Position numbers and translations under genes: made by a program. This document shows, piece by piece, positions 1 to 64,000 of a stretch of DNA of 64,000 bases. The notes under the pieces were generated by a model. The model was given only the letters and a program-made list of their open reading frames with translations, ran no database searches and had not been told where the DNA came from. The first letter of the stretch is position 1. Every line of letters starts with the position of its first letter. This stretch comes from Paenibacillus sp. V4I7 (lineage in GTDB: Bacteria; Bacillota; Bacilli; Paenibacillales; NBRC-103111). The stretch covers positions 992,001 through 1,056,000 of the forward strand of contig NZ_JAUSZD010000002.1 in the NCBI RefSeq assembly GCF_030817275.1. Reading direction: 5' to 3'.

Positions 1-2274
1 GATCTGCTCGAGCATCAGATCGAGCTGAATCATTGTCTTGAGCAAGCAGCCACATATGAAGAAAATAAACGCAGCGTAGATCAAATGCGCGTGGAGCAGG
101 AGCACCAACGCGCGCAGGTAGACAGGCTGCTTAAACAAATAGATGTACACTGGGAGGAGACAGATTTAGCCTCGTTCTCGGTAACAATTTCCCTGCGTGA
201 ACAGGTACGAACTTACAAGGGACGGTTTCACAAGTGCCAGGAGAGTGAACTGCGCGTCAGAACAGAGCTGGAGAGTGTGCAGCAGCAGGTCAAACGCGTC
301 CAAGACACGGTAAGGAGCTTGGAATCCGAGTTACATAAAAGCGGGGTAAGAACAGATGGTTCAGCCTCTCCCGGTTGGGGAGGAGCAGATCCATCCACAA
401 CCTTGCATAACATAGCGAGAGACTATTCGCGCTGGCAGCTGCTTGTGAGGGATATAGCACACCAAAAAGAACGCGATGCTGTGGAGAATCAGTTCCAGCT
501 TAATTTAGAGGACGCGGCGAAAGCTGGCAAAACGGCCTCACGGAGATTACGTCAACGCATCGTTGTATTTACCAGCTTATTGGCTGTCTTGGCACCACTA
601 TTGCTGTTATGGCAGGGCAATTGGGTGGCAGCTCTGTGTGCCTTTCTTTTTTTTGCTGGTGCTGCACTCTTTATGCTTGTTTCTGATCGTGAGGTGAAAG
701 AGAATCGCTCTTCCCGAGCGATGACTTCATCCTCAGTCAGGGATGAAAGTCTGAGTGAGGAACTTCGCATGCTGGAGCGCCGCCTGCAAGAACAAATCCA
801 ACCTTTTGCACAGCAGCAAACAGGATATGTTGAAGCTGCGGCAGCATCAGCTGCTAATTCATTGAGCCATTCCGTATCCATGCCTCTTGAGGTACTCCAG
901 CCTCAATTGGATGCATGGATGCGTGAAGCTGAGCAAAATAAACAACAACACAACGAGCTGCTTCGTAAACTAGAGAGGCTGCAGGATACGAAGGAGATGC
1001 TGCAATCGCTTCGGCAGCAAGAAGATCAGCGAAATGGTTACCTCGCGGAGCTTGTGTTGGAGTCTGATCAGTTCCAATCGGATTGGAGTCATTGGCTGCA
1101 ATCGCTTGGACTAAGTACGCAGTTATCGGCAGATGCCCTGCTGGAAACCATCCAGACGATTGAGCAGGGGCAGGAAAGTCTTCGTCAACTTCATAAGCTG
1201 GAGTCCAAGCTAGAGACATTAGTATCAAGCATGGATCACTTCGATCAAACAGTCGGTTCACTCCTTCGGCTTTCACTAGCGGTACGTCAAGAATCCGTAT
1301 TCGCTCTCAAACGCTGGAAAGAACAGGAGCAAGAACAGGTGAAGCTGCTTGCGGAGAAGAAGCATGGCGAGCAGCTTTATTCGGAAACTGAGCAAGAGCT
1401 GCAGCTTCTACAGACAAACGAGCAGCGTATACAAGCCCGGTTGGACCAACTTTTACAGGAAGCCTCTGCATGTGATGGTGAAGTACTGCGTATTCATCAG
1501 AGAGAGCAGGAAGAACGCAGGAAACTGACGGAAGAACAAACATTGCTGGAATCCTCGCTCGAAACGTTACTTAGCCGCTCATTGCTTGCCAGCTACACCG
1601 AGCTTTTGGAAACCCATGGAGAAGAGGATATCGCACTTCAAATGGCTTCCCTTCAAAACCGATTATCCGAAACCGTTAACGAAACGAATGAACTTCGAGA
1701 GGTTGTTGGTAAGCTAGCGGGACAAATTGAGAAGCTGGAGCAAGGATCGGAACATGCAGATCATCTTCTCCAAGCTGAAGCATATCGAGCTACCATTCGA
1801 CAGCAAGTAGATCAATATGCCGTAGCTTCCTTCGCTTCATTGCTGATGAAGAAGGCCCGCGATGTTTACGAGCATGAACGGCAGCCTGGCGTACTTCTGC
1901 GAGCATCGGATTACTTTGCGAAGATGACGAACGGGGCCTTCACCCATGTCAAAGCGCCATTCGGAGAGCAGCGTCTAGTCGCAATACGAGCGAATGGAGA
2001 GTCGCTTGATACGAGTCAGCTTAGTAGAGGAACGGCGGAGCAGCTCTACTTATCCATGCGCTTTTCACTCGCCCAGGAGTATGCTGGCAAAGCTATTTTA
2101 CCGCTGGTGATGGACGATATTCTCGTTAATTTCGATGAGGAACGGATGGAGAGCTGTTTGCGTGTTCTTGCAGATTTAAGCAGCAGGCATCAAGTGCTGC
2201 TCTTTACCTGCCACGCTCACGTGCGAGATGCGGCAGCAAGAGTTATTCCCGGAAATCGCTTTATTCGTTTGTAG
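1..2274 (+). CDS. YhaN-like SMC/SbcC-type ATPase, C-terminal part
   Basis: The reading frame is open to the left edge of the window, so this is the C-terminal ~757 residues of a longer protein. It is rich in heptad-like Glu/Gln/Leu coiled coil. Two hydrophobic segments lie near residues 190-230 of the visible part, as in Bacillus YhaN. The end holds an ABC-type head: signature-like SRGTAEQLYLSMRF, Walker B LPLVMDDILVNFDEE and an H-loop in LFTCHAH. The N-terminal Walker A lies outside the window. The family resembles SbcC/Rad50 ATPases and is often next to a YhaO-type nuclease, suggesting DNA end processing; that role is inferred. Confidence 0.85.
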   Translation, partial: DLLEHQIELNHCLEQAATYEENKRSVDQMRVEQEHQRAQVDRLLKQIDVHWEETDLASFSVTISLREQVRTYKGRFHKCQESELRVRTELESVQQQVKRVQDTVRSLESELHKSGVRTDGSASPGWGGADPSTTLHNIARDYSRWQLLVRDIAHQKERDAVENQFQLNLEDAAKAGKTASRRLRQRIVVFTSLLAVLAPLLLLWQGNWVAALCAFLFFAGAALFMLVSDREVKENRSSRAMTSSSVRDESLSEELRMLERRLQEQIQPFAQQQTGYVEAAAASAANSLSHSVSMPLEVLQPQLDAWMREAEQNKQQHNELLRKLERLQDTKEMLQSLRQQEDQRNGYLAELVLESDQFQSDWSHWLQSLGLSTQLSADALLETIQTIEQGQESLRQLHKLESKLETLVSSMDHFDQTVGSLLRLSLAVRQESVFALKRWKEQEQEQVKLLAEKKHGEQLYSETEQELQLLQTNEQRIQARLDQLLQEASACDGEVLRIHQREQEERRKLTEEQTLLESSLETLLSRSLLASYTELLETHGEEDIALQMASLQNRLSETVNETNELREVVGKLAGQIEKLEQGSEHADHLLQAEAYRATIRQQVDQYAVASFASLLMKKARDVYEHERQPGVLLRASDYFAKMTNGAFTHVKAPFGEQRLVAIRANGESLDTSQLSRGTAEQLYLSMRFSLAQEYAGKAILPLVMDDILVNFDEERMESCLRVLADLSSRHQVLLFTCHAHVRDAAARVIPGNRFIRL

Positions 2275-2300
2275 AAGCGTTAGTAATGGAGGAATTGGAA

Positions 2301-2579
2301 ATGGAGTCTGGAAACGATAAGAAGAAAGAGCATCGGGAAATCACCTATCAGGTCGGATGGAAGAAGGGGAAGATCGAATGGAATGAAGGCGCAACGGAAG
2401 CTTTAGCGGTCAAATCATCCGTGGAAGATGAGGGTCATGTTGGAGAAAAGCGTCTGCAGCTGTTTTGGCTTCCGGCCATGAGTCTTCCAAGTTGGCTGCT
2501 TCTCCCTATCCTTTATTCGCTTCCCGTCTTCTGTTTCCTATTAACGCTTGTTCTCATTTATGCGTTGCGTCATGGCTAG
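2301..2579 (+). CDS. Small protein with C-terminal membrane anchor
   Basis: A 92-residue protein of unknown function. The charged N-terminal half is followed by one hydrophobic segment near residues 63-90 and a short basic tail. I chose ATG 2301 because GGAGG lies 8 bases upstream; ATG 2286 is in frame but precedes this ribosome binding site. It begins 26 bases after the YhaN-like gene on the same strand, so the two are probably co-transcribed. No family recognised. Confidence 0.6.
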   Translation: MESGNDKKKEHREITYQVGWKKGKIEWNEGATEALAVKSSVEDEGHVGEKRLQLFWLPAMSLPSWLLLPILYSLPVFCFLLTLVLIYALRHG

Positions 2580-2616
2580 CGGCAAGTAAGGATTGAATGA
2601 AGGGGGGATCAGCTTT

Positions 2617-3054
2617 ATGAACATGTTATTAGCCATTATTGGTGGCCTGCTGGGCCTTTTTGTAACCGGGGTTGCCATATATACAGCTTGGATGGTTCAT
2701 CAGCTGTGGAAGCAGCAGGCGGCAGCCCCAAAACCAGAGGGTCAGGTGGAAATTGCCGTAAAATACTTTTCAAAATGGACGGTCATTGATTACGCAGTCA
2801 TCTTATTATTTATCACCGGTCTTTTACTATTGATAGCCGAGTTATTTGCTGTTTGGCGAGATCAAACGATAATTGCCAATTTCCATTTCTCCTACTTGCT
2901 CACAGGAATCATTATTTCTGCTATGGGCATGCTTCTGTTGTTTGTACGTTTGGTTATCGTTCTTGGTTTTATTCAGACAGGTGCTTTACATCGCACGGTT
3001 ACGGTTCCGCCAGATCATCAGAACGAGCCAGATCACACTGATAAAGCCAAATAA
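2617..3054 (+). CDS. Membrane protein, three predicted TM segments
   Basis: A 145-residue protein with hydrophobic segments near residues 3-25, 60-80 and 95-125 and a polar C-terminus rich in His/Asp/Pro. The run GGGGGG about 9 bases before ATG 2617 supports this start. It follows the preceding small membrane protein by 37 bases. Its last ~69 bases overlap the 3' end of the convergent ykvI-like gene. Function unknown. Confidence 0.6.
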   Translation: MNMLLAIIGGLLGLFVTGVAIYTAWMVHQLWKQQAAAPKPEGQVEIAVKYFSKWTVIDYAVILLFITGLLLLIAELFAVWRDQTIIANFHFSYLLTGIIISAMGMLLLFVRLVIVLGFIQTGALHRTVTVPPDHQNEPDHTDKAK

Positions 3055-4026
3055 GGGATACAAAGCGGAAAGCAGTATTTTGAAACCAATTTGACTTATC
3101 AGATAGCTTAACCCTAGGATACTGATCAGAATAACCTTTGGGTTTAGTTTTACACGCTGCTGAAGCTGCTGGGACAAGCCGTAGGCGTCAGCAATAAAGG
3201 TCGTGAAAATCTCACCGTATATGACGAGCAGATAAGCAACTTGCGGTACGGACCCTAGTCGGGTAATAATATTTCCCATTGGGATTTCGAATTGTGCGAT
3301 ACCTGGCATTTGTGCAGAGAGTGCATAATGTGCAGATAACAGAAGCAGACCAATGCCTGCACCGCCAAGCAGTCCGCCCCAGTAAAGAACGGATCGATTG
3401 CGAATGGATGCTCCCATGGGGACGAGCACGGCTTGGGCCATCGCTAAGTTAAAGGCGGTATAGAGGAAAGGTGCGAACCATATTTTTTCTAATGGATCAT
3501 CGCTTGTAATGCGCAACCAGTTCCCTGAAGATGGCGAATGCCACGTATAAACGACGATGACCAGGCTGAAGAGCAGCATGATGGGAACTACGATTGAATT
3601 CACTGTCATAATAGCGCCAATTCCGCGTGACAATACGAAATAGGCGAGTACCAATGTCACGAAGAGTCCTGTTTGGTATGAGAGGTGCAGCTGTTCCTCA
3701 AATACCGTTCCGCCCCCGGCTAGCATGACGGTTGTAATTCCAAATAGGACGACCATCATAAACAAGCTAATGGCGTTACCGATTCTTTTGCCAAAAATGG
3801 CTCGATTCAAATCCTCATAAGATGAGGCCTTCAGATCATGAGCCATCAGCATGAGTTTAATACCAATCCAGATGAAAAGTATGCTGGATAAAGCAATCGT
3901 CAATGTGGCTAGCCAGCCGTAACGTGTGAAAAATTGCAGGATTTCCTGTCCAGAAGCGAACCCTGCTCCAACAACCGTTCCAATGTAGGTAAAGGCAACA
4001 CGGACGATCTGTGAACCTGTTCGCAT
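2986..4026 (-). CDS. YkvI-family membrane transporter-like protein
   Basis: A 346-residue, very hydrophobic protein with about ten membrane segments. The N-terminus has YIGTVVGAGFASGQEILQFF, the glycine-rich first helix typical of the YkvI family, which is distantly related to APC/LeuT-fold transporters. ATG 4026 follows a purine-rich AGCGGGG; the frame extends upstream to 4149 but that extension is not hydrophobic-helix-like and lacks a ribosome binding site. Substrate unknown. It converges with and overlaps the upstream membrane protein gene. Confidence 0.8.
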   Translation of the reverse strand: MRTGSQIVRVAFTYIGTVVGAGFASGQEILQFFTRYGWLATLTIALSSILFIWIGIKLMLMAHDLKASSYEDLNRAIFGKRIGNAISLFMMVVLFGITTVMLAGGGTVFEEQLHLSYQTGLFVTLVLAYFVLSRGIGAIMTVNSIVVPIMLLFSLVIVVYTWHSPSSGNWLRITSDDPLEKIWFAPFLYTAFNLAMAQAVLVPMGASIRNRSVLYWGGLLGGAGIGLLLLSAHYALSAQMPGIAQFEIPMGNIITRLGSVPQVAYLLVIYGEIFTTFIADAYGLSQQLQQRVKLNPKVILISILGLSYLISQIGFKILLSALYPLFGFISVIWLVLMIWRNRNRAM

Positions 4027-4167
4027 AGATTGCCCCGCTTTCTTTCGTTTGATATAGTACAAGGTATGTTCGTGATCCCATGCGCATGACTGGAACTTGG
4101 GGCAAGCTGTCGTTTCTGCTAAAATGGGTATGAATAAGACGAAGTACAATGCGGGAGTGAGTTTTTT

Positions 4168-4774
4168 GTGAAGGAATTGCTATATGATTTCATAAGTCAT
4201 TATGGATATATTGCTTTATACCTTTTGCTATCTGCCGGAATCATTGGGGTACCTGTACCAGATGAAACCCTTATGGCTTTTGTAGGTTCTTTAACGGCAC
4301 TTGGAGGGCCATTTGATTTTGGAACAACGTTAATTGTGATTTATGCAGGCACGATGACAGGGATGGTTGTTAGTTATTTAATCGGTCATCGTGTGGGTAA
4401 ACCCTTTCTTTACCGGTATGGCAAATGGTTCAAACTAACACCGAAACGGATTGAACGGGCCGAGGGTTGGTTCAAGAAGTATGGGCTCTGGACCGTTTTT
4501 CTTTGGGTATTTCGTGCCGGGGGTTCGTCATTTCACCTGTTATTTGTCAGGCGTAAGCGGAGTCAAGTTTTATAAGTATTTGTTCTTTGCGGGTACAGGC
4601 GCGCTGCTGTGGTGTACAACCTTTTTAACATTAGGGCATTTTATTGGCAGTAACTTGGAGGGTTTATTCCATTTAATACATAAATACATGGGAATAAGCA
4701 TATTGACTATAGCAGTTATAGCTATTGTTGGAACGGTCATTTACTTCCGATTCCGGAGACGGAAAGCAGCCTGA
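4168..4774 (+). pseudogene. DedA-family membrane protein, frameshifted
   Basis: The first ~110 codons encode a typical DedA N-terminus (GVPVPDE, YLIGHRVGKPFLYRYGKWF, KKYGLWTVF). The homology then continues in another frame as FFGYFVPGVRHFTCYLSGVS to a stop at 4774. The switch is at a run of five T at about 4496-4500; removing one T restores a single ~201-codon DedA protein ending in basic residues. DedA proteins are flippase-like membrane proteins needed for envelope homeostasis. The shift could be a real mutation, a phase-variable homopolymer or a sequencing error. Start is GTG with GGGAG upstream. Confidence 0.8.
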
Positions 4775-4788
4775 TTCCCATACACATG

Positions 4789-4839
4789 AAATAAGACCAT
4801 GAGTGTCATCCTATAAGAGGAGCATTCATGGTCTTATTC
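4789..4839. terminator. Bidirectional terminator between dedA-like and lipoprotein genes
   Basis: A 13-bp inverted repeat, AATAAGACCATGA / TCATGGTCTTATT, lies between two convergent genes. A- and T-rich ends on both sides fit use in both directions. Confidence 0.7.
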
Positions 4840-4854
4840 CGTATTCTTAGCAAA

Positions 4855-5577
4855 TTAATGGTTAGCGAAAAGCTTAATCGATTGGATGGTACTCTCATTC
4901 GGATCAATGTCGAGCTTGAGCAATGTGCCTTGCGACTTGTAGGAGAGAACATAGGTTGAGTTGGTGTCCGGTTTGCCTAGAATTGCGATAGCGTCTTGGA
5001 CTTTCTGACCGAGGCGCAATCCGCGAAGTCCAGGATCAATCTCTGTGGAATGTACGTCAACGAATTCAAGTACATCTTTCTTATTGAAGCCTACGGAGAA
5101 ATCCGTGAAGTCATAAACTTGAATGGCGTCTTCATCTGCATCCATAACGAATTGTTTCTTCGCCTTCCCAAAACGTTCGAGCACAACGTCCTTACTCGTT
5201 CCGAGCTTTAAGCCCATTAACGTTGGTTTCTCCTGTTGATACGCATCCTCTGCTTTAATATTCGGCTTGGCCGTTGGCTTCGCACTTGCAGATAGTTGCG
5301 GGATGTCTGTTAAATCCGTTTTGGACGTGCCTGCGACTTGTGCCTCGTGCTTGGCCGATTCTTCCGGTGATGGTGAAGGTGCTGCTGTCGCAGTTGCTAC
5401 TACAATCGCTGGGGGTGTGCTAACTGGAATCGGGCTATTTTGTACATGGTTAGTTGGATCTATAGTAGGCTGTCCGGAAGGAGCAGATGACTCTTGGCAC
5501 CCAGCTAACAGTAATGAAGCAATTGCTACTGGCATAAAGCCAAGTATGATAGGTCTAAGCAGGTTGTTCATCGTCAT
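4855..5577 (-). CDS. Lipoprotein with DUF4309-like repeat
   Basis: A 240-residue exported lipoprotein. The signal peptide ends in a lipobox SLLLAGC with the lipid-attachment Cys near residue 26. A Ser/Thr/Pro-rich linker (to ~residue 105) leads to two related blocks, LMGLKLGTSKDVVLERFGK and LRGLRLGQKVQDAIAILGK, typical of DUF4309-like Bacillales proteins. ATG 5577 follows AAAGGA; ATG 5571 is an alternative. Function unknown; presumably on the outer face of the membrane. Confidence 0.7.
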   Translation of the reverse strand: MTMNNLLRPIILGFMPVAIASLLLAGCQESSAPSGQPTIDPTNHVQNSPIPVSTPPAIVVATATAAPSPSPEESAKHEAQVAGTSKTDLTDIPQLSASAKPTAKPNIKAEDAYQQEKPTLMGLKLGTSKDVVLERFGKAKKQFVMDADEDAIQVYDFTDFSVGFNKKDVLEFVDVHSTEIDPGLRGLRLGQKVQDAIAILGKPDTNSTYVLSYKSQGTLLKLDIDPNESTIQSIKLFANH

Positions 5578-5840
5578 CTATCCTTTCTGCCGAATAATTG
5601 GAGTGAAAAATGCAACATTACTAATCATACTGTTTTCTGGTTCTATTTCAATGCATCAAGTTACCTAAATGTGAGCAATTGTAGACAAATTTCAAAATGC
5701 TGAACCCTATATACATATAGACACCTTATGAAGAGTAAAAGTTTCACTTCAAAAAGGGATATTCACAAATTGGGACTTGAAACCTACTTCATCAATATGG
5801 TAACTTACTCATAATAGAAAGGTTTAGGGGGCTAGAAATC

Positions 5841-6410
5841 ATGGAATTGTTGAAACAGCGGATCTTAGAGGTCGGTGTAGTCGTATCGGATCAAGTGCTA
5901 AAGCTGGATGCCATACTTAATCATCAGGTTGATCCTGTACTCATCATGGAGATGGGCAAAGAATTTGCAAGATTGTTTAGAGAAACGAAGCCTGACAAGG
6001 TGCTTACCGTAGAATCGTCCGGTATTCCGATTGCCTATACGACAGCTTTACATCTTGAGGTTCCCATGATATTTGCACGGCGGAAGAAGACGTTGACCAT
6101 GGATCAAGATACATATAGTGAACGTGTGCCTTCTTTTACCAAAGGGATTGTAACGGACATTATGGTATCCTCTCATTTGCTTCATAAAGGCGAGCGAGTT
6201 CTGCTGATCGATGATTTTATCGCTAACGGAGACGCAGCACGAGGATTAATTCGCATCATTGAAAAAGCGGAAGCTGAGCTTGTTGGTGTCGGTATTGCGG
6301 TAGAAAAATCATTCCAAGCTGGTGGAAGCTCGATTCGAGAGCGTGGAATTCGTGTGGAATCCCTAGCGCGTATTTCCTCACTGGCGAATGGGCAAATCAC
6401 TTTTAACTGA
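5841..6410 (+). CDS. xpt: Xanthine phosphoribosyltransferase
   Basis: A 189-residue type I phosphoribosyltransferase that salvages xanthine to XMP using PRPP. The PRPP loop is VLLIDDFIANGDAARG at residues ~120-135. VESSGIPIAYTTAL and the C-terminal AGGSSIRERGIRVESLARI match bacterial XPRT throughout, and the length is normal. The start ATG follows AGGGGG. No pbuX neighbour is present, and I could not recognise a purine riboswitch in the 260 bases upstream. Confidence 0.92.
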   Translation: MELLKQRILEVGVVVSDQVLKLDAILNHQVDPVLIMEMGKEFARLFRETKPDKVLTVESSGIPIAYTTALHLEVPMIFARRKKTLTMDQDTYSERVPSFTKGIVTDIMVSSHLLHKGERVLLIDDFIANGDAARGLIRIIEKAEAELVGVGIAVEKSFQAGGSSIRERGIRVESLARISSLANGQITFN

Positions 6411-6490
6411 TTTTACAATTTGCTCATGACTTCCCTCAAACCGATTTATCCTTTATAATGAATACATGGTATGAGAGGAGGCTGACATCT

Positions 6491-6817
6491 ATGGGTATCG
6501 AAAATGGTTCCATTGAATATTTTATGACAAAGCTTGGGGAAGCCAAAACACATTTTGAACGTGCGCTAGATTGTAAGCATACAGAGTTTGATGATCTGTA
6601 TCCGTATATGATCGAACACCCTCAATTTTTCTGGTACAAACGATATGTAGCATGGTCCGAGTTGTTAACGATCGTAAAGCTCTGCACAGAACTGACAATC
6701 GAGTGGGAACAACATTTCTCTGCCGCACAAGTGGAGTATATTCAGAAGCGCGTAATGTCTAGCAAAGTCCTTGATTTCTGGTACGAAACGAATGATTCGA
6801 AGGAACATGTTAGCTAA
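6491..6817 (+). CDS. Conserved hypothetical protein, 108 aa
   Basis: A small soluble protein rich in aromatic residues (FFWYKRYVAWSELL). ATG 6491 has GAGGAGG about 11 bases upstream; upstream in-frame codons back to 6458 precede this site. It stands alone with a terminator after it. No family recognised. Confidence 0.6.
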   Translation: MGIENGSIEYFMTKLGEAKTHFERALDCKHTEFDDLYPYMIEHPQFFWYKRYVAWSELLTIVKLCTELTIEWEQHFSAAQVEYIQKRVMSSKVLDFWYETNDSKEHVS

Positions 6818-6840
6818 TTAATGCCCATATATAAGAAAGA

Positions 6841-6877
6841 GGCCGATGGATCCGAAGAGGATTCGTTGGCCTTTTTC
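6841..6877 (+). terminator. Intrinsic terminator
   Basis: GGCCGATGGATCC pairs imperfectly with GGATTCGTTGGCC and is followed by TTTTT; it lies 23 bases after the stop of the 108-aa gene. Confidence 0.75.
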
Positions 6878-6913
6878 TGTGGTTTAAAATGGAATTGTTT
6901 TCTTGGTTTAAAC

Positions 6914-7231
6914 TCAGACTCCATTTTCTAGAATGTTCATGCTTTCAATATGCCTTTTCGTTTGTTCGGACCCGAGCTTATGCAGGGTTCGATACACTTC
7001 CGTTAAATAATAATCGTATTCCTGATTGGCCTCATTGGAGTAATAAACTTTCCAAGGAAGCCAAGAAGTTGCGTAGCTGCCTTGAGAGGAGTTATCGGTT
7101 TCCTCAAAAAGCTCTTGAAGCTTATCAATTTCTTCCTCGGTTGCCGAGATCTCGAATTCAAAATTAAGTGCTCCTTTGTCTTCCAAAACTTCCCCCGTGC
7201 CAACGTTAATGTAGTACGTTTTTTTATCCAC
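6914..7231 (-). CDS. Hypothetical protein, 105 aa
   Basis: A soluble acidic protein beginning VDKKTYYINVGTGEVLED and containing EISATEEEIDKLQELFEE, a predicted helix. GTG 7231 is preferred because GGGAGG sits 7 bases upstream; the frame also has ATG 7246 overlapping that ribosome binding site. It is divergent from the gene at 7384. Function unknown. Confidence 0.6.
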   Translation of the reverse strand: MDKKTYYINVGTGEVLEDKGALNFEFEISATEEEIDKLQELFEETDNSSQGSYATSWLPWKVYYSNEANQEYDYYLTEVYRTLHKLGSEQTKRHIESMNILENGV

Positions 7232-7383
7232 TATAGAGCCTCCCATGGAGTAAGTTTGCGATTTGCGTTAGCATTGTTTCGTCATTAGTTAAGTTAACCT
7301 CAGTAAAGCGGTTTTATGTAAAGTTTGAACTAAATGCGAATTGGTGTATGCTAAAGTAGTACATATGAAATATTGGAGGTAAG

Positions 7384-7647
7384 ATGATGATATCGGAAGA
7401 ACAGCTTGATCAATATAGAGTTGATAGCACATTATTGCGTGTTATTCGGGACGTCAACCCAACGAATGATGTACGTGGAATTGTAGTTGCTTGGGATGAT
7501 GAGAGCGTGTTAATCCGCAAGAAAAACCGCAAAGTAGTCAAGCTCGCACGCCATTATATCTATCAACCATACGAGGACGAAAGACCTCCTGAATTCATGC
7601 TTCCGCAGGATCCCATCGAACCAGATAGTGTTTCTGATGACGAATAA
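7384..7647 (+). CDS. Hypothetical protein upstream of cbiZ
   Basis: An 87-residue protein with a compact beta-rich centre (GIVVAWDDESVLIRKKNRKVVKL), resembling a small SH3/KOW-like barrel, and an acidic Pro-rich tail. GGAGGT precedes tandem ATGs at 7384 and 7387. Its 3' end overlaps the possible start region of cbiZ, so the two are probably translationally coupled. Function unknown. Confidence 0.65.
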   Translation: MMISEEQLDQYRVDSTLLRVIRDVNPTNDVRGIVVAWDDESVLIRKKNRKVVKLARHYIYQPYEDERPPEFMLPQDPIEPDSVSDDE

Positions 7648-8407
7648 GGATGCATGGATGGGATCAATGGAGGTTCCTATCTCTGGTATTCGCATGGAGT
7701 TGATAAGTTCTCACCAAGGTACGTACTTGCAAATTTGCAGCGAAAATCCAATGCGAACACTGAATTCTTCGCCTTGGGGCGGTGGATTCGGCACACATAA
7801 GGTGATGATGAATCGGCAAGTGGACAAGCTGTATAATGAGGCTGATCCGCTTCGTGAGATGGGCGAATTCATCCAATGTGAGGGTTTGAATCCCCAAGAA
7901 ACAGCGGGTATGCTGACCGCGGCGAAGGTAAAGGACGTTGGCTACAGCAGCTTTACCTGGGAATCTGGCATAGACGGTGATATCAGCGAATTCAGTCAGA
8001 AACTTGCGATGGAGCCAGAGCAGGAGCCCCTCCATGTTTGCTCGTGGGTTACGGTGGGGCTAGGGAATAAGGCGAGAGCTGGAGCTGAACTTCCTGCCGC
8101 TTCCCTTTACCCTGGAACAATTAACACGATTGTCGTTATCAACGGTTGCTTAACCGACGCGGCCATGGTTAATGCGGTCATTACAGCAACTGAGGCCAAA
8201 GCTGCGGCTCTTCAAGCATTAGGTATCCTCGTTGAGGGCCAGCCAGCGACAGGAACGACAACCGATGCCGTACTTATTGCTGCAACTTGCCGCGGCCAGA
8301 CCTATCGTTACGCAGGTACAGCGACTGCGCTGGGTTACTTAATCGGAAGAACGGTATACGAAGCCACCATGCATTCCGGTCAACTGTACGAAAAAACGCC
8401 CTACTGA
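7637..8407 (+). CDS. cbiZ: Adenosylcobinamide amidohydrolase
   Basis: CbiZ removes the aminopropanol side chain from adenosylcobinamide so that salvaged corrinoids can re-enter cobalamin synthesis. Recognisable blocks are SSPWGGGFG, SWVTVGLGNKARAGA, PGTINTIVVINGCLTDAAMV and ATGTTTDAVLIAATCRG. Length (256 aa from ATG 7637) is close to normal. The start is uncertain: ATG 7658 has AAGGA at good spacing and gives 249 aa. The same window has a B12-dependent ribonucleotide reductase, so corrinoid salvage would have a user. Confidence 0.88.
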   Translation: MTNKDAWMGSMEVPISGIRMELISSHQGTYLQICSENPMRTLNSSPWGGGFGTHKVMMNRQVDKLYNEADPLREMGEFIQCEGLNPQETAGMLTAAKVKDVGYSSFTWESGIDGDISEFSQKLAMEPEQEPLHVCSWVTVGLGNKARAGAELPAASLYPGTINTIVVINGCLTDAAMVNAVITATEAKAAALQALGILVEGQPATGTTTDAVLIAATCRGQTYRYAGTATALGYLIGRTVYEATMHSGQLYEKTPY

Positions 8408-8479
8408 TCCATGTGGATAGTAGGGCATGATCCATTTGGTTGGCTCTCGCATTTGCTTGAAGGATTCAAGCTTGGTTAG

Positions 8480-8659
8480 TTAAGTTCTACGGAAAACTCC
8501 GAACGCAGCTGCGGTTGCAATCGTGCCTAGTCCAGACTCATCCTCATCTTCACTTTTGTAGTTAGGATCATGCACAATGGCTTCTGCTTCACCTTCTGTA
8601 AGATCTCTTTGATTGCCTGTATATTTTGGTTCCAAGGCGTTGATTTCTTCCTCATTCAT
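8480..8659 (-). CDS. Small acidic protein, 59 aa
   Basis: An ATG with a perfect AAGGAGG upstream opens a 59-codon frame. It encodes an acidic protein (NEEEINALEPKY, EGEAEAIVHDP, KSEDEDESG) ending in a hydrophobic, basic tail GTIATAAAFGVFRR. The strong ribosome binding site is the main evidence that it is real. Function unknown. Confidence 0.6.
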   Translation of the reverse strand: MNEEEINALEPKYTGNQRDLTEGEAEAIVHDPNYKSEDEDESGLGTIATAAAFGVFRRT

Positions 8660-8810
8660 AGGTCATTCCTCCTTTGCGAATAGGGTTAGGAGTGAAGGGA
8701 GGAATTATTCACGAATTGTAAAAGTATCGTTGACTAGCTCTCATTTCCCGTGTTATATTAAGTTTTGTCGCAGCTATTATGACTACTTCGTTCATAGAGC
8801 AGCTGTATAC

Positions 8811-8894
8811 GCGATCATGGCGGAATTGGCAGACGCGCACGGTTCAGGTCCGTGTGGGCTTACCCCCGTGGAGGTTCGAGTCCTCTTGATCGCA
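8811..8894 (+). tRNA. tRNA-Leu (anticodon CAG)
   Basis: A 7-bp acceptor stem GCGATCA/TGATCGC is present. The anticodon stem CACGG/CCGTG encloses TTCAGGT with CAG in the anticodon position. A long class II variable arm and a GGTTCGAGTCC T-arm follow. No CCA directly follows the discriminator A, so CCA would be added after transcription. Confidence 0.95.
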
Positions 8895-8902
8895 TACCAA
8901 GT

Positions 8903-8944
8903 AACAACCCTTTCAGATACATCTGAAGGGGTTGTTTTCTTTTT
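8903..8944 (+). terminator. Terminator after tRNA-Leu
   Basis: AACAACCCTTTCAGAT pairs with ATCTGAAGGGGTTGTT around a 2-base loop and is followed by a T-rich run. Confidence 0.85.
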
Positions 8945-9090
8945 ATGAAACCATGTTCGTCTTTTTCCATAAATTTGGGATTTGGTATTGAGCCTAATGC
9001 TATGAACGCATAGGTGTATAGCGACTTTCATGAAAACTAGGTATAATACATAGTATAGATTGTACATCATTACAAAGGGGCTGATGTTTC

Positions 9091-9744
9091 ATGGATAGAA
9101 CGATTACGGTTACGCATTCTGGTAGTTTTGCTCATGTGCTTCAAACGTTTGCAATTTCCCTGTTGGTTTCCTTCCTAGGGACATTGATCGGTGCAATTGT
9201 CGTTCCGCCATCGATGATAATGCTTTTCATCATTGCTGAGGTAGTCATGCTGGTGGCAGCGATCATCATTCGGGTTCGCGGCAAGCATATCGGATACGGC
9301 TTTCTTTATGCATTTACTGCGATTTCAGGGGTTACCCTCTACCCGATCATAATGGCGTATGGCAGTAAGCTGGGGGCAAATGTTGTATCGGGCGCATTCT
9401 TCGCGACTGCAGCAATATTCGGCGGACTTGCCTTCTATGCTCATCGTTCGAAGCGCGATTTCAGCTTTCTAGGCGGCTTCTTGTTTGCAGGAACGATTGG
9501 GCTCGTGCTCATGAGTGTGGTCGGTATGTTCGTTAATTTTGGTTCGGCGATGAACCTCGTATGGTCGATGATCGGCATCTTGATTTTCAGTGGTTGGGTT
9601 CTCTATGATGTGGCTCAATACCGAAACGGTGTATCCGTAGAAGAAGTACCGCTCGCGGCATTAAATATTTATCTCGATTTCATTAATCTCTTCTTGTATA
9701 TCTTGAAGTTTCTAGCCTCAATTGTTGGGTTAAACAGGGATTAA
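9091..9744 (+). CDS. Bax inhibitor-1/YccA family membrane protein
   Basis: A 217-residue protein with seven hydrophobic segments. The C-terminal signature VLYDVAQYR... AALNIYLDFINLFLYILKF is typical of the BI-1/TMBIM family, whose Bacillus member YetJ is a pH-sensitive Ca2+ leak channel. The Asp residues of the last helices (YDVAQYR, LDFINLF) that form the di-aspartyl sensor are visible. Start ATG with AAAGGGG upstream. Single-gene unit ending in a terminator. Confidence 0.88.
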   Translation: MDRTITVTHSGSFAHVLQTFAISLLVSFLGTLIGAIVVPPSMIMLFIIAEVVMLVAAIIIRVRGKHIGYGFLYAFTAISGVTLYPIIMAYGSKLGANVVSGAFFATAAIFGGLAFYAHRSKRDFSFLGGFLFAGTIGLVLMSVVGMFVNFGSAMNLVWSMIGILIFSGWVLYDVAQYRNGVSVEEVPLAALNIYLDFINLFLYILKFLASIVGLNRD

Positions 9745-9763
9745 ACAGACCGTCAGAGAAACC

Positions 9764-9813
9764 AAAAAGCACTTTCGTCTCTCACCGTAGGGTGGGAATC
9801 GAAGGTGCTTTTT
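9764..9813 (+). terminator. Intrinsic terminator after BI-1 gene
   Basis: AAAAAGCACTTTCG and CGAAGGTGCTTTTT form a long stem ending in a T run, 20 bases after the BI-1 stop; it could also serve the convergent gene. Confidence 0.8.
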
Positions 9814-9827
9814 GCTTGAAAGCTATC

Positions 9828-10064
9828 TTAGGAGATCGAGCTATGCTTGACCTGAACTTGAACGGAATGAAAATAGGAGATATCTCCGCGGAAGCTTCGA
9901 TTAATTTCGAGCAGGGTATGCAGGATTTGGATGAGTTCAGCATGGTTCAATCGAACGATGGCTGTTTCCTCCTGCTCGGTTCTGCTCAATCTCACCTCGA
10001 GTAGATGATTAGATTCGTCCATTTGAATCTCTAGCTGCTCTGTTAGCAGCATCTGTTTCCACAT
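9828..10064 (-). CDS. Hypothetical protein, 78 aa
   Basis: A short soluble protein with alternating hydrophobic and acidic residues (QLEIQMDESNHLLEVRLSR). ATG 10064 has GAGGTG about 9 bases upstream. A shorter frame runs on the opposite strand, but only this one has a ribosome binding site. No family recognised. Confidence 0.45.
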   Translation of the reverse strand: MWKQMLLTEQLEIQMDESNHLLEVRLSRTEQEETAIVRLNHAELIQILHTLLEINRSFRGDISYFHSVQVQVKHSSIS

Positions 10065-10230
10065 CCAAGCCAACACCTCTCTCTCTCTACTTGCTCTAGT
10101 ATATGCTTGGATAACGCGAATAGAAGTGTAAGACTACGCTATGATCAGTGGATTTTAAAGAAACAAGCACGATTTGCTTTCTCTGTTCATACAATTTAAT
10201 GATCCTATAAGGGGAGAGAGGAGATGACCT

Positions 10231-10512
10231 ATGGCGGCTTGCAGCACATGGACGTATAGAGGGATTTCGTCTTCGGTATTCAAAGCCTTACAACAAGTCG
10301 GCAGAAAGCAGGGCTTTACGATTCCTAATGCAGCGCAAGGCAAGTTCATGATTACAGTGGTTGGTATGAATGTCGGATTCCAATATGCGTGGGATACAAA
10401 CGCTCATACCTTGTTATTGCAGTGTGACAATAAACCGATGCTGCTCGGTTGCAGCACGATTAAATCTTTTGCAGACAAAATTATTGTAGAGAGTGGCGGC
10501 AAAATCGGTTAA
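10231..10512 (+). CDS. Conserved hypothetical protein, 93 aa
   Basis: A small globular protein (QVGRKQGFTIPNAAQGKFMI, YAWDTNAHTLLLQCDNKP). ATG follows GAGAGGAG. Stands alone before yqzE; function unknown. Confidence 0.6.
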   Translation: MAACSTWTYRGISSSVFKALQQVGRKQGFTIPNAAQGKFMITVVGMNVGFQYAWDTNAHTLLLQCDNKPMLLGCSTIKSFADKIIVESGGKIG

Positions 10513-10591
10513 TCCCCTATATCCACCTGTCTTTTGCAAGTTTAAGCTCCTGTCTCTGTGGTTAAAATAGGGATAGAAGGCAGGTGGACTT

Positions 10592-10789
10592 ATGGCAAAA
10601 AGCGATGATCTGGTTAAGTACATAACACAGCAAGTCGTCACGTATATAGAAACACCAAGGGAAGTTCGACAGCAGGTTAAAGCCATTAGCAAGGAACAGC
10701 GGGAAAGCTGGCAAACACGCTGGTTCGGCATGCTGCCGCTGGCCACGCGGATGCTGATTGATCAAGCAAAACCAAAAAAGGTAAAATGA
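10592..10789 (+). CDS. yqzE: YqzE family protein
   Basis: A 65-residue protein of the YqzE family: DDLVKYITQQVVTYIETP, a basic central helix, then SWQTRWFGMLPLATRML. In Bacillus subtilis yqzE is next to the comG competence operon; here that operon is not adjacent. GGCAGGTGG precedes the ATG. Function unknown. Confidence 0.75.
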   Translation: MAKSDDLVKYITQQVVTYIETPREVRQQVKAISKEQRESWQTRWFGMLPLATRMLIDQAKPKKVK

Positions 10790-10794
10790 CAAAG

Positions 10795-10856
10795 CCTCTT
10801 CACCTATAATCGGGAGATTACCTTCATCCTGATCATCGGTGCGAGAGGTTTTTTTG
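10795..10856 (+). terminator. Intrinsic terminator after yqzE
   Basis: CCTCTTCACC pairs with GGTGCGAGAGG across a longer loop, followed by seven T. Confidence 0.6.
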
Positions 10857-10916
10857 TATACATATCGAATATAGTCAGGACGAATGTACGACCAAAAATT
10901 GGGGGAAAAAGTCAAA

Positions 10917-11567
10917 ATGAAACTTGAGAAAAACAATAAGCTCGTCATGATTGGTGATTCCGTTACAGATTGCGAACGATCAAGACCAATTGGCGAAGGA
11001 TTATTCGGAGCCTTAGGTAAAGGCTATGTTTCTATCGTGGACGGGCTGATCAATGCCACGTATCCAGAGCTTCAAATTCGTACTGTTAATGTGGGTATCA
11101 GCGGGCATACAGTGCTTGATCTTCAAGCCAGATGGCAAACGGACGTCGTCGATTTGAAACCGGACTGGTTATCTATCATGATCGGTATTAATGACGTCTG
11201 GAGGCATTTTGACGTACCTCACCAAAAGGAAAAGCAAGTGGGCATTGAGACTTATGAAAAGACGTTAAGAGAGCTAGTCGAGCAGACGCGTCCTCTAGTA
11301 AAAGGGCTTGTATTGATGACCCCCTTTTACATAGAGCCGAATCCCCAAGATGCCATGCGTTCCAAAATGGATCAATACGGGGCAGTCGTGAAACAGATTG
11401 CCGAAGAAACGGGTTCCCTTTTCGTGGATACGCAAGCTGCTTTCGAACCTGTTCTCCAGGCGTACTACCCTGCTTACATCGCTTGGGATCGTGTACATCC
11501 GAACAACGTAGGGCATACCATTTTAGCTAAAGCTTTTCTTAAAGCTATTGATTTTGCTTGGAAGTAA
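10917..11567 (+). CDS. SGNH/GDSL hydrolase
   Basis: A 216-residue SGNH hydrolase (esterase/lipase type). The catalytic Ser lies in VMIGDSVTD, Gly in VNVGISGHT, Asn in IMIGINDVW, and the Asp-x-x-His pair in WDRVHPN. There is no signal peptide, so it acts in the cytoplasm. ATG 10917 follows GGGGGA at long spacing; an ATG at 10884 in frame is less likely. Natural substrate unknown; many relatives deacetylate carbohydrates. Confidence 0.85.
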   Translation: MKLEKNNKLVMIGDSVTDCERSRPIGEGLFGALGKGYVSIVDGLINATYPELQIRTVNVGISGHTVLDLQARWQTDVVDLKPDWLSIMIGINDVWRHFDVPHQKEKQVGIETYEKTLRELVEQTRPLVKGLVLMTPFYIEPNPQDAMRSKMDQYGAVVKQIAEETGSLFVDTQAAFEPVLQAYYPAYIAWDRVHPNNVGHTILAKAFLKAIDFAWK

Positions 11568-11571
11568 GCAG

Positions 11572-11614
11572 AAAGCCTTAGACCACTGGATATAGCGGGT
11601 CTAAGGCTTTTTTT
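11572..11614. terminator. Terminator between SGNH hydrolase and convergent gene
   Basis: AAAGCCTTAGACC / GGTCTAAGGCTTTT forms a perfect stem followed by T. The T run overlaps the stop of the convergent minus-strand gene. Confidence 0.85.
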
Positions 11615-12563
11615 ACGGAAAAATATGGCCTAACTTTAAAGCAGTCTCTAGCAGCACATAACGTGGTCCAACATGATCTAAAGTCAGATAGGAATCTCCA
11701 TCTACCCATTGTTGATAACCAAGAATGGCGAGCGGCAGCGTGACTTGACCATCATAGAGCTCGGTGACATAGGTAAGCTTAGCTTGAGGGTTTAATGCCT
11801 TTTGAAGTTCACTCAATTTGGTCACTTTAAGCGGTTTGCCTTGGACCCATGGAAGTCGATCATAAGGATCAAAGGCGGGAAATGACGCCGTTTGAGCTTT
11901 GCTCGACAGAACGGTTGCTTCTGGCTGATCCTCTTTAATCCTCGGGATAGGGTCTTCTTTGAGCGGAAGCAGCTCTCCGGATTTGGCTTCCAAATAGTAA
12001 GTTTGATCGTCGAAACTTATTTTCCACACAGCAGTTAGCTGGTCCATGTAAAGTCGGTCTAACAAAATCTTTTCATTTTGAACAAAATCAGAGTAAGAAG
12101 TAGTAGTTGGAATGAGTTCCTGCTGTACCAAAGAACGATACAGCGTGGTCAAGCTGAATAGCGGATTTTTGCCTGTTCCGTATTCGGTTAATCGGAAGGA
12201 CCCGTTGTCCGTGGCATGTACGATCATGTAGCCAACATCCAGTCCATGATCGGTGAGGATAACCACCCAGCCATGTGTGCCGGGTCCGAGTGGATAACTA
12301 TTCCAGATTGCCGTCTGCCAGCTTTCAAACCCCGATTCCCGAGCGAGAGTTGTTCGCCAAGCGTTGATTGTAGCGGTCAAAGAGGATTCGCTCCGCAAAT
12401 CTGGTAACGGCTTCGTCACTGTATTACTAGCTATCGTTTCCCTTGCCGTCTGCGTATAGCTTGTCCGTTCTATGGAGTCGCCTGCAGAGGTTTGGAGCGG
12501 TATGAATAATAAACTGCCCACACTAATGATGCAGGCCGCCTTCCATGTTGTCCACAGCTTCAT
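11613..12563 (-). CDS. Secreted protein of unknown function, 316 aa
   Basis: A signal peptide (basic start, hydrophobic residues ~9-22, cleavage near TSAGD) precedes ~290 residues rich in beta-type sequence, including GTHGWVVILTDHGLDVGYMI and FDDQTYYLEAKSGELLPL, which resembles a PepSY-type repeat. Exported and probably wall- or medium-located. Function unknown. Confidence 0.65.
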   Translation of the reverse strand: MKLWTTWKAACIISVGSLLFIPLQTSAGDSIERTSYTQTARETIASNTVTKPLPDLRSESSLTATINAWRTTLARESGFESWQTAIWNSYPLGPGTHGWVVILTDHGLDVGYMIVHATDNGSFRLTEYGTGKNPLFSLTTLYRSLVQQELIPTTTSYSDFVQNEKILLDRLYMDQLTAVWKISFDDQTYYLEAKSGELLPLKEDPIPRIKEDQPEATVLSSKAQTASFPAFDPYDRLPWVQGKPLKVTKLSELQKALNPQAKLTYVTELYDGQVTLPLAILGYQQWVDGDSYLTLDHVGPRYVLLETALKLGHIFP

Positions 12564-12686
12564 CCTCGTTCACCTACCTATCGTTAACCTCTAGTGGTTG
12601 AACCTATTAACCTATTGTAATTCTTATGCCTTAAAAAGATTGTTAGAACCTGTAGTGTTAATTTTGCGATGTTTTAGCGACTGGCG

Positions 12687-13697
12687 TCAGTTCCTGGGTG
12701 TTCGCCCAGCGTTCAAATGAAACAATCCGCAATTGATGACAGATACGACAATACGAGGTTTGTGCTGCCAGTCGATTTCTTGCAGACGATTGCGGCATTG
12801 GGTTTCGATTTCGTTTCTTTTGTCAGGCTCAGCGCTCAGCAGGAGACCGTTGTAATAAGCTTCCACACGATCGATTTCGCTGCGGTGCTGCTCGTTAGCT
12901 TCATCGGCCCAAGAATGATCATATGCACTAACCTTACGTTCGAGCATCATTTCAAGAGCATTAATGGCTTTAGGCAGTGAAATCGTGTCAGGTAAAATGT
13001 GACTATTCGCAGGAAGCTTCGGAGAGAGGCTCTTGGTAAGCATGTGTTTATGAAAATGTTCCCGAATTTCACCGCTATTTAGTTGAATAGCGAGAGAGTG
13101 AATCTCACTTCGTTTGCGGTCGCAAGCAAGCTCTACCTTGTAGTTCACGCAGAACCAGGTGTCATAGACAAGTGCGGGATGATAGGTAGCACTCATCGGG
13201 AAGGGTTCCTCGAACAAATGAACGAATCGTCCGTGTTCACGGACAATGTTGAACATTTGTTCCAGACGCCTACTGCCAAAGGTCACTTCGTCCTGCGGAA
13301 GCCGCTGGGAGATGACTGTCGTAGGTACGAAACCGAAATAGCGGCCGAGAATGCTGTCAGAGTTTCCATCAGGTGGCTGAGGAGTTTGGCTCTGGCCCAG
13401 GCCTTGACCTTGACTTGGTCCTCCCAGGTTAGGTGGGCTTTTGACAGCTGTTGCGGTGGTCTTCGCTTTCGTCTCCAGCTTCATCTGTTCAGGATCGAAG
13501 ATGAACTTATAGGTCATCGTTTCGGCTGCAGCTCCTGTTCGTTCTACGAAGCTCCAATAGTAAGGGCGTCCTGTCATCTCTCTATCTGCCTCAGGAGAAA
13601 GCTTTGCAGTGACGTAAGCGGGTGATTTCTCTAGAATCGTACAGTTATAAGCTTCAAGAAAGCGCATGACGAACGTGTGAATATTGCGTTTGTTCAT
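12687..13697 (-). CDS. yqhG: YqhG family protein
   Basis: A 336-residue protein matching the Bacillales YqhG family, located as in Bacillus directly downstream of the SNF2 helicase gene. Blocks include HTFVMRFLEAYNCTILEKSP, GRPYYWSFVER and the paired Lys/Glu-rich C-terminal helices. A Gln/Pro/Gly-rich insert at residues ~93-112 is unusual. Its ATG overlaps the helicase TGA by 4 bases (ATGA), so translation is coupled. Biochemical role unknown. Confidence 0.8.
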   Translation of the reverse strand: MNKRNIHTFVMRFLEAYNCTILEKSPAYVTAKLSPEADREMTGRPYYWSFVERTGAAAETMTYKFIFDPEQMKLETKAKTTATAVKSPPNLGGPSQGQGLGQSQTPQPPDGNSDSILGRYFGFVPTTVISQRLPQDEVTFGSRRLEQMFNIVREHGRFVHLFEEPFPMSATYHPALVYDTWFCVNYKVELACDRKRSEIHSLAIQLNSGEIREHFHKHMLTKSLSPKLPANSHILPDTISLPKAINALEMMLERKVSAYDHSWADEANEQHRSEIDRVEAYYNGLLLSAEPDKRNEIETQCRNRLQEIDWQHKPRIVVSVINCGLFHLNAGRTPRN

Positions 13698-15484
13698 GGC
13701 CTTACCTCAATGTTTTGCGTGCCGCCAACAGCATCAAGAATGCCTTGGAAGGCTGCCCCGTATACCGGATTTTGTTCAATTTCCGATTTGACCTCGGTAA
13801 ATGAATGGCCTAGCTCATCGATCTTTCTGCGTATATCTTCGCTAGAGCCTGCCTCCATGACCATGCGGAACAACGATGTTTCGAGGGAGCCTTTTTTCTC
13901 GATTTTCTCGAGGATGGTATCGAGTTGGCCGATAACTAGCTCAAACATATTAATTTTCTCGTGCAGCAAAGAGAGAATATGCTCTTCAATCGTATTTCTA
14001 GTGGATAGGTTATAAATGTTGACATCATGCGTTTGTCCAAGTCGATGAACACGGCCAATTCGTTGTTCAACACGCATGGGATTCCAAGGAAGATCGAAAT
14101 TGATCATGTTATGGCAAAACTGTAGATTAATCCCCTCGCCGCCAGCCTCTGTTGCGACAAGGACTTGTACACGATTACGGAATAAATCCATCATCCAATC
14201 TTTTTTACCGCGATTCATACCGCCTCGATAAGGGACAGCGGTTATTTTATGTTCCTTCAAGTAGTTGAGAAGATACTCTTGGGAAGCGCGGTATTCGGTG
14301 AAAATGATGACTTTATCATTAATATCTTGTACGAGCTTCATCGTGGTCTCTGCTTTGGTGTTCGCTTTGATACTGCGAATCAACTCGACAAGCTCCCATA
14401 TTTTGGCGCGCTGCGGTGAGTCCTCGGCTGTTTTCTTGAACAAATTGACGAGCGTGATGAATACGGCGTCCCGGGAACTGCAGACTTCGCGCTGCAGAGT
14501 GATAAGCGAAAGCATACTGCTGAGATCACCGGCACTCTCTTGATACCTGGTTCGAACGAAATTCGTTACCCCATCGTAGAGTGCCTGTTCATCATTCGAG
14601 AGCGTGAGAGGAATATTCCGAACTACCCTTTTCGTATAATGAACGCCTCCGTCGCCGCGACGGTTGCGAATCATAACCTTGGATAGCTCCTGTTGAAGCT
14701 GACCCTCGTTTTTCGGTGTCCTTTTGCCAACCACATAATTGGTTTTGAAGCTGCTATGAATCCCAAGCTGACCTGGTTTGAGCAGGGTGATGAGATTGAA
14801 AAGCTCTTTCAGGTCGTTCTGCACCGGAGTGGCGGTGAGCAGTAGGCAATACTTTTTACGCAGCTCGTTCACGAAGGTGTAATTGGTCGTTTTCTTATTT
14901 TTGAGCTTGTGGGCCTCATCGACGATCAACATGTCATATTCAAGACCCATGACAATTTCGCGATGCGGGTCACGTTTGGCGGTGTCCATGGAGGCAACAA
15001 TGACGTCGCTTTGCTTCCACATGTAGGCTTTTTTATGAGCAACAGCTGGAATGCCGAATTTGCTATTCAATTCCCGGACCCATTGCAGCACAAGGGAAGC
15101 GGGTACGAGGATAAGCGTTTTGCGGACCAAACCGCGGATCATATATTCTTTTAAAATCAAACCAGCCTCAATCGTTTTCCCAAGTCCAACTTCATCGGCC
15201 AAAATAGCCCGGCCACGCATCTCGTTAAGCACACGTTTCGCCGTATCAATCTGATGAGCCATAGGTTCGAGCTGCCCTAAATGAACGAGGCATTGCATTT
15301 CATCAAACGTAGAAATAAGCCCCGATTCTTCCGATTCGTAGGCTAGCTGGTACAGCGTCCAGTCGTCCCAAGGACCACCGCCGCGCACACGATTATCCAG
15401 CTCAGTAAACCAGTCCCTCTCAAAGTGCATATCAAGCTGATTATGAATGGGGCGAATGTTCTCTTGCTGTTCATGTTGACGCAT
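13694..15484 (-). CDS. yqhH: SNF2-family DEAD/DEAH helicase (YqhH type)
   Basis: A 596-residue Swi2/Snf2 ATPase. It has Walker A ADEVGLGKTIEAG, DEAH box LIVDEAHKLKN, motif III LLLTATPVQND, motif V VATEAGGEGINLQF and motif VI QRIGRVHRLGQ. It presumably translocates on double-stranded DNA. ATG 15484 is chosen because AAGGAGG lies just upstream; the frame extends 41 codons further without a ribosome binding site. It forms an operon with yqhG. Confidence 0.9.
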   Translation of the reverse strand: MRQHEQQENIRPIHNQLDMHFERDWFTELDNRVRGGGPWDDWTLYQLAYESEESGLISTFDEMQCLVHLGQLEPMAHQIDTAKRVLNEMRGRAILADEVGLGKTIEAGLILKEYMIRGLVRKTLILVPASLVLQWVRELNSKFGIPAVAHKKAYMWKQSDVIVASMDTAKRDPHREIVMGLEYDMLIVDEAHKLKNKKTTNYTFVNELRKKYCLLLTATPVQNDLKELFNLITLLKPGQLGIHSSFKTNYVVGKRTPKNEGQLQQELSKVMIRNRRGDGGVHYTKRVVRNIPLTLSNDEQALYDGVTNFVRTRYQESAGDLSSMLSLITLQREVCSSRDAVFITLVNLFKKTAEDSPQRAKIWELVELIRSIKANTKAETTMKLVQDINDKVIIFTEYRASQEYLLNYLKEHKITAVPYRGGMNRGKKDWMMDLFRNRVQVLVATEAGGEGINLQFCHNMINFDLPWNPMRVEQRIGRVHRLGQTHDVNIYNLSTRNTIEEHILSLLHEKINMFELVIGQLDTILEKIEKKGSLETSLFRMVMEAGSSEDIRRKIDELGHSFTEVKSEIEQNPVYGAAFQGILDAVGGTQNIEVRP

Positions 15485-16135
15485 CGATGTGCCCTCCTTA
15501 AGGTTTTGCGTAGCAAAACTGTCTTCGTAAGCATGAGCTGAGTGTTCGCAAGAAAACTGAGAAGTCCATTTCGGCTCTCTCAGCATACATTTGTCGGTAA
15601 TAAGCATCCTTCTAGCGATGAGAAGTCCATTTCGGACTTCTCATCAATACTTTGCTCAGAAAGAACCAGTAATGGGTTTCAGAGCCGGAAAATGGCACTA
15701 AGCTCACCAGTTTTACGTCGAATACGTGTTAGTATGTCCAGAAGAGGCGCTTTCATAACTTTTCCTTGGAAGTTGATGTGAACGATATCGAAGAGAAAGT
15801 CCACTAAGAGGCGCGAAACCTGAAATGATGTAAAAAGGACATCAAATTCAGCCTTTAACAGCGTATTTGAAAGATATGCTGCAAATCGTGCAGTTAATCT
15901 CGTTTCGTGTTGGAAACTCGGATATATGCTGCACATTTGCATCAACTAGTTAGTAGACGGTAATCTCTGACATTGTAACTCTTGATGCTCCCGCAATAAC
16001 ATCTAATTGTAGCTTCCCGTGTGGAGATTTGATTACTCAGAGTAGCTAGATTTATGCTTTTGGAGTTATATGTACTTGTTATGATATGATATAGGTTGTC
16101 TTCGGATAGCAAAGTGGGAAAGGGTGCAGAAAGAG
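15485..16135. repeat. Gene-free region with hairpins upstream of yqhH and lipM
   Basis: This ~650-base divergent region holds two related hairpins that share GAGAAGTCCATTTCGG, near 15552-15578 and 15617-15645. The second has 12-bp perfect arms (GATGAGAAGTCC / GGACTTCTCATC). Two copies of a GATAT(AT)GCTGCA motif lie at 15870-15940. A minus-strand frame at 15679-15945 lacks a ribosome binding site and overlaps the repeats, so I do not call it a gene. No riboswitch recognised. Confidence 0.45.
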
Positions 16136-16975
16136 ATGACGACATGGCGTTTCATACATACAGGAGATCGTTCTCCTGCTGAAAATATGGCATTAGATGA
16201 AGCAATTCTGACAGCCCACAGTGAAGGAATCGTTCCTCCAACGGTGCGTTTCTACGGATGGAATCCGGCAACGCTGTCGATTGGCTATTTTCAAAAGGCG
16301 TCGGAAGTCGATCAGGAAGCGGTAGCAAAGGAGGGAATTGGCTTCGTACGGCGTCCAACTGGCGGGAGAGCCGTTCTACATGATAAGGAACTGACGTATA
16401 GCATTATCGTTGCCGAGGACTATCCGGGTATTCCGCGTAATGTGACAGATGCCTATCGCGTGCTGAGCGAGGGGCTTTTACAAGGATTTCGGGCGCTTGG
16501 GCTGGGCGCAGAAATGGTGCAGCTCGCAAATGATGAGGAGAAAGAGAAGTACGCATCAGCTGGATCAGCGGCCTGCTTCGATTCTCCCTCATGGTATGAG
16601 CTGGTTGTTGAGGGACGCAAAGTCGCCGGCAGCGCGCAGGTTCGGCAAAAAAATGTCGTGCTGCAGCACGGCTCCATCCTGCTCGACATGGATACCGATC
16701 AGCTATTTCGCATGCTGCGTTTCTCAAACGAGAAGGTTGCGGAGCGGATGAAGACTAGCTTTTTGAAGAAAGCTGTGGCTATAAACGAGCTGCTTCGGGC
16801 GCAAGGAAAAGAGGCGGTAACACTTAGTCAGGTGGAAGAAGCGTTTCGTCGTGAGATCGCGCTGGGACTTGGTGTGGAGCTTGTTGAGGAATCGTTGACA
16901 CCTTATGAAATTGAGCTTTCTAAGCGTCTTGTGCGTGAGAAATATGGCACGGATGAGTGGAATTTGCGTCGTTAA
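16136..16975 (+). CDS. lipM: Octanoyl-[GcvH]:protein octanoyltransferase
   Basis: LipM transfers octanoate from acyl-ACP to the glycine cleavage H protein, the first step of lipoate synthesis in Bacillus. Key blocks are RPTGGRAVLHDKELTYS, the nucleophile Cys in AGSAACFDSPSWYEL (about residue 147) and KVAGSAQVRQ. Length (279 aa) matches Bacillus LipM. A GTG at 16124 would add four residues. The yqhG/yqhH/lipM (yqhM) neighbourhood mirrors the Bacillus gcv-lipM region, though the gcv genes are not here. Confidence 0.88.
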   Translation: MTTWRFIHTGDRSPAENMALDEAILTAHSEGIVPPTVRFYGWNPATLSIGYFQKASEVDQEAVAKEGIGFVRRPTGGRAVLHDKELTYSIIVAEDYPGIPRNVTDAYRVLSEGLLQGFRALGLGAEMVQLANDEEKEKYASAGSAACFDSPSWYELVVEGRKVAGSAQVRQKNVVLQHGSILLDMDTDQLFRMLRFSNEKVAERMKTSFLKKAVAINELLRAQGKEAVTLSQVEEAFRREIALGLGVELVEESLTPYEIELSKRLVREKYGTDEWNLRR

Positions 16976-17072
16976 GCGAAAGAGTGAGTGAAAGTGCAAA
17001 AAAGCACGGACCTTTCTAAGAAAGGATCGAGCTTTTTTTGGTATTCTGGGACATCATACTACCTATTGAACT

Positions 17073-17903
17073 TTATTGTGCAAAAGTACGTTCAAACTCA
17101 CTCTGCAGACTGCGAGTAATCGGACCTGGCGCGCCGGTCCCAATTGCTTTGCCATCAATCTGTAAGATAGGTGTAATTTCCACGGTAGTTCCTGTGATAA
17201 AAGCTTCCTCAGCCAGCAGAAGCTGCTCCGTCGTAAAGGGTTCTTCTTTAACCGTAATTTTTAGTGAGTGAGCTAATCTCAAAACGACAGCCCGAGTAAT
17301 ACCATGAAGGATCAAATGGTTAGCTGGGTGCGTGTAAAGCACGCCATCTTTGATCATCATCAAGTTAGAGGCGCTGCATTCTGTGACAGTGCCATTTCGA
17401 TGCAGCACGACTTCTTGCACTCCATGATCGAGAGCTGCTTGTTTGGCCATGACATTTGGGAGAAGATTAAGCGTTTTGAGATCACATCTCAACCAGCGGA
17501 TATCCTCAAATGTGATTGCGTTAATGCCATTATGTATCGTAGCAACGGGTCTGCGCACCTCTGTACAGAAGGCAAGCAGAATGGGTTCGACTTGCGCGGG
17601 GAACGGATGTGCCCGTGGAGCTTCGCCCCTGGTGATTTGCATATAAACAGTGCCTTCATTTAGACCATTTTTTTCGATAAGTTGCGTGAGAATATGACCC
17701 ATTTTTTCAATAGTAAAAGGTAGATCTATCCGCACTTCACTAGCGGTTCTTTGGAGTCTCTGCATATGAGCAGCTTGCTCGTAAATTTTCCCGTTATATA
17801 CTCGGAATACTTCATATATCCCATCTCCAAAATAGTACCCACGATCATCCGGTGAAAGAAAAACGTCTTCCTTGTTGACGAATTCATTTTTAAAGAAATA
17901 CAT
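17073..17903 (-). CDS. dat: D-amino-acid aminotransferase (fold type IV)
   Basis: A 276-residue PLP enzyme of fold type IV. The PLP lysine is K143 in RCDLKTLNLLPNV, and VTECSASNLMMI and EAFITGTTVEITPI are conserved. Length and sequence fit D-alanine aminotransferase, which makes D-glutamate for peptidoglycan; branched-chain or aminodeoxychorismate activity is less likely given LKTLNLLPNV. ATG 17903 has AAGGAGATG upstream; the frame extends 27 codons further without a ribosome binding site. Confidence 0.82.
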   Translation of the reverse strand: MYFFKNEFVNKEDVFLSPDDRGYYFGDGIYEVFRVYNGKIYEQAAHMQRLQRTASEVRIDLPFTIEKMGHILTQLIEKNGLNEGTVYMQITRGEAPRAHPFPAQVEPILLAFCTEVRRPVATIHNGINAITFEDIRWLRCDLKTLNLLPNVMAKQAALDHGVQEVVLHRNGTVTECSASNLMMIKDGVLYTHPANHLILHGITRAVVLRLAHSLKITVKEEPFTTEQLLLAEEAFITGTTVEITPILQIDGKAIGTGAPGPITRSLQSEFERTFAQ

Positions 17904-18200
17904 ATCCAACATCTCCTTTATGCGTTTACTTATGATAACTAGCACTGAATGCTTATCGTAGACATTTAAAATATTAACGAACAAATGTTCTAAAAAGAAA
18001 TGATATGTGTTATCCTAGTATAGGTTAGCAGAGGAATTAACGATCGTCAAAACGAGCTGCATGACTTCACACATCTAGCTTAGTTGAATGATTGATTTTG
18101 GTTATTCTGGGCGCGAAAAAGAGAGTATTAGTAAGTAAGGGTTAGCTAGTATGATTAAGGGTTGTCTTAATAGCGAAATTTGGTTCTTTAGTTATTAGAA

Positions 18201-18249
18201 GATCAATATATAGTGAGGTATAATGGATTTCGCACACCACATATTGTAA
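18201..18249 (+). promoter_or_regulatory. Probable paired NrdR boxes and promoter of nrdJ
   Basis: CAATATATAGTG (within 18201-18216) and ACACCACATATTGTAA (18234-18249) resemble the NrdR consensus ACACWATATATWGTGT with few mismatches. They start 33 bases apart, near the spacing usual for NrdR tandem boxes. A -10-like TATAAT (18219-18224) lies between them. The layout fits repression of ribonucleotide reductase by NrdR. No strong -35 is visible. Confidence 0.55.
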
Positions 18250-18324
18250 TTTTACATAAACTTCATAAAGTAACTTTAATTTTAGTTGTAGCTGAATCTG
18301 TAGCTTATTGGGAGGGACTTATGC

Positions 18325-20955
18325 ATGGGGATTGTAGAGTCAAATAAGAGGTTGGATGGTTTAAGCGAGAAAATATTTTTGGATCGTTATGCACTCAAAA
18401 ATGCAGATACGAGTTTCGCCAAGGTGGGTGATACCGTTCTCGTTTTGACGAAGGATGACCCCAAATTCCCAGCCAAAGAAGTTGGCGAAATTGTGAGTCG
18501 TAATGGCGATACCGTTAAAGTAAAAACACGGAGCGGTGAGACTGTTGAATCCGCAGTTGAAAAGCTCACTTTAAATATTGAGAAGACACCAGAAGAAATG
18601 TGGGACCGTTTAGCAGGTGCAATGGCATCCGTAGAGGCAACTCCTGAGAAACGTAAAGAATGGACAGATAAATTCAGATACATCCTTGATGATTGGAAGC
18701 TTGTACCAGGTGGACGTATTGCTGCTGGTGCCGATGCAAGTGATGAACTGACTCTTTTTAACTGCTATGTTATCCCGTCACCACACGATAGCCGAGGCGG
18801 AATTATGAGCACACTCTCGGAAATGACAGAAATTATGTCGCGCGGCGGCGGAGTTGGTATCAATCTGTCTTCGCTTCGTCCACGCCGTTCCGTTGTGAAA
18901 GGGGTTAATGGATCATCCAGCGGTGCTGTTTCTTGGGGAGGTCTGTTTAGCTATACAACTGGCTTAATTGAACAAGGAGGCAGCCGTCGCGGAGCACTTA
19001 TGCTCATGATTAACGACTGGCACCCTGATCTTGAGGATTTCATTACGGTGAAATCAACGATGGGCCAAATTACGAATGCAAATTTATCCGTTTGTGTAAG
19101 CAATGGATTTATGAAGGCCGTTAAGGAAGATCTCGAGTGGGAGCTTGTTTTCCCGGATACGACGGATCCTGATTACAATGATAAATGGGATGGCAATTTA
19201 GATGCTTGGAAAAAACTAGGTAAAGCTGTCAAGCCTTATCGTACTGTGCGAGCACGTGATGTTTGGCATACAATCATTGAGTCTGCTTGGAAATCAGCTG
19301 AGCCGGGTGTTGTATTCTTGGAATACTACAACCAAATGTCCAACAGCTGGTACTTCAATCCGATTATTTGTACGAATCCATGCGGGGAGCAGGGGCTTCC
19401 GGCTTGGGGCGTTTGCAACTTATCTGCTATTAATCTATCTAAGTTTTATGACGCGGATAATCATGATGTGGATTGGGCAGATTTGGCCAAAGTGGTTCGT
19501 TATTCGACTCGCTTTCTCGATAATGTTATCGATAAGACACCTTATCACTTCGAAGAAAACCGTACGAATCAACAAGGCGAGCGCCGCGTAGGTTTAGGTA
19601 CTATGGGTCTTGCTGAACTGATGATTAAATTGAAAATTCGGTACGGAAGCCCAGAATCTCTGGTGTTTTTGGACAAAATCTATGGCTTTATGGCTAGAGA
19701 AGCCTATCTGGCATCGGCTGAAATAGCCGGTGAAAAAGGGTCTTTCAAAGAGTTTATTGGAGATAAGTTCCTTGAGAGCGGCTTTATGAAAAACATGACG
19801 AAAGTATTCCCTGAAGTTGGCGAAGCGATTAAGCAAAACGGTATGCGCAATGTAACAGTAATTACTCAAGCACCTACTGGAAGTACGGGGACGATGGTCG
19901 GTACTTCGACGGGCATTGAGCCATACTTTGCTTTTGAATATTTCCGTCAAAGCCGTCTTGGTTTTGATAAACAATATGTGCCAATTGCACAGGAGTGGAA
20001 AGATGCGAATCCGGGTCAAGAGCTGCCGGACTACTTCGTAACCTCCATGACATTGACTGCGGAAGATCATATCCGAGCTCAAGCTGCTATTCAAACATGG
20101 GTAGACAGTTCGATCTCCAAAACAGCGAATTGTCCTTCAGACTTCACCGTGGAAGAAACGAAACACTTGTATGAATTAGCTTTTGATCTAGGGTGTAAGG
20201 GCGTAACCATCTACCGTGATGGCAGCCGTGATGTGCAAGTTTTGAGTACAAGCGCGGAGAAAAAGGAAGAGAAGAAAGCAGAAGCAGTTCCAGTCGCTGT
20301 TGCCGCGGAAGCTGTGAAAGAAGCCGATAGCTTTACTAATCTATCAGGCAAGCTAGCAGTAGATGTGGATGTGAAGACGGAGCAAGTATTCGATAAACAA
20401 TATAAGCGCCGCCCTCAAATTCTACGCGGTGCAACGTATAAAGTGAATACACCATTCGGGATGGCGTATATCACGATTAATGATATGAACGGTACGCCGA
20501 GTGAAATCTTCCTCAACGTAGGAAAAGCTGGATCCGACGTGTTCGCAATGTCCGAAGCACTCGGTCGCGTGTGCTCCTTGTTCCTGCGCTATGGCGATCA
20601 CGGCGACAAAGTGAAGCTGCTCGTGAAGCACTTGAAAGGCATTGGCGGCTCTGGCGCCATTGGCTTCGGCAACAACCGCGTCGAGTCCATCGCGGACGCG
20701 GTTGCCAAAGCACTCGAGCAGCACGACGAAGTGATGAACGAGCAAGACGACGCGCGGAACTACGTGACCGCGACGAGTGAAGTGCTGGATGCGCAAGCAC
20801 CGGCACCAGTAGTGTCTGTGGGGCACACGGGTCATGGCGGTAGCGCGGCTAGCGCCGCGCCGAAGGACCTGTGTCCGTCGTGTGGATCCGCTTCGCTGGT
20901 AAACAGCGAAGGGTGCAAGAATTGCGTCAACTGCGGGTATAGCAGGTGTTCTTAA
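18325..20955 (+). CDS. nrdJ: Adenosylcobalamin-dependent ribonucleoside-diphosphate reductase (class II)
   Basis: An 876-residue class II reductase that converts ribonucleotides to deoxyribonucleotides using coenzyme B12, with or without oxygen. Seen: substrate Cys in LFNCYVIP (C147), the radical-site triad N351-C353-E355 in TNPCGEQG, the phosphate-binding APTGSTGTMVGTSTG, and a C-terminal zinc-ribbon-like CPSCG...CKNCVNCGYSRCS that also supplies redox cysteines. Residues ~30-85 form an extra SH3/KOW-like insertion. ATG follows GGGAGGG. The gene has its own long leader with NrdR-like boxes and a strong terminator. Its last ~400 bases are notably GC-richer than the rest. Confidence 0.93.
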   Translation: MGIVESNKRLDGLSEKIFLDRYALKNADTSFAKVGDTVLVLTKDDPKFPAKEVGEIVSRNGDTVKVKTRSGETVESAVEKLTLNIEKTPEEMWDRLAGAMASVEATPEKRKEWTDKFRYILDDWKLVPGGRIAAGADASDELTLFNCYVIPSPHDSRGGIMSTLSEMTEIMSRGGGVGINLSSLRPRRSVVKGVNGSSSGAVSWGGLFSYTTGLIEQGGSRRGALMLMINDWHPDLEDFITVKSTMGQITNANLSVCVSNGFMKAVKEDLEWELVFPDTTDPDYNDKWDGNLDAWKKLGKAVKPYRTVRARDVWHTIIESAWKSAEPGVVFLEYYNQMSNSWYFNPIICTNPCGEQGLPAWGVCNLSAINLSKFYDADNHDVDWADLAKVVRYSTRFLDNVIDKTPYHFEENRTNQQGERRVGLGTMGLAELMIKLKIRYGSPESLVFLDKIYGFMAREAYLASAEIAGEKGSFKEFIGDKFLESGFMKNMTKVFPEVGEAIKQNGMRNVTVITQAPTGSTGTMVGTSTGIEPYFAFEYFRQSRLGFDKQYVPIAQEWKDANPGQELPDYFVTSMTLTAEDHIRAQAAIQTWVDSSISKTANCPSDFTVEETKHLYELAFDLGCKGVTIYRDGSRDVQVLSTSAEKKEEKKAEAVPVAVAAEAVKEADSFTNLSGKLAVDVDVKTEQVFDKQYKRRPQILRGATYKVNTPFGMAYITINDMNGTPSEIFLNVGKAGSDVFAMSEALGRVCSLFLRYGDHGDKVKLLVKHLKGIGGSGAIGFGNNRVESIADAVAKALEQHDEVMNEQDDARNYVTATSEVLDAQAPAPVVSVGHTGHGGSAASAAPKDLCPSCGSASLVNSEGCKNCVNCGYSRCS

Positions 20956-20962
20956 GATTGAG

Positions 20963-20985
20963 CCAGGGCGGAAGCCCTGGTTTTT
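20963..20985 (+). terminator. nrdJ terminator
   Basis: CCAGGGC-GGAA-GCCCTGG followed by TTTTT, 8 bases after the nrdJ stop. Confidence 0.9.
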
Positions 20986-21053
20986 GTCAAATTCCATAAT
21001 TAATTAGAAATGTTCCATAATTCCTTAGACGGATTGTTCCATAATTTTTTAGA
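20985..21053 (+). mobile_element. Candidate Tn7-like transposon end (three spaced repeats)
   Basis: TGTCAAA starts inside the T run of the nrdJ terminator. It is followed by three copies of TTCCATAATTNNTTAGA at 20992, 21013 and 21037 (21 and 24 bases apart). Arrays of ~20-bp transposase-binding repeats next to a terminal TGT are characteristic of Tn7-type and other Mu-like DDE transposons. The first gene inward encodes a TniQ protein and base composition drops here, both consistent. I did not find the matching opposite end. Confidence 0.55.
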
Positions 21054-21088
21054 AAGATGATTTTATACATCGAAATGAATAAATATAC

Positions 21089-21132
21089 AACAAGGTCAGT
21101 CGGCTAAACATTGTCGTCTGACCTTGTTTGTT
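21089..21132 (+). terminator. Hairpin upstream of first tniQ gene
   Basis: AACAAGGTCAG / CTGACCTTGTT with a T-rich tail; it would insulate the tniQ gene from nrdJ readthrough. Confidence 0.6.
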
Positions 21133-21155
21133 ATAGAGGGATGAGGATGAATTAA

Positions 21156-22805
21156 ATGAGATCATTACCAAATTTAATTGATAAATATCCTGATGAATCA
21201 TTGGAAGGTTTTTTGTGTAGATTTGCTTTAGTTAATCATCGCGAAGTTAAAGATTTGGAATTAGGATACCTTAGAACAGAAGCTTCTGATGAAAATATTG
21301 AAAAATATCTTTCATCAATATCTATTTTGACTGAACAGGATATATCAAAGGACTTTTTATATCCGTATAGATGGTATCTCGAAGGGCTTACCCTACCCGA
21401 ATGGAAAAATCAATTGTATACTCGATTTTGTCCGAAATGTATAGAACAAATTACTTATCATAGGACTAATTGGTCACTGACTCACCACACGTCTTGTTTT
21501 AAACATTTAATATATTTAATAGAGAATTGTTCATATTGCCACAAAAAAATCAAAATTGAGGATGTAACGAAAGGGAAATGTGGCTCTTGTAATTGCTTAT
21601 TGATGCATTCTCCGGTTATAGCTGTTAATAAGGGAGAAGAGTACATTACTGAGGATGGTGAATTTAAAGAATTAGGTTCTATATATTTAAGGCATTCATT
21701 AAATAAAACAGAACAATTATATTTAACGAGGTGGCTATCATATTACTTGGTAGATAAAACAAAACTTTTTAATTTAAATTTAAACTCAATTGAGAAACAA
21801 CGACTTGCTAAGGGGTACTACCATGATGTTGTTTTACAAAGAAAGTTTTTATCTCTTGCACATGACTTACTCTCAGCATGGCCGTCAAAACTAGTTCTAT
21901 TTTTAAGAATTCATTTTATCGGATCGTACGATAAAGTAAAAGAGTTTATGTTCAAATTTATTTATTCAATGCCTCATGAAAAAATTAAAAATTTTCTTTG
22001 GAAGGTTCATGAACGTGAGAGGGGATACAAAGATATTCGCTTTGAACATCAGTATTACGATCAAAACTTTTTATTTCTAGAAGATTTCTTAGAAATTAAC
22101 AATATTCCTGAGGAAACACTTCATCGAATAATAAATAAATATCAAATTGAATTAATTAAACATCCTAGAAATGAAATGAAAATTATTCATGCAGATTTTA
22201 TACCACTTATACAAACTCAAAACAGCAATTATATTGGGAAGATTAAGTTTATCTCTGCAAGTACTTTAGCTAAAAGATGGAATGTTAGTATTACTACAGC
22301 AAAATTAATTTGTGAAATGTTTCAAGTTCCGAGTAGGATTATACTTGAAGCAGTATGTTACAAACTTTCTGAATTAGAAGGTCTTGATCAAAAAGCGATC
22401 CAGTATATCACCGTTGAAGATCTATTAGACAGAAGTATTTGGAGCAAAGATACTCTAATAGAGCATTTAAGTAGAAGAAATATCGAAGTAGTTTTTCGAT
22501 CGAGAATAAATAGATGGGAATATTTATATTTTATAGATGATGTGATGAATGCATTTATTGTCTTGAGTAATAACAAAAGTGACTATCTAACTAGACGTGA
22601 AGTGATTAATCAATTAGGCAAGGAGCTTTATAGAGCAGGGCATTTGGATGTGTACTATCCTTCAGGTGGGAAAAAGGAATCTCCATATTTTTTGAAATTA
22701 GATGTGATTCATGTGATTAGTCTGTTTGAGGAGCATGAAAATGTTAATGAAGTTTCTAAAATTCGTAATAAAGAAATTTTTATGAGAAAAATACCCAGGA
22801 AGTAA
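21156..22805 (+). CDS. TniQ/TnsD-like target-selection protein
   Basis: A 549-residue TniQ family protein. The N-terminal region has the expected zinc-binding pattern: CPKC at 92-95, C114/H117 (SCFKH), CSYC at 125-128 and CGSC at 142-145, with NWSLTHH before the second pair. TniQ/TnsD proteins direct Tn7-like transposons to target sites. The C-terminal half is AT-rich and unrecognised, as in TnsD proteins whose C-terminus binds attachment DNA. It is the first gene inside the candidate transposon end, but no TnsA, TnsB or TnsC is in the window. Confidence 0.75.
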   Translation: MRSLPNLIDKYPDESLEGFLCRFALVNHREVKDLELGYLRTEASDENIEKYLSSISILTEQDISKDFLYPYRWYLEGLTLPEWKNQLYTRFCPKCIEQITYHRTNWSLTHHTSCFKHLIYLIENCSYCHKKIKIEDVTKGKCGSCNCLLMHSPVIAVNKGEEYITEDGEFKELGSIYLRHSLNKTEQLYLTRWLSYYLVDKTKLFNLNLNSIEKQRLAKGYYHDVVLQRKFLSLAHDLLSAWPSKLVLFLRIHFIGSYDKVKEFMFKFIYSMPHEKIKNFLWKVHERERGYKDIRFEHQYYDQNFLFLEDFLEINNIPEETLHRIINKYQIELIKHPRNEMKIIHADFIPLIQTQNSNYIGKIKFISASTLAKRWNVSITTAKLICEMFQVPSRIILEAVCYKLSELEGLDQKAIQYITVEDLLDRSIWSKDTLIEHLSRRNIEVVFRSRINRWEYLYFIDDVMNAFIVLSNNKSDYLTRREVINQLGKELYRAGHLDVYYPSGGKKESPYFLKLDVIHVISLFEEHENVNEVSKIRNKEIFMRKIPRK

Positions 22806-22830
22806 ATTAATAAGACAGGAAGGGAATAGA

Positions 22831-22873
22831 AAAATAAACATGGCGACTGGTTACAGTCGCCATGTTTATTTTT
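22831..22873. terminator. Bidirectional terminator between tniQ and XRE gene
   Basis: AAATAAACATGGCGACTG pairs with CAGTCGCCATGTTTATTT around a 4-base loop. It serves both convergent genes; the end overlaps the XRE stop. Confidence 0.9.
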
Positions 22874-23207
22874 ATTCATACATTTCCAGTAGAATGTTCT
22901 TTACTTTTTTTACTTCGCTGGATTTTAAAGACAGTAGCAGGTTTACAATTTGCTCTAAATCGTCTGATTTATCTTTGGTTCGACTATTTAGTCTCGTATA
23001 TTCAAATAAGTCATATAGTCCAACATTCAGTGCTGTCGCAATTTTAGCGAGATTTAGAACTGAAATGTTCTTTTCTGCACGTTCTACTCCACCAATATAT
23101 GTATAGTGAAAGTCAGCTAATTCTCCTAATTGCTCCTGTGAAAACCCTCTTTGCTTACGTAATTCACGTATTCGTTCACCAATTAATTTTAAAGTGGGAT
23201 CTGACAT
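22872..23207 (-). CDS. XRE-family transcriptional regulator
   Basis: A 111-residue repressor-type protein. A helix-turn-helix spans residues ~8-62 (IGERIRELRKQRGFSQEQLG, ADFHYTYIGGVERAEKNIS, LAKIATALNVGLYDLF), followed by a helical tail that may dimerise. It is divergent from the gene at 23357. Likely autoregulated and a control element of the divergent operon. Confidence 0.88.
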   Translation of the reverse strand: MSDPTLKLIGERIRELRKQRGFSQEQLGELADFHYTYIGGVERAEKNISVLNLAKIATALNVGLYDLFEYTRLNSRTKDKSDDLEQIVNLLLSLKSSEVKKVKNILLEMYE

Positions 23208-23210
23208 TGG

Positions 23211-23233
23211 CTACACCTCTAATTGAAGTGTAG
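23211..23233. promoter_or_regulatory. Candidate operator for the XRE regulator
   Basis: CTACAC and GTGTAG flank an AATT-centred palindromic core just upstream of the XRE start codon and over its ribosome binding site. The position suggests autoregulation; binding is inferred. Confidence 0.45.
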
Positions 23234-23356
23234 TCAAGATACATGAAGTCAAACATGTGTGTAAACGTAGTATCAAACTAAAAATACTATCTATATGTAT
23301 TAGAACTCTAGTTTTTGGTGATATTAATAGTAATAGATTAATAGGAGGTGTTTATT

Positions 23357-23683
23357 GTGGAAAAATTGTTTGATTTATTTCCACCAGAGAGAGCAGAATT
23401 AACTGAAAATGGGTTGTTTTTCAATGGAAATTTGTATTCATGCAGCATCGCAATCAAAGAGCAGTGGTTTTTACTTAAGGAGGATATATTTAGAGAGATC
23501 CCTATTTATGTAGACAGAAATGATAATGAGTATATTTTAGTCGTGTTGAATGATGGTAGTCTTACAATTGCATATAGAATATTTGATGAAACAGGTATGA
23601 ATGAGCAAAATATACTAATTTATCAAGAAACGATTAGAAAGCTAAAGCAACAGTTGAAAAATCGTAAAAGAGCAAGAAAATGA
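23357..23683 (+). CDS. Hypothetical protein, first gene of TniQ operon
   Basis: A 108-residue protein with a beta-rich body (GLFFNGNLYSCSIAIKEQWF, NEYILVVLNDGSLTIAYRIF) and a basic C-terminal helix (KLKQQLKNRKRARK). GTG 23357 is used because GGAGG lies 8 bases upstream; the frame opens at a GTG overlapping that site. Its stop overlaps the next ATG. Function unknown. Confidence 0.6.
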   Translation: MEKLFDLFPPERAELTENGLFFNGNLYSCSIAIKEQWFLLKEDIFREIPIYVDRNDNEYILVVLNDGSLTIAYRIFDETGMNEQNILIYQETIRKLKQQLKNRKRARK

Positions 23684-25410
23684 TGGGAAATTCTATTCAA
23701 TTAAAGCATTTGAAAAATCAACTCGATATTTATCAAGATGAGAGTCTTTCAAGTTATCTTTTCAGATTGTCTCAGTGTAATTATTATCCCAGTGTTACTT
23801 ATTTGGCTGATTTCCTTAGTTTATCAGCGTACCAAGCGCAAAATAATGAATTCACTCAAGAAGCTTTAAGGAAGCTTAGTGACCTGAATGACGGATTAGT
23901 AAATTTCGGAATATACAATGGTAGTAATTTTGAGGCACGTGTTGGATCAGATTTATATACTAGAATTATGATGAAAAATAAGGTGAAGTACTGCCCATTG
24001 TGTATTCAGGGTAAATATTATCATCGAACAATTTGGGTGGGGATACCTTATCAGTTATGTATTGAGCATAGAGTTAAATTGGTAGATCACTGCCCTCAAT
24101 GTGGTTACTTTATAAGTATGGCAGCTTTTATTAATCAAAATTGTGATAAATGCTCCTTTGTTTATAGTGAAACGGAATCACTAGTAATTGAGAATACTAT
24201 TTTCGTAGAGTCACAAAGACAAATATCTCACGGATTTTGGAATGACAATTTTTTGGTAATAAAGAATTGCAATTTTATCAATTTTTTTAAGTTAGCATTG
24301 TATAGTTTTCATTTACTTAATGGAGCGACGGATTATATTTCTCTAACATTAGGGAAATTATCAATATTTCATAATCGTTCAAATGGTGAGAAGAGTGGAT
24401 TTACGCTAGCTAATGCTTTAGCTAATGTGTATTGGATGTATAATGAATTCCCAAATCATTTTTTTACTGTGCTTGATGAATGCTTATCTCGTAATCGTGG
24501 ACAAGCAAGATACGACAAAATAAATGCATTTGAAGAGCTCTTTAACGATCAGACTTTTTCATGGGTCGAAGAAGCTTATAGTTCATATTTTATCGATCAA
24601 ATTGATAAGGGAAATGTAAGGAGAGATTTTTCAATATTTAAGAAAAACCCTGATTTACTATTAAAAAGAACGAAGGTTCGGAGAGAAGAAGTTAGACAAA
24701 ATACTGGAATAGCTTACGAAAAGCTTCATGAATTAAGTAATTTTAATGAGTTGAAGCTCGAAAAAAAATTAACAAATGGGCAATCAAGGTATTTAATCGA
24801 GAAAAGTACACTTGATTACTATTTGAAAGAAAAGCAATCACTAATTTCAAGAAAGGAAGTTGGATTAATTTTAGGGATAAATTCATATTCAGTTTCGAAG
24901 GTCGTAAATGCGGGTTATTTAACTCCTATTCAAGTTGCAAATTCGCCAATCAAGCAGTTTCAACTAGATGAAGTGAATATGTTAATCGAGAGTTGCTTGG
25001 GGCAGATTGTAACTAAGCTTACTGCTAATTTTAGTAGGTTTCATGATGTGCTAATTAAATATTCTACAAGTTCGCTAACAATTGTTGATATCATTGCATT
25101 TACGTTATCGGGACATCTCAAGCCATCACGAATTATACGTGGGGGCAATTTAGTGGATAATTTTTATGAAGAGAATGAAATTAAGGCTTGTTTGGAATTA
25201 GTAAAAAGAAAAAAACATGAAGAAGTCGGATATTTCTTTCAAGATGTTATGAAAAAACTAAAAATAGGAGAGAAGAGGTTATGGAAAGTTTTAAATGAAC
25301 ATGGAATCGCGGCTGATTTCACTTTGCATATGAAAGATGAAAGAAAAAGATATTATTTTAAAGAAGATACGATTTCAAAAATTCAACAATATTTAAACAG
25401 ACCTGGTTAA
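23680..25410 (+). CDS. Second TniQ/TnsD-like protein
   Basis: A 576-residue TniQ family protein with the same zinc pattern: CPLC at 105-108, C127/H130 (LCIEH), CPQC at 138-141 and CDKC at 155-158. The N-terminus LDIYQDESLSSYLFRLSQCN is the typical TniQ opening. The start overlaps the upstream stop (ATGA), so translation is coupled. It differs strongly from the TniQ at 21156, so it is not a recent duplication. Two different TnsD-like proteins in one locus resemble Tn7-like elements with dual target pathways. Confidence 0.75.
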   Translation: MMGNSIQLKHLKNQLDIYQDESLSSYLFRLSQCNYYPSVTYLADFLSLSAYQAQNNEFTQEALRKLSDLNDGLVNFGIYNGSNFEARVGSDLYTRIMMKNKVKYCPLCIQGKYYHRTIWVGIPYQLCIEHRVKLVDHCPQCGYFISMAAFINQNCDKCSFVYSETESLVIENTIFVESQRQISHGFWNDNFLVIKNCNFINFFKLALYSFHLLNGATDYISLTLGKLSIFHNRSNGEKSGFTLANALANVYWMYNEFPNHFFTVLDECLSRNRGQARYDKINAFEELFNDQTFSWVEEAYSSYFIDQIDKGNVRRDFSIFKKNPDLLLKRTKVRREEVRQNTGIAYEKLHELSNFNELKLEKKLTNGQSRYLIEKSTLDYYLKEKQSLISRKEVGLILGINSYSVSKVVNAGYLTPIQVANSPIKQFQLDEVNMLIESCLGQIVTKLTANFSRFHDVLIKYSTSSLTIVDIIAFTLSGHLKPSRIIRGGNLVDNFYEENEIKACLELVKRKKHEEVGYFFQDVMKKLKIGEKRLWKVLNEHGIAADFTLHMKDERKRYYFKEDTISKIQQYLNRPG

Positions 25411-25414
25411 TGAA

Positions 25415-26257
25415 ATGAAAATATTAAAGAAGGGTTGGTTGCAATTGAGCCTAAAAGAAATATTAAAATTTATCCAGGATGGTTCATATTTGAAACTAAA
25501 ACAGGTGGAGGAAAAGTTATATCTTTTAAAAAATATGATCAGGGCCGAACAAGATGAACTAAATTTAAAACGCATGGTTTGGAAAGAACTAGGGGTTATT
25601 GGTGAGTTTGAAACATATAGGCAATACAGTTATAACCATTTGGATTTAAATGTATTACTTCTTGATCTAGGGATTTTACACCAAAATACATATGTTAAAA
25701 GTGGAGAACTATTGGAAGAGGATAAGGAGAAATTAAAGCATATTCAAATTCCTGAGAAATATATTTTGAGATTTACTGCTAGTAAAGATTTTAGAGAACA
25801 GATATCGGATTCACAATTTGATTCCAATATAAATAATGTAGGATTATTTGCAAAAGTTGCATTATGGAGAGAATCTTTTAATAAGTTTGAGTTATTAAAT
25901 AGTCGTTGGGAAAAGGAAAGGATGAGAGCTCTAGAATCATCCGGTTGTAAGTTATCGAAAAAAGTAACCATTAGCAGTGGAATGATATCAATTGTTGAAT
26001 CACCGTCAAGATATAGAACGGATATGGTAGTTGACATTCTAGGATTAGAGACAATTTTAAAAAGGGCTAGAGTTGATCAAAATAAATTAGTTGAGTATAC
26101 AGCTAGAGGCTTTTTGAAGAAAAAAGAAATAAATAATTTGAGGAAAGTTATCGCTGTAAATAGAAGGTATCTTTTGATGACAACTCAAAAAGAAATGAAA
26201 AAGAAAGAGTACTGGAATGCTAAATTGATAAAATTATCAGAGCTTAGCCAAAGATGA
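25415..26257 (+). CDS. Unknown protein, third gene of TniQ operon
   Basis: A 280-residue AT-rich gene starting 5 bases after the second tniQ stop and so probably coupled to it. The protein is highly charged and helical, with basic clusters (LKRARVDQNK, KEMKKKEYWNAK). No cysteine clusters or enzymatic motifs recognised. It could be a DNA-binding partner or a diverged TnsD C-terminal domain; no function assigned. Confidence 0.55.
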   Translation: MKILKKGWLQLSLKEILKFIQDGSYLKLKQVEEKLYLLKNMIRAEQDELNLKRMVWKELGVIGEFETYRQYSYNHLDLNVLLLDLGILHQNTYVKSGELLEEDKEKLKHIQIPEKYILRFTASKDFREQISDSQFDSNINNVGLFAKVALWRESFNKFELLNSRWEKERMRALESSGCKLSKKVTISSGMISIVESPSRYRTDMVVDILGLETILKRARVDQNKLVEYTARGFLKKKEINNLRKVIAVNRRYLLMTTQKEMKKKEYWNAKLIKLSELSQR

Positions 26258-26323
26258 TTTGTGAACGAATCTTTGTTAGGTTGGGCCTTGTAATGTGACG
26301 ACCGCTTCGGCGATTAAACTCCC

Positions 26324-26716
26324 TCAGAGAATAAGGATTATCTCACGAATGCTCGCTCATTCGCAGGATTTCAATATGCTTGTTAAACAGGAGTTCAGGT
26401 GTTTGGGTAGTGTGGGACAGGCAGTTCCGTTAGTGCGCATGCGGGAACAGAAGGTGCTGAATATTTTTACAACATCTTCCATAAGAAAAGTTATGCTGCA
26501 CGCTTCTCTCCACAAGGTCCTTGGGGATTCACTCTCCCAAATCTCGACGGGTCTTTGCCCTCACATTCCTTCGTCCTATCTTTCCAAGGTGTGGAGTCCG
26601 ATCAACGTTAACGGAACGGGTCTATGCCCTAAAGCTTAAAAATATCGGTACTCCGTGCTTTCTTTATGAGTTCCTGCGAATGAGCCAATTTACGTGTCAG
26701 AGTTAAGATTTATTTT
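26324..26716 (-). ncRNA. Candidate bridge-RNA region of the IS110-type element
   Basis: Long noncoding sequence 3' of the transposase, the location reported for IS1111-group bridge RNAs. On the transposase strand it contains ACTAACGG (complement of 26427-26434) followed shortly by CTGCC (complement of 26420-26424). These match the two halves of the target, ACTAACGGGCAG, one in each orientation, as expected of target guides. No RNA fold was computed. Confidence 0.35.
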
Positions 26717-27994
26717 TTATGCAGATAATGGTAGCTGGGCCTTATCCATGGAGAATGATTGTCCTTCTCTTGCCATGGCTACAAGCATACGGGCTAGTTT
26801 CCCAATCAGCTTCATCATGGACTGCATTTTCGTCATTCGTTTCACTTCGGTATTATGCGTATGCATGGCTTGGAACGCTTCATTGAAAGATAGCAGGTGA
26901 AACACTGTGAAGTAGAGATGCTTGCGCAGTAGCGAGTTGCCTCGTTTGGTGAGCTTGATTTGCCCCTTATACTTGCCTGAACTTCGTTCTGCTAAGTTCA
27001 ATCCTGCCTTGCGCAATAATTGATTTCCGTGAGACAGCTTACGTAAGTCCCCGCCAAATGCCAATATGGCAGCCGTTGCAGGAACGGAAGTACCGACAGA
27101 TCGAACGAGATCAGAACAAGGAATTTCAGGCAGTATCTTTTCAATCATCTCGTCCGCTTCGTCAATAATTCGGCGGATCCTTTCATACTCTTCGATGAGG
27201 TGCCTCAGCTCCCATTTGTCTTCTTCAAGGGCAGTAGTGTCTCCCACGCTATGTCTAGCGAGTGATTGAAGTTCCAAAGCCTTGTTCTTACCTCGCACCC
27301 CGCCAGGTCTGGCCATATACTCACCCCAGATCTGTACCATTTGCTCCGGAGTTAGCTGCAATAGGTCAGAAGGGGCTGGAAACCGGCGCAAAGAGGCCAA
27401 CGAACGATCGCTAAAAATATCATCAAATGCTTGTCTGTATTCTGGAAAACGGATATCGAGCCAGCGATGGATTCTATTCTTAATCCGTCCTGATTTAATA
27501 ACCCAGTGCTCTCTGTTTGTAACCATAACCCGTATGCGGCGGAATGCTTCATCCTTTGGAGAGAAGGGCGTGTAGAACCCACGACTCACCGCATCGGCGA
27601 TGACCAGAGCATCTTTTGGGTCGTTCTTGGAAGGTGAGTTATCTCTGTTTTCCTTATTGCGTTTGGTTGTCATTGGATTGACAAGAGCCACATCAATGCC
27701 TTGATCCACCAACCAGTTGGCAAGATTGAACCAGTAGTGACCGGTGCTCTCCATTCCCACAACGAAGTCATTCATGCCGTGGATCTTCTGTAATTTCCGA
27801 ATACTGTGTTCTAAATGCTCATAGCCGGCTAGGTCATTCGAAAATAGAATAGGGCGCTTGGTGAGGACAATACCTCGAAAATTAATGGCTTGTGCAGCGT
27901 GCTTCTCCTTGGCAATGTCGATGCCTATAACCAGAGTGGTAGTGGAGATTCGTTCTACACGTTGATTTTGAGAATTAATTGGATTAGACTTCAT
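26717..27994 (-). CDS. IS110-family transposase (DEDD/RuvC-like)
   Basis: A 425-residue transposase. The N-terminal RuvC-like domain has VIGIDIAKEKHAAQ, VGMESTGHYW and the NDPKDALVIADAV acidic motif. The C-terminal Transposase_20 domain has SVGTSVPATAAILAFGG and LNLAERSSGKYKGQIKLTKRG with the conserved Ser. ATG 27994 is preceded by AGGAGG; an upstream in-frame extension lacks a ribosome binding site. The gene appears intact. Confidence 0.92.
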   Translation of the reverse strand: MKSNPINSQNQRVERISTTTLVIGIDIAKEKHAAQAINFRGIVLTKRPILFSNDLAGYEHLEHSIRKLQKIHGMNDFVVGMESTGHYWFNLANWLVDQGIDVALVNPMTTKRNKENRDNSPSKNDPKDALVIADAVSRGFYTPFSPKDEAFRRIRVMVTNREHWVIKSGRIKNRIHRWLDIRFPEYRQAFDDIFSDRSLASLRRFPAPSDLLQLTPEQMVQIWGEYMARPGGVRGKNKALELQSLARHSVGDTTALEEDKWELRHLIEEYERIRRIIDEADEMIEKILPEIPCSDLVRSVGTSVPATAAILAFGGDLRKLSHGNQLLRKAGLNLAERSSGKYKGQIKLTKRGNSLLRKHLYFTVFHLLSFNEAFQAMHTHNTEVKRMTKMQSMMKLIGKLARMLVAMAREGQSFSMDKAQLPLSA

Positions 27995-28198
27995 GATAAC
28001 GCCTCCTAAGGTGAGTTCTGAGGGCTGCAACCCAGTACATACTCATCCTAGCGAGGCGTCCTTTTTTCTGCAAGTTCCATCTATTAACACCTACAGGAAT
28101 GTTAACGGGCAGCATAGTTCAATAAAGTGGTTTTATATTCTCGAAAATAGGACAAAACTTGAAGTAGTTCATGTATCAGAAGGAGAAAGTAAAAAAAG

Positions 28199-28378
28199 AT
28201 GGATTTCAAAGTAGGAGAATCATTAACATTCGAAAGCATTAGAGTAAAAGTAGTTGAAATCAAAGATAAATCAATTGTTTTTGAGGTCTTATCTACAGGC
28301 AATGAGGAAGATGAAGGTGACTTAATGGAAGTTCCAATGTCGTATATAGAAGCGAACAAACACAAAGTAATAAGATAA
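28199..28378 (+). CDS. Small array protein, 59 aa
   Basis: ATG with AGGAG upstream opens a 59-codon frame beginning MDFKVGESLTFESIRVKVVE, a compact beta-rich acidic protein. It lies 80 bases after the right motif at the edge of the IS110-type element, so it is the first unit of the array. Function unknown. Confidence 0.6.
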   Translation: MDFKVGESLTFESIRVKVVEIKDKSIVFEVLSTGNEEDEGDLMEVPMSYIEANKHKVIR

Positions 28379-28721
28379 GGTACCTTGTTAAACTGCACTC
28401 ATTTCACATTTTCTTTGAGTGGTAATAATAACAAGAAAAGTAAATTCGGGGTGAAGAATTTATGCAATTTATCAATGAATATGTAAAATTGAGGATACCT
28501 TTGCGCCAAAGAAGCGGATCGAGGAACTTGAAGCATAGGTGTACGTTCACGAACCAAACTAAACGTAATTATAACAAAAGATGTTACCTTATATTTTTTG
28601 TATCATTATTTGGAATCGAATAACTAACCAATGTCAGAAAACTTAACATTTAATTAATGTAATAGTCTGATTATTCTGATATAATGATAGTAATATAAAC
28701 AATAGATTAGGGTGATTCCTT
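28379..28721. other. Gene-free AT-rich stretch
   Basis: I see no supported gene here. Short frames near 28460-28540 lack good starts. A degenerate GAATAACTAACCAATG at ~28617 may be a decayed left motif. Confidence 0.3.
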
Positions 28722-28910
28722 TTGTACTATTGTATATCCTGTGAAGAAACTCATAAATTGTCGGACTGTAATGGGGAAGTTTTCAAAACTGGTTTTATGT
28801 TCTTCGGAGGTAAGAAAATTCCATTAGGATACTGCTGTTCATCAAAGCAAACAGCCATCATAGTTGTTGAAGAAGCTAAAATAGAAATAGATACCAATAT
28901 TGCTATTTGA
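28722..28910 (+). CDS. Small Cys-rich protein, 62 aa
   Basis: The protein starts YYCISCEETHKLSDCNGEVF and has a second CC pair (GYCCSSK), so it may bind one zinc. The TTG start follows AGGGTGATT. The hydrophobic C-terminal half TAIIVVEEAKIEI looks like a beta strand. Array cargo of unknown function. Confidence 0.5.
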   Translation: MYYCISCEETHKLSDCNGEVFKTGFMFFGGKKIPLGYCCSSKQTAIIVVEEAKIEIDTNIAI

Positions 28911-29378
28911 TACTAAATAAGTTAATAGTCAGCTGATCCACAGACGTTTGAAGAAAATAACAGAACTTCAAACTATTTTAAGAGAGCACATGGCTTGTGT
29001 GTAACAATATATAAAACACTTCACCGTACTGTACGGTGAACATAAATAGGTTGCAATAAAGCCCTTGGTACTCAGGGCTTTGTTTTGATAGCAACCACTT
29101 TTGCTTCACAAAAGGGGAATGCAAACCGGTTTTGCTTCCATGCCTGAAAAGGTGAAGGGCTTGCTCTTTGGAAAACTTTTGGATGAAAATGGACTAAACC
29201 TTTAAGATTTTGCCAATCTTAGCAAACCCTCATTATCGCTTTTCTTGTAATTAGTTCAAGAGTAAGATTTACTACTCTTGTAGATCCATTGTGGAGTCCT
29301 TTGACCTATTGATGGGGATGACGCAATGTATTCTCGAAAGGATGGATAGGCCCTATTGGATTCACACTGGTAAGTAAT
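28911..29378. other. Gene-free stretch with palindrome and terminator
   Basis: TTCACCGTA-CTG-TACGGTGAA at ~29021-29041 is a perfect 9-bp inverted repeat. AAGCCCTTGGTACTCAGGGCTTTG at ~29059-29082 is terminator-like. A 21-codon tail-like frame at ~29140-29205 has no start signal. Nothing else recognised. Confidence 0.35.
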
Positions 29379-29405
29379 ACAAAAAAACTACCCGAAGGTA
29401 GTTAA
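29379..29405 (-). terminator. Terminator of the 91-aa minus-strand gene
   Basis: ACTACC-CGAA-GGTAGT with a run of A on the left; read on the minus strand the stem is followed by seven T, just after the stop. Confidence 0.8.
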
Positions 29406-29407
29406 CT

Positions 29408-29683
29408 CTACAATTTCTTAAAGTTAAGAACAAGTCCACCAGTGCCTTCTAGACTCACAACCCATTTTAATGCGTTGCCTGATCCTATTTTTGCACTCAC
29501 AGATACTTGCAGATTGTTTAATTCAAAGTTGGTAAACTTGGCTGCGATTTTTTCAACGATTTCTTGAGTAAAGGGAACAAGTTCTTCATTGGTGTCGTCT
29601 TCTGTTAAGTCGTCGAGTGTATTAAAGGATTTTTCCACAGATTCTTTTTTGACTGGAATATAGAGCTGGATGTCATCTGGCAT
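29408..29683 (-). CDS. Small protein, possibly trypsin-co-occurring-domain-1 like
   Basis: A 91-residue protein with an acidic helix (FTQEIVEKIAAKF) followed by two strands (NLQVSVSAKIGSG, ALKWVVSLEGTGGLVLNF). This plan resembles the CU044_2847/trypsin-co-occurring domain 1 family, but no protease gene is adjacent, so the match is tentative. AGGGAGA precedes the ATG. It has its own terminator and opposite orientation to the array. Confidence 0.5.
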   Translation of the reverse strand: MPDDIQLYIPVKKESVEKSFNTLDDLTEDDTNEELVPFTQEIVEKIAAKFTNFELNNLQVSVSAKIGSGNALKWVVSLEGTGGLVLNFKKL

Positions 29684-29771
29684 AATATCATCATCTCCCT
29701 ATAATTAATAGGAAAATTATACCATTATGTAGTTTTGAAGTCAGTAATTAAATGTAGTTCTTGCATGAACG

Positions 29772-29794
29772 GAGCCTAGAAATAGGCTCTTTTT
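29772..29794 (+). terminator. Intrinsic terminator
   Basis: GAGCCTA-GAAA-TAGGCTC followed by five T, in the gap before the first GNAT gene. Confidence 0.75.
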
Positions 29795-29907
29795 GAGCAA
29801 AAAAAGGAGATTCAAGAGGGCAGAATACTTATAACGAAAAAATACTACCTACGTGTTTGATTTGAGGGTTAATATTGTCTGAACACATAAAATTATTGGA
29901 GGCACAT

Positions 29908-30480
29908 ATGCGAGATATAGATTATAGCAATTATTTCTGGCAGGATGAAGCAATAAGATTGCGTGCAATACAACCAGAAGATTGGGAGAATCACTATATC
30001 AACCGTTTTGATACTCCTGCACGGCGCCTTTTAGAGTGTGCGGTTGAATTGCCTCCTACAGTTACAGAGGCAAAATCATTTGCAGAATCATTTTCTGACT
30101 TCTCATCGAATCGTCTTATGTTTACTATCGAAAACTTGAACGGTGAAAATGTCGGCGGGATCAACCTAAACAGCATCGACGAAAAAAACGGAACGTTTAG
30201 CATCGGTATTCAAATTGACAGAGACCACCGCGGCAAGGGTTACGGCACAAGGGCAGTAAACATACTTTTAAAGTACGCTTTCTTTGAACGTAGACTAAAT
30301 AAGTTCAATGATTACGTACTTGAAGGAAACGAAGCATCCACTGCAATGATGAGAAAGGTCGGATGCGTTCAAGAGGGGGTTCGTCGCCAGGTATTCTATA
30401 CTAATGGACGATATTTTGATTCCATTTTGTTTGGGCTAACCAAGGATGAATATGTTGAGCATCTCTCAAAGATCAACTAA
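29908..30480 (+). CDS. GNAT N-acetyltransferase (RimJ/RimL type)
   Basis: A 190-residue acetyltransferase. The acetyl-CoA loop is IQIDRDHRGKGYGTRAV, followed by LNKFNDYVLEGNEASTAMMRKVG. ATG 29908 has GGAGG 5 bases upstream; a TTG 11 codons earlier has none. The stop codon TAA is part of the left motif of the following site (AACTAACGG), as in integron cassettes. GNATs are frequent cassette cargo; substrate unknown. Confidence 0.87.
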   Translation: MRDIDYSNYFWQDEAIRLRAIQPEDWENHYINRFDTPARRLLECAVELPPTVTEAKSFAESFSDFSSNRLMFTIENLNGENVGGINLNSIDEKNGTFSIGIQIDRDHRGKGYGTRAVNILLKYAFFERRLNKFNDYVLEGNEASTAMMRKVGCVQEGVRRQVFYTNGRYFDSILFGLTKDEYVEHLSKIN

Positions 30481-30552
30481 CGGGAGAACGATAGTGAAGG
30501 AGCTTACGCCAGCTCCTTTTTTTGTTCGTTCAAGTAACGGGCAGATTAACGC
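30475..30552 (+). repeat. attC-like site 1
   Basis: Left motif AACTAACGGGAGAACGATAG overlaps the GNAT stop. The hairpin AAGGAGCTTACGCCAGCTCCTT follows, with T7 after it. The right motif is AAGTAACGGGCAGATTAACG. Confidence 0.65.
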
Positions 30553-30596
30553 AGCAGTAGAAAATTGAAGTTTTAAATACATGAAAGAATATTTTA

Positions 30597-30938
30597 TTAG
30601 CTTAATAAGAAGTGAACGAACTTCCAAATTAAAAAAAGTAAAATAATAATGGCAGGTATGTAAAGTATTCGTTTGAAAGTCTTGGATACAGGTAACTGTG
30701 GTGAAGCAATAAGTACCATAAAATACAGATTTAATAATACTTTCTTTGCTATTTGCAGAGGGGTCGACCATTGTTGAGGGTTAGTAATTATGTCACCAGC
30801 AGACAAAAAAGAAGTAAGTAAAACAGGATAAACAATCATGCTTAATATCTTTTTACTAATAATTTTTTTTGTTTCGAGTACTGCAAAGATTCCTACTAAT
30901 AATAGAAAAACAATAAAATTGATTAAATATTTATCCAC
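30597..30938 (-). CDS. Small membrane protein, 113 aa
   Basis: Three or four hydrophobic segments (residues ~5-22, 33-50, 62-80, 92-111) make up nearly the whole protein. It runs opposite to the array. No family recognised. It follows site 1 by about 45 bases, so its 3' end faces the site. Confidence 0.5.
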   Translation of the reverse strand: MDKYLINFIVFLLLVGIFAVLETKKIISKKILSMIVYPVLLTSFLSAGDIITNPQQWSTPLQIAKKVLLNLYFMVLIASPQLPVSKTFKRILYIPAIIILLFLIWKFVHFLLS

Positions 30939-31209
30939 CTATTTATCCACTCATTTCTTTCTGCAATAACAACATTATTGTCTAAACTGATAGTAACTAA
31001 TCAATGGTAAAATCAAAGGGCAATTTTATGGCGGGCAAGCAAATCTTGATAAATATAAATCTTATGGTCAATCGATACTTGTGTTTTAATTAATAACGGT
31101 GGGATTGGTAAAGAATGGTTAAATATAAATTTAACCTTCCAATGAACTGAACTTTATTGCATCATTATTAGGTAAGAAAGCTTGATTGGAAACTGGTGGG
31201 GGTAGAATA

Positions 31210-31707
31210 ATGGAGTTACTCATAGATAAAGTAGATTCGGATCGAAAAGAAATATTAAGAAATTTAATGACGTTGTTTTTACACGACTTATCCGAATTCA
31301 TTGAAGGCATAAATTTAAATTCGGATAATGGGCTTTTCGAATTCGATGTTCTTGACATGTTTTTTGATAAAGAGGGACTATCACCATTTTTTATTAGTTT
31401 AAATGGTAGACCAATAGGCTTTATTCTATTGCAAAGTGGTCCATATTCAAATCAAGAATATGCAGATTATGTGTTGAATTCCTTCTTTATTCTCAGAAGC
31501 CAGAGAAGGAAAGGGATTGGAAAATTAGCTTGTAACAAGTTTTTTGAAATGTATCCTGGTAGATATGCAATTAGCCAGGCACAAACCAATACTCCAGCTT
31601 TAAAATTTTGGAAAAGTGTCTACGAATCAAATGGGGTAATGCCTTATGAAAAAGAAGAGATTGAGGATGGAATATGCGTAGTTTATCAATACTTCAAAAC
31701 TAATTAA
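31210..31707 (+). CDS. GNAT N-acetyltransferase, 165 aa
   Basis: Acetyl-CoA-binding region FFILRSQRRKGIGKLACNKF, preceded by RPIGFILLQSG, and a C-terminal TNTPALKFWKSVYESNG, typical of single-domain GNATs. ATG 31210 follows GGTGGGGG. Terminates just before a left motif. Substrate unknown. Confidence 0.82.
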   Translation: MELLIDKVDSDRKEILRNLMTLFLHDLSEFIEGINLNSDNGLFEFDVLDMFFDKEGLSPFFISLNGRPIGFILLQSGPYSNQEYADYVLNSFFILRSQRRKGIGKLACNKFFEMYPGRYAISQAQTNTPALKFWKSVYESNGVMPYEKEEIEDGICVVYQYFKTN

Positions 31708-31895
31708 TTATTAAACTAACGTAAGAACGTTAGTTCAATAACTCTTGTGATTTGTAATTCTATTTTATTTGTCAGAAGTATTTCAAAACTAATTTGTTAT
31801 TCAAACAATTTACCTTAAAATCCATTTCAAAACTTTATTTGACATTTTATTTTTTGTGGAAAAGCCAGCAAACCCTTGTGGTTGCTGGCTTTCTT

Positions 31896-31956
31896 CATTT
31901 CAAAACCAATTTGTCACCCAACAGAAGTTGTTGGATGACAAATTGGTTTTGAAATG
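31896..31956. repeat. Long hairpin at start of the 20-bp tandem repeat
   Basis: Perfect 21-base arms (31896-31916 and 31936-31956, starting CATTTCAAAACCAATTTG) enclose a loop that pairs again (CCAACA/TGTTGG). The right arm merges into the first tandem unit. An inverted unit copy (TTTCAAAACTTTATTTGACA) lies further left at ~31825. Confidence 0.8.
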
Positions 31957-32170
31957 GACAATAAAGTTTTGAAATGGACAATAAAGTTTTGAAATGGACA
32001 ATAAAGTTTTGAAATGGACAATAAAGTTTTGAAATGGACAATAAAGTTTTGAAATGGACAATAAAGTTTTGAAATGGACAATAAAGTTTTGAAATGGACA
32101 ATAAAGTTTTGAAATGGACAATAAAGTTTTGAAATGACAAATAAAGTTTTGAAATGACAAATAAAGTATT
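31951..32170. repeat. 11-unit, 20-bp tandem repeat
   Basis: Nine units of GAAATGGACAATAAAGTTTT are followed by two variants reading GAAATGACAAATAAAGTTTT. Units are otherwise identical, implying recent expansion. No spacers, so not CRISPR. The unit resembles Tn7 transposase-binding repeats (GACAAAATAG...GGAAC-like) or plasmid iterons; neither is proven. Confidence 0.9.
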
Positions 32171-32175
32171 TAAAT

Positions 32176-32216
32176 AAAAAAACGTTCGCTCATCAACTCT
32201 GGGTGAACGTTTTTTT
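32176..32216 (+). terminator. Terminator after the tandem repeat
   Basis: AAAAAACGTTC... and GAACGTTTTTTT form a stem with A and T tracts at both ends. Confidence 0.75.
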
Positions 32217-32352
32217 ACTGAGTGGGTTAGAGTTAGAGCATATGATTAACAATTTAGTTGCAGCGGGGGGGATTAAGCTAACGGGCAGGAGAATGGAAAT
32301 AGTTGGAGAAGAAATTTAGAGGAACGAAAAAGAAAAGAATTGAGGACTAAAT

Positions 32353-32742
32353 ATGTATTGTCCATTCTGCTTTCCAGAAATAGATAAGGAACAAAATATC
32401 GTTCTTAGTAATGAATATTGTTTATTCGTACAAAAACCTCAACCTGTCTTATTTGGTTCAGGCTTAATTGTTCCCAAAAACCATCGAGAAACTGTATTTG
32501 ATTTAACTCCCGAAGAATGGCAAGCAACATTTGGCCTTTTACAACAGGTTAAGGAACGACTGGATAAAGAATATCAGCCGCAAGGCTACAATGTCGGTTG
32601 GAATTGTGGCCATGTTGGAGGACAAGAAATATTCCATGCACATTTACATGTTATCCCTAGATTTGAGGATGAACCCTTAGCAGGTAAAGGTATTAGGTAT
32701 TGGTTAAAACAACAATCAAATCAAAGGATAAGTGCAGAATAA
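32353..32742 (+). CDS. HIT-family nucleotide hydrolase
   Basis: A 129-residue HIT protein with the histidine triad HAHLHVIPR (H95, H97, H99) and an N-terminal CPFC pair. HIT enzymes hydrolyse nucleotide phosphoramidates or dinucleotide polyphosphates; the exact substrate is unknown. AATTGAGGAC lies upstream of the ATG. It sits between right motif 32275 and the site at 32757. HIT genes are known cassette cargo. Confidence 0.88.
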   Translation: MYCPFCFPEIDKEQNIVLSNEYCLFVQKPQPVLFGSGLIVPKNHRETVFDLTPEEWQATFGLLQQVKERLDKEYQPQGYNVGWNCGHVGGQEIFHAHLHVIPRFEDEPLAGKGIRYWLKQQSNQRISAE

Positions 32743-32756
32743 AAGTTGTGTTATTC

Positions 32757-32837
32757 CGCTAAACGAGGAACTATAGTTGAGGGGCTTGCTTCATGGGAGC
32801 CCCTCTTGTGTTATTTAAGTAACTGGCAGAAATGCAA
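32757..32837 (+). repeat. attC-like site 3
   Basis: Left motif CGCTAAACGAGGAACTATAG, hairpin GAGGGGCTTGC...GGGAGCCCCTC, right motif AAGTAACTGGCAGAAATG. The hairpin is related to those at 50607 and 56133. Confidence 0.6.
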
Positions 32838-33156
32838 TAAAAAAACGCCACATTTCATTGTGGCGATTCCGTTTTAGACATAATTTAAGCAAGGGGTCTG
32901 TTTCCAATCCCTTACAATATTATTATAAATCACAGAAAAACATAAGTCTACAATATTTCAGGAAATTCCAGTATCATTTTTATCAATGCAAGTCACCCTA
33001 CAACACAACACACGAACGTGTGGAAGCGACTAACATCGTATCGCGGACGTGATGGTGGTTTGTTTTTGCCGAGACCGAACGGAACCTTGCTGACCTACAG
33101 CTTATGATCCGGATACTTCGCCAGGCGGTTCGTACATAGAAAAAGGAGGAGATTGT
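32838..33156. other. Leader region before HD-CHAP gene
   Basis: A 319-base gap. CGCCACA...TGTGGCG near 32848-32867 is a hairpin. From 33000 the composition becomes GC-richer. No gene supported. Confidence 0.35.
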
Positions 33157-34233
33157 TTGATCGGTGAACGGACGACGAATAAGCGACTTGAAAGTATTAA
33201 AGTTATTGTTCATGAAATGTTGTTGTCTATAGATTGTATGGTTAACAGGCAGGAAGCAGCTGTTCACTTGTACGGGGTATCTACATTCGCTTCAATGCTC
33301 GCCATGAAGCGAGGACAAAATCCAGAACTTGCGGCGATCGCTGGAATGCTTCATGATTATTATGTTTTTAAGACTGGAATCAATGAGTTTCCCGGTCCTA
33401 ATAGTGCTGAGGCAGTGAGACCTATAATACGGGATATAGGCATGTTTACCGAAGAAGAACAGCGTACTGTTCTCCGGTCTATATTTTACCAGGGGGATGG
33501 CAGTCGAAGCCATGGTCCCTACGAAGAGATCGTAAAGGATGCGAATGTGCTACAGTTATACTTTCAAAATACAAGCTATAGGATACCTGGAATAGATGTA
33601 AATCGATTACGAAATGTGCTCGGAGAACTGGAAATTGTGGGTGAGTTTAAAGAAGAAATCAACATAGAGAAGGAAACGAAACTCCAACTCAACGAAGACA
33701 AACGCCGCAAGTTGGCTGATATTGCAGAAGTGCTTGCGGGGCAAGACATAATCGGCGTACCAGGAGATGAACGCTTTCGGGAAATTTGTAAATATTGGCC
33801 GGATGCCAGTATCTACAAAGTGCTTAAGAACAGTTGGTGTGCTGCGTTCGTGTACCACAGCTGCAGACAAGCAGGATTTCTTTTGCCGATTCGGTATCCG
33901 AATGGGATTCATCGGTTCGCCGGCGTTGGTGCGTGGTTGGAGTGGGCTCAGTTACCCGAGACCGGGTTCTTCCATCATGACGAGCAGAATGGGTTTACGC
34001 CTCAACGCGGTGACATCGTCATCTACGATAAGCTTCTATCTGATCACTCGCATGATCATATTGGTATTGTTCTTTCTGGCAACGAGAAAGAAATTTTGGT
34101 AGCAGAGGGCAACAGGGATAATAAAAATTACTCTAGCATTTTTCACAGGGAGAGAAGGCATCGTATTCTTGGCTATATCCGTATTGACAACAGTTATCAA
34201 TATCATTTCAGCGGGGACTATAATCCGCTCTAA
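33157..34233 (+). CDS. HD-domain and CHAP-domain fusion protein
   Basis: A 358-residue two-domain protein. Residues ~15-135 form an HD-type domain with the metal pair in AGMLHDYYVF (H66-D67) and helices RQEAAVHLYGVSTFASMLA. Residues ~185-345 look like a CHAP/NlpC-type amidase, with Cys228 in KNSWCAAFVYHSCRQAGF and a GDIVIYD...HDHIGIVLS histidine block. No signal peptide is present, so the amidase part would act inside the cell. TTG start with AGGAGG 6 bases upstream. The pairing is unusual; substrate unknown. Confidence 0.7.
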   Translation: MIGERTTNKRLESIKVIVHEMLLSIDCMVNRQEAAVHLYGVSTFASMLAMKRGQNPELAAIAGMLHDYYVFKTGINEFPGPNSAEAVRPIIRDIGMFTEEEQRTVLRSIFYQGDGSRSHGPYEEIVKDANVLQLYFQNTSYRIPGIDVNRLRNVLGELEIVGEFKEEINIEKETKLQLNEDKRRKLADIAEVLAGQDIIGVPGDERFREICKYWPDASIYKVLKNSWCAAFVYHSCRQAGFLLPIRYPNGIHRFAGVGAWLEWAQLPETGFFHHDEQNGFTPQRGDIVIYDKLLSDHSHDHIGIVLSGNEKEILVAEGNRDNKNYSSIFHRERRHRILGYIRIDNSYQYHFSGDYNPL

Positions 34234-34250
34234 CATGGAGGTGCATTATT

Positions 34251-34332
34251 GAGCTAACGGAAACGATAATGGAGGAGCTTGCGCTGGCAACTCCTCTTTG
34301 TTTTTTTGAAATAACGGATGGCATAGTTTGAG
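34251..34332 (+). repeat. attC-like site 4
   Basis: Left motif GAGCTAACGGAAACGATAAT, hairpin GAGGAGCTTGC...GCAACTCCTC with a T tract, right motif AAATAACGGATGGCATAGTT. Confidence 0.6.
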
Positions 34333-34405
34333 CAATGCTGCAGTATGAAGGTACCATGATTTTATCAATTCATTAAGAAAAAAGGAGGGGACTGCAAATC
34401 GGGTG

Positions 34406-34436
34406 TTGACCTGGAGCCGGCTCCAGCCTCTAGAAT
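34406..34436 (+). promoter_or_regulatory. MerR-type promoter with 19-bp spacer
   Basis: TTGACC and TAGAAT are 19 bases apart, and the spacer holds the palindrome CTGGAGCCGGCTCCAG (34411-34426). A long spacer with a dyad operator is the hallmark of MerR-activated promoters. The promoter reads into the merR-like gene, so it is autoregulated. Confidence 0.8.
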
Positions 34437-34470
34437 AATAATATCGGAACAGAGAGGAGGTGGAGATCAG

Positions 34471-34878
34471 ATGTATTCGATCGGGCAAGCGGCGGAGTTA
34501 ACGGGTTTCAGCATCGATACGCTCAGGTATTACGAGAAGATCGGTTTGATGAAGCCGCCAAAGAGAGGGCCGGGGGGCCTAAGATCGTATAGTGAGGATG
34601 ACGTGCGGCAGCTTTCTTCCTTGCACTGCCTGAAGAAGACTGGGTTGTCGCTAGACGAGATGAAGACGTTTTTGCAGGAAGGACGATGCTTCGCGAATCC
34701 TGCGTTCCCGCTAAGCGTCGAAGACAGGGAGACTATCGAAAGCCGAGTGCAAATTCTTTCGGAGCATATGGTCAGAATGGAAGCGCAGTACTTAGCGTTG
34801 GCGAACATAATCGAAGAAACGAGAGAGAAGTTGGATTTCTACAATGGGATCATTGAAAAGGAGGCAGTGAAAAAATGA
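34471..34878 (+). CDS. MerR-family transcriptional regulator
   Basis: A 135-residue MerR protein: HTH and wing YSIGQAAELTGFSIDTLRYYEKIGL...RSYSEDDVRQL (residues 2-50), then a dimerisation coiled coil. No clear metal-binding cysteines, so it more likely senses an organic or redox signal. AGAGGAGGTGGAGATC precedes the ATG. It overlaps the next gene by 4 bases. Both genes are GC-richer than the surrounding array, suggesting a separate origin. Confidence 0.9.
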   Translation: MYSIGQAAELTGFSIDTLRYYEKIGLMKPPKRGPGGLRSYSEDDVRQLSSLHCLKKTGLSLDEMKTFLQEGRCFANPAFPLSVEDRETIESRVQILSEHMVRMEAQYLALANIIEETREKLDFYNGIIEKEAVKK

Positions 34879-35474
34879 AAATCGCTTCGATTGGTTCTGG
34901 GAATATGGGCGGGACATTAGGCAAACAATGGGCCGCTCTTGGACATCGCGTGATGTTCGGCTCGAGGGATCCTCATAGCGAGAAGATGAAGCTCTTGCTG
35001 CAAGTCGCCGGCGCTAACGCGCAGGTCGGCACGATCATGGAAGCAGTCGCGTTCGGCGAGGTGATCCTGTTGGCCGTTCTGCCCGGTGATGTGGAGCGCG
35101 TGCTGGCCGAGGCAGGGGATCTGGACGGTAAAATCCTCATAAATTGTACCAACCGATACGACGGTGCGTCCTCGGACGCCGAGGTGCGGCGTCTCGCACG
35201 GAATGCGCGCGTCGTCCGTGCTTTCCACACGCTGCCCTGGGAAGTGCTCGCGAACCCTCGGTATGAAGCGGGTACCGCGACGGCTTTCTTAAGCGGGGAA
35301 GACCCCGCAGCAGTGGAAGTAGTCGCCAAGTTGGCAAGCGATATCGGGCTCGATCCGGTTGAAATCGGCGGTCCGGACGCGATGGCGAAGGCAGAAACGG
35401 CGATAGGGATGATCTGGAGCATACTCGTTCCCAAGTTCGGGCGGGAATACAGCCTTAGCGTACTAAGGCGTTAG
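34875..35474 (+). CDS. NAD(P)-binding Rossmann oxidoreductase (NpdG/F420-reductase-like)
   Basis: A 199-residue protein with an N-terminal dinucleotide-binding motif IASIGSGNMGGTLG and HRVMFGSRD, followed by AVLPGDVERVL and NCTNRYDG. It belongs to the NADPH-dependent F420 reductase-like/ProC-related family, many of which use only NAD(P). Coupled to the MerR gene by an ATGA overlap, so probably the regulated target. Substrate unknown. Confidence 0.75.
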   Translation: MKIASIGSGNMGGTLGKQWAALGHRVMFGSRDPHSEKMKLLLQVAGANAQVGTIMEAVAFGEVILLAVLPGDVERVLAEAGDLDGKILINCTNRYDGASSDAEVRRLARNARVVRAFHTLPWEVLANPRYEAGTATAFLSGEDPAAVEVVAKLASDIGLDPVEIGGPDAMAKAETAIGMIWSILVPKFGREYSLSVLRR

Positions 35475-35596
35475 TGGTCGATGCCATCCAGAACGACGTT
35501 GTTTGATCTTTTGTTGTATGGCGTGTCGACGATTAAGTTAAACGTTGATGAAACGTAGATTTTAATTCACGGTAAGAGTTCTAATTAGGGTGACTA

Positions 35597-35689
35597 CGCT
35601 AACGGAAACTTTAGCTCATTAAGATTGTACTATCTAGGCTGCCGGTATATAGCTCGGTGGCCTATTCCGTTAACGGGCAGTTTAGTACA
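35597..35689 (+). repeat. attC-like site 5
   Basis: Left motif CGCTAACGGAAACTTTAGCT, hairpin AGGCTGCCGGTA...CGGTGGCCT, right motif CCGTTAACGGGCAGTTTAGT. The hairpin and adjoining TGGCCTATTCCG recur in the site at 61284. Confidence 0.65.
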
Positions 35690-35737
35690 ATGCGAAAGGG
35701 GAATAATGTTCTGTAAAACATGAAGGGTGTTGTTTTT

Positions 35738-36451
35738 TTGAAAAAATTCAAGATTATTTTTGTTTACATTCTTTCACTGATTGCCATAGTTGTATTAACA
35801 ATTGGGATTTATATGTTGATTGTAGCAGTTCAAGAAAAATTGTTTGTGTCTGAAGAGTATTTAATGTGGATTTTTAAATACCCTGCTTCAAGGCTGGTGT
35901 TTATTTATGAGATATATCTATTCGCGGGTTTTTTCTATATTTTTAAGAAGGAATTTAGGGAAATGGGTACGGGAGCTTATAGTGCAAAAGATAATTTTCT
36001 TAAAAAACACAGAAGACAAATTATACCTATATTTATAACCCTTAACATTGCTTTGTTTTACGTTATTGTTTCTGCTGTTACTGTTATAACTAATAGCAAG
36101 ATTATTGATTATTCATTTCTTTCACCACAGGGTCGAGAATATAACTACAACGATGTTGTAAGTATTAATACAGGTGTGTATGGAAAGAAACTATACATTC
36201 CGTTTACACATTCAAAGGGTGACTTCTTCTACATTATAGAATTAAAAGACGGCTCAAAAATTGATTTAACAGAAGTAGGCGGAGTTAAAAATGAAGAACA
36301 TGAGGTTTTTATCATCGAAAAGCTTGACAGTGAACTTGTAAAGATGAATGTCCCTAAAGTATCCAGCATGGAAAATTTCAAATATAGTACCGAACATCTA
36401 GATAAAATTTATACGGATAAAATACGAAATATATTAGAAAACACCAATTAA
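35738..36451 (+). CDS. Membrane protein with extracytoplasmic C-terminal domain
   Basis: About 237 residues. Three hydrophobic segments (near residues 5-30, 50-72 and 95-118) are followed by a ~120-residue beta-rich domain (FYIIELKDGSKIDLTEVGG). TTG 35738 has AAGGG about 10 bases upstream; the in-frame ATG 35720 lacks a ribosome binding site. Unknown function; array cargo. Confidence 0.55.
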   Translation: MKKFKIIFVYILSLIAIVVLTIGIYMLIVAVQEKLFVSEEYLMWIFKYPASRLVFIYEIYLFAGFFYIFKKEFREMGTGAYSAKDNFLKKHRRQIIPIFITLNIALFYVIVSAVTVITNSKIIDYSFLSPQGREYNYNDVVSINTGVYGKKLYIPFTHSKGDFFYIIELKDGSKIDLTEVGGVKNEEHEVFIIEKLDSELVKMNVPKVSSMENFKYSTEHLDKIYTDKIRNILENTN

Positions 36452-36468
36452 AATTATACTGGCTTATT

Positions 36469-36564
36469 AAGCTAACGTAAGAACTTTAGTTCAATAAACA
36501 AACAGGGAGCAGATTGCCGCGGCAGCTGCTCCCTGTTTTCATTCAAGTAACGGGAGTTTACTTC
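36469..36564 (+). repeat. attC-like site 6
   Basis: Left motif AAGCTAACGTAAGAACTTTA, hairpin ACAGGGAGCAG...CTGCTCCCTGT, right motif CAAGTAACGGGAGTTTAC. Confidence 0.65.
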
Positions 36565-36645
36565 TACTTTGAAAATGTTTCGGCAAGAATTATAATGAAT
36601 CGCGAGGTTGGAATATACGTTGGCAATTTGCGGAGGTAACCATCA

Positions 36646-37467
36646 ATGACAACACATATAGTATTTGGGCTATCATCTGGTGCATCAGTTAAGTTCGCTT
36701 TGAAACTTCTAAATGATGAACAGGTCGTTGTAATGGTGGATGATTTAATGTGGGGTCCACTTGGCAATGTACTGTTGGAGGATATTCAAGAATTACGTTT
36801 TCAATGGTGGGGACAAGTATTAACTGATGAAGATATACTCGAAGATATCCCGTATCTTCGTGAATCGTATAAGAAATTTAGCGAATGGACTACTGCATTA
36901 AAGGATAATGACTCACTCTTGTTCTGGATAGGGGACAACCCTTCAGAATATACAGGGCTGATGTGTCTACTGTCCTATCTCCCTCAATCCATTTCTGTAT
37001 CAGTTGTCATGGCTTCAAATGCTTATTACAAGAGATATGGCAAATTTAAACCACGCTTTATGGGGGAAATTACAGCTGATAAAATTTTGCCACTTTTGGA
37101 GGATTCGAAAATCCTTTCTCCACGTGTTAGAGAAAGATACAAATGGAACTGGATGCAACTCGTTGAGGATAGCGGCAACCTCAGAATACTTAAGAATCGT
37201 CAGATTGTGACGGTATCTGAAGATTATTTTGATGAACAGTTTGTAACTCGTGCAAAAAAAATTAGCAAAGAAAAAATGTATCGTAAAAGCGACGGATTCT
37301 TCCCAGCTGCAAGGTTAGTCGGTGATGTTATTGGGCATCAGAAACAAATGTTTATGGATGTGGTTATCGAATGGAGAATTCGGTGTTTAATCCAAATGGG
37401 CTTGCTATCTTACCAGGGGTCACTGAAAAATATGAGGCTTTATTCGATTAAGCCAGTCGTTGATTGA
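36646..37467 (+). CDS. DUF1835 (and DUF3658-like) protein
   Basis: A 273-residue protein with the N-terminal DUF1835 pattern (HIVFGLSSGASVKFAL, VVMVDDLMWGPLGN, SLLFWIGDNPSEYTGLMCLL) and a helical C-terminal part. The DUF is widespread in Bacillota; function unknown. GGAGGTAACC is upstream of the ATG. The TGA stop touches the left motif of the next site. Confidence 0.8.
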   Translation: MTTHIVFGLSSGASVKFALKLLNDEQVVVMVDDLMWGPLGNVLLEDIQELRFQWWGQVLTDEDILEDIPYLRESYKKFSEWTTALKDNDSLLFWIGDNPSEYTGLMCLLSYLPQSISVSVVMASNAYYKRYGKFKPRFMGEITADKILPLLEDSKILSPRVRERYKWNWMQLVEDSGNLRILKNRQIVTVSEDYFDEQFVTRAKKISKEKMYRKSDGFFPAARLVGDVIGHQKQMFMDVVIEWRIRCLIQMGLLSYQGSLKNMRLYSIKPVVD

Positions 37468-37547
37468 ACTAACGGAAAACGATAGCACCACGACAACAGG
37501 CTGCCAGCATTATTGGCAGCCTGTACAGGTAACGTCCAGTTTAACGC
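37466..37547 (+). repeat. attC-like site 7
   Basis: Left motif GAACTAACGGAAAACGATAG, perfect hairpin ACAGGCTGCCAG...TTGGCAGCCTGT, right motif CAGGTAACGTCCAGTTTAAC. Confidence 0.7.
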
Positions 37548-37622
37548 AACAAATTATTACCAGAGATCCGTCTAATAAAGTGGGTAGGATAAAGAATTTT
37601 TTTTACTAGAAGGAGTGAAATA

Positions 37623-37979
37623 TTGAAAAAGTTAGTTTTAGGCGTAGCCTTAACACTTGCCGTATGTGTATTTAGTGGTTGTAGTGCTTCGTCTGAAGCT
37701 GAAAAGGGGAATTACATTATTGCAAAGGAAGAGCAAAGAATCTTAGTGGCGAAGCAAATTTCTAAGAAGGATGCAGAAAGTAAGACCTTTGCTACCTTCA
37801 AAAAGAGTAATATCGAATTAGTCTATTATATTGTAGAAGATTCCCAACTCTACAACGAGCTTAGGGTAGGCGAAAAAGTTAATGTAACTCCTAAAACAAA
37901 TGACAAAGGCGAATATATTGTAATGCAATCCGATCCCCCTCAAATTGTAGCTAGTGAAATAGAAAGACAAAAGGATTGA
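37623..37979 (+). CDS. Small lipoprotein, DUF3221-like
   Basis: A 118-residue lipoprotein with signal peptide and lipobox VFSGC. The mature part (YIIAKEEQRILVAKQISKKD, LRVGEKVNVTP) resembles DUF3221/YobA-type domains. TTG start with AGGAG 8 bases upstream. Related to the C-terminal domain of the protein at 40910. Confidence 0.65.
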   Translation: MKKLVLGVALTLAVCVFSGCSASSEAEKGNYIIAKEEQRILVAKQISKKDAESKTFATFKKSNIELVYYIVEDSQLYNELRVGEKVNVTPKTNDKGEYIVMQSDPPQIVASEIERQKD

Positions 37980-37985
37980 TTAGGT

Positions 37986-38045
37986 TATTATGAACGAGAA
38001 CCATAATAATAATAATCGTATCGTCGTTAACGGGCAATATAACGC
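37986..38045 (+). repeat. Degenerate attC-like site 8
   Basis: A decayed left element ATTATGAACGAGAACCATAA lacks the usual hairpin. The right motif CGTTAACGGGCAATATAACG (38025-38045) is clear. Confidence 0.45.
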
Positions 38046-38318
38046 GATCTCAGTAAGATCTGTCAGTCTATATTTTGCAACTAATCCGAAGCGCTAATTG
38101 CCGGTTTATCAACAGTATTAATAGCCAATATACGTTTGTTACATATGGAAAACCATATATACCTCCACTACAGGGGGTATTTTTAATGCGATAAATCAAA
38201 GTTAGTGGATATTTTCGAAACAAAGACAACCATTAAAACGTCTAAGAAGTATAATTGGAATAATAAGGAATCAAATTTGTTCTTTCTTAAGTACACAGTA
38301 GAAAAGGATGTGTTCTGG
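38046..38318. other. Intergenic region before TolB-like lipoprotein
   Basis: In-frame sequence from 38205 lacks a ribosome binding site and is not signal-peptide-like, so I treat it as leader. No other gene seen. Confidence 0.3.
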
Positions 38319-39896
38319 GTGTCACGGATCTGGTTAATTTTAGTCCTCATATCGAGTATATCCGGAGTACTGTTTGTCACAGGATGCAAAAATACTCCGA
38401 GCACAGCACCATCAGCAACTTATACACCAAATGGAATGACCACTCCTACTCCCGGTTCCTCATCTGAGGTAATGAATCCATCTACGCCTACTAGCATATC
38501 TAATACTTCTGAACCTCCCGTTAAAAATGAACAAAAGGTATCTTCGTTAGCTTCAAAAAACCTTGAAATAACTTTGGCTAGCACAAAGGAAGGATTTCGT
38601 ATTGATCACGACGAAACATTTGGATTTTATCTGATGCAAACATTACCTACGCCACGAGGTGATGCTGTTTTACATGTTGTCAGAAGGATGGATCAGAGTA
38701 CAGCGAATGACGCATGGTTTCGTAAAGACCTAGTACTTATTAAACCAGAAACGAAAGAAGTTCAAATCTACACCTTAATGAATGGATATACAACGGATTC
38801 ATATTCTACAGATTCTATAACCCAAGTTCTCGGCTTTATAGATCAAGAACATATTATTTATGCCGCGATTCATGGAGATCAGGATACACCAACAACCTAC
38901 AATATTGAAAAAATGAATGTATATAGCGGGGAAATGGAAGTGCTTTTTAATAATCAGCCAGACAATGTGTCTCCCGACTTTTATATGCCGGGCTGGTTAA
39001 ACGATAAAAAAGAAAAGCTTGTCATAAACAGCTTCAAGGAAGGAACTACATGGGTGTTCGATCTATTAAATCATAATGTAATTAAACTGGAAGAGAAGTT
39101 CAAAAATACATGGCCTCAATTTGCATTGTTCCCATCACCGGACGGCAATTTATTCTGGTATCACGGAAAACTATACAACATTCAAGGCCAATTGATCTAT
39201 GCCCCGAATTCGTTGGGTAGAATTGAGCTTGGTTTATACTGGAGTCCCGATAGTCGCTATACAGTTCGTCATTTTGCAAACGATGATAAACCAGAAAATC
39301 TTTTATCTGGCGGAGAAAACGGCATTTTAACACCGCAAAGCCTAACCATAAATGATCGGACCGGGAAAATAGTTCAGCAGGTTGAAACAAATGACCCTAA
39401 GGTTCATCTCGAGCTAGTAGGCTGGATTTCTGATCAACAAGCAGCAGTTATTCAATATTATGAAATCGATCGAAGCCGGCCAGAAGATGACCAAAAAACG
39501 AAGGTTAACTATAAATTAATGAACCTTTTAACGGGAGTTCAGAAGACACTGAGCCCTACTAAGCTGGAGGATCTAACATCATCAACCAAATCCAGAGTAA
39601 GAACTTATTCTTGCTGCACCGCTCCTGAAATTCCTTTTTTTGTGGATACTAACAATAGTACTTTTTGGCGTTCAGAAGATCGGGCGATCTATCTCGGTCA
39701 GTTCACTAGCGGAGAACATGTATGGAATGTGGTAGATCATCGCCATGCTATGACGAAAATTTATGTTTTCTCGCCATTAACGAAAAAGATAAGAACGCTA
39801 GAAGATAAAAAGACTATATCGGACATCAGATTATTTTTAAAAAGTTGGGTTTTTGATACTGGCAATTTAACTTATCAAAAATTGGAAATGAAGTAA
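38319..39896 (+). CDS. Lipoprotein with TolB-like beta-propeller repeats
   Basis: A 525-residue exported lipoprotein. GTG 38319 is chosen because AAGGA lies upstream and the sequence then reads as a clean signal peptide ending in lipobox LFVTGC. A Ser/Thr/Pro linker follows, then repeated blade-like motifs (FPSPDGNLFWYHGKLYN, LYWSPDSRYTVRHF). Likely displayed on the outer membrane face. Followed 47 bases later by another lipoprotein gene, so this unit carries two genes. Confidence 0.7.
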   Translation: MSRIWLILVLISSISGVLFVTGCKNTPSTAPSATYTPNGMTTPTPGSSSEVMNPSTPTSISNTSEPPVKNEQKVSSLASKNLEITLASTKEGFRIDHDETFGFYLMQTLPTPRGDAVLHVVRRMDQSTANDAWFRKDLVLIKPETKEVQIYTLMNGYTTDSYSTDSITQVLGFIDQEHIIYAAIHGDQDTPTTYNIEKMNVYSGEMEVLFNNQPDNVSPDFYMPGWLNDKKEKLVINSFKEGTTWVFDLLNHNVIKLEEKFKNTWPQFALFPSPDGNLFWYHGKLYNIQGQLIYAPNSLGRIELGLYWSPDSRYTVRHFANDDKPENLLSGGENGILTPQSLTINDRTGKIVQQVETNDPKVHLELVGWISDQQAAVIQYYEIDRSRPEDDQKTKVNYKLMNLLTGVQKTLSPTKLEDLTSSTKSRVRTYSCCTAPEIPFFVDTNNSTFWRSEDRAIYLGQFTSGEHVWNVVDHRHAMTKIYVFSPLTKKIRTLEDKKTISDIRLFLKSWVFDTGNLTYQKLEMK

Positions 39897-39943
39897 AGCA
39901 AAAATAGTTTGAATGCGTCCAGCCGCTAAAGGAGACTATCAGA

Positions 39944-40690
39944 ATGAAAAACGTTATCCCGCTGGGGATATTATTGCTCGTCCTTATGCTCATAGGATGT
40001 GGGGACAGGGGAAATGGTGTATATACGTCTGTATCGTCCATTCCCCCAATACCTGAAGCATCTGAGTCTCCTCCCAGCTCAACGCCAGTATCGTCTCCGC
40101 CAGCTACAGAGGCAAACTTAGCGAAAGAAGATGACTCAATTAGAGCAATAGGTACGCATTCGGAGGGGCGACTACTCGTCAAACCTACAAACAAAGCGAG
40201 CGTAGCCCCTTTGGGGGCACCTAGCTGTTATGGGGTGCAGACTGATCTACGTTGGTTAGGAGACTATGAGGTGGTATGGGAATCCAAATCTGAGGGAATT
40301 GCAACCCAAATTAGTACATTCCCAATTGACTTCGAAATTGTACAACAAAATGATTCACCAGTCATCATGCAGCCATTTACCCTTGAAGATATGGATATAT
40401 TTGCTTATGTTCCTCGTTACACCGATTGTCATGGTCTCGAAACTTACCTTTTCGGAGTTAGTAATGGGAAGGCTTTTCCGATATCGCTTGAGATAAAACC
40501 TGGAGTGAATTGGGCTTCTATAAGCCAATTGCCGCACCATCCATTCAAAGTTGCCAACGGAGAATTTATCGTTACTGGCGGTTATGGGGCGGGACAGGAT
40601 TTCATTAACGTCTATCACTTCAGATATGATCCAAAGAAAAAGTCAATGATTCTGAAAAGTACAAATCAAGTGAAGCCTAACGATATATAA
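39944..40690 (+). CDS. Lipoprotein, 248 aa
   Basis: Signal peptide with lipobox LMLIGC, a Pro/Ser-rich linker (residues ~35-65), then a globular domain with Cys pairs (PSCYGVQTDLRWLGDYEVVW, YTDCHGLETYLFG). ATG preceded by AAAGGAG. Co-directional with the preceding lipoprotein. Function unknown. Confidence 0.65.
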   Translation: MKNVIPLGILLLVLMLIGCGDRGNGVYTSVSSIPPIPEASESPPSSTPVSSPPATEANLAKEDDSIRAIGTHSEGRLLVKPTNKASVAPLGAPSCYGVQTDLRWLGDYEVVWESKSEGIATQISTFPIDFEIVQQNDSPVIMQPFTLEDMDIFAYVPRYTDCHGLETYLFGVSNGKAFPISLEIKPGVNWASISQLPHHPFKVANGEFIVTGGYGAGQDFINVYHFRYDPKKKSMILKSTNQVKPNDI

Positions 40691-40714
40691 CTACTGGTGA
40701 GAAATCCTATTCCT

Positions 40715-40803
40715 GAGCTAATGGAAACTATAGCTCAATAACCAAAATGAAAAGGTAGCTGCTGATACGGCTGCCTTTTCCCCAAACGGGCAGAATAGCG
40801 GTG
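40715..40803 (+). repeat. attC-like site 9
   Basis: Left motif GAGCTAATGGAAACTATAGC, hairpin AAAAGGTAGCTGC...GGCTGCCTTTT, right motif CCAAACGGGCAGAATAGC. Confidence 0.6.
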
Positions 40804-40909
40804 AAATAAACTCCATTTAAGGAAATTATTTTCGGAAATTTCCCTATTTTTTACAACAACATGTAAGCTTTAGCTTCTATATTTATAAACAACGAAAAGG
40901 GGTGCCGTA

Positions 40910-42304
40910 TTGAGAAAATTTATATTGGGATTGAGTTTAGGTTTAGCTATTGCCTGTTCAACTGTTATTTTCGCATCGGATACTATTCAAGCGTTATTAT
41001 TTCCAGCGAGTTTTGAAATTAATGGTAGTAATATTGGATTAAACAATGATTACAAGGTACTGAATGTGGATGGACATGCATATGTACCCATTCGCTTTAT
41101 AGCTGAAAATTTGGGAGCAACCATCGATTATGATGCGGAATCAGAAAAGATTTTTGTCAAAAATAAAATTCTAGACTTAACAGATCCAGATTACAAAGAT
41201 ATATCTGTTGGTAATTTAATATTAACTAAAGATGGTAATAACACAAAAGTTACGGGGCAATTGAAAATGGCAGGTGTAGGAAGCTCAAAAAATAAAATAG
41301 AAGCTAAATTAGCCTTTTATAATGATAAAAGTGAGAAAATTGGCGATATTGCAATAAGCGGAAATGACTTTGGGGTAGAATCTCAAACGTTCGTATCTGA
41401 GGGTGCAGGTGACTTCAGAGCCTATTCAGCGGTTAATCTTCGAATAGGTGCAGTAAATGATCATATTATTAGTGAATTACCAAGCATTCTTTATGAAAAC
41501 ACGAAATATAATTTCACTCTTAAACTACCCAAAACTTGGGAGGGAAGATATGAAGTTGAAGAAAAGGTAATCGAAAGTGAAGGTTTCCGTGCTGATAATT
41601 ATAATTTTATTGATAAAGCAAATAAAGGGTATGGTGGAGTTGTTTTCACGATCACAGTATGGACAAAAGAGGATTGGCTTAAAAACGGTCCATCACTAAT
41701 CGGGGTGGGTCAAATATATAAAATAGGTGAAGATGGGGATAAAGTGTTCACATTAGCTCCACCAGGAGATGTTGAATACAATCCTCACGATGAGATGTTA
41801 AAAGCAGAATTCTTTTCAATGTACGACCACATAAACACAATAAAAACCACTTTTAAGCTCACCCCTGCACCCAGTCTTGTGGGTTATATTACCAAGCTTG
41901 AAAATCAAAGAGCTTTAGTGGTTAGTCCGATAAGTAGAGAGATAAATCAAACGAGAAAAGAGTTCTACGATGCAATATGGGTTTCAAATATGCCCCAAGA
42001 TGTAGAAGTTGGACAATACGTTCATGTATGGCTTGAAGGTGCCATAGCTACGTCATACCCTGGTCAAGGAAAAGCATCGAAGGTCACCATAACCAAAATA
42101 CAAAAACCTGAAAAAGCAATCCTGTCTCAAGACGAAGTAATACGCAAAGCCCTCTTAAACAAAGATATTTCAAGTATCTACAACTTTGTTATCAATGAAG
42201 TAGTTTATGATGAAAATTCAGATGTTTGGACTATTCGATACAAAAGTGCAATTATTACGGATAGTTCAATTGAAGAACATATTATACAAGTTCCAGATAA
42301 ATAA
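40910..42304 (+). CDS. Exported protein: copper-amine-oxidase-N stalk, FxLYD-like and DUF3221-like domains
   Basis: A 464-residue exported protein. After the signal peptide comes a copper amine oxidase N-terminal-like domain (INGSNIGLNNDYKVLNVDG, YVPIRFIAENLGATIDYD), common in Paenibacillus surface proteins. An FxLYD-like domain (VTGQLKMAGVGSSKNKIEAK) and a PsbP-like middle (YNFTLKLPKTWEGRY) follow, then a DUF3221-like domain (GYITKLENQRALVVSP, VWLEGAIATSYPGQGKASKV). TTG start with AAAGGGG upstream. Function unknown. Confidence 0.7.
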   Translation: MRKFILGLSLGLAIACSTVIFASDTIQALLFPASFEINGSNIGLNNDYKVLNVDGHAYVPIRFIAENLGATIDYDAESEKIFVKNKILDLTDPDYKDISVGNLILTKDGNNTKVTGQLKMAGVGSSKNKIEAKLAFYNDKSEKIGDIAISGNDFGVESQTFVSEGAGDFRAYSAVNLRIGAVNDHIISELPSILYENTKYNFTLKLPKTWEGRYEVEEKVIESEGFRADNYNFIDKANKGYGGVVFTITVWTKEDWLKNGPSLIGVGQIYKIGEDGDKVFTLAPPGDVEYNPHDEMLKAEFFSMYDHINTIKTTFKLTPAPSLVGYITKLENQRALVVSPISREINQTRKEFYDAIWVSNMPQDVEVGQYVHVWLEGAIATSYPGQGKASKVTITKIQKPEKAILSQDEVIRKALLNKDISSIYNFVINEVVYDENSDVWTIRYKSAIITDSSIEEHIIQVPDK

Positions 42305-42309
42305 CATTA

Positions 42310-42391
42310 CGCTAACGGAGAACGATAGTTAAACAGTGAAGGGCTGCCGCGTTGCAGCTCTTCACCCAGCTAACGGGCAGAATAGTGGAAC
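42310..42391 (+). repeat. attC-like site 10
   Basis: Left motif CGCTAACGGAGAACGATAGT 5 bases after a stop, hairpin GAAGGGCTGC...GCAGCTCTTC, right motif AGCTAACGGGCAGAATAGTG. Confidence 0.7.
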
Positions 42392-42450
42392 AAAAACAGC
42401 CGCAACTTCTACATCAGCAGACCCGTCTATATAGTCTGAGGTGATTGACA

Positions 42451-43227
42451 ATGAGGCGGTTTAAACATTGGGGACAGATTTCGTTTGTGCTACTTTTTAT
42501 GATTGTCGCGGCCAGTTGCGGTACGATGGGCACAGGTGAAGTGACAACACAATCTCAGGTTGTTGATCCAGAGTTAGTCTCAGAGAAAACAACGGAACCA
42601 TGCATGGCTCAAATTGATTGGGTCGATTTCCTTATGATCAATAACATCAAGTATTATCAAAACTATGATGGAACCATAGCAGTAACGGCGGATCAACTCG
42701 GAGACAAGGTGGGCGAAGTCTCCTACATGCTTAATAAGCATGCTTGTACGGGTCACGTAGCTAAGAACGGGGATGCGGCATTCCTTCCGATTGGTACCGT
42801 TATTTATGCATTGAAGGGTTACAAGTCGGAGTTTCGCGTCGTAGCGGATAACAAGATTTACGAAGTAAAGGAAAATCTGAATGCCGCAACGATAGGGGAT
42901 CTCATGGACATTGATGGCAAGGTGGAGAAAATTAGTTTGGAAAGTGGCCAAGACGGCAGTCCAATCGGCAACTTCAGCCAAGAAGCGTCGTCGGAATTCA
43001 TTTCTGAGCTTCTACCTTTGCCGTATGTCGGTTTCGATGCGGTCTATGAGAAAACCAAACATGAGGCTGGTATTTTCCTACGTGTGCACCTTCAAGATGG
43101 CACATCATTTCGGATGGTCTACTATCCGAAAGCGAATGGTTTTACGGCAGGGGCCTTTGGAACGGAAAAGTTGAAATTATTAATCACGTCTCAGAGAGAA
43201 CAAATTAAATCAGCAGCGGGATTATAA
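42451..43227 (+). CDS. Lipoprotein, 258 aa
   Basis: Signal peptide with lipobox IVAASC, then a domain with a paired Cys region (TTEPCMAQIDWVDFLMINNI, LNKHACTGHVAKNGDAAFLP). ATG 42451 has GAGGTG upstream. Array cargo on the outer membrane face; function unknown. Confidence 0.65.
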   Translation: MRRFKHWGQISFVLLFMIVAASCGTMGTGEVTTQSQVVDPELVSEKTTEPCMAQIDWVDFLMINNIKYYQNYDGTIAVTADQLGDKVGEVSYMLNKHACTGHVAKNGDAAFLPIGTVIYALKGYKSEFRVVADNKIYEVKENLNAATIGDLMDIDGKVEKISLESGQDGSPIGNFSQEASSEFISELLPLPYVGFDAVYEKTKHEAGIFLRVHLQDGTSFRMVYYPKANGFTAGAFGTEKLKLLITSQREQIKSAAGL

Positions 43228-43248
43228 GTGTATTGACCGTTCAAGATT

Positions 43249-43326
43249 AAGCTAACGGAAACGATAGTTAAACATAAAGGGTTCCACATATTAGTCATAC
43301 ATAATATGTAGAACCCTTTTTTTTAT
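43249..43326 (+). repeat. Left half of attC-like site 11 with terminator
   Basis: Left motif AAGCTAACGGAAACGATAGT, then a long hairpin AAAGGGTTC...GAACCC with eight T. No right motif follows; IS remnants come next, so the site was probably disrupted. Confidence 0.6.
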
Positions 43327-43448
43327 TTGATTTTCTTAAGTTTAGGTCTTTTCAGTCTAATACTTTATTTTCCTTGAACATAATGATGATATAGCCGTTC
43401 GCATTCTACGAGTTCAAATTACCAAATTGAAGTGTCTACGGCAAACGC

Positions 43449-43788
43449 TGGCGCATCGAAGTTTTCTTCCGGGTCGCTAAGCAGGAACTCGGCTTTGAGT
43501 CTTGCCATTCCAAATCCGAGGCACACCAGCATGCACATATGGAATTACTTTTTGCAACCGAAACCCTTCTTACCTATGCGTTATGGCAATTAAACAACAA
43601 AAAAACATAGTGATGATGAAGGCTACACCCACGGCGAAATGGTTCGTGGCCTCTTCCACACTCGTTGTCAGGTCCGTCGCAGAAACCGCAAAGGGTCTGA
43701 ACGAATCTTCATCGATTTTGACATAGAAGCACGCCGCTTTGCAAGTCTTATTTCGGATTACTGGCCTCCCCAACTTTTCATGACGTGA
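43449..43788 (+). pseudogene. Transposase remnant (IS4-type C-terminus)
   Basis: WRIEVFFRVAKQELGFESC and ELLFATETLLTYALWQLNN resemble the Y-x-x-x-E-type C-terminus of DDE transposases of the IS4 superfamily. A stop at 43608-43610 and a frame change lead to GYTHGEMVRGLFHTRCQVRR...ISDYWPPQL. The N-terminus is missing. A dead IS fragment. Confidence 0.6.
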
Positions 43789-44102
43789 TGGCCGGTTTAC
43801 TCAAACATAGATTCTCACAAATACCAATTAATCTCGCGAACTGCATAAGTCCTGTGAGTTTTTCAAGGTCTCAATTATATGTGATATTTACACCTATGTT
43901 ACAAGAAGTTAATATTTAGACAACAAAGTTAGTTTATTCTATAAAAGTAGTTTAATAGATAACTAATACCTAATAAGAAACTAACGATCCTTAAATATGT
44001 ATCTAAAAAACCCCTTCAGTGAAGAAGTGAAGTGCACCCTTTAGAATAGACATTGGAAAAACCCTAGGGTTAAACCGATGAAATTCTAGGGGGTGTTTTT
44101 TT

Positions 44103-44432
44103 ATGGCTTTGAAAGGGCAAAAGTTTAAGCATTATCCTGAATCACTTAAGATGGAGGCAATTCGTCTTCACACGGTGGAGGGCTGGAGTCAGAGGTCCAT
44201 TGCTATTCATTTGGGAGTTCAGGATAAAGATCGAATTAAGGTATGGGTGAGGAAGTATCGGGAAGTTGGAGACACCGCATTTAAGGATGGTCGGGGAGAT
44301 CCAAAACGAACGGAGACCGAACAAGAGCGCGAACTCCGTAGGCTACAATTGGAGGTAGACGTGCTAAAAAAGTGGTTACAAATCTTGAATCAGGAGGTGC
44401 ATACTGTAAGCACATCGTTGTCGACCAAATGA
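44103..44432 (+). CDS. IS3-family OrfA
   Basis: A 109-residue helix-turn-helix protein (KFKHYPESLKMEAIRLHT, GWSQRSIAIHLGV, KVWVRKYREVG) with a leucine-zipper-like end (RELRRLQLEVDVLKKWL). CTAAAAAAG at ~44365 is an A6G slippery sequence for -1 frameshifting into OrfB. Confidence 0.85.
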   Translation: MALKGQKFKHYPESLKMEAIRLHTVEGWSQRSIAIHLGVQDKDRIKVWVRKYREVGDTAFKDGRGDPKRTETEQERELRRLQLEVDVLKKWLQILNQEVHTVSTSLSTK

Positions 44433-45265
44433 AGAACAGACAAAGCATAAAAGGATTATGCCAATACCTTGGCATCAGTCGTAGTGGATACTATAGCTAT
44501 CTGAAAAGAAGCAACCATGATCCTGACGAAGATCTGAAACTGCAAATTACAGCCATATTCGAACGGCGTAACAAGACTGTCGGCTACCGACGCGTACAGG
44601 ATGAGATGTACCGCCAGCATGGCCTTGTGGTTAATCACAAGAAGGTATTGCGTTTAATGCAGGAGCTGGGCATTCAGGCTGTTATCCGCCGCAAATATGT
44701 TCACCGTACAAGTCAGCAAGCAGCCGTAGAGGATGGCCGAATCGCAGAGAATCTGTTACAACGGAATTTCAATGCAGACGCCCCCAATCTAAAATGGGTA
44801 ACCGACGTAACCCAGTATCGGGTATTGGATGAAAGAATCTATCTGTCAGCCGTTAAGGATCTCTGGAATAACGAAATCATTGCCTACCATATAAGTAGGA
44901 ACAACGACAATCCACTTGTTCTAGAGACCTTTAAGAAGGCATTCAAAAAACATAAAGACGTGACTGGATTGATCATTCACAGTGATCAAGGAAGCCAGTA
45001 CACGTCTCATGCTTATCACGACATGCTGCCACAGGTTGGAGCCCAAATCAGCATGTCACGCCGAGGAAATTGTTATGACAACGCCTCGATAGAAAGCTTC
45101 TTCTCTCATCTTAAAGTCGAAGCACTCTATCCCTATGATATACGATCTATTGATGAGGCACAAAGGCGAATCGAGGAATTTATCCAATTTTACAATGAAG
45201 ATCGTGCTCAACGAAAACTAAACAAGCTGACACCGGTTGAATACCGGCGCCAGCTTGTTGCATAG
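44372..45265 (+). CDS. IS3-family OrfB (DDE integrase-like)
   Basis: The catalytic domain of an IS150-type transposase. An HTH_21 region (RQSIKGLCQYLGISRSGYYSY) precedes the DDE core: D in LKWVTDVTQY, D in IIHSDQGSQYTS and E in NCYDNASIESFFSHLK. Made mostly as an OrfAB fusion through the A6G slip in OrfA. Appears intact. Confidence 0.9.
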   Translation: MVTNLESGGAYCKHIVVDQMKNRQSIKGLCQYLGISRSGYYSYLKRSNHDPDEDLKLQITAIFERRNKTVGYRRVQDEMYRQHGLVVNHKKVLRLMQELGIQAVIRRKYVHRTSQQAAVEDGRIAENLLQRNFNADAPNLKWVTDVTQYRVLDERIYLSAVKDLWNNEIIAYHISRNNDNPLVLETFKKAFKKHKDVTGLIIHSDQGSQYTSHAYHDMLPQVGAQISMSRRGNCYDNASIESFFSHLKVEALYPYDIRSIDEAQRRIEEFIQFYNEDRAQRKLNKLTPVEYRRQLVA

Positions 45266-45329
45266 GGCTTTTTCCAATGTCCACTAAACGGGGTCTTGAC
45301 CAGAAGTGAACTGAAGGGGTTTTTTAGAT

Positions 45330-45787
45330 ACAATTAATTAAATATAAAATGTAACAAGTACATTATCTTTTTTTCGAACATATCCACCTAAGTAGTCGTG
45401 GGCTTTAAATATGTAGCATCATACGGGGCAAATCATCTATGCAGCAAAAATGAGAAAGGGACAGCTTGTATGGCAATACGATTAGGGATAAAAACTTGAT
45501 ATAATTGACCAGTGGTTAAATAGTCATTGATCCCCAAGGACTATTTAATTTGAAAGGATAAGCATGCCAGTAAGCAAACTAACGGCGTTTATGTTGATAC
45601 GGATCGATTCCAGTAGAATTTAATTTTATGAATGTCGAAATCAATGTGAAAAGTCACAAAACAGATGAGTGGAAATCAATGCTATATTTCTGAAAAATCA
45701 AAACTATCGCTCTATATGATATACATTTTTTATAGTCTAATATTAGGTTGAAAGGCTGATTGCTATAAAAAATACGGAGGTTGGCAA
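45330..45787. other. Gene-free region upstream of Ig-like protein
   Basis: No gene supported. AAACTAACGGCGTTTATGTT at 45577 resembles an isolated left motif. Confidence 0.35.
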
Positions 45788-48637
45788 ATGAGAACAAAGG
45801 TAACAAAGCGAATTACAGTATTAACTCTCATCTTTATAGTAATCCTGTCTCTATTTAGTAGTTTGGCTTCTGCCTCGCCTGAAAAGTCAGTAAAGGCAGA
45901 AGGGAAAACAATTGTATCGCTCGTTTTAGCTGCACCTAGAATTACATTCATAGATGAAGGGGAAGAGCGTCCTATCGCTTTGAAAGCACTTTATAGCGAT
46001 GGTTCGATGGAAGACGTAACTAATTTAGCTAAATGGGAATCAAGAGATCCGTCGATTGCAAAGGTTGAAAATGGCGTATTAAAAGGGATATCACCAGGTG
46101 ATGTTTCATTGAGAGTAACCTACTCAACTTTCCCACAGATAAACTTCTTTGCTTCTATAAGAGATGTTCCAGAAAATGTAACGGCGCTTCTACTTTCGGC
46201 TGGCAAGTTGAGGTTAGAAACCTCTGATAAGCCGGTTCAAGTATTTGCCTTTACAAGGGACCCCGAGAGTAGACAGGTTACTTCTTTAGGAAGTTGGACA
46301 ACGACAGATCGTAATGTTGCTACAGTTAGTAAAGATGGTCTGATTACCCCAGTTGGAATAGGCCAAGCATATATATATTTTAAATACGATAAATTGGTTG
46401 ATGCTGTACTTGTTAATGTTGTTAAGCCGGAGAAGCTTGTAATTGATGAACCTGCTGTTGAAATTTTGCCAGGTGCAAATTGGCCGGTTCAATTAACCGA
46501 AGTATTCAATAACGGAGAGTCAGAGAATGTAAATCCAAGTGAAGTGAAGTGGACTGTCGAAGATAGCAGCATTGCAACGGTAACGGATTCAGGATTAATC
46601 ATAGGAGGTAAGACAGGTAAAACAATTGTGACAGCTTCCTATCGATCAGATGTTCTTCCTCCAGTTAAAATTGAGGTTACTGTCACCAATAAGCTTACTA
46701 CTCCAAGAGTTATTGGTTTGGCTGCTTCTCCATCAAACCTCTCCATAGGTGTAGGTGATGAAGCGCCAATTGCAATAACAGCGATTTACAGTGATGGGAG
46801 CACGGAGGATGTCACAGCTTCCGTTCAATTGTACTCCGACAATTTCTACGTAGCTTCAGTTCAGCAAAATTTTGGTGGTACATCAAAGGTTATTGGTCAA
46901 TTGAGTGGCGCAACCGTTTTGCATGCTATCTATGCTAATGGTCGTCACACTGTAGATATCCCGGTGGCTGTCGCGGATAAAGACGGTCAGAAGAAGGCTC
47001 CAACCCCTGAATCGATTTCTGTTACACCAAATATAAAAAATATGGTGGTACATCAACAGCAGCAATTGGAGGTAAAAGCGAGCTATACGGACAAATCTGT
47101 TGTAAAGTCGACTCCATCTGCGGTTTATAAATCATCTAATCCTGATGTTGTTAAAGTGAATAAGGATGGCCTACTTACTGCTGTAGGTACTGGTACAGCC
47201 ATAATTACCGTAGATAGCTCCGGTTACTCAAAGCAGGTTCCTATTGTCGTTTCAAAAGAACCTTCTAAAGATTTAGTGAATAAAATTGTTGATCTGATTC
47301 CTAGTGAAACTAACATCTCCTTTCGGTTAGCCGAGGGCATGCATTCGTTTTCTGTAAAAGCAAAATATCAAGATGGTTCAACAACTGACGTCACTTCAGA
47401 TTCAAGATTCACATCACTAGACCCAAGCATTGTTACAGTTAAGAATGGTGTTCTTACAGCCGTTGCACCAGGTACAACTCAGGTCCTTATCAATCACGGG
47501 ACAAGCACCGAAATCTTGAAGGTTTCAATCCTTTCTGAAAATAATGCATCTACGGGGGATTTAAAAATAGAATCATTGCTTGTATCCTCATTGGATGTTA
47601 TTGTTCAAAAAGATAAGCTTTATCCCGTACATGTTTTAGCCCAATACAATGATGGAACTCAAAAAGAGATTACGAAGTCAATCCAGTGGATTTCAGAGGA
47701 TCCTAATGTTGCTGGTGTTACAGACGGGAAATTTACTGGAAAGAAAATTGGTAAAACGAAAGTTAGTGCAACAATTGAAGGTTTCCCTTCTATTCAAATT
47801 CCAGTAAAAGTAACAGAAAAAGAGGGACCAGTTAATTTAGTCGGAATCACTAAAAACATACTGGGAATGCTAATACAGCCTGAGGCAGGAGCTCCTGTAG
47901 ATGTGGACGCCTTTGCGGAATATACAGATCATAATATAGTTCAGGTTGATACTGATGGGAAGTGGGAATCTTCCGATGAGAAAGTAGCAACTGTTGATCA
48001 GAACGGGGTCATTAGATGGGTCGGCCCTGGTGAAGCATACATCTATTTCAATTATGGAGGTTTGAGAGATTCTGTTTGGGTAAGAAACACAAAGCCTGTA
48101 GCTTTAACGTCATTTCCCCGCAATGTGATGTTAGAACCTAATAAGTCGACGGACGTGTCTATAATTGCTTTCTTTGGTCATCCGGGCAGAGATGGTAATT
48201 GTGATTGTTTTGATGTTACTAGCCTAGTAAAATGGACGGTGGCGGACGAATCGGTTGCAACGATTTCTGCTGATGGACATATCATCGCTCACGCTGTTGG
48301 AAAAACGACGATAACTGCTACTGTTTTTGGTATGTCAACGACAATTAATGTTGAAGTCGTAGCAAAGTATCCTACATTTACATTGGGGATAAGCTCTTCG
48401 CCGGGTTATATCGTAAATTCAGCAGGCTCAACAAGTGAGATAGTCATTAATGCAATGTCTAGCGATGGAACGGTAAAAGTCGTTACGGCTGATGTCACAT
48501 GGAGTACGTCTAATCCGGAAGTAGCTGAAGTGACCGCTGATCATAAGATCGTAGCGAAATCAGAAGGAGCAGCTGTGATATTTGCGGAATATGATGGATT
48601 TAAAATAATTATTCCTGTTGTAGTAAAACCTAAATAA
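45788..48637 (+). CDS. Large secreted protein of tandem BIG2 (Ig-like) domains
   Basis: A 949-residue exported protein with a signal peptide (cleavage near ASASPE) and about nine to ten repeats of ~85-95 residues. The pattern is ...LKALYSDGSMEDVTNLAKWES.D.SIAKV.NGVLKGISPGDV..., the bacterial Ig-like group 2 fold. No sortase motif, SLH domain or catalytic domain is visible, so it may bind surfaces or polysaccharide by itself. GGAGG precedes the ATG. It follows the IS3 element and is much longer than other array genes. Confidence 0.85.
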   Translation: MRTKVTKRITVLTLIFIVILSLFSSLASASPEKSVKAEGKTIVSLVLAAPRITFIDEGEERPIALKALYSDGSMEDVTNLAKWESRDPSIAKVENGVLKGISPGDVSLRVTYSTFPQINFFASIRDVPENVTALLLSAGKLRLETSDKPVQVFAFTRDPESRQVTSLGSWTTTDRNVATVSKDGLITPVGIGQAYIYFKYDKLVDAVLVNVVKPEKLVIDEPAVEILPGANWPVQLTEVFNNGESENVNPSEVKWTVEDSSIATVTDSGLIIGGKTGKTIVTASYRSDVLPPVKIEVTVTNKLTTPRVIGLAASPSNLSIGVGDEAPIAITAIYSDGSTEDVTASVQLYSDNFYVASVQQNFGGTSKVIGQLSGATVLHAIYANGRHTVDIPVAVADKDGQKKAPTPESISVTPNIKNMVVHQQQQLEVKASYTDKSVVKSTPSAVYKSSNPDVVKVNKDGLLTAVGTGTAIITVDSSGYSKQVPIVVSKEPSKDLVNKIVDLIPSETNISFRLAEGMHSFSVKAKYQDGSTTDVTSDSRFTSLDPSIVTVKNGVLTAVAPGTTQVLINHGTSTEILKVSILSENNASTGDLKIESLLVSSLDVIVQKDKLYPVHVLAQYNDGTQKEITKSIQWISEDPNVAGVTDGKFTGKKIGKTKVSATIEGFPSIQIPVKVTEKEGPVNLVGITKNILGMLIQPEAGAPVDVDAFAEYTDHNIVQVDTDGKWESSDEKVATVDQNGVIRWVGPGEAYIYFNYGGLRDSVWVRNTKPVALTSFPRNVMLEPNKSTDVSIIAFFGHPGRDGNCDCFDVTSLVKWTVADESVATISADGHIIAHAVGKTTITATVFGMSTTINVEVVAKYPTFTLGISSSPGYIVNSAGSTSEIVINAMSSDGTVKVVTADVTWSTSNPEVAEVTADHKIVAKSEGAAVIFAEYDGFKIIIPVVVKPK

Positions 48638-48695
48638 ATAATGTCAATTATGAATTATTGATGATGAGATGAATTCTCCAGCCATATTCAATTTG

Positions 48696-48726
48696 AAAAG
48701 CCAGCGATTTGTTACGCTGGCTTTTT
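48696..48726 (+). terminator. Terminator of the Ig-like protein gene
   Basis: AAAAGCCAGCG / CGCTGGCTTTTT stem and T tract. Confidence 0.85.
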
Positions 48727-49120
48727 ACTATAGTAAGTTTGGAGGCGATACAAATAGAACATTACATGAACCGTATCACAAATAGAAGCATCAGTTTCAT
48801 CTCAAGCAAGAAATAAAGGATTTGCAGCAGCATCAAATATTTTTGACACATCTTCCATAGGAACATGCTTGTACGATAAAGGTAAGAGTCAGAATTTTAT
48901 CCTCTAAACGTAATGGTTGGAATTGATTTTGTTTCGTTTAGGAGTTATATTTTAATTCAAACAATGTGCTAAGTAATGGTGAGCAGTAGTCCGCGTAAAC
49001 CGCGGGCTTTTTTATTTATCGGCTCAAGTTCTTGTAAATTGACAATGTCAAGAACTTGAGTCGATTGCCGATTTGTGACAAGAACATTGTCCGAATGCCG
49101 ACACATAAAATTTAACCGCT
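48727..49120. repeat. Gene-free region with TGTCGG-type repeat copy 1
   Basis: CCGCGTAAACCGCGG with T6 (48991-49013) is followed by perfect 12-base arms CTCAAGTTCTTG/CAAGAACTTGAG and a GTGACAAGAACATTGTCC motif ending in GCCGACA (49104). The same three parts in the same order recur at 54189-54333. No gene here. Confidence 0.65.
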
Positions 49121-49145
49121 AAACTAACGGGCAGCATAGTGGAAA
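49121..49145 (+). repeat. attC-like right motif
   Basis: AAACTAACGGGCAGCATAGT, without an adjacent left motif; it lies 63 bases before a ribosome binding site-bearing start. Confidence 0.55.
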
Positions 49146-49207
49146 CAATTCGAACGTTGCTTCGTCTATATCTGAAGAGAGAATAAATGTCAAAGGAGTT
49201 GAAAAAC

Positions 49208-49834
49208 GTGAATGCATATAAAATGACTGATATTACTAATACAATGCGTATCCATATAAAACGCGGAATGCGTAATGGATTACTTTTTCTGCTGTTAGGT
49301 TTAAACGCTGCTGTACCCGTTTATGCGACAAGTTGGGTCGACTTGCCAGCCGAGGATGTTATCTCGAGGGCGTCGATCGTCGTGGAAGGCACGTACGATT
49401 TTTCCAAGAGACGAGGCGAACCTAAGATGATGTGGGTAGGTTACGACTTCAAAGTGAGCAAAGTCTACCGAGGGGACGTTGCGACTAGCTTGGTGGCAGG
49501 GATTGACGGCTTCGATACCGGATGGGCGGATGAATATCAACGGGAAAACGGAAAATTTCTGTTGTTTCTAGAGAAAGTGGAGCAAGTACGTTACCCGACG
49601 CCTATTGCTGGGCCGAACGGGATGATCCAAATCAAAAATGGAAAAGTACAGCATCATGATGAAAAAGAGGGTGAGGCTTTCCAGGCGTTTATCGACTCTG
49701 CGGCACATATAATGCCTAAGCAATCCACTGGGGTGACTGGGGATGCCGGATATCTGTGGTGGATCGCTGCACCGCTCGTGCTGATTGTATTTCTTTTCTT
49801 TCTTATCTACCGTTTCAGGCGTACCAGAAGTTGA
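49208..49834 (+). CDS. Secreted, membrane-anchored protein (family also at 56303 and 60245)
   Basis: A 208-residue protein: signal peptide (LLFLLLGLNAAVPVYATS), a ~140-residue domain with ASIVVEGTYDF...GYDFKVSKVYRGD and GKFLLFLEK, then a C-terminal membrane helix and basic tail. GTG 49208 has AAGGAG upstream; ATG 49187 precedes it. The core motif (V.G.V...F.V...KG) recurs in two other array proteins. The stop abuts the next left motif. Function unknown. Confidence 0.65.
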   Translation: MNAYKMTDITNTMRIHIKRGMRNGLLFLLLGLNAAVPVYATSWVDLPAEDVISRASIVVEGTYDFSKRRGEPKMMWVGYDFKVSKVYRGDVATSLVAGIDGFDTGWADEYQRENGKFLLFLEKVEQVRYPTPIAGPNGMIQIKNGKVQHHDEKEGEAFQAFIDSAAHIMPKQSTGVTGDAGYLWWIAAPLVLIVFLFFLIYRFRRTRS

Positions 49835-49955
49835 GCTAACGAGACACGAGACGATACGTTTAGTTGTCGGGTGACAAGAACATTATCCCATTCCCGACGG
49901 AAGGCAGGGAGGAGTATTTTCCAACTGATTAAACTAAAGGGCAGCATAGTTCAAC
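49833..49955 (+). repeat. attC-like site 12 with TGTCGGG insert
   Basis: Left motif GAGCTAACGAGACACGAGAC is longer than usual. The centre is TGTCGGG-GACAAGAACATTATCCC-CCCGACGG (49865-49901), a half copy of the 54189 element, and the right motif is AAACTAAAGGGCAGCATAGT. Confidence 0.55.
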
Positions 49956-50045
49956 AACCCGAGGTCTTGGTAAAAAGGGTAATATAGGTTTTCGAAAAGA
50001 GGGATATAATAAGAGAATTATTCTAGGTAAGGGGTAAAATGTTAA

Positions 50046-50477
50046 ATGAACAGAGGTAAATTACAAAGCAAGTTTTTAAACGGAGAGATAAATGAAGTAG
50101 AAATAAAAAAGATTGAAAACGAGTTCGTTGAGGCGATTAAAGAAATTGGATTTGAATTTGATCAGGACATTGTACTTTATGAAGAACATGAAAGTATATT
50201 TAGATATATTAAAGATGGGAGTTTTTATATACGACTACAGAAGTCTGCTTCCATTTATGAAGATGAATATACTCCGCCTTTAACTAGCTGGGGCGAATGG
50301 CATATAATTGACGATATTTCTAATTTGCCGGTATCGTCTATAGCTTATTATATTTCTCCAGCCGAAAAGACGAATGTCACATCGCCTGAAGGAGATGCAA
50401 CAGCTTGTTATGGTTTTTGGATGGAGGGTGTAGACCAAATACCTGAATTCATTAAAAAATATAAGCAGTTCAAATAG
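50046..50477 (+). CDS. Hypothetical protein, 143 aa
   Basis: A soluble acidic protein (NEFVEAIKEIGFEFDQD, WGEWHIIDDISNLPV, GDATACYGFWMEGVDQIPEF). AAGGGG lies ~12 bases upstream of the ATG. Array cargo; no family recognised. Confidence 0.55.
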   Translation: MNRGKLQSKFLNGEINEVEIKKIENEFVEAIKEIGFEFDQDIVLYEEHESIFRYIKDGSFYIRLQKSASIYEDEYTPPLTSWGEWHIIDDISNLPVSSIAYYISPAEKTNVTSPEGDATACYGFWMEGVDQIPEFIKKYKQFK

Positions 50478-50606
50478 GGAAAAATGCTAGATTTCGGAGT
50501 TACACTGGATTCAACTGTACCCAGAAATTAACCAAGACATTGTTGATTATTACAGCGGTTATAATTATCGCAATTATGTTGAAGAACAAGAGATACAACA
50601 AAAGCT
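50478..50606 (+). pseudogene. Possible 5'-truncated membrane-protein gene
   Basis: An open frame without a start encodes NCTQKLTKTLLIITAVIIIA followed by a basic tail. It ends at the TAG inside the next left motif (GAACTATAG), as intact array genes do. It may be the 3' remnant of a lost unit. Confidence 0.3.
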
Positions 50607-50681
50607 GTTACGCAGAACTATAGTTGAGGAGCATGCTTCGTGGCTGCTCCTCTTTTTATTCAAACGGGAGTTTAGTTTAAC
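50607..50681 (+). repeat. attC-like site 13
   Basis: Left motif TTACGCAGAACTATAGTT, hairpin GAGGAGCATGC...GGCTGCTCCTC, right motif TCAAACGGGAGTTTAGTT. 36 bases from AACTATAG through the hairpin are shared with the site at 56133 although the upstream genes differ. Confidence 0.65.
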
Positions 50682-50687
50682 AGTTGA

Positions 50688-50849
50688 CTATTTATTGTCC
50701 CTCGTAATTAGTCCAAAAATAAACAGGACAACCCCAATAAGTGGAATTATTACTTCAAACAGATGCAATTTTATATGCATATTGTTTTGAATGTAATACA
50801 TCAGTACAAAGAGAAAAATACCTGACAGCATTAATTTGTTTGATGGCAT
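50688..50849 (-). CDS. Small membrane protein, 53 aa
   Basis: ATG 50849 with GAGGTGATC upstream opens a 53-codon frame with two hydrophobic stretches (LMLSGIFLFVLMYYI and VIIPLIGVVLFIFGLI) and a basic end. A minus-strand gene within the array. Its start region is part of a 106-bp tandem duplication. Confidence 0.55.
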   Translation of the reverse strand: MPSNKLMLSGIFLFVLMYYIQNNMHIKLHLFEVIIPLIGVVLFIFGLITRDNK

Positions 50850-51049
50850 TAGTTGATCACCTCAGTCTAAATTTATCATATTGCACGAAAGAATGTTAAG
50901 CTAACGGAAACGATAGTTCAATAAATCAGCGGCTGTCTAGGACGTTTGATGGCATTAGTTGATCACCTCAGTCTAAATTTATCATATTGCACGAAAGAAT
51001 GTTAAGCTAACGGAAACGATAGTTCAATAAATCAGCGGCTGTCTAGGAC
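50838..51049. repeat. Exact 106-bp tandem duplication containing a left motif
   Basis: Bases 50838-50943 are repeated exactly at 50944-51049. Each copy has the 5' end and promoter region of the 53-aa gene and one left motif (AAGCTAACGGAAACGATAGT at 50898 and 51004). The hairpin AGCGGCTG...CAGCCGCT is complete only after the second copy. Confidence 0.9.
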
Positions 51050-51167
51050 TTTATTTCTCGTCCTTTGCAGCCGCTATTTAGATTTTTGGGATCATACCAA
51101 TACTAATTTCGGAGTCTGACGGTTTTGTAATTCGTAAAACTGTGTGATTTTAACACATTAAACATCC

Positions 51168-52637
51168 CTACTCCTCATTAGCTCCTTTCATTCGTGCCAA
51201 ATCCGCATCGTACCAATGCCAAACCTCATCCGTCGTTTGATCTATAATTGTATTATTAGCCCGCTGAATGAAAACTTTACGGGCATTATCCATGTAATAC
51301 GTCCCTTCCGCAAGACCGGACACTCGTATGGTTTCCAATTTCGTATTGATCACATAGAATCCGCTTTGCTCGTTTGGCGCATAGTCATCGAGGTTCCTAC
51401 CGTTTAAGACTACATACAAACTGCCGTCTTCAGCTGAAGGATTGGCTAGGGACGGATTTGTCAATCCTAACGCCTGTACGTCCAACTCGCCCAACCGCTT
51501 GTTTACGTAGTGAACGGCTCCATCCCGATCTAGCAAGGCTAGGCGTGCGCTACCGGCCATCATGCCCTTTCGGCTTGGCAGCATCGCAGAGGCAATCCAC
51601 GTCGTGCCGTTCGGATTCGGAATAACCCGATCCAGCTTTTGATTAAAATCTTTGAGTTGCGTCACTTTGCCGTCACGGATCAAAAACGTATACGTCGTTC
51701 CGTAATTAGGACCGATCGCAGCGATCGGGAGTGTCAGGTTGATGGAGAGGACGACGGCGTGATTGGCCGCCTCAAATTGTGTATACGTATGAACAGGAGC
51801 GCCCCAAGCAGCGGATTCCCATACGTCCGAGTCCGTTAGCGTATAGACTTTGAGATCGCCATAGTAAAGATCGCGGTCCTTACGCGTTAACTGCACGGGT
51901 TTGCCGCCCATGGTATGTACGGAAGCAGTTAAACTGCTGGTGAAAGCGTCCAGTGCTTTGCGGTTTTGCCACTCTGCTTGATGGGTGGATTTATCGATTT
52001 TCACCATCGCTTTGGCTGGGTCTGCGCCCAGCAAGGAGTAGAAATACAAAGCCTGATCATCATCGCCGATGATTTCCTGCATCACATTTTGACCGCCTAT
52101 TACGCCAAGACCATCCTGCTCGTTCCAAGCAAGATCGAGATGTAGCATCTCGTGCGCAAACCGCCAGGTAAGCGGTACGTATGTGATGTCTCTAAATGTA
52201 AGGAACGGAAAGGGTTCCTCTGAGTTATCAATCTGCGTGCCGCTGATTTGAATCGGGAAATCAGCCAAATGAGCCGTATGAGAAGAGCTGTTGCGCTCCT
52301 TGCTGAGATCCTGCTCGACGGGTGATGCCTGTATAGGCGGTGGGTAGTTGCGGTTTTGCCAGATAGTGAGCCCCGTTTCGTCGCTCCACTCGTACTCAAT
52401 ATTCAGCACTTGAAGATTGTTCCACGTCATTGGCATGTAGGTGATGTCATTATAAAACAGGAATGGATAATGGCTGTAAGATTGATCCAGTGAAGTGCCA
52501 TTAAGCGTGAGAGGGAATTTCGGAATCGATGCCCGAATCGCCGTGCTGGCAGTGACGACTTGGACAGGCACCGTTGTAAGCATAAACAGCAGAAGGGTTG
52601 TCAAGCCGATAACGTATTTTCTAACTGAAAAATGCAA
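51168..52637 (-). CDS. Secreted protein with two copper-amine-oxidase-N-like repeats
   Basis: A 489-residue exported protein. The signal peptide ends near VVTASTA. Two related repeats, FPLTLNGTSLDQSYSHYPFL...ITYMPMTWNN and FPIQISGTQIDNSEEPFPFL...ITYVPLTWRF, precede a beta-rich C-terminal region. Such repeats are common in Paenibacillus surface proteins. AAAGGAAAAGAGATG precedes the ATG. It runs against the array and lies between a left motif (51004) and a right motif (52811). GC content is higher than its neighbours. Confidence 0.7.
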   Translation of the reverse strand: MHFSVRKYVIGLTTLLLFMLTTVPVQVVTASTAIRASIPKFPLTLNGTSLDQSYSHYPFLFYNDITYMPMTWNNLQVLNIEYEWSDETGLTIWQNRNYPPPIQASPVEQDLSKERNSSSHTAHLADFPIQISGTQIDNSEEPFPFLTFRDITYVPLTWRFAHEMLHLDLAWNEQDGLGVIGGQNVMQEIIGDDDQALYFYSLLGADPAKAMVKIDKSTHQAEWQNRKALDAFTSSLTASVHTMGGKPVQLTRKDRDLYYGDLKVYTLTDSDVWESAAWGAPVHTYTQFEAANHAVVLSINLTLPIAAIGPNYGTTYTFLIRDGKVTQLKDFNQKLDRVIPNPNGTTWIASAMLPSRKGMMAGSARLALLDRDGAVHYVNKRLGELDVQALGLTNPSLANPSAEDGSLYVVLNGRNLDDYAPNEQSGFYVINTKLETIRVSGLAEGTYYMDNARKVFIQRANNTIIDQTTDEVWHWYDADLARMKGANEE

Positions 52638-53106
52638 GCGATCATCTCTTTTCCTTTGAAGTGTATGCCCTACAATAGACGCGATGACTGCACTAAAGTT
52701 GCATTTTATGGAAAAACATGGATCTCCCGCATTTAAGCTATTTATCTAAATTTCCTGTTCGCTATACTAGGGAATGCTTTTTTTAGTAGGGTGGGGAGCC
52801 ATCTTCGGCGATTAAACTAAATGGCAGTTTAATTCAATATTGATACGTTGTGCCGTATACAAGTAACTGCAAGTTGTCGTGTTTTTACAATACAGGTTTT
52901 CGCGATTTTGTTAGGATAATACTGGTCAAGACCTATTTCGTAAAGAGAGGTAGTGGAAAAGTGAAACTACCGCAAGTCCGACTGCTGGTAAGATACTTCG
53001 ATAAAAGTGTGGCGTTTTTATAATCAAATTGAAATTCTTACTCATTTTTGAAGTGGATTAAGTTGATGAGGTTTGTGCACATTTGAAAGATCAGGAGGCG
53101 ATTCAT
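52638..53106. repeat. Gene-free region with isolated right motif
   Basis: AAACTAAATGGCAGTTTAAT (52814-52833) is a right motif preceded by CTTCGGCGATTAAACT, the same 16 bases that flank the IS110-type element on its left at ~26305-26320. No gene in this ~470-base stretch. Confidence 0.5.
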
Positions 53107-53700
53107 GTGGTAAAAAAATCGAGTGACTTGCCGGTTATTTCCTTTGCCGATCCGTTGTCTTTTGAGAGTTGGCTCGACGATAATTGTGATACCTCACCCG
53201 GCATCCGATTACATATTGCGAAAAAGAATTCCGGCGTCGTAACGGTTTCCTATAACGAAGCGCTCGAGGTTGCCTTATGTTACGGATGGGTCGACAGTCA
53301 GAAAGAAGCGTTCGATGAGAAAACATGGCTGCAGCGGTTCACTCCGCGCGGGGCCAAGAGCATCTGGTCGAAAGTCAATAAAGAAAAAGCGGAACAGCTG
53401 ATCACAAACGGGCGAATGAAGACTTCCGGATATAAGGCAATTGAAGAGGCCCAAAAGAATGGGAACTGGGATAAGGCCTACGAATCGCAAAGCATCGCCC
53501 AGCTGCCTGAGGACTTCGCAATCGAATTGGAGCGCAATGCCGAGGCTAAGGCGTTCTATGATACGCTCGACAGACAAAATAAATACGCAATCGTATTTCG
53601 AATTCACAACGCCAAAAAACAAGAAACCCGAGATAAGCGGATCCGGCAGTTCATCCAAATGTTGGAGAAAGGCGAAAAAATTTATCCTTCATCCTCTTAA
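53107..53700 (+). CDS. YdeI/OmpD-associated family protein
   Basis: A 197-residue protein of the YdeI/OmdA family: SFESWLDDNCDTSPGIRLHI, EALCYGWVDSQK, LQRFTPRGAKSIWSKVN, LITNGRMKTSGYKAIE. The family is linked to stress and bacteriocin protection in some bacteria; role here unknown. GTG 53107 has AGGAGG 7 bases upstream, whereas the earlier TTG 53083 does not. GC-richer than most of the array. Confidence 0.82.
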   Translation: MVKKSSDLPVISFADPLSFESWLDDNCDTSPGIRLHIAKKNSGVVTVSYNEALEVALCYGWVDSQKEAFDEKTWLQRFTPRGAKSIWSKVNKEKAEQLITNGRMKTSGYKAIEEAQKNGNWDKAYESQSIAQLPEDFAIELERNAEAKAFYDTLDRQNKYAIVFRIHNAKKQETRDKRIRQFIQMLEKGEKIYPSSS

Positions 53701-54188
53701 CATACCCAGTTTATCTCAGGAAGGATTGTCTCAGTGCATGAGAAGAAAGCCACCTTTACTCGGAAAAGGAGAAGGCGGCGTTAGAGCTTACAGAGCATAT
53801 AACAATGTTGCCCTCACTTAAAGTGCCGGATCATGTGTATCATGAGATCAGGAAGTACTTTTCGGAACGATGTTAATTTTGATGATCAATAGTTGGAATA
53901 GGCTATCGATTGCGATGGGATTTACTCCAGAAGCAGAATGACTTAAGAGTAAGGGACGAAGCCGTAAGCCGAACAAGTATACGGGGAATGACCGCAACAA
54001 ATGCTGAAATACAGCCGATGATTCTTGAACTTATTCGAGTGGAAACCAACGGATCGCCGAAGTGTGGGGGCTTACGAATTTGGAAGAGGTTTCCTGGGCA
54101 AAGCGGAAGGGCTAAACTAAAATATCCAAATTAAGAGTTGATAGACCTTGGGAGATTGTATGGATTTTAAATAATTTAACTGTTACAT
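53701..54188. other. Degenerate region after ydeI-like gene
   Basis: Contains frame fragments without starts (for example LPSLKVPDHVYHEIRKYFSE ending ~53874) and a possible decayed C-terminus around 53945-54120. No intact gene supported. Confidence 0.35.
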
Positions 54189-54333
54189 TGTCGGGTGACA
54201 AGAACATTATCTCATTAAGGGCCGCGTAAATCGCGGCTTTTATTATTTATGGGATCAAGTTCTTGTCACGAGCCAATGACAAGAACTTGATCCCATTCCC
54301 GATTTTGACAAGAACTTGATCTCATTCCCGACA
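54189..54333. mobile_element. 145-bp TGTCGGG...CCCGACA element (MITE-like)
   Basis: Begins TGTCGGG and ends CCCGACA. It contains a CCGCG-TAAAT-CGCGG hairpin, perfect 18-base arms (54251-54268 and 54277-54294, GGGATCAAGTTCTTGTCA) and three direct GACAAGAAC(A/T)T motifs. Ends and repeated internal motifs resemble a deletion derivative of a Tn7/Mu-like transposon. Partial copies lie at ~48990-49104 and 49865-49901. No target duplication is clear. Confidence 0.65.
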
Positions 54334-54357
54334 GAATCAATTCGAGCGCTCTTTGTT

Positions 54358-54380
54358 AAGCTAATGGGCAGGATTGTATG
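54358..54380 (+). repeat. attC-like right motif before first membrane-protein copy
   Basis: AAGCTAATGGGCAGGATTGT; start of the duplicated unit also found at 55712. Confidence 0.55.
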
Positions 54381-54485
54381 ATAAACGTAACCGATGAGAA
54401 GGTACTACGAATACTTAGTACTTTTGCATGTAAGAACTTGGTGTTAGACTTGGTTTTAGTTGCGAACCAAAATGGAGGTCTCTAT

Positions 54486-54770
54486 ATGATAATCATCAAG
54501 AAAATCAGTTTTTGGTTACTGATATTATCTTTAATCATTTGCCTCTTCAATTTATCTGGGAACGATGATAAAAATTTGCTGCTTTTTCTAACGAGTCCTG
54601 TTTTATTATGGTTAAATCCTTGGTTAACTAATTTACATTACTCAATGGAAAATGAACTATTATGGCAATTTTTGCTCTATGGAATACATATATGTACCTG
54701 GTTGATTACGGGTCTTTTGATTGATTTTCTGATCCATGCAAAGAAAAATAAAAAAAGAACATTAGAATAG
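54486..54770 (+). CDS. Small membrane protein, copy 1
   Basis: A 94-residue protein with three hydrophobic segments (ISFWLLILSLIICLF, LLLFLTSPVLLWLNPWL, IHICTWLITGLLIDFLI) and a basic tail. ATG 54486 has GGAGG 7 bases upstream; the frame is open from 54378 but that part lacks a ribosome binding site. An identical protein is encoded at 55832, with near-identical surrounding DNA. Function unknown. Confidence 0.65.
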   Translation: MIIIKKISFWLLILSLIICLFNLSGNDDKNLLLFLTSPVLLWLNPWLTNLHYSMENELLWQFLLYGIHICTWLITGLLIDFLIHAKKNKKRTLE

Positions 54771-54786
54771 CCTGATCGAATCATTA

Positions 54787-54810
54787 CGCTAACGGGACAC
54801 GATAGTTCAG
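54787..54810 (+). repeat. attC-like left motif after copy 1
   Basis: CGCTAACGGGACACGATAGT. Identity with copy 2 ends at CTAACGGG inside this motif. The partner right motif lies ~500 bases away (55301), beyond a minus-strand gene. Confidence 0.6.
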
Positions 54811-54856
54811 TCCACCCCACACTAGTGCTGCTTTTTTTGTGTTTTGCGAAAAACCA

Positions 54857-54892
54857 AAAAACACCTCTCGCCCTAAAGAGTGAGGTGTTTTA
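54857..54892 (-). terminator. Terminator of the YjcZ-like gene
   Basis: AAAACACCTC / GAGGTGTTTT stem; A-rich on the left so that the minus strand ends in T. Confidence 0.7.
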
Positions 54893-54915
54893 TTAAGTTA
54901 CCTTGGATTAAGGAA

Positions 54916-55095
54916 TTACCATGCAAAGGTTGATGTGATGATTACCAAAAGAATAAAAAGAACTAAGATAAATGCTACATTGTTGCCCATACCATAACCT
55001 ACATGATGATGATGACCATGATGATGATGATGACCTACGTCACCATAACCTACATGATGATGATAACCTGCACCACCATAACCTAATTCTCCCAT
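54916..55095 (-). CDS. YjcZ-family small protein, His-rich variant
   Basis: A 59-residue protein ending in NNVAFILVLFILLVIITSTF, matching the hydrophobic C-terminus of the sporulation-associated YjcZ family. The N-terminus has nine-plus histidines in runs (YHHHVGYGDVGHHHHHGHHHH) instead of the usual Gly/Tyr-rich stretch, so it might bind metal. GGGAATGAG precedes the ATG weakly. Confidence 0.7.
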   Translation of the reverse strand: MGELGYGGAGYHHHVGYGDVGHHHHHGHHHHVGYGMGNNVAFILVLFILLVIITSTFAW

Positions 55096-55300
55096 GTTTA
55101 CTCATTCCCCTCAGGTCATTTGTCCCTACGGTACAATTATATGTTCGGTACATAGTGCTTGATTGGACGTATGCCTTGGAAGACAACCGCCTAGGAGAAT
55201 CGGATGAAAGTCTTGAAGTTTTGATGTAAAAGGCATTCACTCAAATGGGTGAAATGCCTTTTTGTATATTGAATAGATCAAAAACTCAATAATGTAATTC

Positions 55301-55324
55301 AGCTAACGGGCAGGATACTTCCAA
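55301..55324 (+). repeat. attC-like right motif before DUF3977 gene
   Basis: CAGCTAACGGGCAGGATACT, 54 bases before the next start codon. Confidence 0.6.
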
Positions 55325-55377
55325 TATGTGTTAATATATTGGTGTTAGAAACTTTGTGATGAAAGAGGTACTCCTGA

Positions 55378-55650
55378 TTGAAATATATCGAAGTAGGCAT
55401 AGGGAATATGTGGATAATTCGGACCGAAACAGAACTTAGTGATGGGTCTGAGATTGAACAGAAGGGTATTATTAAGCCAATTATATTTCACTCCATTTAC
55501 TTAAGAATTTGGTTAGGGAAGACTGTGTTCATTGTGGACTCCAAACAAGGTTTTAAACGTATGACTAAACCTAGAAGAGCGATTAAATTGATTTTAGGAC
55601 TTGTAAGTTGGCCAAATAGGAATGAATCCAACAATCGAGGGATGAACTAA
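55378..55650 (+). CDS. DUF3977 family protein
   Basis: A 90-residue protein matching DUF3977: YIEVGIGNMWIIRTETELSD, EQKGIIKPIIFHSIYLRIWL, KTVFIVDSKQGFKRM. Found across Bacillota; function unknown. TTG start with a weak GAGG 11 bases upstream. Ends shortly before a site. Confidence 0.8.
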   Translation: MKYIEVGIGNMWIIRTETELSDGSEIEQKGIIKPIIFHSIYLRIWLGKTVFIVDSKQGFKRMTKPRRAIKLILGLVSWPNRNESNNRGMN

Positions 55651-55670
55651 AACTAAATACTGATTCAAAA

Positions 55671-55726
55671 CGAGGCTGCCAGTGGAATCTTGGCAGACTC
55701 GTTAAGCTATCGGGCAGGATTGAATG
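55671..55726 (+). repeat. attC-like site 14, left motif decayed
   Basis: Hairpin ACGAGGCTGCCAG...CTTGGCAGACTCGT and right motif AAGCTATCGGGCAGGATTGA. Only GAACTAAAACTAAAT remains where a left motif would be. The hairpin resembles that at 62116. Confidence 0.55.
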
Positions 55727-55831
55727 ATAAACGTAACCGATGAGAAGGTACTACGAATACTTAGTACTTTTGCATGTAAGAACTTGGTGTTAGACTTGGT
55801 TTTAGTTGCGAACCAAAATGGAGGTCTCTAT

Positions 55832-56116
55832 ATGATAATCATCAAGAAAATCAGTTTTTGGTTACTGATATTATCTTTAATCATTTGCCTCTTCAATTTA
55901 TCTGGGAACGATGATAAAAATTTGCTGCTTTTTCTAACGAGTCCTGTTTTATTATGGTTAAATCCTTGGTTAACTAATTTACATTACTCAATGGAAAATG
56001 AACTATTATGGCAATTTTTGCTCTATGGAATACATATATGTACCTGGTTGATTACGGGTCTTTTGATTGATTTTCTGATCCATGCAAAGAAAAATAAAAA
56101 AAGAACATTAGAATAG
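55832..56116 (+). CDS. Small membrane protein, copy 2
   Basis: Same 94-residue product as at 54486, with the same GGAGG ribosome binding site. DNA identity runs from ~55712 in the right motif to ~56142 in the next left motif, offset 1,346 bases from copy 1, with about three differences at its left edge. A duplicated array unit. Confidence 0.65.
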   Translation: MIIIKKISFWLLILSLIICLFNLSGNDDKNLLLFLTSPVLLWLNPWLTNLHYSMENELLWQFLLYGIHICTWLITGLLIDFLIHAKKNKKRTLE

Positions 56117-56132
56117 CCTGATCGAATCATTA

Positions 56133-56213
56133 CGCTAACGGGTAACTATAGTTGAGGAGCATGCTTCGTGGCTGCTCCTTTTTCGTTTGCTGAACTAACG
56201 GCAGGTTAACGCA
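56133..56213 (+). repeat. attC-like site 15
   Basis: Left motif CGCTAACGGGTAACTATAGT, hairpin GAGGAGCATGC...GGCTGCTCC, right motif GAACTAACGGCAGGTTAACG. Hairpin shared with 50607. Confidence 0.7.
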
Positions 56214-56302
56214 ATAAATGTTGCAAAACCCCGTTGGGATTCCTAATTATGGTAATATAAGAACAGGGGAATATTTCACTTGGTTCTGAGGGAGGAGTAG
56301 AG

Positions 56303-56833
56303 ATGAGATATTCAAAACGTAGGTGGTCTTTTGTTATAGGCAGTATAATAGTTGCCTCTATTGCGTTAGCGATTTTTGCAACACAAAATCCTGTTATCAG
56401 AACAATCGCATCATCCAACGCTTTTGATGTAACCGATACACGTAGGCTTGTCGGGTGGGCAGATAATGTATTTGTCGGGAAAGTGATAAAACAGGATGGA
56501 ACTAAATCATTGGATGGCACTCCTGAAACTCAGTTTAAGGTGGAAGTTTCTGATAATATAAAAGGTGAATTTAACGGAACAGTAATCGTAAATCAACAAG
56601 GTGGATTCAAAAGATTTGAATTAATACTAATTGAAAATGACCAATTACTTCAAGAAGGACAATCATATTTATTTGTAACCAAACATTTGAAGGAAGAGAA
56701 TTGGAATACCTTAGTACCTGTTTACGGCGACGTTCTAATTGCCAATGAAGAAGATAAAAAAGAACTAATTGAAAAATACACAACAGCTTATAAAAATGAA
56801 ATCCCATTTAATATGAGCAAGTCATTAAACTAG
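56303..56833 (+). CDS. Secreted protein (family also at 49208 and 60245)
   Basis: A 176-residue protein with an N-terminal membrane/signal segment (SFVIGSIIVASIALAIFA) and the shared domain: WADNVFVGKVIKQDG, TQFKVEVSDNIKGEFNG, GQSYLFVTKH, VPVYGDVLIANEED. ATG follows GGGAGGAG. The TAG stop lies within the left motif of the next site. Function unknown. Confidence 0.65.
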   Translation: MRYSKRRWSFVIGSIIVASIALAIFATQNPVIRTIASSNAFDVTDTRRLVGWADNVFVGKVIKQDGTKSLDGTPETQFKVEVSDNIKGEFNGTVIVNQQGGFKRFELILIENDQLLQEGQSYLFVTKHLKEENWNTLVPVYGDVLIANEEDKKELIEKYTTAYKNEIPFNMSKSLN

Positions 56834-56923
56834 CGCAGAATGTTAGTTAAAAAATAATAATGGAGCAGTTATCGGAGCCGGCAGTTGCTCTTTTCATTTG
56901 AAGTAACTGACAGGATAGTGGAA
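56827..56923 (+). repeat. attC-like site 16
   Basis: Left motif AAACTAGCGCAGAATGTTAG overlaps a stop codon. Hairpin GGAGCAGTTATC...GGCAGTTGCTC, right motif AAGTAACTGACAGGATAGTG. Confidence 0.65.
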
Positions 56924-56949
56924 GTAGGAAGTATAAAGAGGTGTAGTTT

Positions 56950-57282
56950 ATGAATAAACAATATGAACTTCAACCATTAAGATTACAGGGAGGATGGACA
57001 GTAGAATGTAATAACTTTTATGAATGCGAACCTGATAGTTGCAATGATTTTGGTAAATATTTTGTTGAAGATTTATTGCAACTTACCAATAGTAACTATA
57101 ATCTTATTCTCGACTTGGGTTGGTATCCAGATAGCGATCAAAACGGTACATTTAAACTATTATTAATTAAGGATTATAATTGGGAAAAACCAATAGAAAG
57201 TTTTGAAAGTAGGAATACAAAAGCAATTGTAGATAAAATTGAGTATTGGACAAACTTTGGTTTTTATCAAAAGTATCTATAA
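56950..57282 (+). CDS. Hypothetical protein, 110 aa
   Basis: A soluble aromatic-rich protein (GGWTVECNNFYECEPDSCND, LILDLGWYPDSDQNGTFKLL). AGGTG precedes the ATG. It has the look of small immunity or SUKH-like proteins, but no family is recognised. Starts 27 bases after a right motif. Confidence 0.6.
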   Translation: MNKQYELQPLRLQGGWTVECNNFYECEPDSCNDFGKYFVEDLLQLTNSNYNLILDLGWYPDSDQNGTFKLLLIKDYNWEKPIESFESRNTKAIVDKIEYWTNFGFYQKYL

Positions 57283-57396
57283 AGATATTCCGTTATTACT
57301 CAGGCATTTATATTTATATTGTTAAACTACCCTGAAAGTAGCCAATCACGATGAGAATTTTCATTATTCCGTGGTGCCCAGTGTGGGGCATGGATG

Positions 57397-57490
57397 GCTA
57401 ACGGAGAACTATAGTTCAATCATTATTTGACGGCAGCCGGCAAACGATCGGCTGCCGTTGTCCGTTAAAGTAACTGGCAGGTTAATTGGA
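57397..57490 (+). repeat. attC-like site 17
   Basis: Left motif GGCTAACGGAGAACTATAGT, hairpin ACGGCAGCCG...CGGCTGCCGT, right motif AAGTAACTGGCAGGTTAATT. Hairpin family shared with 60727 and 62836. Confidence 0.7.
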
Positions 57491-57672
57491 CCTGATGTTA
57501 AAACGCTCGAGATACATGTCTTACGGCAACGGCAATTAAATAATTAAGAAAGAGCCCATAATTATTGGGCTCTTTCTAGTTTGGAACTCATCATGAATGC
57601 TCTGGGTGATAACCCACGTTTTTTCAGCTAAACGAGGAAAACTAGGTGAAATCATATTTTTTTTACACGCAA
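57491..57672. terminator. Terminator region before minus-strand genes
   Basis: AGAAAGAGCCCATA...TTGGGCTCTTTCT (57548-57578) is a strong stem usable on both strands. CAGCTAAACGAGGAAAACTA at 57625 resembles a left motif with no nearby right partner. Confidence 0.6.
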
Positions 57673-57918
57673 TTACTCAGCAATTACTTCTCGCAGGATT
57701 GGATCAATCATGATTGTTCTATTTTTACCTTCTTTTTGCATAGTAACGCTCCAGTAGGGGGTTAAATTAAACCATACAATCTCGGTACTTTTAGCAACAT
57801 ACTGATAATCATAGCTTTTGACAGCCAGCGCCATGGCATCTTTTCTTGCACAGTAGTACAGAAATGAAATCGCAAATAATATACAAATTGTAACTGTCAA
57901 ACCTTTAAATAATCTCAC
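57673..57918 (-). CDS. Small membrane-anchored protein, 81 aa
   Basis: An N-terminal membrane helix (GLTVTICILFAISFLYYC) precedes a ~60-residue outer domain (WFNLTPYWSVTMQKEGKNRT). Unknown function. It lies 45 bases downstream of the SLH gene on the same strand. Confidence 0.55.
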   Translation of the reverse strand: MRLFKGLTVTICILFAISFLYYCARKDAMALAVKSYDYQYVAKSTEIVWFNLTPYWSVTMQKEGKNRTIMIDPILREVIAE

Positions 57919-57963
57919 GTATGTTCATCAATCCTTTATAGTTTTCCGAAATAAGCAATCAAT

Positions 57964-59235
57964 TTAAATCTTTCTAAACTTGCCAACAAGTTTTGCCGCC
58001 TCAGCCCGGGTAAGTGTCCCAAAGGGATGAAAAAGAGCGTCCTCATAGCCGTCGATCCAACCTGCTTTACTTAGTTTTACAATTCCATTATAAGCCCAAC
58101 TGGGAAGTAGGTAGTTAACATCCATAAATCCTTTTTCTTGAGCGTGGTCTACTTGGGAGACTTTGCCCGTTCTAGTCATCATTGCAGCAGCTTCTGCGCG
58201 GCTAATTTGACGGTTAGGGTTGAAACACAATCCTTGTCCGCATTGCTCTCCTTCTGTCACTCCCTCCTTTGCTAGTGCCTCTACGTACGGGTTAGACCAC
58301 GAGTACGTGGGCACATCCGAAAAACGGCTTGCGATTGAATTAGAATCAACCGGGAGTTTGATACTTGTGGCAAGCATTTTAGCAAACTCGGCGCGCGTCA
58401 CGGATTTGCTAGGCTCAAACACCCCCGGGTTGCGTCCATCAAGGATGCCAAGCAAGTTCATGATTTCCACTGGTTTATGAGCCCAATGTGCTTTAGGAAC
58501 ATCGGAGAACGCATCCTCATTGTCCACAATAAACCTGCGCGTAATCATCGTTCCAGTGCCGCTCTTCTTTTCCGTAATAAAATTCAAGGTGTGGAATCCT
58601 TCTGTCAACCCCTTAGGGTTAATCGTTAACGGCATATTACCGTGATCTCCTACTTCGGAAAGGTCTACCGATTCTCCGTCTAATTGAGCCGTAATCGTAT
58701 ACGTATCTGAGCCTATTTCAAAAGAAGCGGGCTCACTCCATATCGTATATGGCTCGAAGTAACCAAGCCTAAACTTAGGAACCGCTGTATCTTCCACTTT
58801 CAAGTTGGCGCCTGTTAAAGAAACCTCAAATCGTGGTTCCGAATCGATAAAATTATCACCGAAATTGCTGAAATAAAACTCATAATTTCCGTTGTGGGGC
58901 AGGGTAACCTGAACTTGTGCGTATCCCTCTAGCTTTGCTTCCCCCACAATCTCTCCGCTAATTGGATCTATCACGGATACGTGGGCAACGTTATCATCCG
59001 TAACCAGCTCCTGCTTCAAAATAAGAATTCCTTTATCTGCGCTAAAAGGCACTTTGTGCTGCTGCCGCTGTCCGGCTTGAACCATATCCATATCAATACG
59101 AACTGTTTGAACAGCAGGTAATTCTCCCTGCGCATTCGCATTGATATTAATGAAAAGTGCGCTTCCAAACCAAAGGAGCACAGAACTGACCAATTTTAAT
59201 ATAACACTATATTTAACTCTCATTCTTGTGTACAT
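57964..59235 (-). CDS. Surface protein with three C-terminal SLH domains
   Basis: A 423-residue exported protein. Signal peptide to ~residue 35, a beta-sandwich-like N-terminal region (residues ~40-240), then three S-layer homology domains: FSDVPKAHWAHKPVEIM...SVTRAEFAKML, FSDVPTYSWSNPYVEAL...ISRAEAAAMM and FMDVNYLLPSWAYNGIV...LTRAEAAKLV. SLH domains bind pyruvylated secondary wall polymer, so it is held in the cell wall. AAAGGAACG precedes the ATG. It runs against the array and lies between half sites. Confidence 0.88.
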   Translation of the reverse strand: MYTRMRVKYSVILKLVSSVLLWFGSALFININANAQGELPAVQTVRIDMDMVQAGQRQQHKVPFSADKGILILKQELVTDDNVAHVSVIDPISGEIVGEAKLEGYAQVQVTLPHNGNYEFYFSNFGDNFIDSEPRFEVSLTGANLKVEDTAVPKFRLGYFEPYTIWSEPASFEIGSDTYTITAQLDGESVDLSEVGDHGNMPLTINPKGLTEGFHTLNFITEKKSGTGTMITRRFIVDNEDAFSDVPKAHWAHKPVEIMNLLGILDGRNPGVFEPSKSVTRAEFAKMLATSIKLPVDSNSIASRFSDVPTYSWSNPYVEALAKEGVTEGEQCGQGLCFNPNRQISRAEAAAMMTRTGKVSQVDHAQEKGFMDVNYLLPSWAYNGIVKLSKAGWIDGYEDALFHPFGTLTRAEAAKLVGKFRKI

Positions 59236-59608
59236 TTTCGTTCCTTTCTAAGCTGTCCTATATTTGAATCTTAAGTTCCTATACCATATTAAATGCTTCT
59301 CAATAAATAGACCATGGAGGTTTGTTGGAAAATGATAAAACGAAGGTGATTTTGCCGTATTTTGAGAAAATTGGGGCAGTTATTCCGTTGATGGATTAAA
59401 CACTAAATACTTACATTAAATGAAGTAGCTTAACTCCTCCGCTAACGGGCAGGATAGTTGAACACATATTTGCAACTTTGCTGCCTTAATTTCCGTCTAT
59501 GTAATATTGATTAAGGTCTGGTTTTGTTCTTTTTACTTCTAAAATCAACGGTCTATTCATTACCTTCAAAGTTATACTGTTAAATCAAAAAGGGGGTTGA
59601 AGTTAATT
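59236..59608. other. Intergenic region with right motif
   Basis: CGCTAACGGGCAGGATAGTT followed by GAAC at 59440-59464 gives an exact GTTRRRY core (GTTGAAC). No gene in the stretch. Confidence 0.5.
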
Positions 59609-60104
59609 ATGCTAAAAACTGCTATTATTTTTCTTTGTTTTACGATGATTTTGACAGGTTGTAATGCAACCAATGGTGCTTCGACTAATCATTCACCCTC
59701 ACCCACAGTTCAGAATGAATTACAACCGAAGTCTACTTCAATCAATAATCTTACAGGAACAGGGAAGGATATTGGCCTAATTGAACAACGTCAAGTCGAT
59801 TCACCAGATCACATTAGTTTCCCAAATCATTCCAGTGTGATCTCTCAGGAAGAAATTACAATTTCGGCGGGAAAGGCAACATTGTTAAAACTATCACATG
59901 ACAACTTAACTGCGGCAACGGAACAGGAGAAGGGTCCTGGAAAAGACTGATATTATTTATTGGCTGTATATAACTCAGCCTTATCTTAATGATTCCACTA
60001 AAGTAAATACATATATTCTCTCGGGAGTAGTAACGGGTGACGACACAGCGGCAAAGAGTGAAATTTTAAAAGCGGCTCAAAAGTGGAACCCATTTACAAA
60101 ATAG
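59609..60104 (+). pseudogene. Frameshifted lipoprotein gene
   Basis: The first frame encodes a signal peptide with lipobox MILTGC and ~85 further residues, stopping at 59950. The next frame continues immediately with TDIIYWLYITQPYLNDSTKV...AAKSEILKAAQKWNPFTK to a stop at 60104, 10 bases before a left motif. The two parts read as one ~165-residue protein broken by a one-base change near 59930-59945. Could be mutation or sequencing error. Start ATG 59609; TTG 59597 is possible. Confidence 0.6.
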
Positions 60105-60114
60105 GTAGTTTGTT

Positions 60115-60168
60115 CCGCTAACGCAGAACGATAGTTGAATGCCAAGGGGCTGCGCGTGGCAGCTCCTT
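60115..60168 (+). repeat. attC-like site 18, right motif missing
   Basis: Left motif CGCTAACGCAGAACGATAGT with GTTGAAT (an exact GTTRRRY core) and hairpin AAGGGGCTGC...GCAGCTCCTT; no right motif before the next gene. Confidence 0.6.
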
Positions 60169-60244
60169 CGCTCTAGAAAAACGTTTTTTGTATGTAAAAT
60201 CGGATATTGGTAATCATAAGGAAAAAGTTGGTTGGGGGAAAAAT

Positions 60245-60733
60245 ATGAAGAAAGTATTTGTTGTGTTTTTATTGTTAAGTGTATTCTTATCAACTCAAAC
60301 AGTGAGTGCGAAAATGTCAATTATTCCACCGCAAGATATGTTAAATAGTTCAGATTACATTGTTGTTGGAAATGTAATAAAGCAAAATACTGCTGATAAA
60401 TATCGCGCTGTACACAAGGAAATAACTTTGTCAGTCGAAGCCGTTCTAAAAGGTGAAATTACACAAAAAGAAATTGTCTTAAAGAGGGATATACGTTTTC
60501 ATCCAGGAGAAGTACCTTATGATTTTCCAAAGCGGGGAACAAAGGTTATGCTTTTATTAAGAAATAATACAAATGGGTTATCGCTCACATATCATAACAG
60601 TATTTGCGTAATCCAGGATCATAGGCTTTCTTTATATAAAGGTATAGGTTTCGGCGATTGGTCAGTAAATGAGTACGAGGAAACTTACCAAGCCTTTTAC
60701 GACAGTGCTGGTTCGATTAAAAAACTAAACTAA
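60245..60733 (+). CDS. Secreted protein (family also at 49208 and 56303)
   Basis: A 162-residue protein with a signal peptide (VFVVFLLLSVFLSTQTVSA) and the shared domain: SSDYIVVGNVIKQNT, EITLSVEAVLKGEI, GTKVMLLLRN, ICVIQDHRLSLYKG. ATG 60245 follows GGGGG; an upstream in-frame ATG has no ribosome binding site. The stop TAA is inside the left motif of the next site. Function unknown. Confidence 0.65.
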   Translation: MKKVFVVFLLLSVFLSTQTVSAKMSIIPPQDMLNSSDYIVVGNVIKQNTADKYRAVHKEITLSVEAVLKGEITQKEIVLKRDIRFHPGEVPYDFPKRGTKVMLLLRNNTNGLSLTYHNSICVIQDHRLSLYKGIGFGDWSVNEYEETYQAFYDSAGSIKKLN

Positions 60734-60820
60734 CGGAAACGATAGTTGAATCATCATACGACGGCAGCCGGCCACAAAGATCGGCTGCCGTCGTTGCGCT
60801 AACGGGCAGATTACGTTAAT
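60727..60820 (+). repeat. attC-like site 19
   Basis: Left motif AAACTAACGGAAACGATAGT overlaps a stop codon and continues GTTGAAT. Hairpin GACGGCAGCCG...CGGCTGCCGTC, right motif CGCTAACGGGCAGATTACGT. Confidence 0.75.
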
Positions 60821-60876
60821 GATAAGTGATATAATTCAATTCAAAGTATCTAGAGAAAATACGGGGGAAGATTATA

Positions 60877-61254
60877 ATGAATCAAAAGGAATTTGAATCT
60901 GTCTTAAAACAACCGCCTAATATTAGATATGAGTATTTCATTAAAAAAGTAGCTGACTCAGAAGAAGTATGGGGGTTATACAATGAGGGTTGGGCTACAG
61001 CTGATGATGGTGAAGGAAATGTGTGTCTCCCTTTCTTTCCTAAAATGGAGTTTGCCCAAGCCCAGACAGTGGATGAATGGTCAAATTACAAACCAGAGAG
61101 TATAGACATAAATGAGTTTATTGATGAGTGGCTTGACGGAATGGAAAAGGATAATATAAAAGCTTCTATTTTTCCCAATGGCACCAATACAGCCATTGTT
61201 CAGATAAAAGTATTATTAGCAGACCTAAAGGAAGAACTTGCAAAATACGAGTAA
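60877..61254 (+). CDS. DUF2750 family protein
   Basis: A 125-residue protein matching DUF2750: RYEYFIKKVADSEEVWGLYN, GWATADDGEGNVCLPFFPKM, FAQAQTVDEW, ESIDINEFIDEWL. Common in bacteria and in cassette-like contexts; function unknown. ATG follows GGGGGAAG. Confidence 0.85.
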   Translation: MNQKEFESVLKQPPNIRYEYFIKKVADSEEVWGLYNEGWATADDGEGNVCLPFFPKMEFAQAQTVDEWSNYKPESIDINEFIDEWLDGMEKDNIKASIFPNGTNTAIVQIKVLLADLKEELAKYE

Positions 61255-61283
61255 AACGACGGTTAGTAGTTTGATTATCACGT

Positions 61284-61380
61284 TGAACTAACGGAAACTA
61301 TAGCTTCATAACAAGATCTAGCAGGCTACCGGTGATAAATTTGGTGGCCTATTCCGCTACCGGGCAGATTAGTGGTATAG
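61284..61380 (+). repeat. attC-like site 20
   Basis: Left motif GAACTAACGGAAACTATAGC, hairpin AGGCTACCGG...TTGGTGGCCT, right motif GCTACCGGGCAGATTAGT. Centre related to site at 35597. Confidence 0.7.
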
Positions 61381-61438
61381 GTTAATTCAAAGATATGGTA
61401 ATCTGTATTCAGATATTAAATCATTAGGAGCTAAAATA

Positions 61439-62062
61439 ATGGGAAAAGTTAATGCGATAATACAAGATCCATATTTTGATCAGCCTTCTTGGTTATCAAA
61501 AGTTGAATATAGGGAAACCGTTAATCTTTCCAAATTGTCTACGCTAGATTATGCAGTCCTATTTTTTACGTTACTATGTGGGTATAACAACGTAGATGTG
61601 AACAGAGAGCCTGCAGATGTATTAAATGAACTCATAACCACAGATGAAGTTGCAATACGTGGTGGAATAGCCTTTGAGGACAAAGATAAAGTGATACTTC
61701 CGAGCTGTTGTTGTGGGCTTGAGAATTGGAGGGACTTGCTCGAAGCGGTTTTAAGTAAGAAGGGTGTATGGCTTGGTCACGATCCTTTCCCATCAATAGA
61801 ATACGTAGATAATACGGTAAGGATTTGGTCTGACGATTTTTCTGGTGTAATGAGAAAAGATTTATCTGAGCAAGAGTTGCAGAAGATGTATTATATCGAA
61901 TATAACAGAGATGATTTAATAAAAAAATTGCAATCCATCGAGACTGATTTGTTGGACTTTTATAAGTACTCGTTAGAAAAGGCACTTTGGATGGTTGACG
62001 ATTACTATAAAGAAATGTTGTTTTTGAAATATTGTAAGTGGTTCAATCTGGATGTGAGATAG
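61439..62062 (+). CDS. Hypothetical protein, 207 aa
   Basis: A soluble acidic protein with SKLSTLDYAVLFFTLLCGYN, VILPSCCCGLENWRDLLEAV and WLGHDPFPSIEYVDNTVRIW. The CCC cluster and pattern resemble proteins annotated as hypothetical cargo in Bacillota; no family is recognised. GGAGC precedes the ATG. Confidence 0.6.
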   Translation: MGKVNAIIQDPYFDQPSWLSKVEYRETVNLSKLSTLDYAVLFFTLLCGYNNVDVNREPADVLNELITTDEVAIRGGIAFEDKDKVILPSCCCGLENWRDLLEAVLSKKGVWLGHDPFPSIEYVDNTVRIWSDDFSGVMRKDLSEQELQKMYYIEYNRDDLIKKLQSIETDLLDFYKYSLEKALWMVDDYYKEMLFLKYCKWFNLDVR

Positions 62063-62080
62063 GTTGCCGTTAGCACAGCT

Positions 62081-62175
62081 GAACTAACGAGGAACGTATG
62101 TTCAATAAGAAACCAAGACGAGGCTGTCGACATGAAACGGCAGCCTCGTTGAAGTAACGGGCAGGGTAGTTTAAA
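62081..62175 (+). repeat. attC-like site 21
   Basis: Left motif GAACTAACGAGGAACGTATG, hairpin ACGAGGCTGTCG...GGCAGCCTCGT, right motif AAGTAACGGGCAGGGTAGTT. Confidence 0.7.
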
Positions 62176-62222
62176 TACCTTCACGAATACTTTATTACGA
62201 GGTTAGTAAAAAAGTGGTTATT

Positions 62223-62798
62223 ATGAAAGGTATTTTTGACAGACTCAAAGACAGGGGATATCGAGTGGAAAAATATTACTGGACACTTCAAACTAATGAA
62301 GCCTGGGATCAATTTAGGAAACATGGCTTCATTGTTGGATCTTCAGAATTTTCAGGCTTCTCAGAACAATATAAGTGGATGATGAAGCAGATGAGTATCC
62401 GATTAAACAAATATAATAATGAGTATCCCATTTGGGTGTGGTTGAAGAAACCAGATATGCGAACAGGCGGTTTTTTTCGGAGAGGTACTAGGTGTGTGAG
62501 AATCCAACTTAATCTGAATGAGGAAGATGTACTTGTATCAGATTTTATGGATTGGCACTGTGTCTTAAATAATAATTACCTCTCAGATAATGAACAGGAT
62601 TGGGATGAATATATCTTTGCTGAAGATAACGGAATTGATAATGATGAAATAAAACAGAAAAGTTGGGAGAAAATTTTTCACTGGAATAGAATCAGAGATG
62701 TAGAATGGGAAGGGACAGAAGAAAGAGTTTTACAAGGTGTGACGGGCAAGATCGAATTAAATAAGATAATGAATGTTGAGCATTTTATTGCGAGATAA
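62223..62798 (+). CDS. DUF3841 family protein
   Basis: A 191-residue protein matching DUF3841: YWTLQTNEAWDQFRKHGFIV, YPIWVWLKKPDMR, CVRIQLNLNEEDVLVSDFMDWHCVLNN. Function unknown. The ribosome binding site is weak; GTG 62214 is an alternative start. Confidence 0.78.
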   Translation: MKGIFDRLKDRGYRVEKYYWTLQTNEAWDQFRKHGFIVGSSEFSGFSEQYKWMMKQMSIRLNKYNNEYPIWVWLKKPDMRTGGFFRRGTRCVRIQLNLNEEDVLVSDFMDWHCVLNNNYLSDNEQDWDEYIFAEDNGIDNDEIKQKSWEKIFHWNRIRDVEWEGTEERVLQGVTGKIELNKIMNVEHFIAR

Positions 62799-62835
62799 AC
62801 ATAGCGTAAATGTTTCAGGATGCAGCTCGAGGCAT

Positions 62836-62933
62836 TAAACTAACGGGAAACTATAGTTCAATAAAGATACGGAGGCAGCCGACCACAATGATCGGCTGCC
62901 TTTTCCACGATAGCGGGTAGGATAGTGGAGTAA
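62836..62933 (+). repeat. attC-like site 22 (last in array)
   Basis: Left motif AAACTAACGGGAAACTATAG, hairpin GAGGCAGCCGA...ATCGGCTGCC, right motif GATAGCGGGTAGGATAGTGG. Confidence 0.7.
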
Positions 62934-63000
62934 GCGATATTGTTTCAATCAAAATGAGATCGAAAATATAATAAACCGTTTTGGTAAAGATTTTTATGAA

Positions 63001-63624
63001 ATGGTTTTGAGAGTTATTAATACATATTCTGATAAGTGGGCTCTGAACTCTTTTCAACTTATTCCTTCATATTCAGCAAACTTAGTTGTTAGATGCACTT
63101 CAGCTCGCTTTGGAAGTGTGGTGCTTAAAATAGGTAATCCCGCATTAATTTCCACTGAATATAATACTTTGAGTCAATATTACGGCAGTCAATTTTGCAA
63201 AGTGTTTGACGCGGATGTTGAGAGTGGTGTCATACTTGAAGAGTGTGTGCGACCAGGTATTTCTTTAAGGGATGAAGATTTACTTGACAAAAGACTATCT
63301 GTATTTTGTTCCTTATATAAAGGCATGCACATAACACCTGTAAAAACTGGAATATATCCGACTTACACAGAATGGGTCAGTAGAATTACAGAATACATGA
63401 GTAAGCGAGATGATTGCACAGAATTATATTTGCACATGAAAAAAGCAGAGGATATATGCTTATCGGTTTCTTCTTCGTATCTGACGATTACGGAAGGCAC
63501 GGTGAAAAATCACGTCTCAAATCTGATCGCGAAGCTGGGGCTCCGCGACCGAACGCAGGCGGCGTATATGCGGTCCGTCACTCCATTTGAGCGAAACGAG
63601 CATGACTTTTGGCATAGTGTATGA
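63001..63624 (+). pseudogene. Chimeric frame: truncated aminoglycoside-phosphotransferase-like N-terminus joined to a LuxR-type HTH
   Basis: Codons 1 to ~158 resemble the N-lobe of streptomycin/hydroxyurea phosphotransferases (APH 6 type): SYSANLVVRCTSARFGSVVLKIGN, EYNTLSQYYG, VILEECVRPGISLRDED, RLSVFCSLYKGMHI. The catalytic HGD loop and C-lobe are missing. From ~63478 the frame reads LTITEGTVKNHVSNLIAKLGLRDRTQAA, the recognition half of a LuxR/NarL HTH. GC rises at the join. This is most simply a deletion or insertion junction marking the array edge, not a designed fusion. Confidence 0.65.
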
Positions 63625-63941
63625 GATTCGTCATGCGCAGCGGCCCAAGGTGATGCTTTTTTTGCGTCCAATTCATGACGTTCAACAGATTTGGCAGTCC
63701 GCTATTCTTGGTAAGATCAAAGGGCAAGAACGGAGGAGAACGCGGCAGCGAATCTCCGACGAAACTCAAGAAGAGATAGGAGAGTGGGCGTGATGGCGGA
63801 AAAAAGAGTCGGTTTGGCGTTGCGGATCGTGACTGTGTCGCTCTTGCTGTGATGGTGGTCGGATCTTTCTTTGAACTCAACTGCTTCTTGAATTATTGAA
63901 CGCACATACGAATGCAATGGATTATGCGGAGGTGAAGGCTT
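63625..63941. other. Gene-free region after the junction
   Basis: GC-richer than the array. A 19-codon frame from ATG 63793 (AEKRVGLALRIVTVSLLL) looks like the start of a broken membrane or sensor protein. No intact gene. Confidence 0.35.
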
Positions 63942-64000
63942 ATGAACTTGAAACGATTCGTGCTTCCCGGGTTGATGGCCGTGGTGTTGTTTGCCGCTTA
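63942..64000 (+). CDS. Start of an exported protein, cut by the window
   Basis: ATG with GGAGGTGAAGG upstream opens a frame beginning MNLKRFVLPGLMAVVLFAA, a signal-peptide-like sequence. It runs off the right edge; family cannot be judged. Confidence 0.5.
   Translation, partial: MNLKRFVLPGLMAVVLFAA

Follow-up and report, generated by a model that had tools for sequence, protein, structure and literature searches.

Chimeric ORF at 63001 to 63624

The open reading frame (ORF) at positions 63001 to 63624 of the window (the whole 64,000-nucleotide stretch of Paenibacillus sp. V4I7 DNA analyzed; coordinates above 64000 extend its numbering beyond the window) encodes 207 amino acids and is a single open frame that spans the join of a kinase gene to a regulator gene. 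The kinase remnant occupies 549 bp of the forward strand (62932 to 63480) and is of the APH(6)/hydroxyurea-kinase type. Its DNA is 78 to 80% identical, over 62932 to 63480 only, to complete genes encoding 305 to 314 amino acids in three relatives (genomes G036, G002, and G015), and the homologous protein of G036 is a member of the APH_6_hur family (PF04655; E = 8e-17). The remnant covers residues 2 to 188 of 305 and lacks the start codon as well as the last ~38% of the gene; a complete kinase domain is absent, so the remnant does not qualify as an APH(6)/hydroxyurea kinase, and the kinase part of the ORF has no Pfam match of its own. Alignment with the complete genes places the start of the kinase frame at 62932, directly after the right box of the last array site in the window, with the native start codon missing; the ATG at 63001 is not the start of the gene.

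The regulator tail (63488 to 63590, forward strand) corresponds to the second half of the helix-turn-helix (HTH) of a NarL/LuxR-type response regulator, as derived from alignments and from a match to GerE (PF00196; E = 1.3e-06) covering profile positions 26 to 56 of 57. With the receiver domain absent and the GerE HTH partial, the tail falls outside NarL/LuxR membership; an intact paralogue further to the right has both domains. Kinase homology ends at 63480 and regulator homology begins at 63487/63488, after a joining segment at 63481 to 63487 (forward strand) that is illegitimate in character and holds no box. The GC content is 0.344 at 62932 to 63480 versus 0.536 at 63488 to 63640, and the GC step at the join (150 bp on either side) is in the top 1.8% of absolute steps in the window. 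No box was detected at the join at up to 2 mismatches, the closest being the right box at 62910. At 4 mismatches, a string resembling the left box begins at 63481, which is the chance level, since 2 such strings occurred in each of two stretches of ~200 bp tested. A sequence-only reading of this locus had described a truncated APH-like frame fused to the recognition-helix region of a LuxR-type regulator, with a GC jump and without a site at the join, all of which is borne out. It had set the fusion in frame at ~63478; the frame is as described, and the join lies slightly further to the right.

The same kinase/regulator chimera is present in Paenibacillus sp. V4I3 (genome G003). In V4I3 the natural frame and stop of the regulator tail are preserved, and the window copy carries a single-base frameshift relative to it; an in-frame join is in any case a 1-in-3 event. 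With the start codon and the final ~38% of the kinase gene gone and a frameshift in the regulator tail, the chimera is most likely a dead pseudogene scar, and the fused ORF would have no function. The chimera DNA gave no match in plasmids, a 29-base junction pattern had 0 matches in viral contigs, and an Rfam scan of the window returned one match, a tRNA. In an order-level search, the kinase gene was matched in 25 of 296 genomes at E ≤ 1e-50, including the 2 chimera carriers. At 20 of the other 23 loci, no convincing box pair that would mark the gene as an ordinary cassette was found around it; these 20 loci showed only scattered box matches with 2 or 3 mismatches, among them 3-mismatch right-box matches near loci L207, L210, and L085.

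Array sites and their distribution

The array consists of repeated sites of ~90 bp that are similar enough to be detected by BLAST. Each starts with a left box of approximately AWTNAACTAACGG-nnn-ACGATAGTTCAAT, followed by a hairpin and a right box of approximately CTAACGGGCAG-n-ATAGTT. In the last site in the window, on the forward strand, the left box matches the pattern at 62834 to 62862, the folded hairpin is at 62871 to 62906 (GGCAGCCGA ... TCGGCTGCC), and the right box at 62907 to 62931, a 2-mismatch pattern match at 62910, abuts the kinase remnant. At up to 1 mismatch, the forward strand between 26000 and 62834 holds 17 left boxes and 9 right boxes (1 and 0, respectively, on the reverse strand). 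There are none between 62932 and 81150, and 12 left boxes and 1 right box on the forward strand between 81150 and 116400 (none on the reverse strand); these counts include strings that matched both box patterns, 4 of them in the left array and 1 in the right. The flank background at the same threshold is 2 left boxes in 59 kb of the left flank of V4I7 and 1 in 66 kb of that of V4I3. Further to the left, a stretch of ~30 kb (window coordinates -49896 to -19105) is missing from V4I3; it contains a small group of boxes (-43160 to -38847) and a single further box at -20054.

We compiled 49 pairs of left and right boxes from six regions, a pair being a right box (up to 3 mismatches) located 30 to 110 bp after a left box. 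The hairpin stem had a mean length of 8.0 bp, versus 4.5 bp in dinucleotide shuffles. Stems of at least 8 bp were present in 23 of the 49 pairs, and since these 23 stems had 22 different sequences, the hairpin structure is kept while its sequence varies.

An 18.3-kb unit shared with Paenibacillus sp. V4I3

The chimera lies within an 18.3-kb segment that extends on the forward strand from left box to left box (62834 to 81168, with 62834 to 64000 inside the window) and is 99.93% identical to G003:3287405-3305739. Both ends fall within left-box cores, on the left at 62840, where the identity with V4I3 starts inside the box, and on the right at 81157. When the first ~16 bp, which correspond to the divergent left arm, are set aside, the two copies are separated by 6 substitutions and 3 single-base indels over ~18.3 kb; the backbone would lead one to expect ~1,280 differences, since the 12 blocks to the left of the array (61,944 aligned bp) have a mean identity of 92.95% between the two genomes. 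The near-identity of the unit is thus discordant with the left-hand backbone. On the right-hand side, there was no collinear backbone stretch longer than 400 bp between the two genomes except for the integrase piece described below.

The array content of the two strains is mostly unrelated. Among the shared array blocks of at least 120 bp, three units are more than 99% identical, namely, 43248-49134, 62834-81168, and 94098-97187, the first and last of which were each joined across an insertion that only one genome carries. In V4I7 they follow one another as 43-49, 62-81, 94-97, and in V4I3 as 94-97, 43-49, 62-81. The ends of these units coincide with a box or lie no more than 6 bp from one in 6 of 6 cases in V4I7 and in 5 of 6 in V4I3, where one end is off-box; the boxes, extended by 12 bp on either side, cover about 3% of the array. 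In V4I7, five of the six ends fall in left boxes and the remaining one in a right box core. The ends of older blocks (less than 99% identical) are mixed, and many are off-box. The insertion that splits the first unit, at window positions 44033 to 45308, is absent from V4I3 and holds an ORF of 297 amino acids that may be an IS3-type transposase. When the segment from 63480 to 81168 was tiled with three queries, a full-length match was found only in V4I7 and V4I3 among 30 genomes of the genus, with at most the 10 best candidates per genome scored; no third genome was found that has the unit elsewhere or lacks it at the same place.

Cargo of the unit and a second scar

The unit is composed of one hairpin site, the stump of the kinase gene, about 16.9 kb of mosaic, chromosomal-type DNA, and a cassette gene for a HAD hydrolase. 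The mosaic DNA comprises the regulator tail, MsrAB, DinB, an intact histidine kinase-response regulator (HK-RR) pair with a DoxX-type gene, AraC, MFS, an aldehyde dehydrogenase, an SDR, and a second MsrAB-DinB. The first intact cargo gene is an MsrA-MsrB fusion gene (PF01625 and PF01641) that starts at 63942 on the forward strand and runs past the window end at 64000 to 65087. The relative G013 has the layout HK, RR, and MsrAB, followed by DinB-matching DNA, which is collinear with the RR tail, MsrAB, and DinB to the right of the join. Relative to this layout, the histidine kinase gene and about 185 of the ~220 regulator residues are missing at the join, which agrees with the earlier statement that most of a response regulator was lost. 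The intact HK-RR pair, which is paralogous, lies with the DoxX-type gene 3 to 5 kb to the right of the join.

In V4I3, HK-RR and MsrAB-DinB matches are also found close together at 2.81 Mb, and HK-RR and MsrAB matches at 1.52 Mb; the copy in the unit is thus an extra one and not the sole chromosomal locus. Other genomes share separate pieces of the cargo, of which the longest seen is about 2.5 kb (AraC-MFS, 84 to 88% identity). The last ~830 bp of the unit are the HAD hydrolase gene. In genome G042 this gene forms a cassette with the order left box, hairpin, right box, ORF, and left box, and in G001 (96% identical) it is preceded by a right box and followed by a left box. The copy in the unit has lost the upstream box, with a break at 80340. 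Two scars, one at ~63484 and the other at ~80340, accordingly enclose ~16.9 kb of non-cassette DNA in the unit.

Two types of repeat were observed in the cargo. MsrAB-DinB forms a direct repeat (64065-65607 and 77577-78874, 92 to 93% identity), the second MsrAB copy being broken into several short frames, and a repeat of ~229 bp at 70973-71201 recurs at three further positions of the V4I7 genome and, whole or in part and at 85 to 96% identity, in many genomes of the genus.

A tyrosine integrase to the right of the array

The V4I7 genome has 12 matches to PF00589. One of them is a tyrosine integrase at C2:1108460-1109299 (window coordinates 116460-117299), preceded by a left box; boxes extend from 81157 to 116314, and the integrase gene follows. 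In V4I3, boxes are present at 3305728-3308160 to the right of the chimera, followed by the integrase at 3308305. The sequence-only reading had taken the chimera for the place where the array ends and older chromosome begins, which is contradicted by the rightward continuation of boxes and integrase in both genomes, V4I3 being the kind of relative that the reading itself had named as a refutation, with the same chimera and further array DNA on its right. At the 116-kb copy, the two genomes differ to the left of the left-box core and agree to the right of it, and the array genes and the integrase are read in one direction. Three further observations concern the surroundings of integrase copies. 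(i) Genes of the TnsA, Mu-transposase, and TniB types directly adjoin the integrase of the array on its right side, as in a Tn7-like element (L012:14460-19914; window coordinates 116460-121914). (ii) The 261-kb second contig of V4I7 carries an integrase copy with boxes on its strand (G000:C1:225001-245000; L080) and is a possible cassette vehicle. (iii) A partial integrase copy (residues 50 to 280) is present in the V4I3 array at G003:C1:3282437-3283123, 4.3 kb to the left of the chimera unit.

A search of 40 genomes, V4I7 included, gave integrase matches at E ≤ 1e-30 in 24; 18 of the 25 genomes of the same genus had a match, and most matches outside the genus were only 32 to 49% identical. 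Four plasmid records carry an integrase with 49 to 52% identity. A scan of named genomes yielded 269 relatives of the integrase, the best 80 of which are in Paenibacillus, Cohnella, Brevibacillus, and strains labelled Bacillus; these 80 loci include several copies per genome and are therefore not independent. After removal of 8 loci (5 without the gene start and 3 with less than 200 bp upstream), 72 remained, of which 68 had enough downstream sequence for a count of right boxes. A left box was found within 250 bp upstream on the integrase strand in 59 of the 72 copies (at 80 to 106 bp in 55 of them), versus 3 of 72 in the reverse-strand control. A right box (up to 3 mismatches) was located downstream of the gene in 39 of the 68 copies and in 0 on the reverse strand. 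Both boxes were present at 35 loci, which indicates that the integrase gene is often placed between them, at the position that the hairpin has in a cassette.

The integrase does not reach the IntI cut-offs, scoring 90.3 bits with TIGR02249 (cut-off, 265) and 54.9 bits with PRK15417 (cut-off, 435). Its best NCBIfam scores were obtained with XerC, XerD, and the archaeal XerA, all below the curated cut-offs; the XerC and XerD equivalog values were 187.4 of 335 and 186 of 330 bits, respectively.

Discussion

In both genomes the scar is enclosed in a box-bounded, near-identical segment whose identity is at odds with that of the left-hand backbone, and more array and an integrase follow on its right. 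Judged from these sequence comparisons, the chimera is probably an old illegitimate junction that lies within a single cassette-like unit of 18.3 kb in an integron-like array, and this unit would have moved recently. What had been seen as older chromosome to the right of the join is best read as the cargo of this recently moved giant cassette. Three steps may have led to the present arrangement. (i) Joins outside any site, at ~63484 and ~80340, would have placed DNA of chromosomal type next to an array site on one side and a cassette with a remaining downstream box on the other; the scars would in this way have created the giant cassette. (ii) A dedicated tyrosine integrase would then have recombined the two flanking left boxes, so that the whole segment behaves as a giant cassette. 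The position of the integrase gene beside the boxes suggests that it acts on them, and it may thus be the enzyme that mobilizes the unit. (iii) The unit may have been exchanged recently between two Paenibacillus species, or a third donor may have given it to both; the box-bounded near-identity is the observed pattern from which such an event is inferred.

The main rival explanation, which we consider unlikely, is that the segment from 62.9 to 81.2 kb is an immobile island between two arrays, that a larger tract was recently transferred between the species by homologous recombination, and that the neighboring cassettes turned over afterwards. The segment does lie between arrays in both genomes, and once its neighbors had turned over, the limits of any fixed segment common to both would coincide with the nearest box, so that the same ends are expected. 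However, the two other units with more than 99% identity are also bounded by boxes and occur in a different order, nothing else between these units is near-identical, and the left backbone is at 92.9%; it is the reshuffled order of the other near-identical units that speaks against a fixed island. Considerably less probable is an exchange of the RecA type between the repeated ~90-bp sites, which would swap whole units and for which an integrase is not needed. The BLAST-detectable similarity of the sites would permit it, but such exchange should also hit the hairpin part, whereas the six ends in V4I7 are in five left boxes and one right box core (a weak argument, as the events are few).

The model of the sequence-only reading, in which a deletion fused the true end of the array to the native chromosome with loss of an integrase, appears more improbable still. 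A site-free join and the absence of the histidine kinase and most of the regulator relative to G013 are in its favor, and the part of the proposal in which array-side DNA was joined illegitimately, outside any site, to DNA that had formerly carried a response regulator can be kept. Removal of the end of the array cannot, because array and integrase continue rightward in both genomes, the DNA on the right is a recently shared mosaic, and there is no trace of an integrase at the join; a terminal edge of the array at the chimera is thus rejected. To a functional fusion gene or an assembly error, finally, we give hardly any credence, and both are rejected. The open frame is continuous across the join, but the native start, the C-terminal part of the kinase, and half of the HTH are missing and one genome has a frameshift; an error of assembly at the join, as the earlier reading had considered, is contradicted by a second assembly, that of V4I3, which has the same junction and differs by a few bases nearby.

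The preferred reading, that of a mobile cassette-like unit, calls for a comparison with known systems. Like integrons (IntI, attI, and attC, including CALIN arrays), the Paenibacillus arrays have small tandem units that share one orientation and carry a two-box site with a predicted hairpin, a dedicated tyrosine integrase beside a box, and a content that turns over at box cores between relatives. They differ from integrons in that (i) the integrase, with 90 of 265 bits, falls well short of the IntI model, (ii) its gene is often flanked by a left box on one side and a right box on the other (35 loci), (iii) crossover points are at both box types, (iv) genes and integrase have the same direction at the 116-kb copy, and (v) the 18.3-kb unit holds whole operons. 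The XerC/XerD-type recombinases are alike in giving the best NCBIfam scores, but the array integrase is below their cut-offs, occurs in multiple copies, and is tied to the array boxes. Composite transposons and genomic islands resemble the unit as multigene mosaic segments recently shared between species, whereas the ends of the unit are half-boxes of array sites.

Searches of an open-license literature library showed no description of such arrays in Paenibacillus. To our knowledge, the origin of gene cassettes is an open matter in integron biology. One article names cassette genesis as a factor and, in the part cited here, does not give its mechanism (PMC8352920). For the Firmicutes, the IntegronFinder 2.0 paper reports a single complete integron (Limnochorda pilosa) and few CALINs (PMC9024848). 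Against this background, we tentatively suggest, as a possibility somewhat short of even, that the Paenibacillaceae have an integron-like system of their own, with the order left box, non-IntI integrase, and right box, that can make giant cassettes from multigene chromosomal segments; an illegitimate join beside one site, with a second left box beyond it, would suffice for the integrase to move everything in between. The chimera would be the scar of such an event, and the 18.3-kb unit would have crossed a species border. A candidate route of cassette genesis could then be read from the unit itself, in the order site, scar, chromosomal-type cargo with operons, second scar, and finally a typical cassette gene together with its box. 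If the unit does move, the capacity of such arrays would extend beyond single small genes to regulons of ~18 kb. A dedicated non-IntI integrase with its own boxes, present in many Paenibacillus and some Cohnella and Brevibacillus strains, would fill the integron gap in the Firmicutes by another enzyme.
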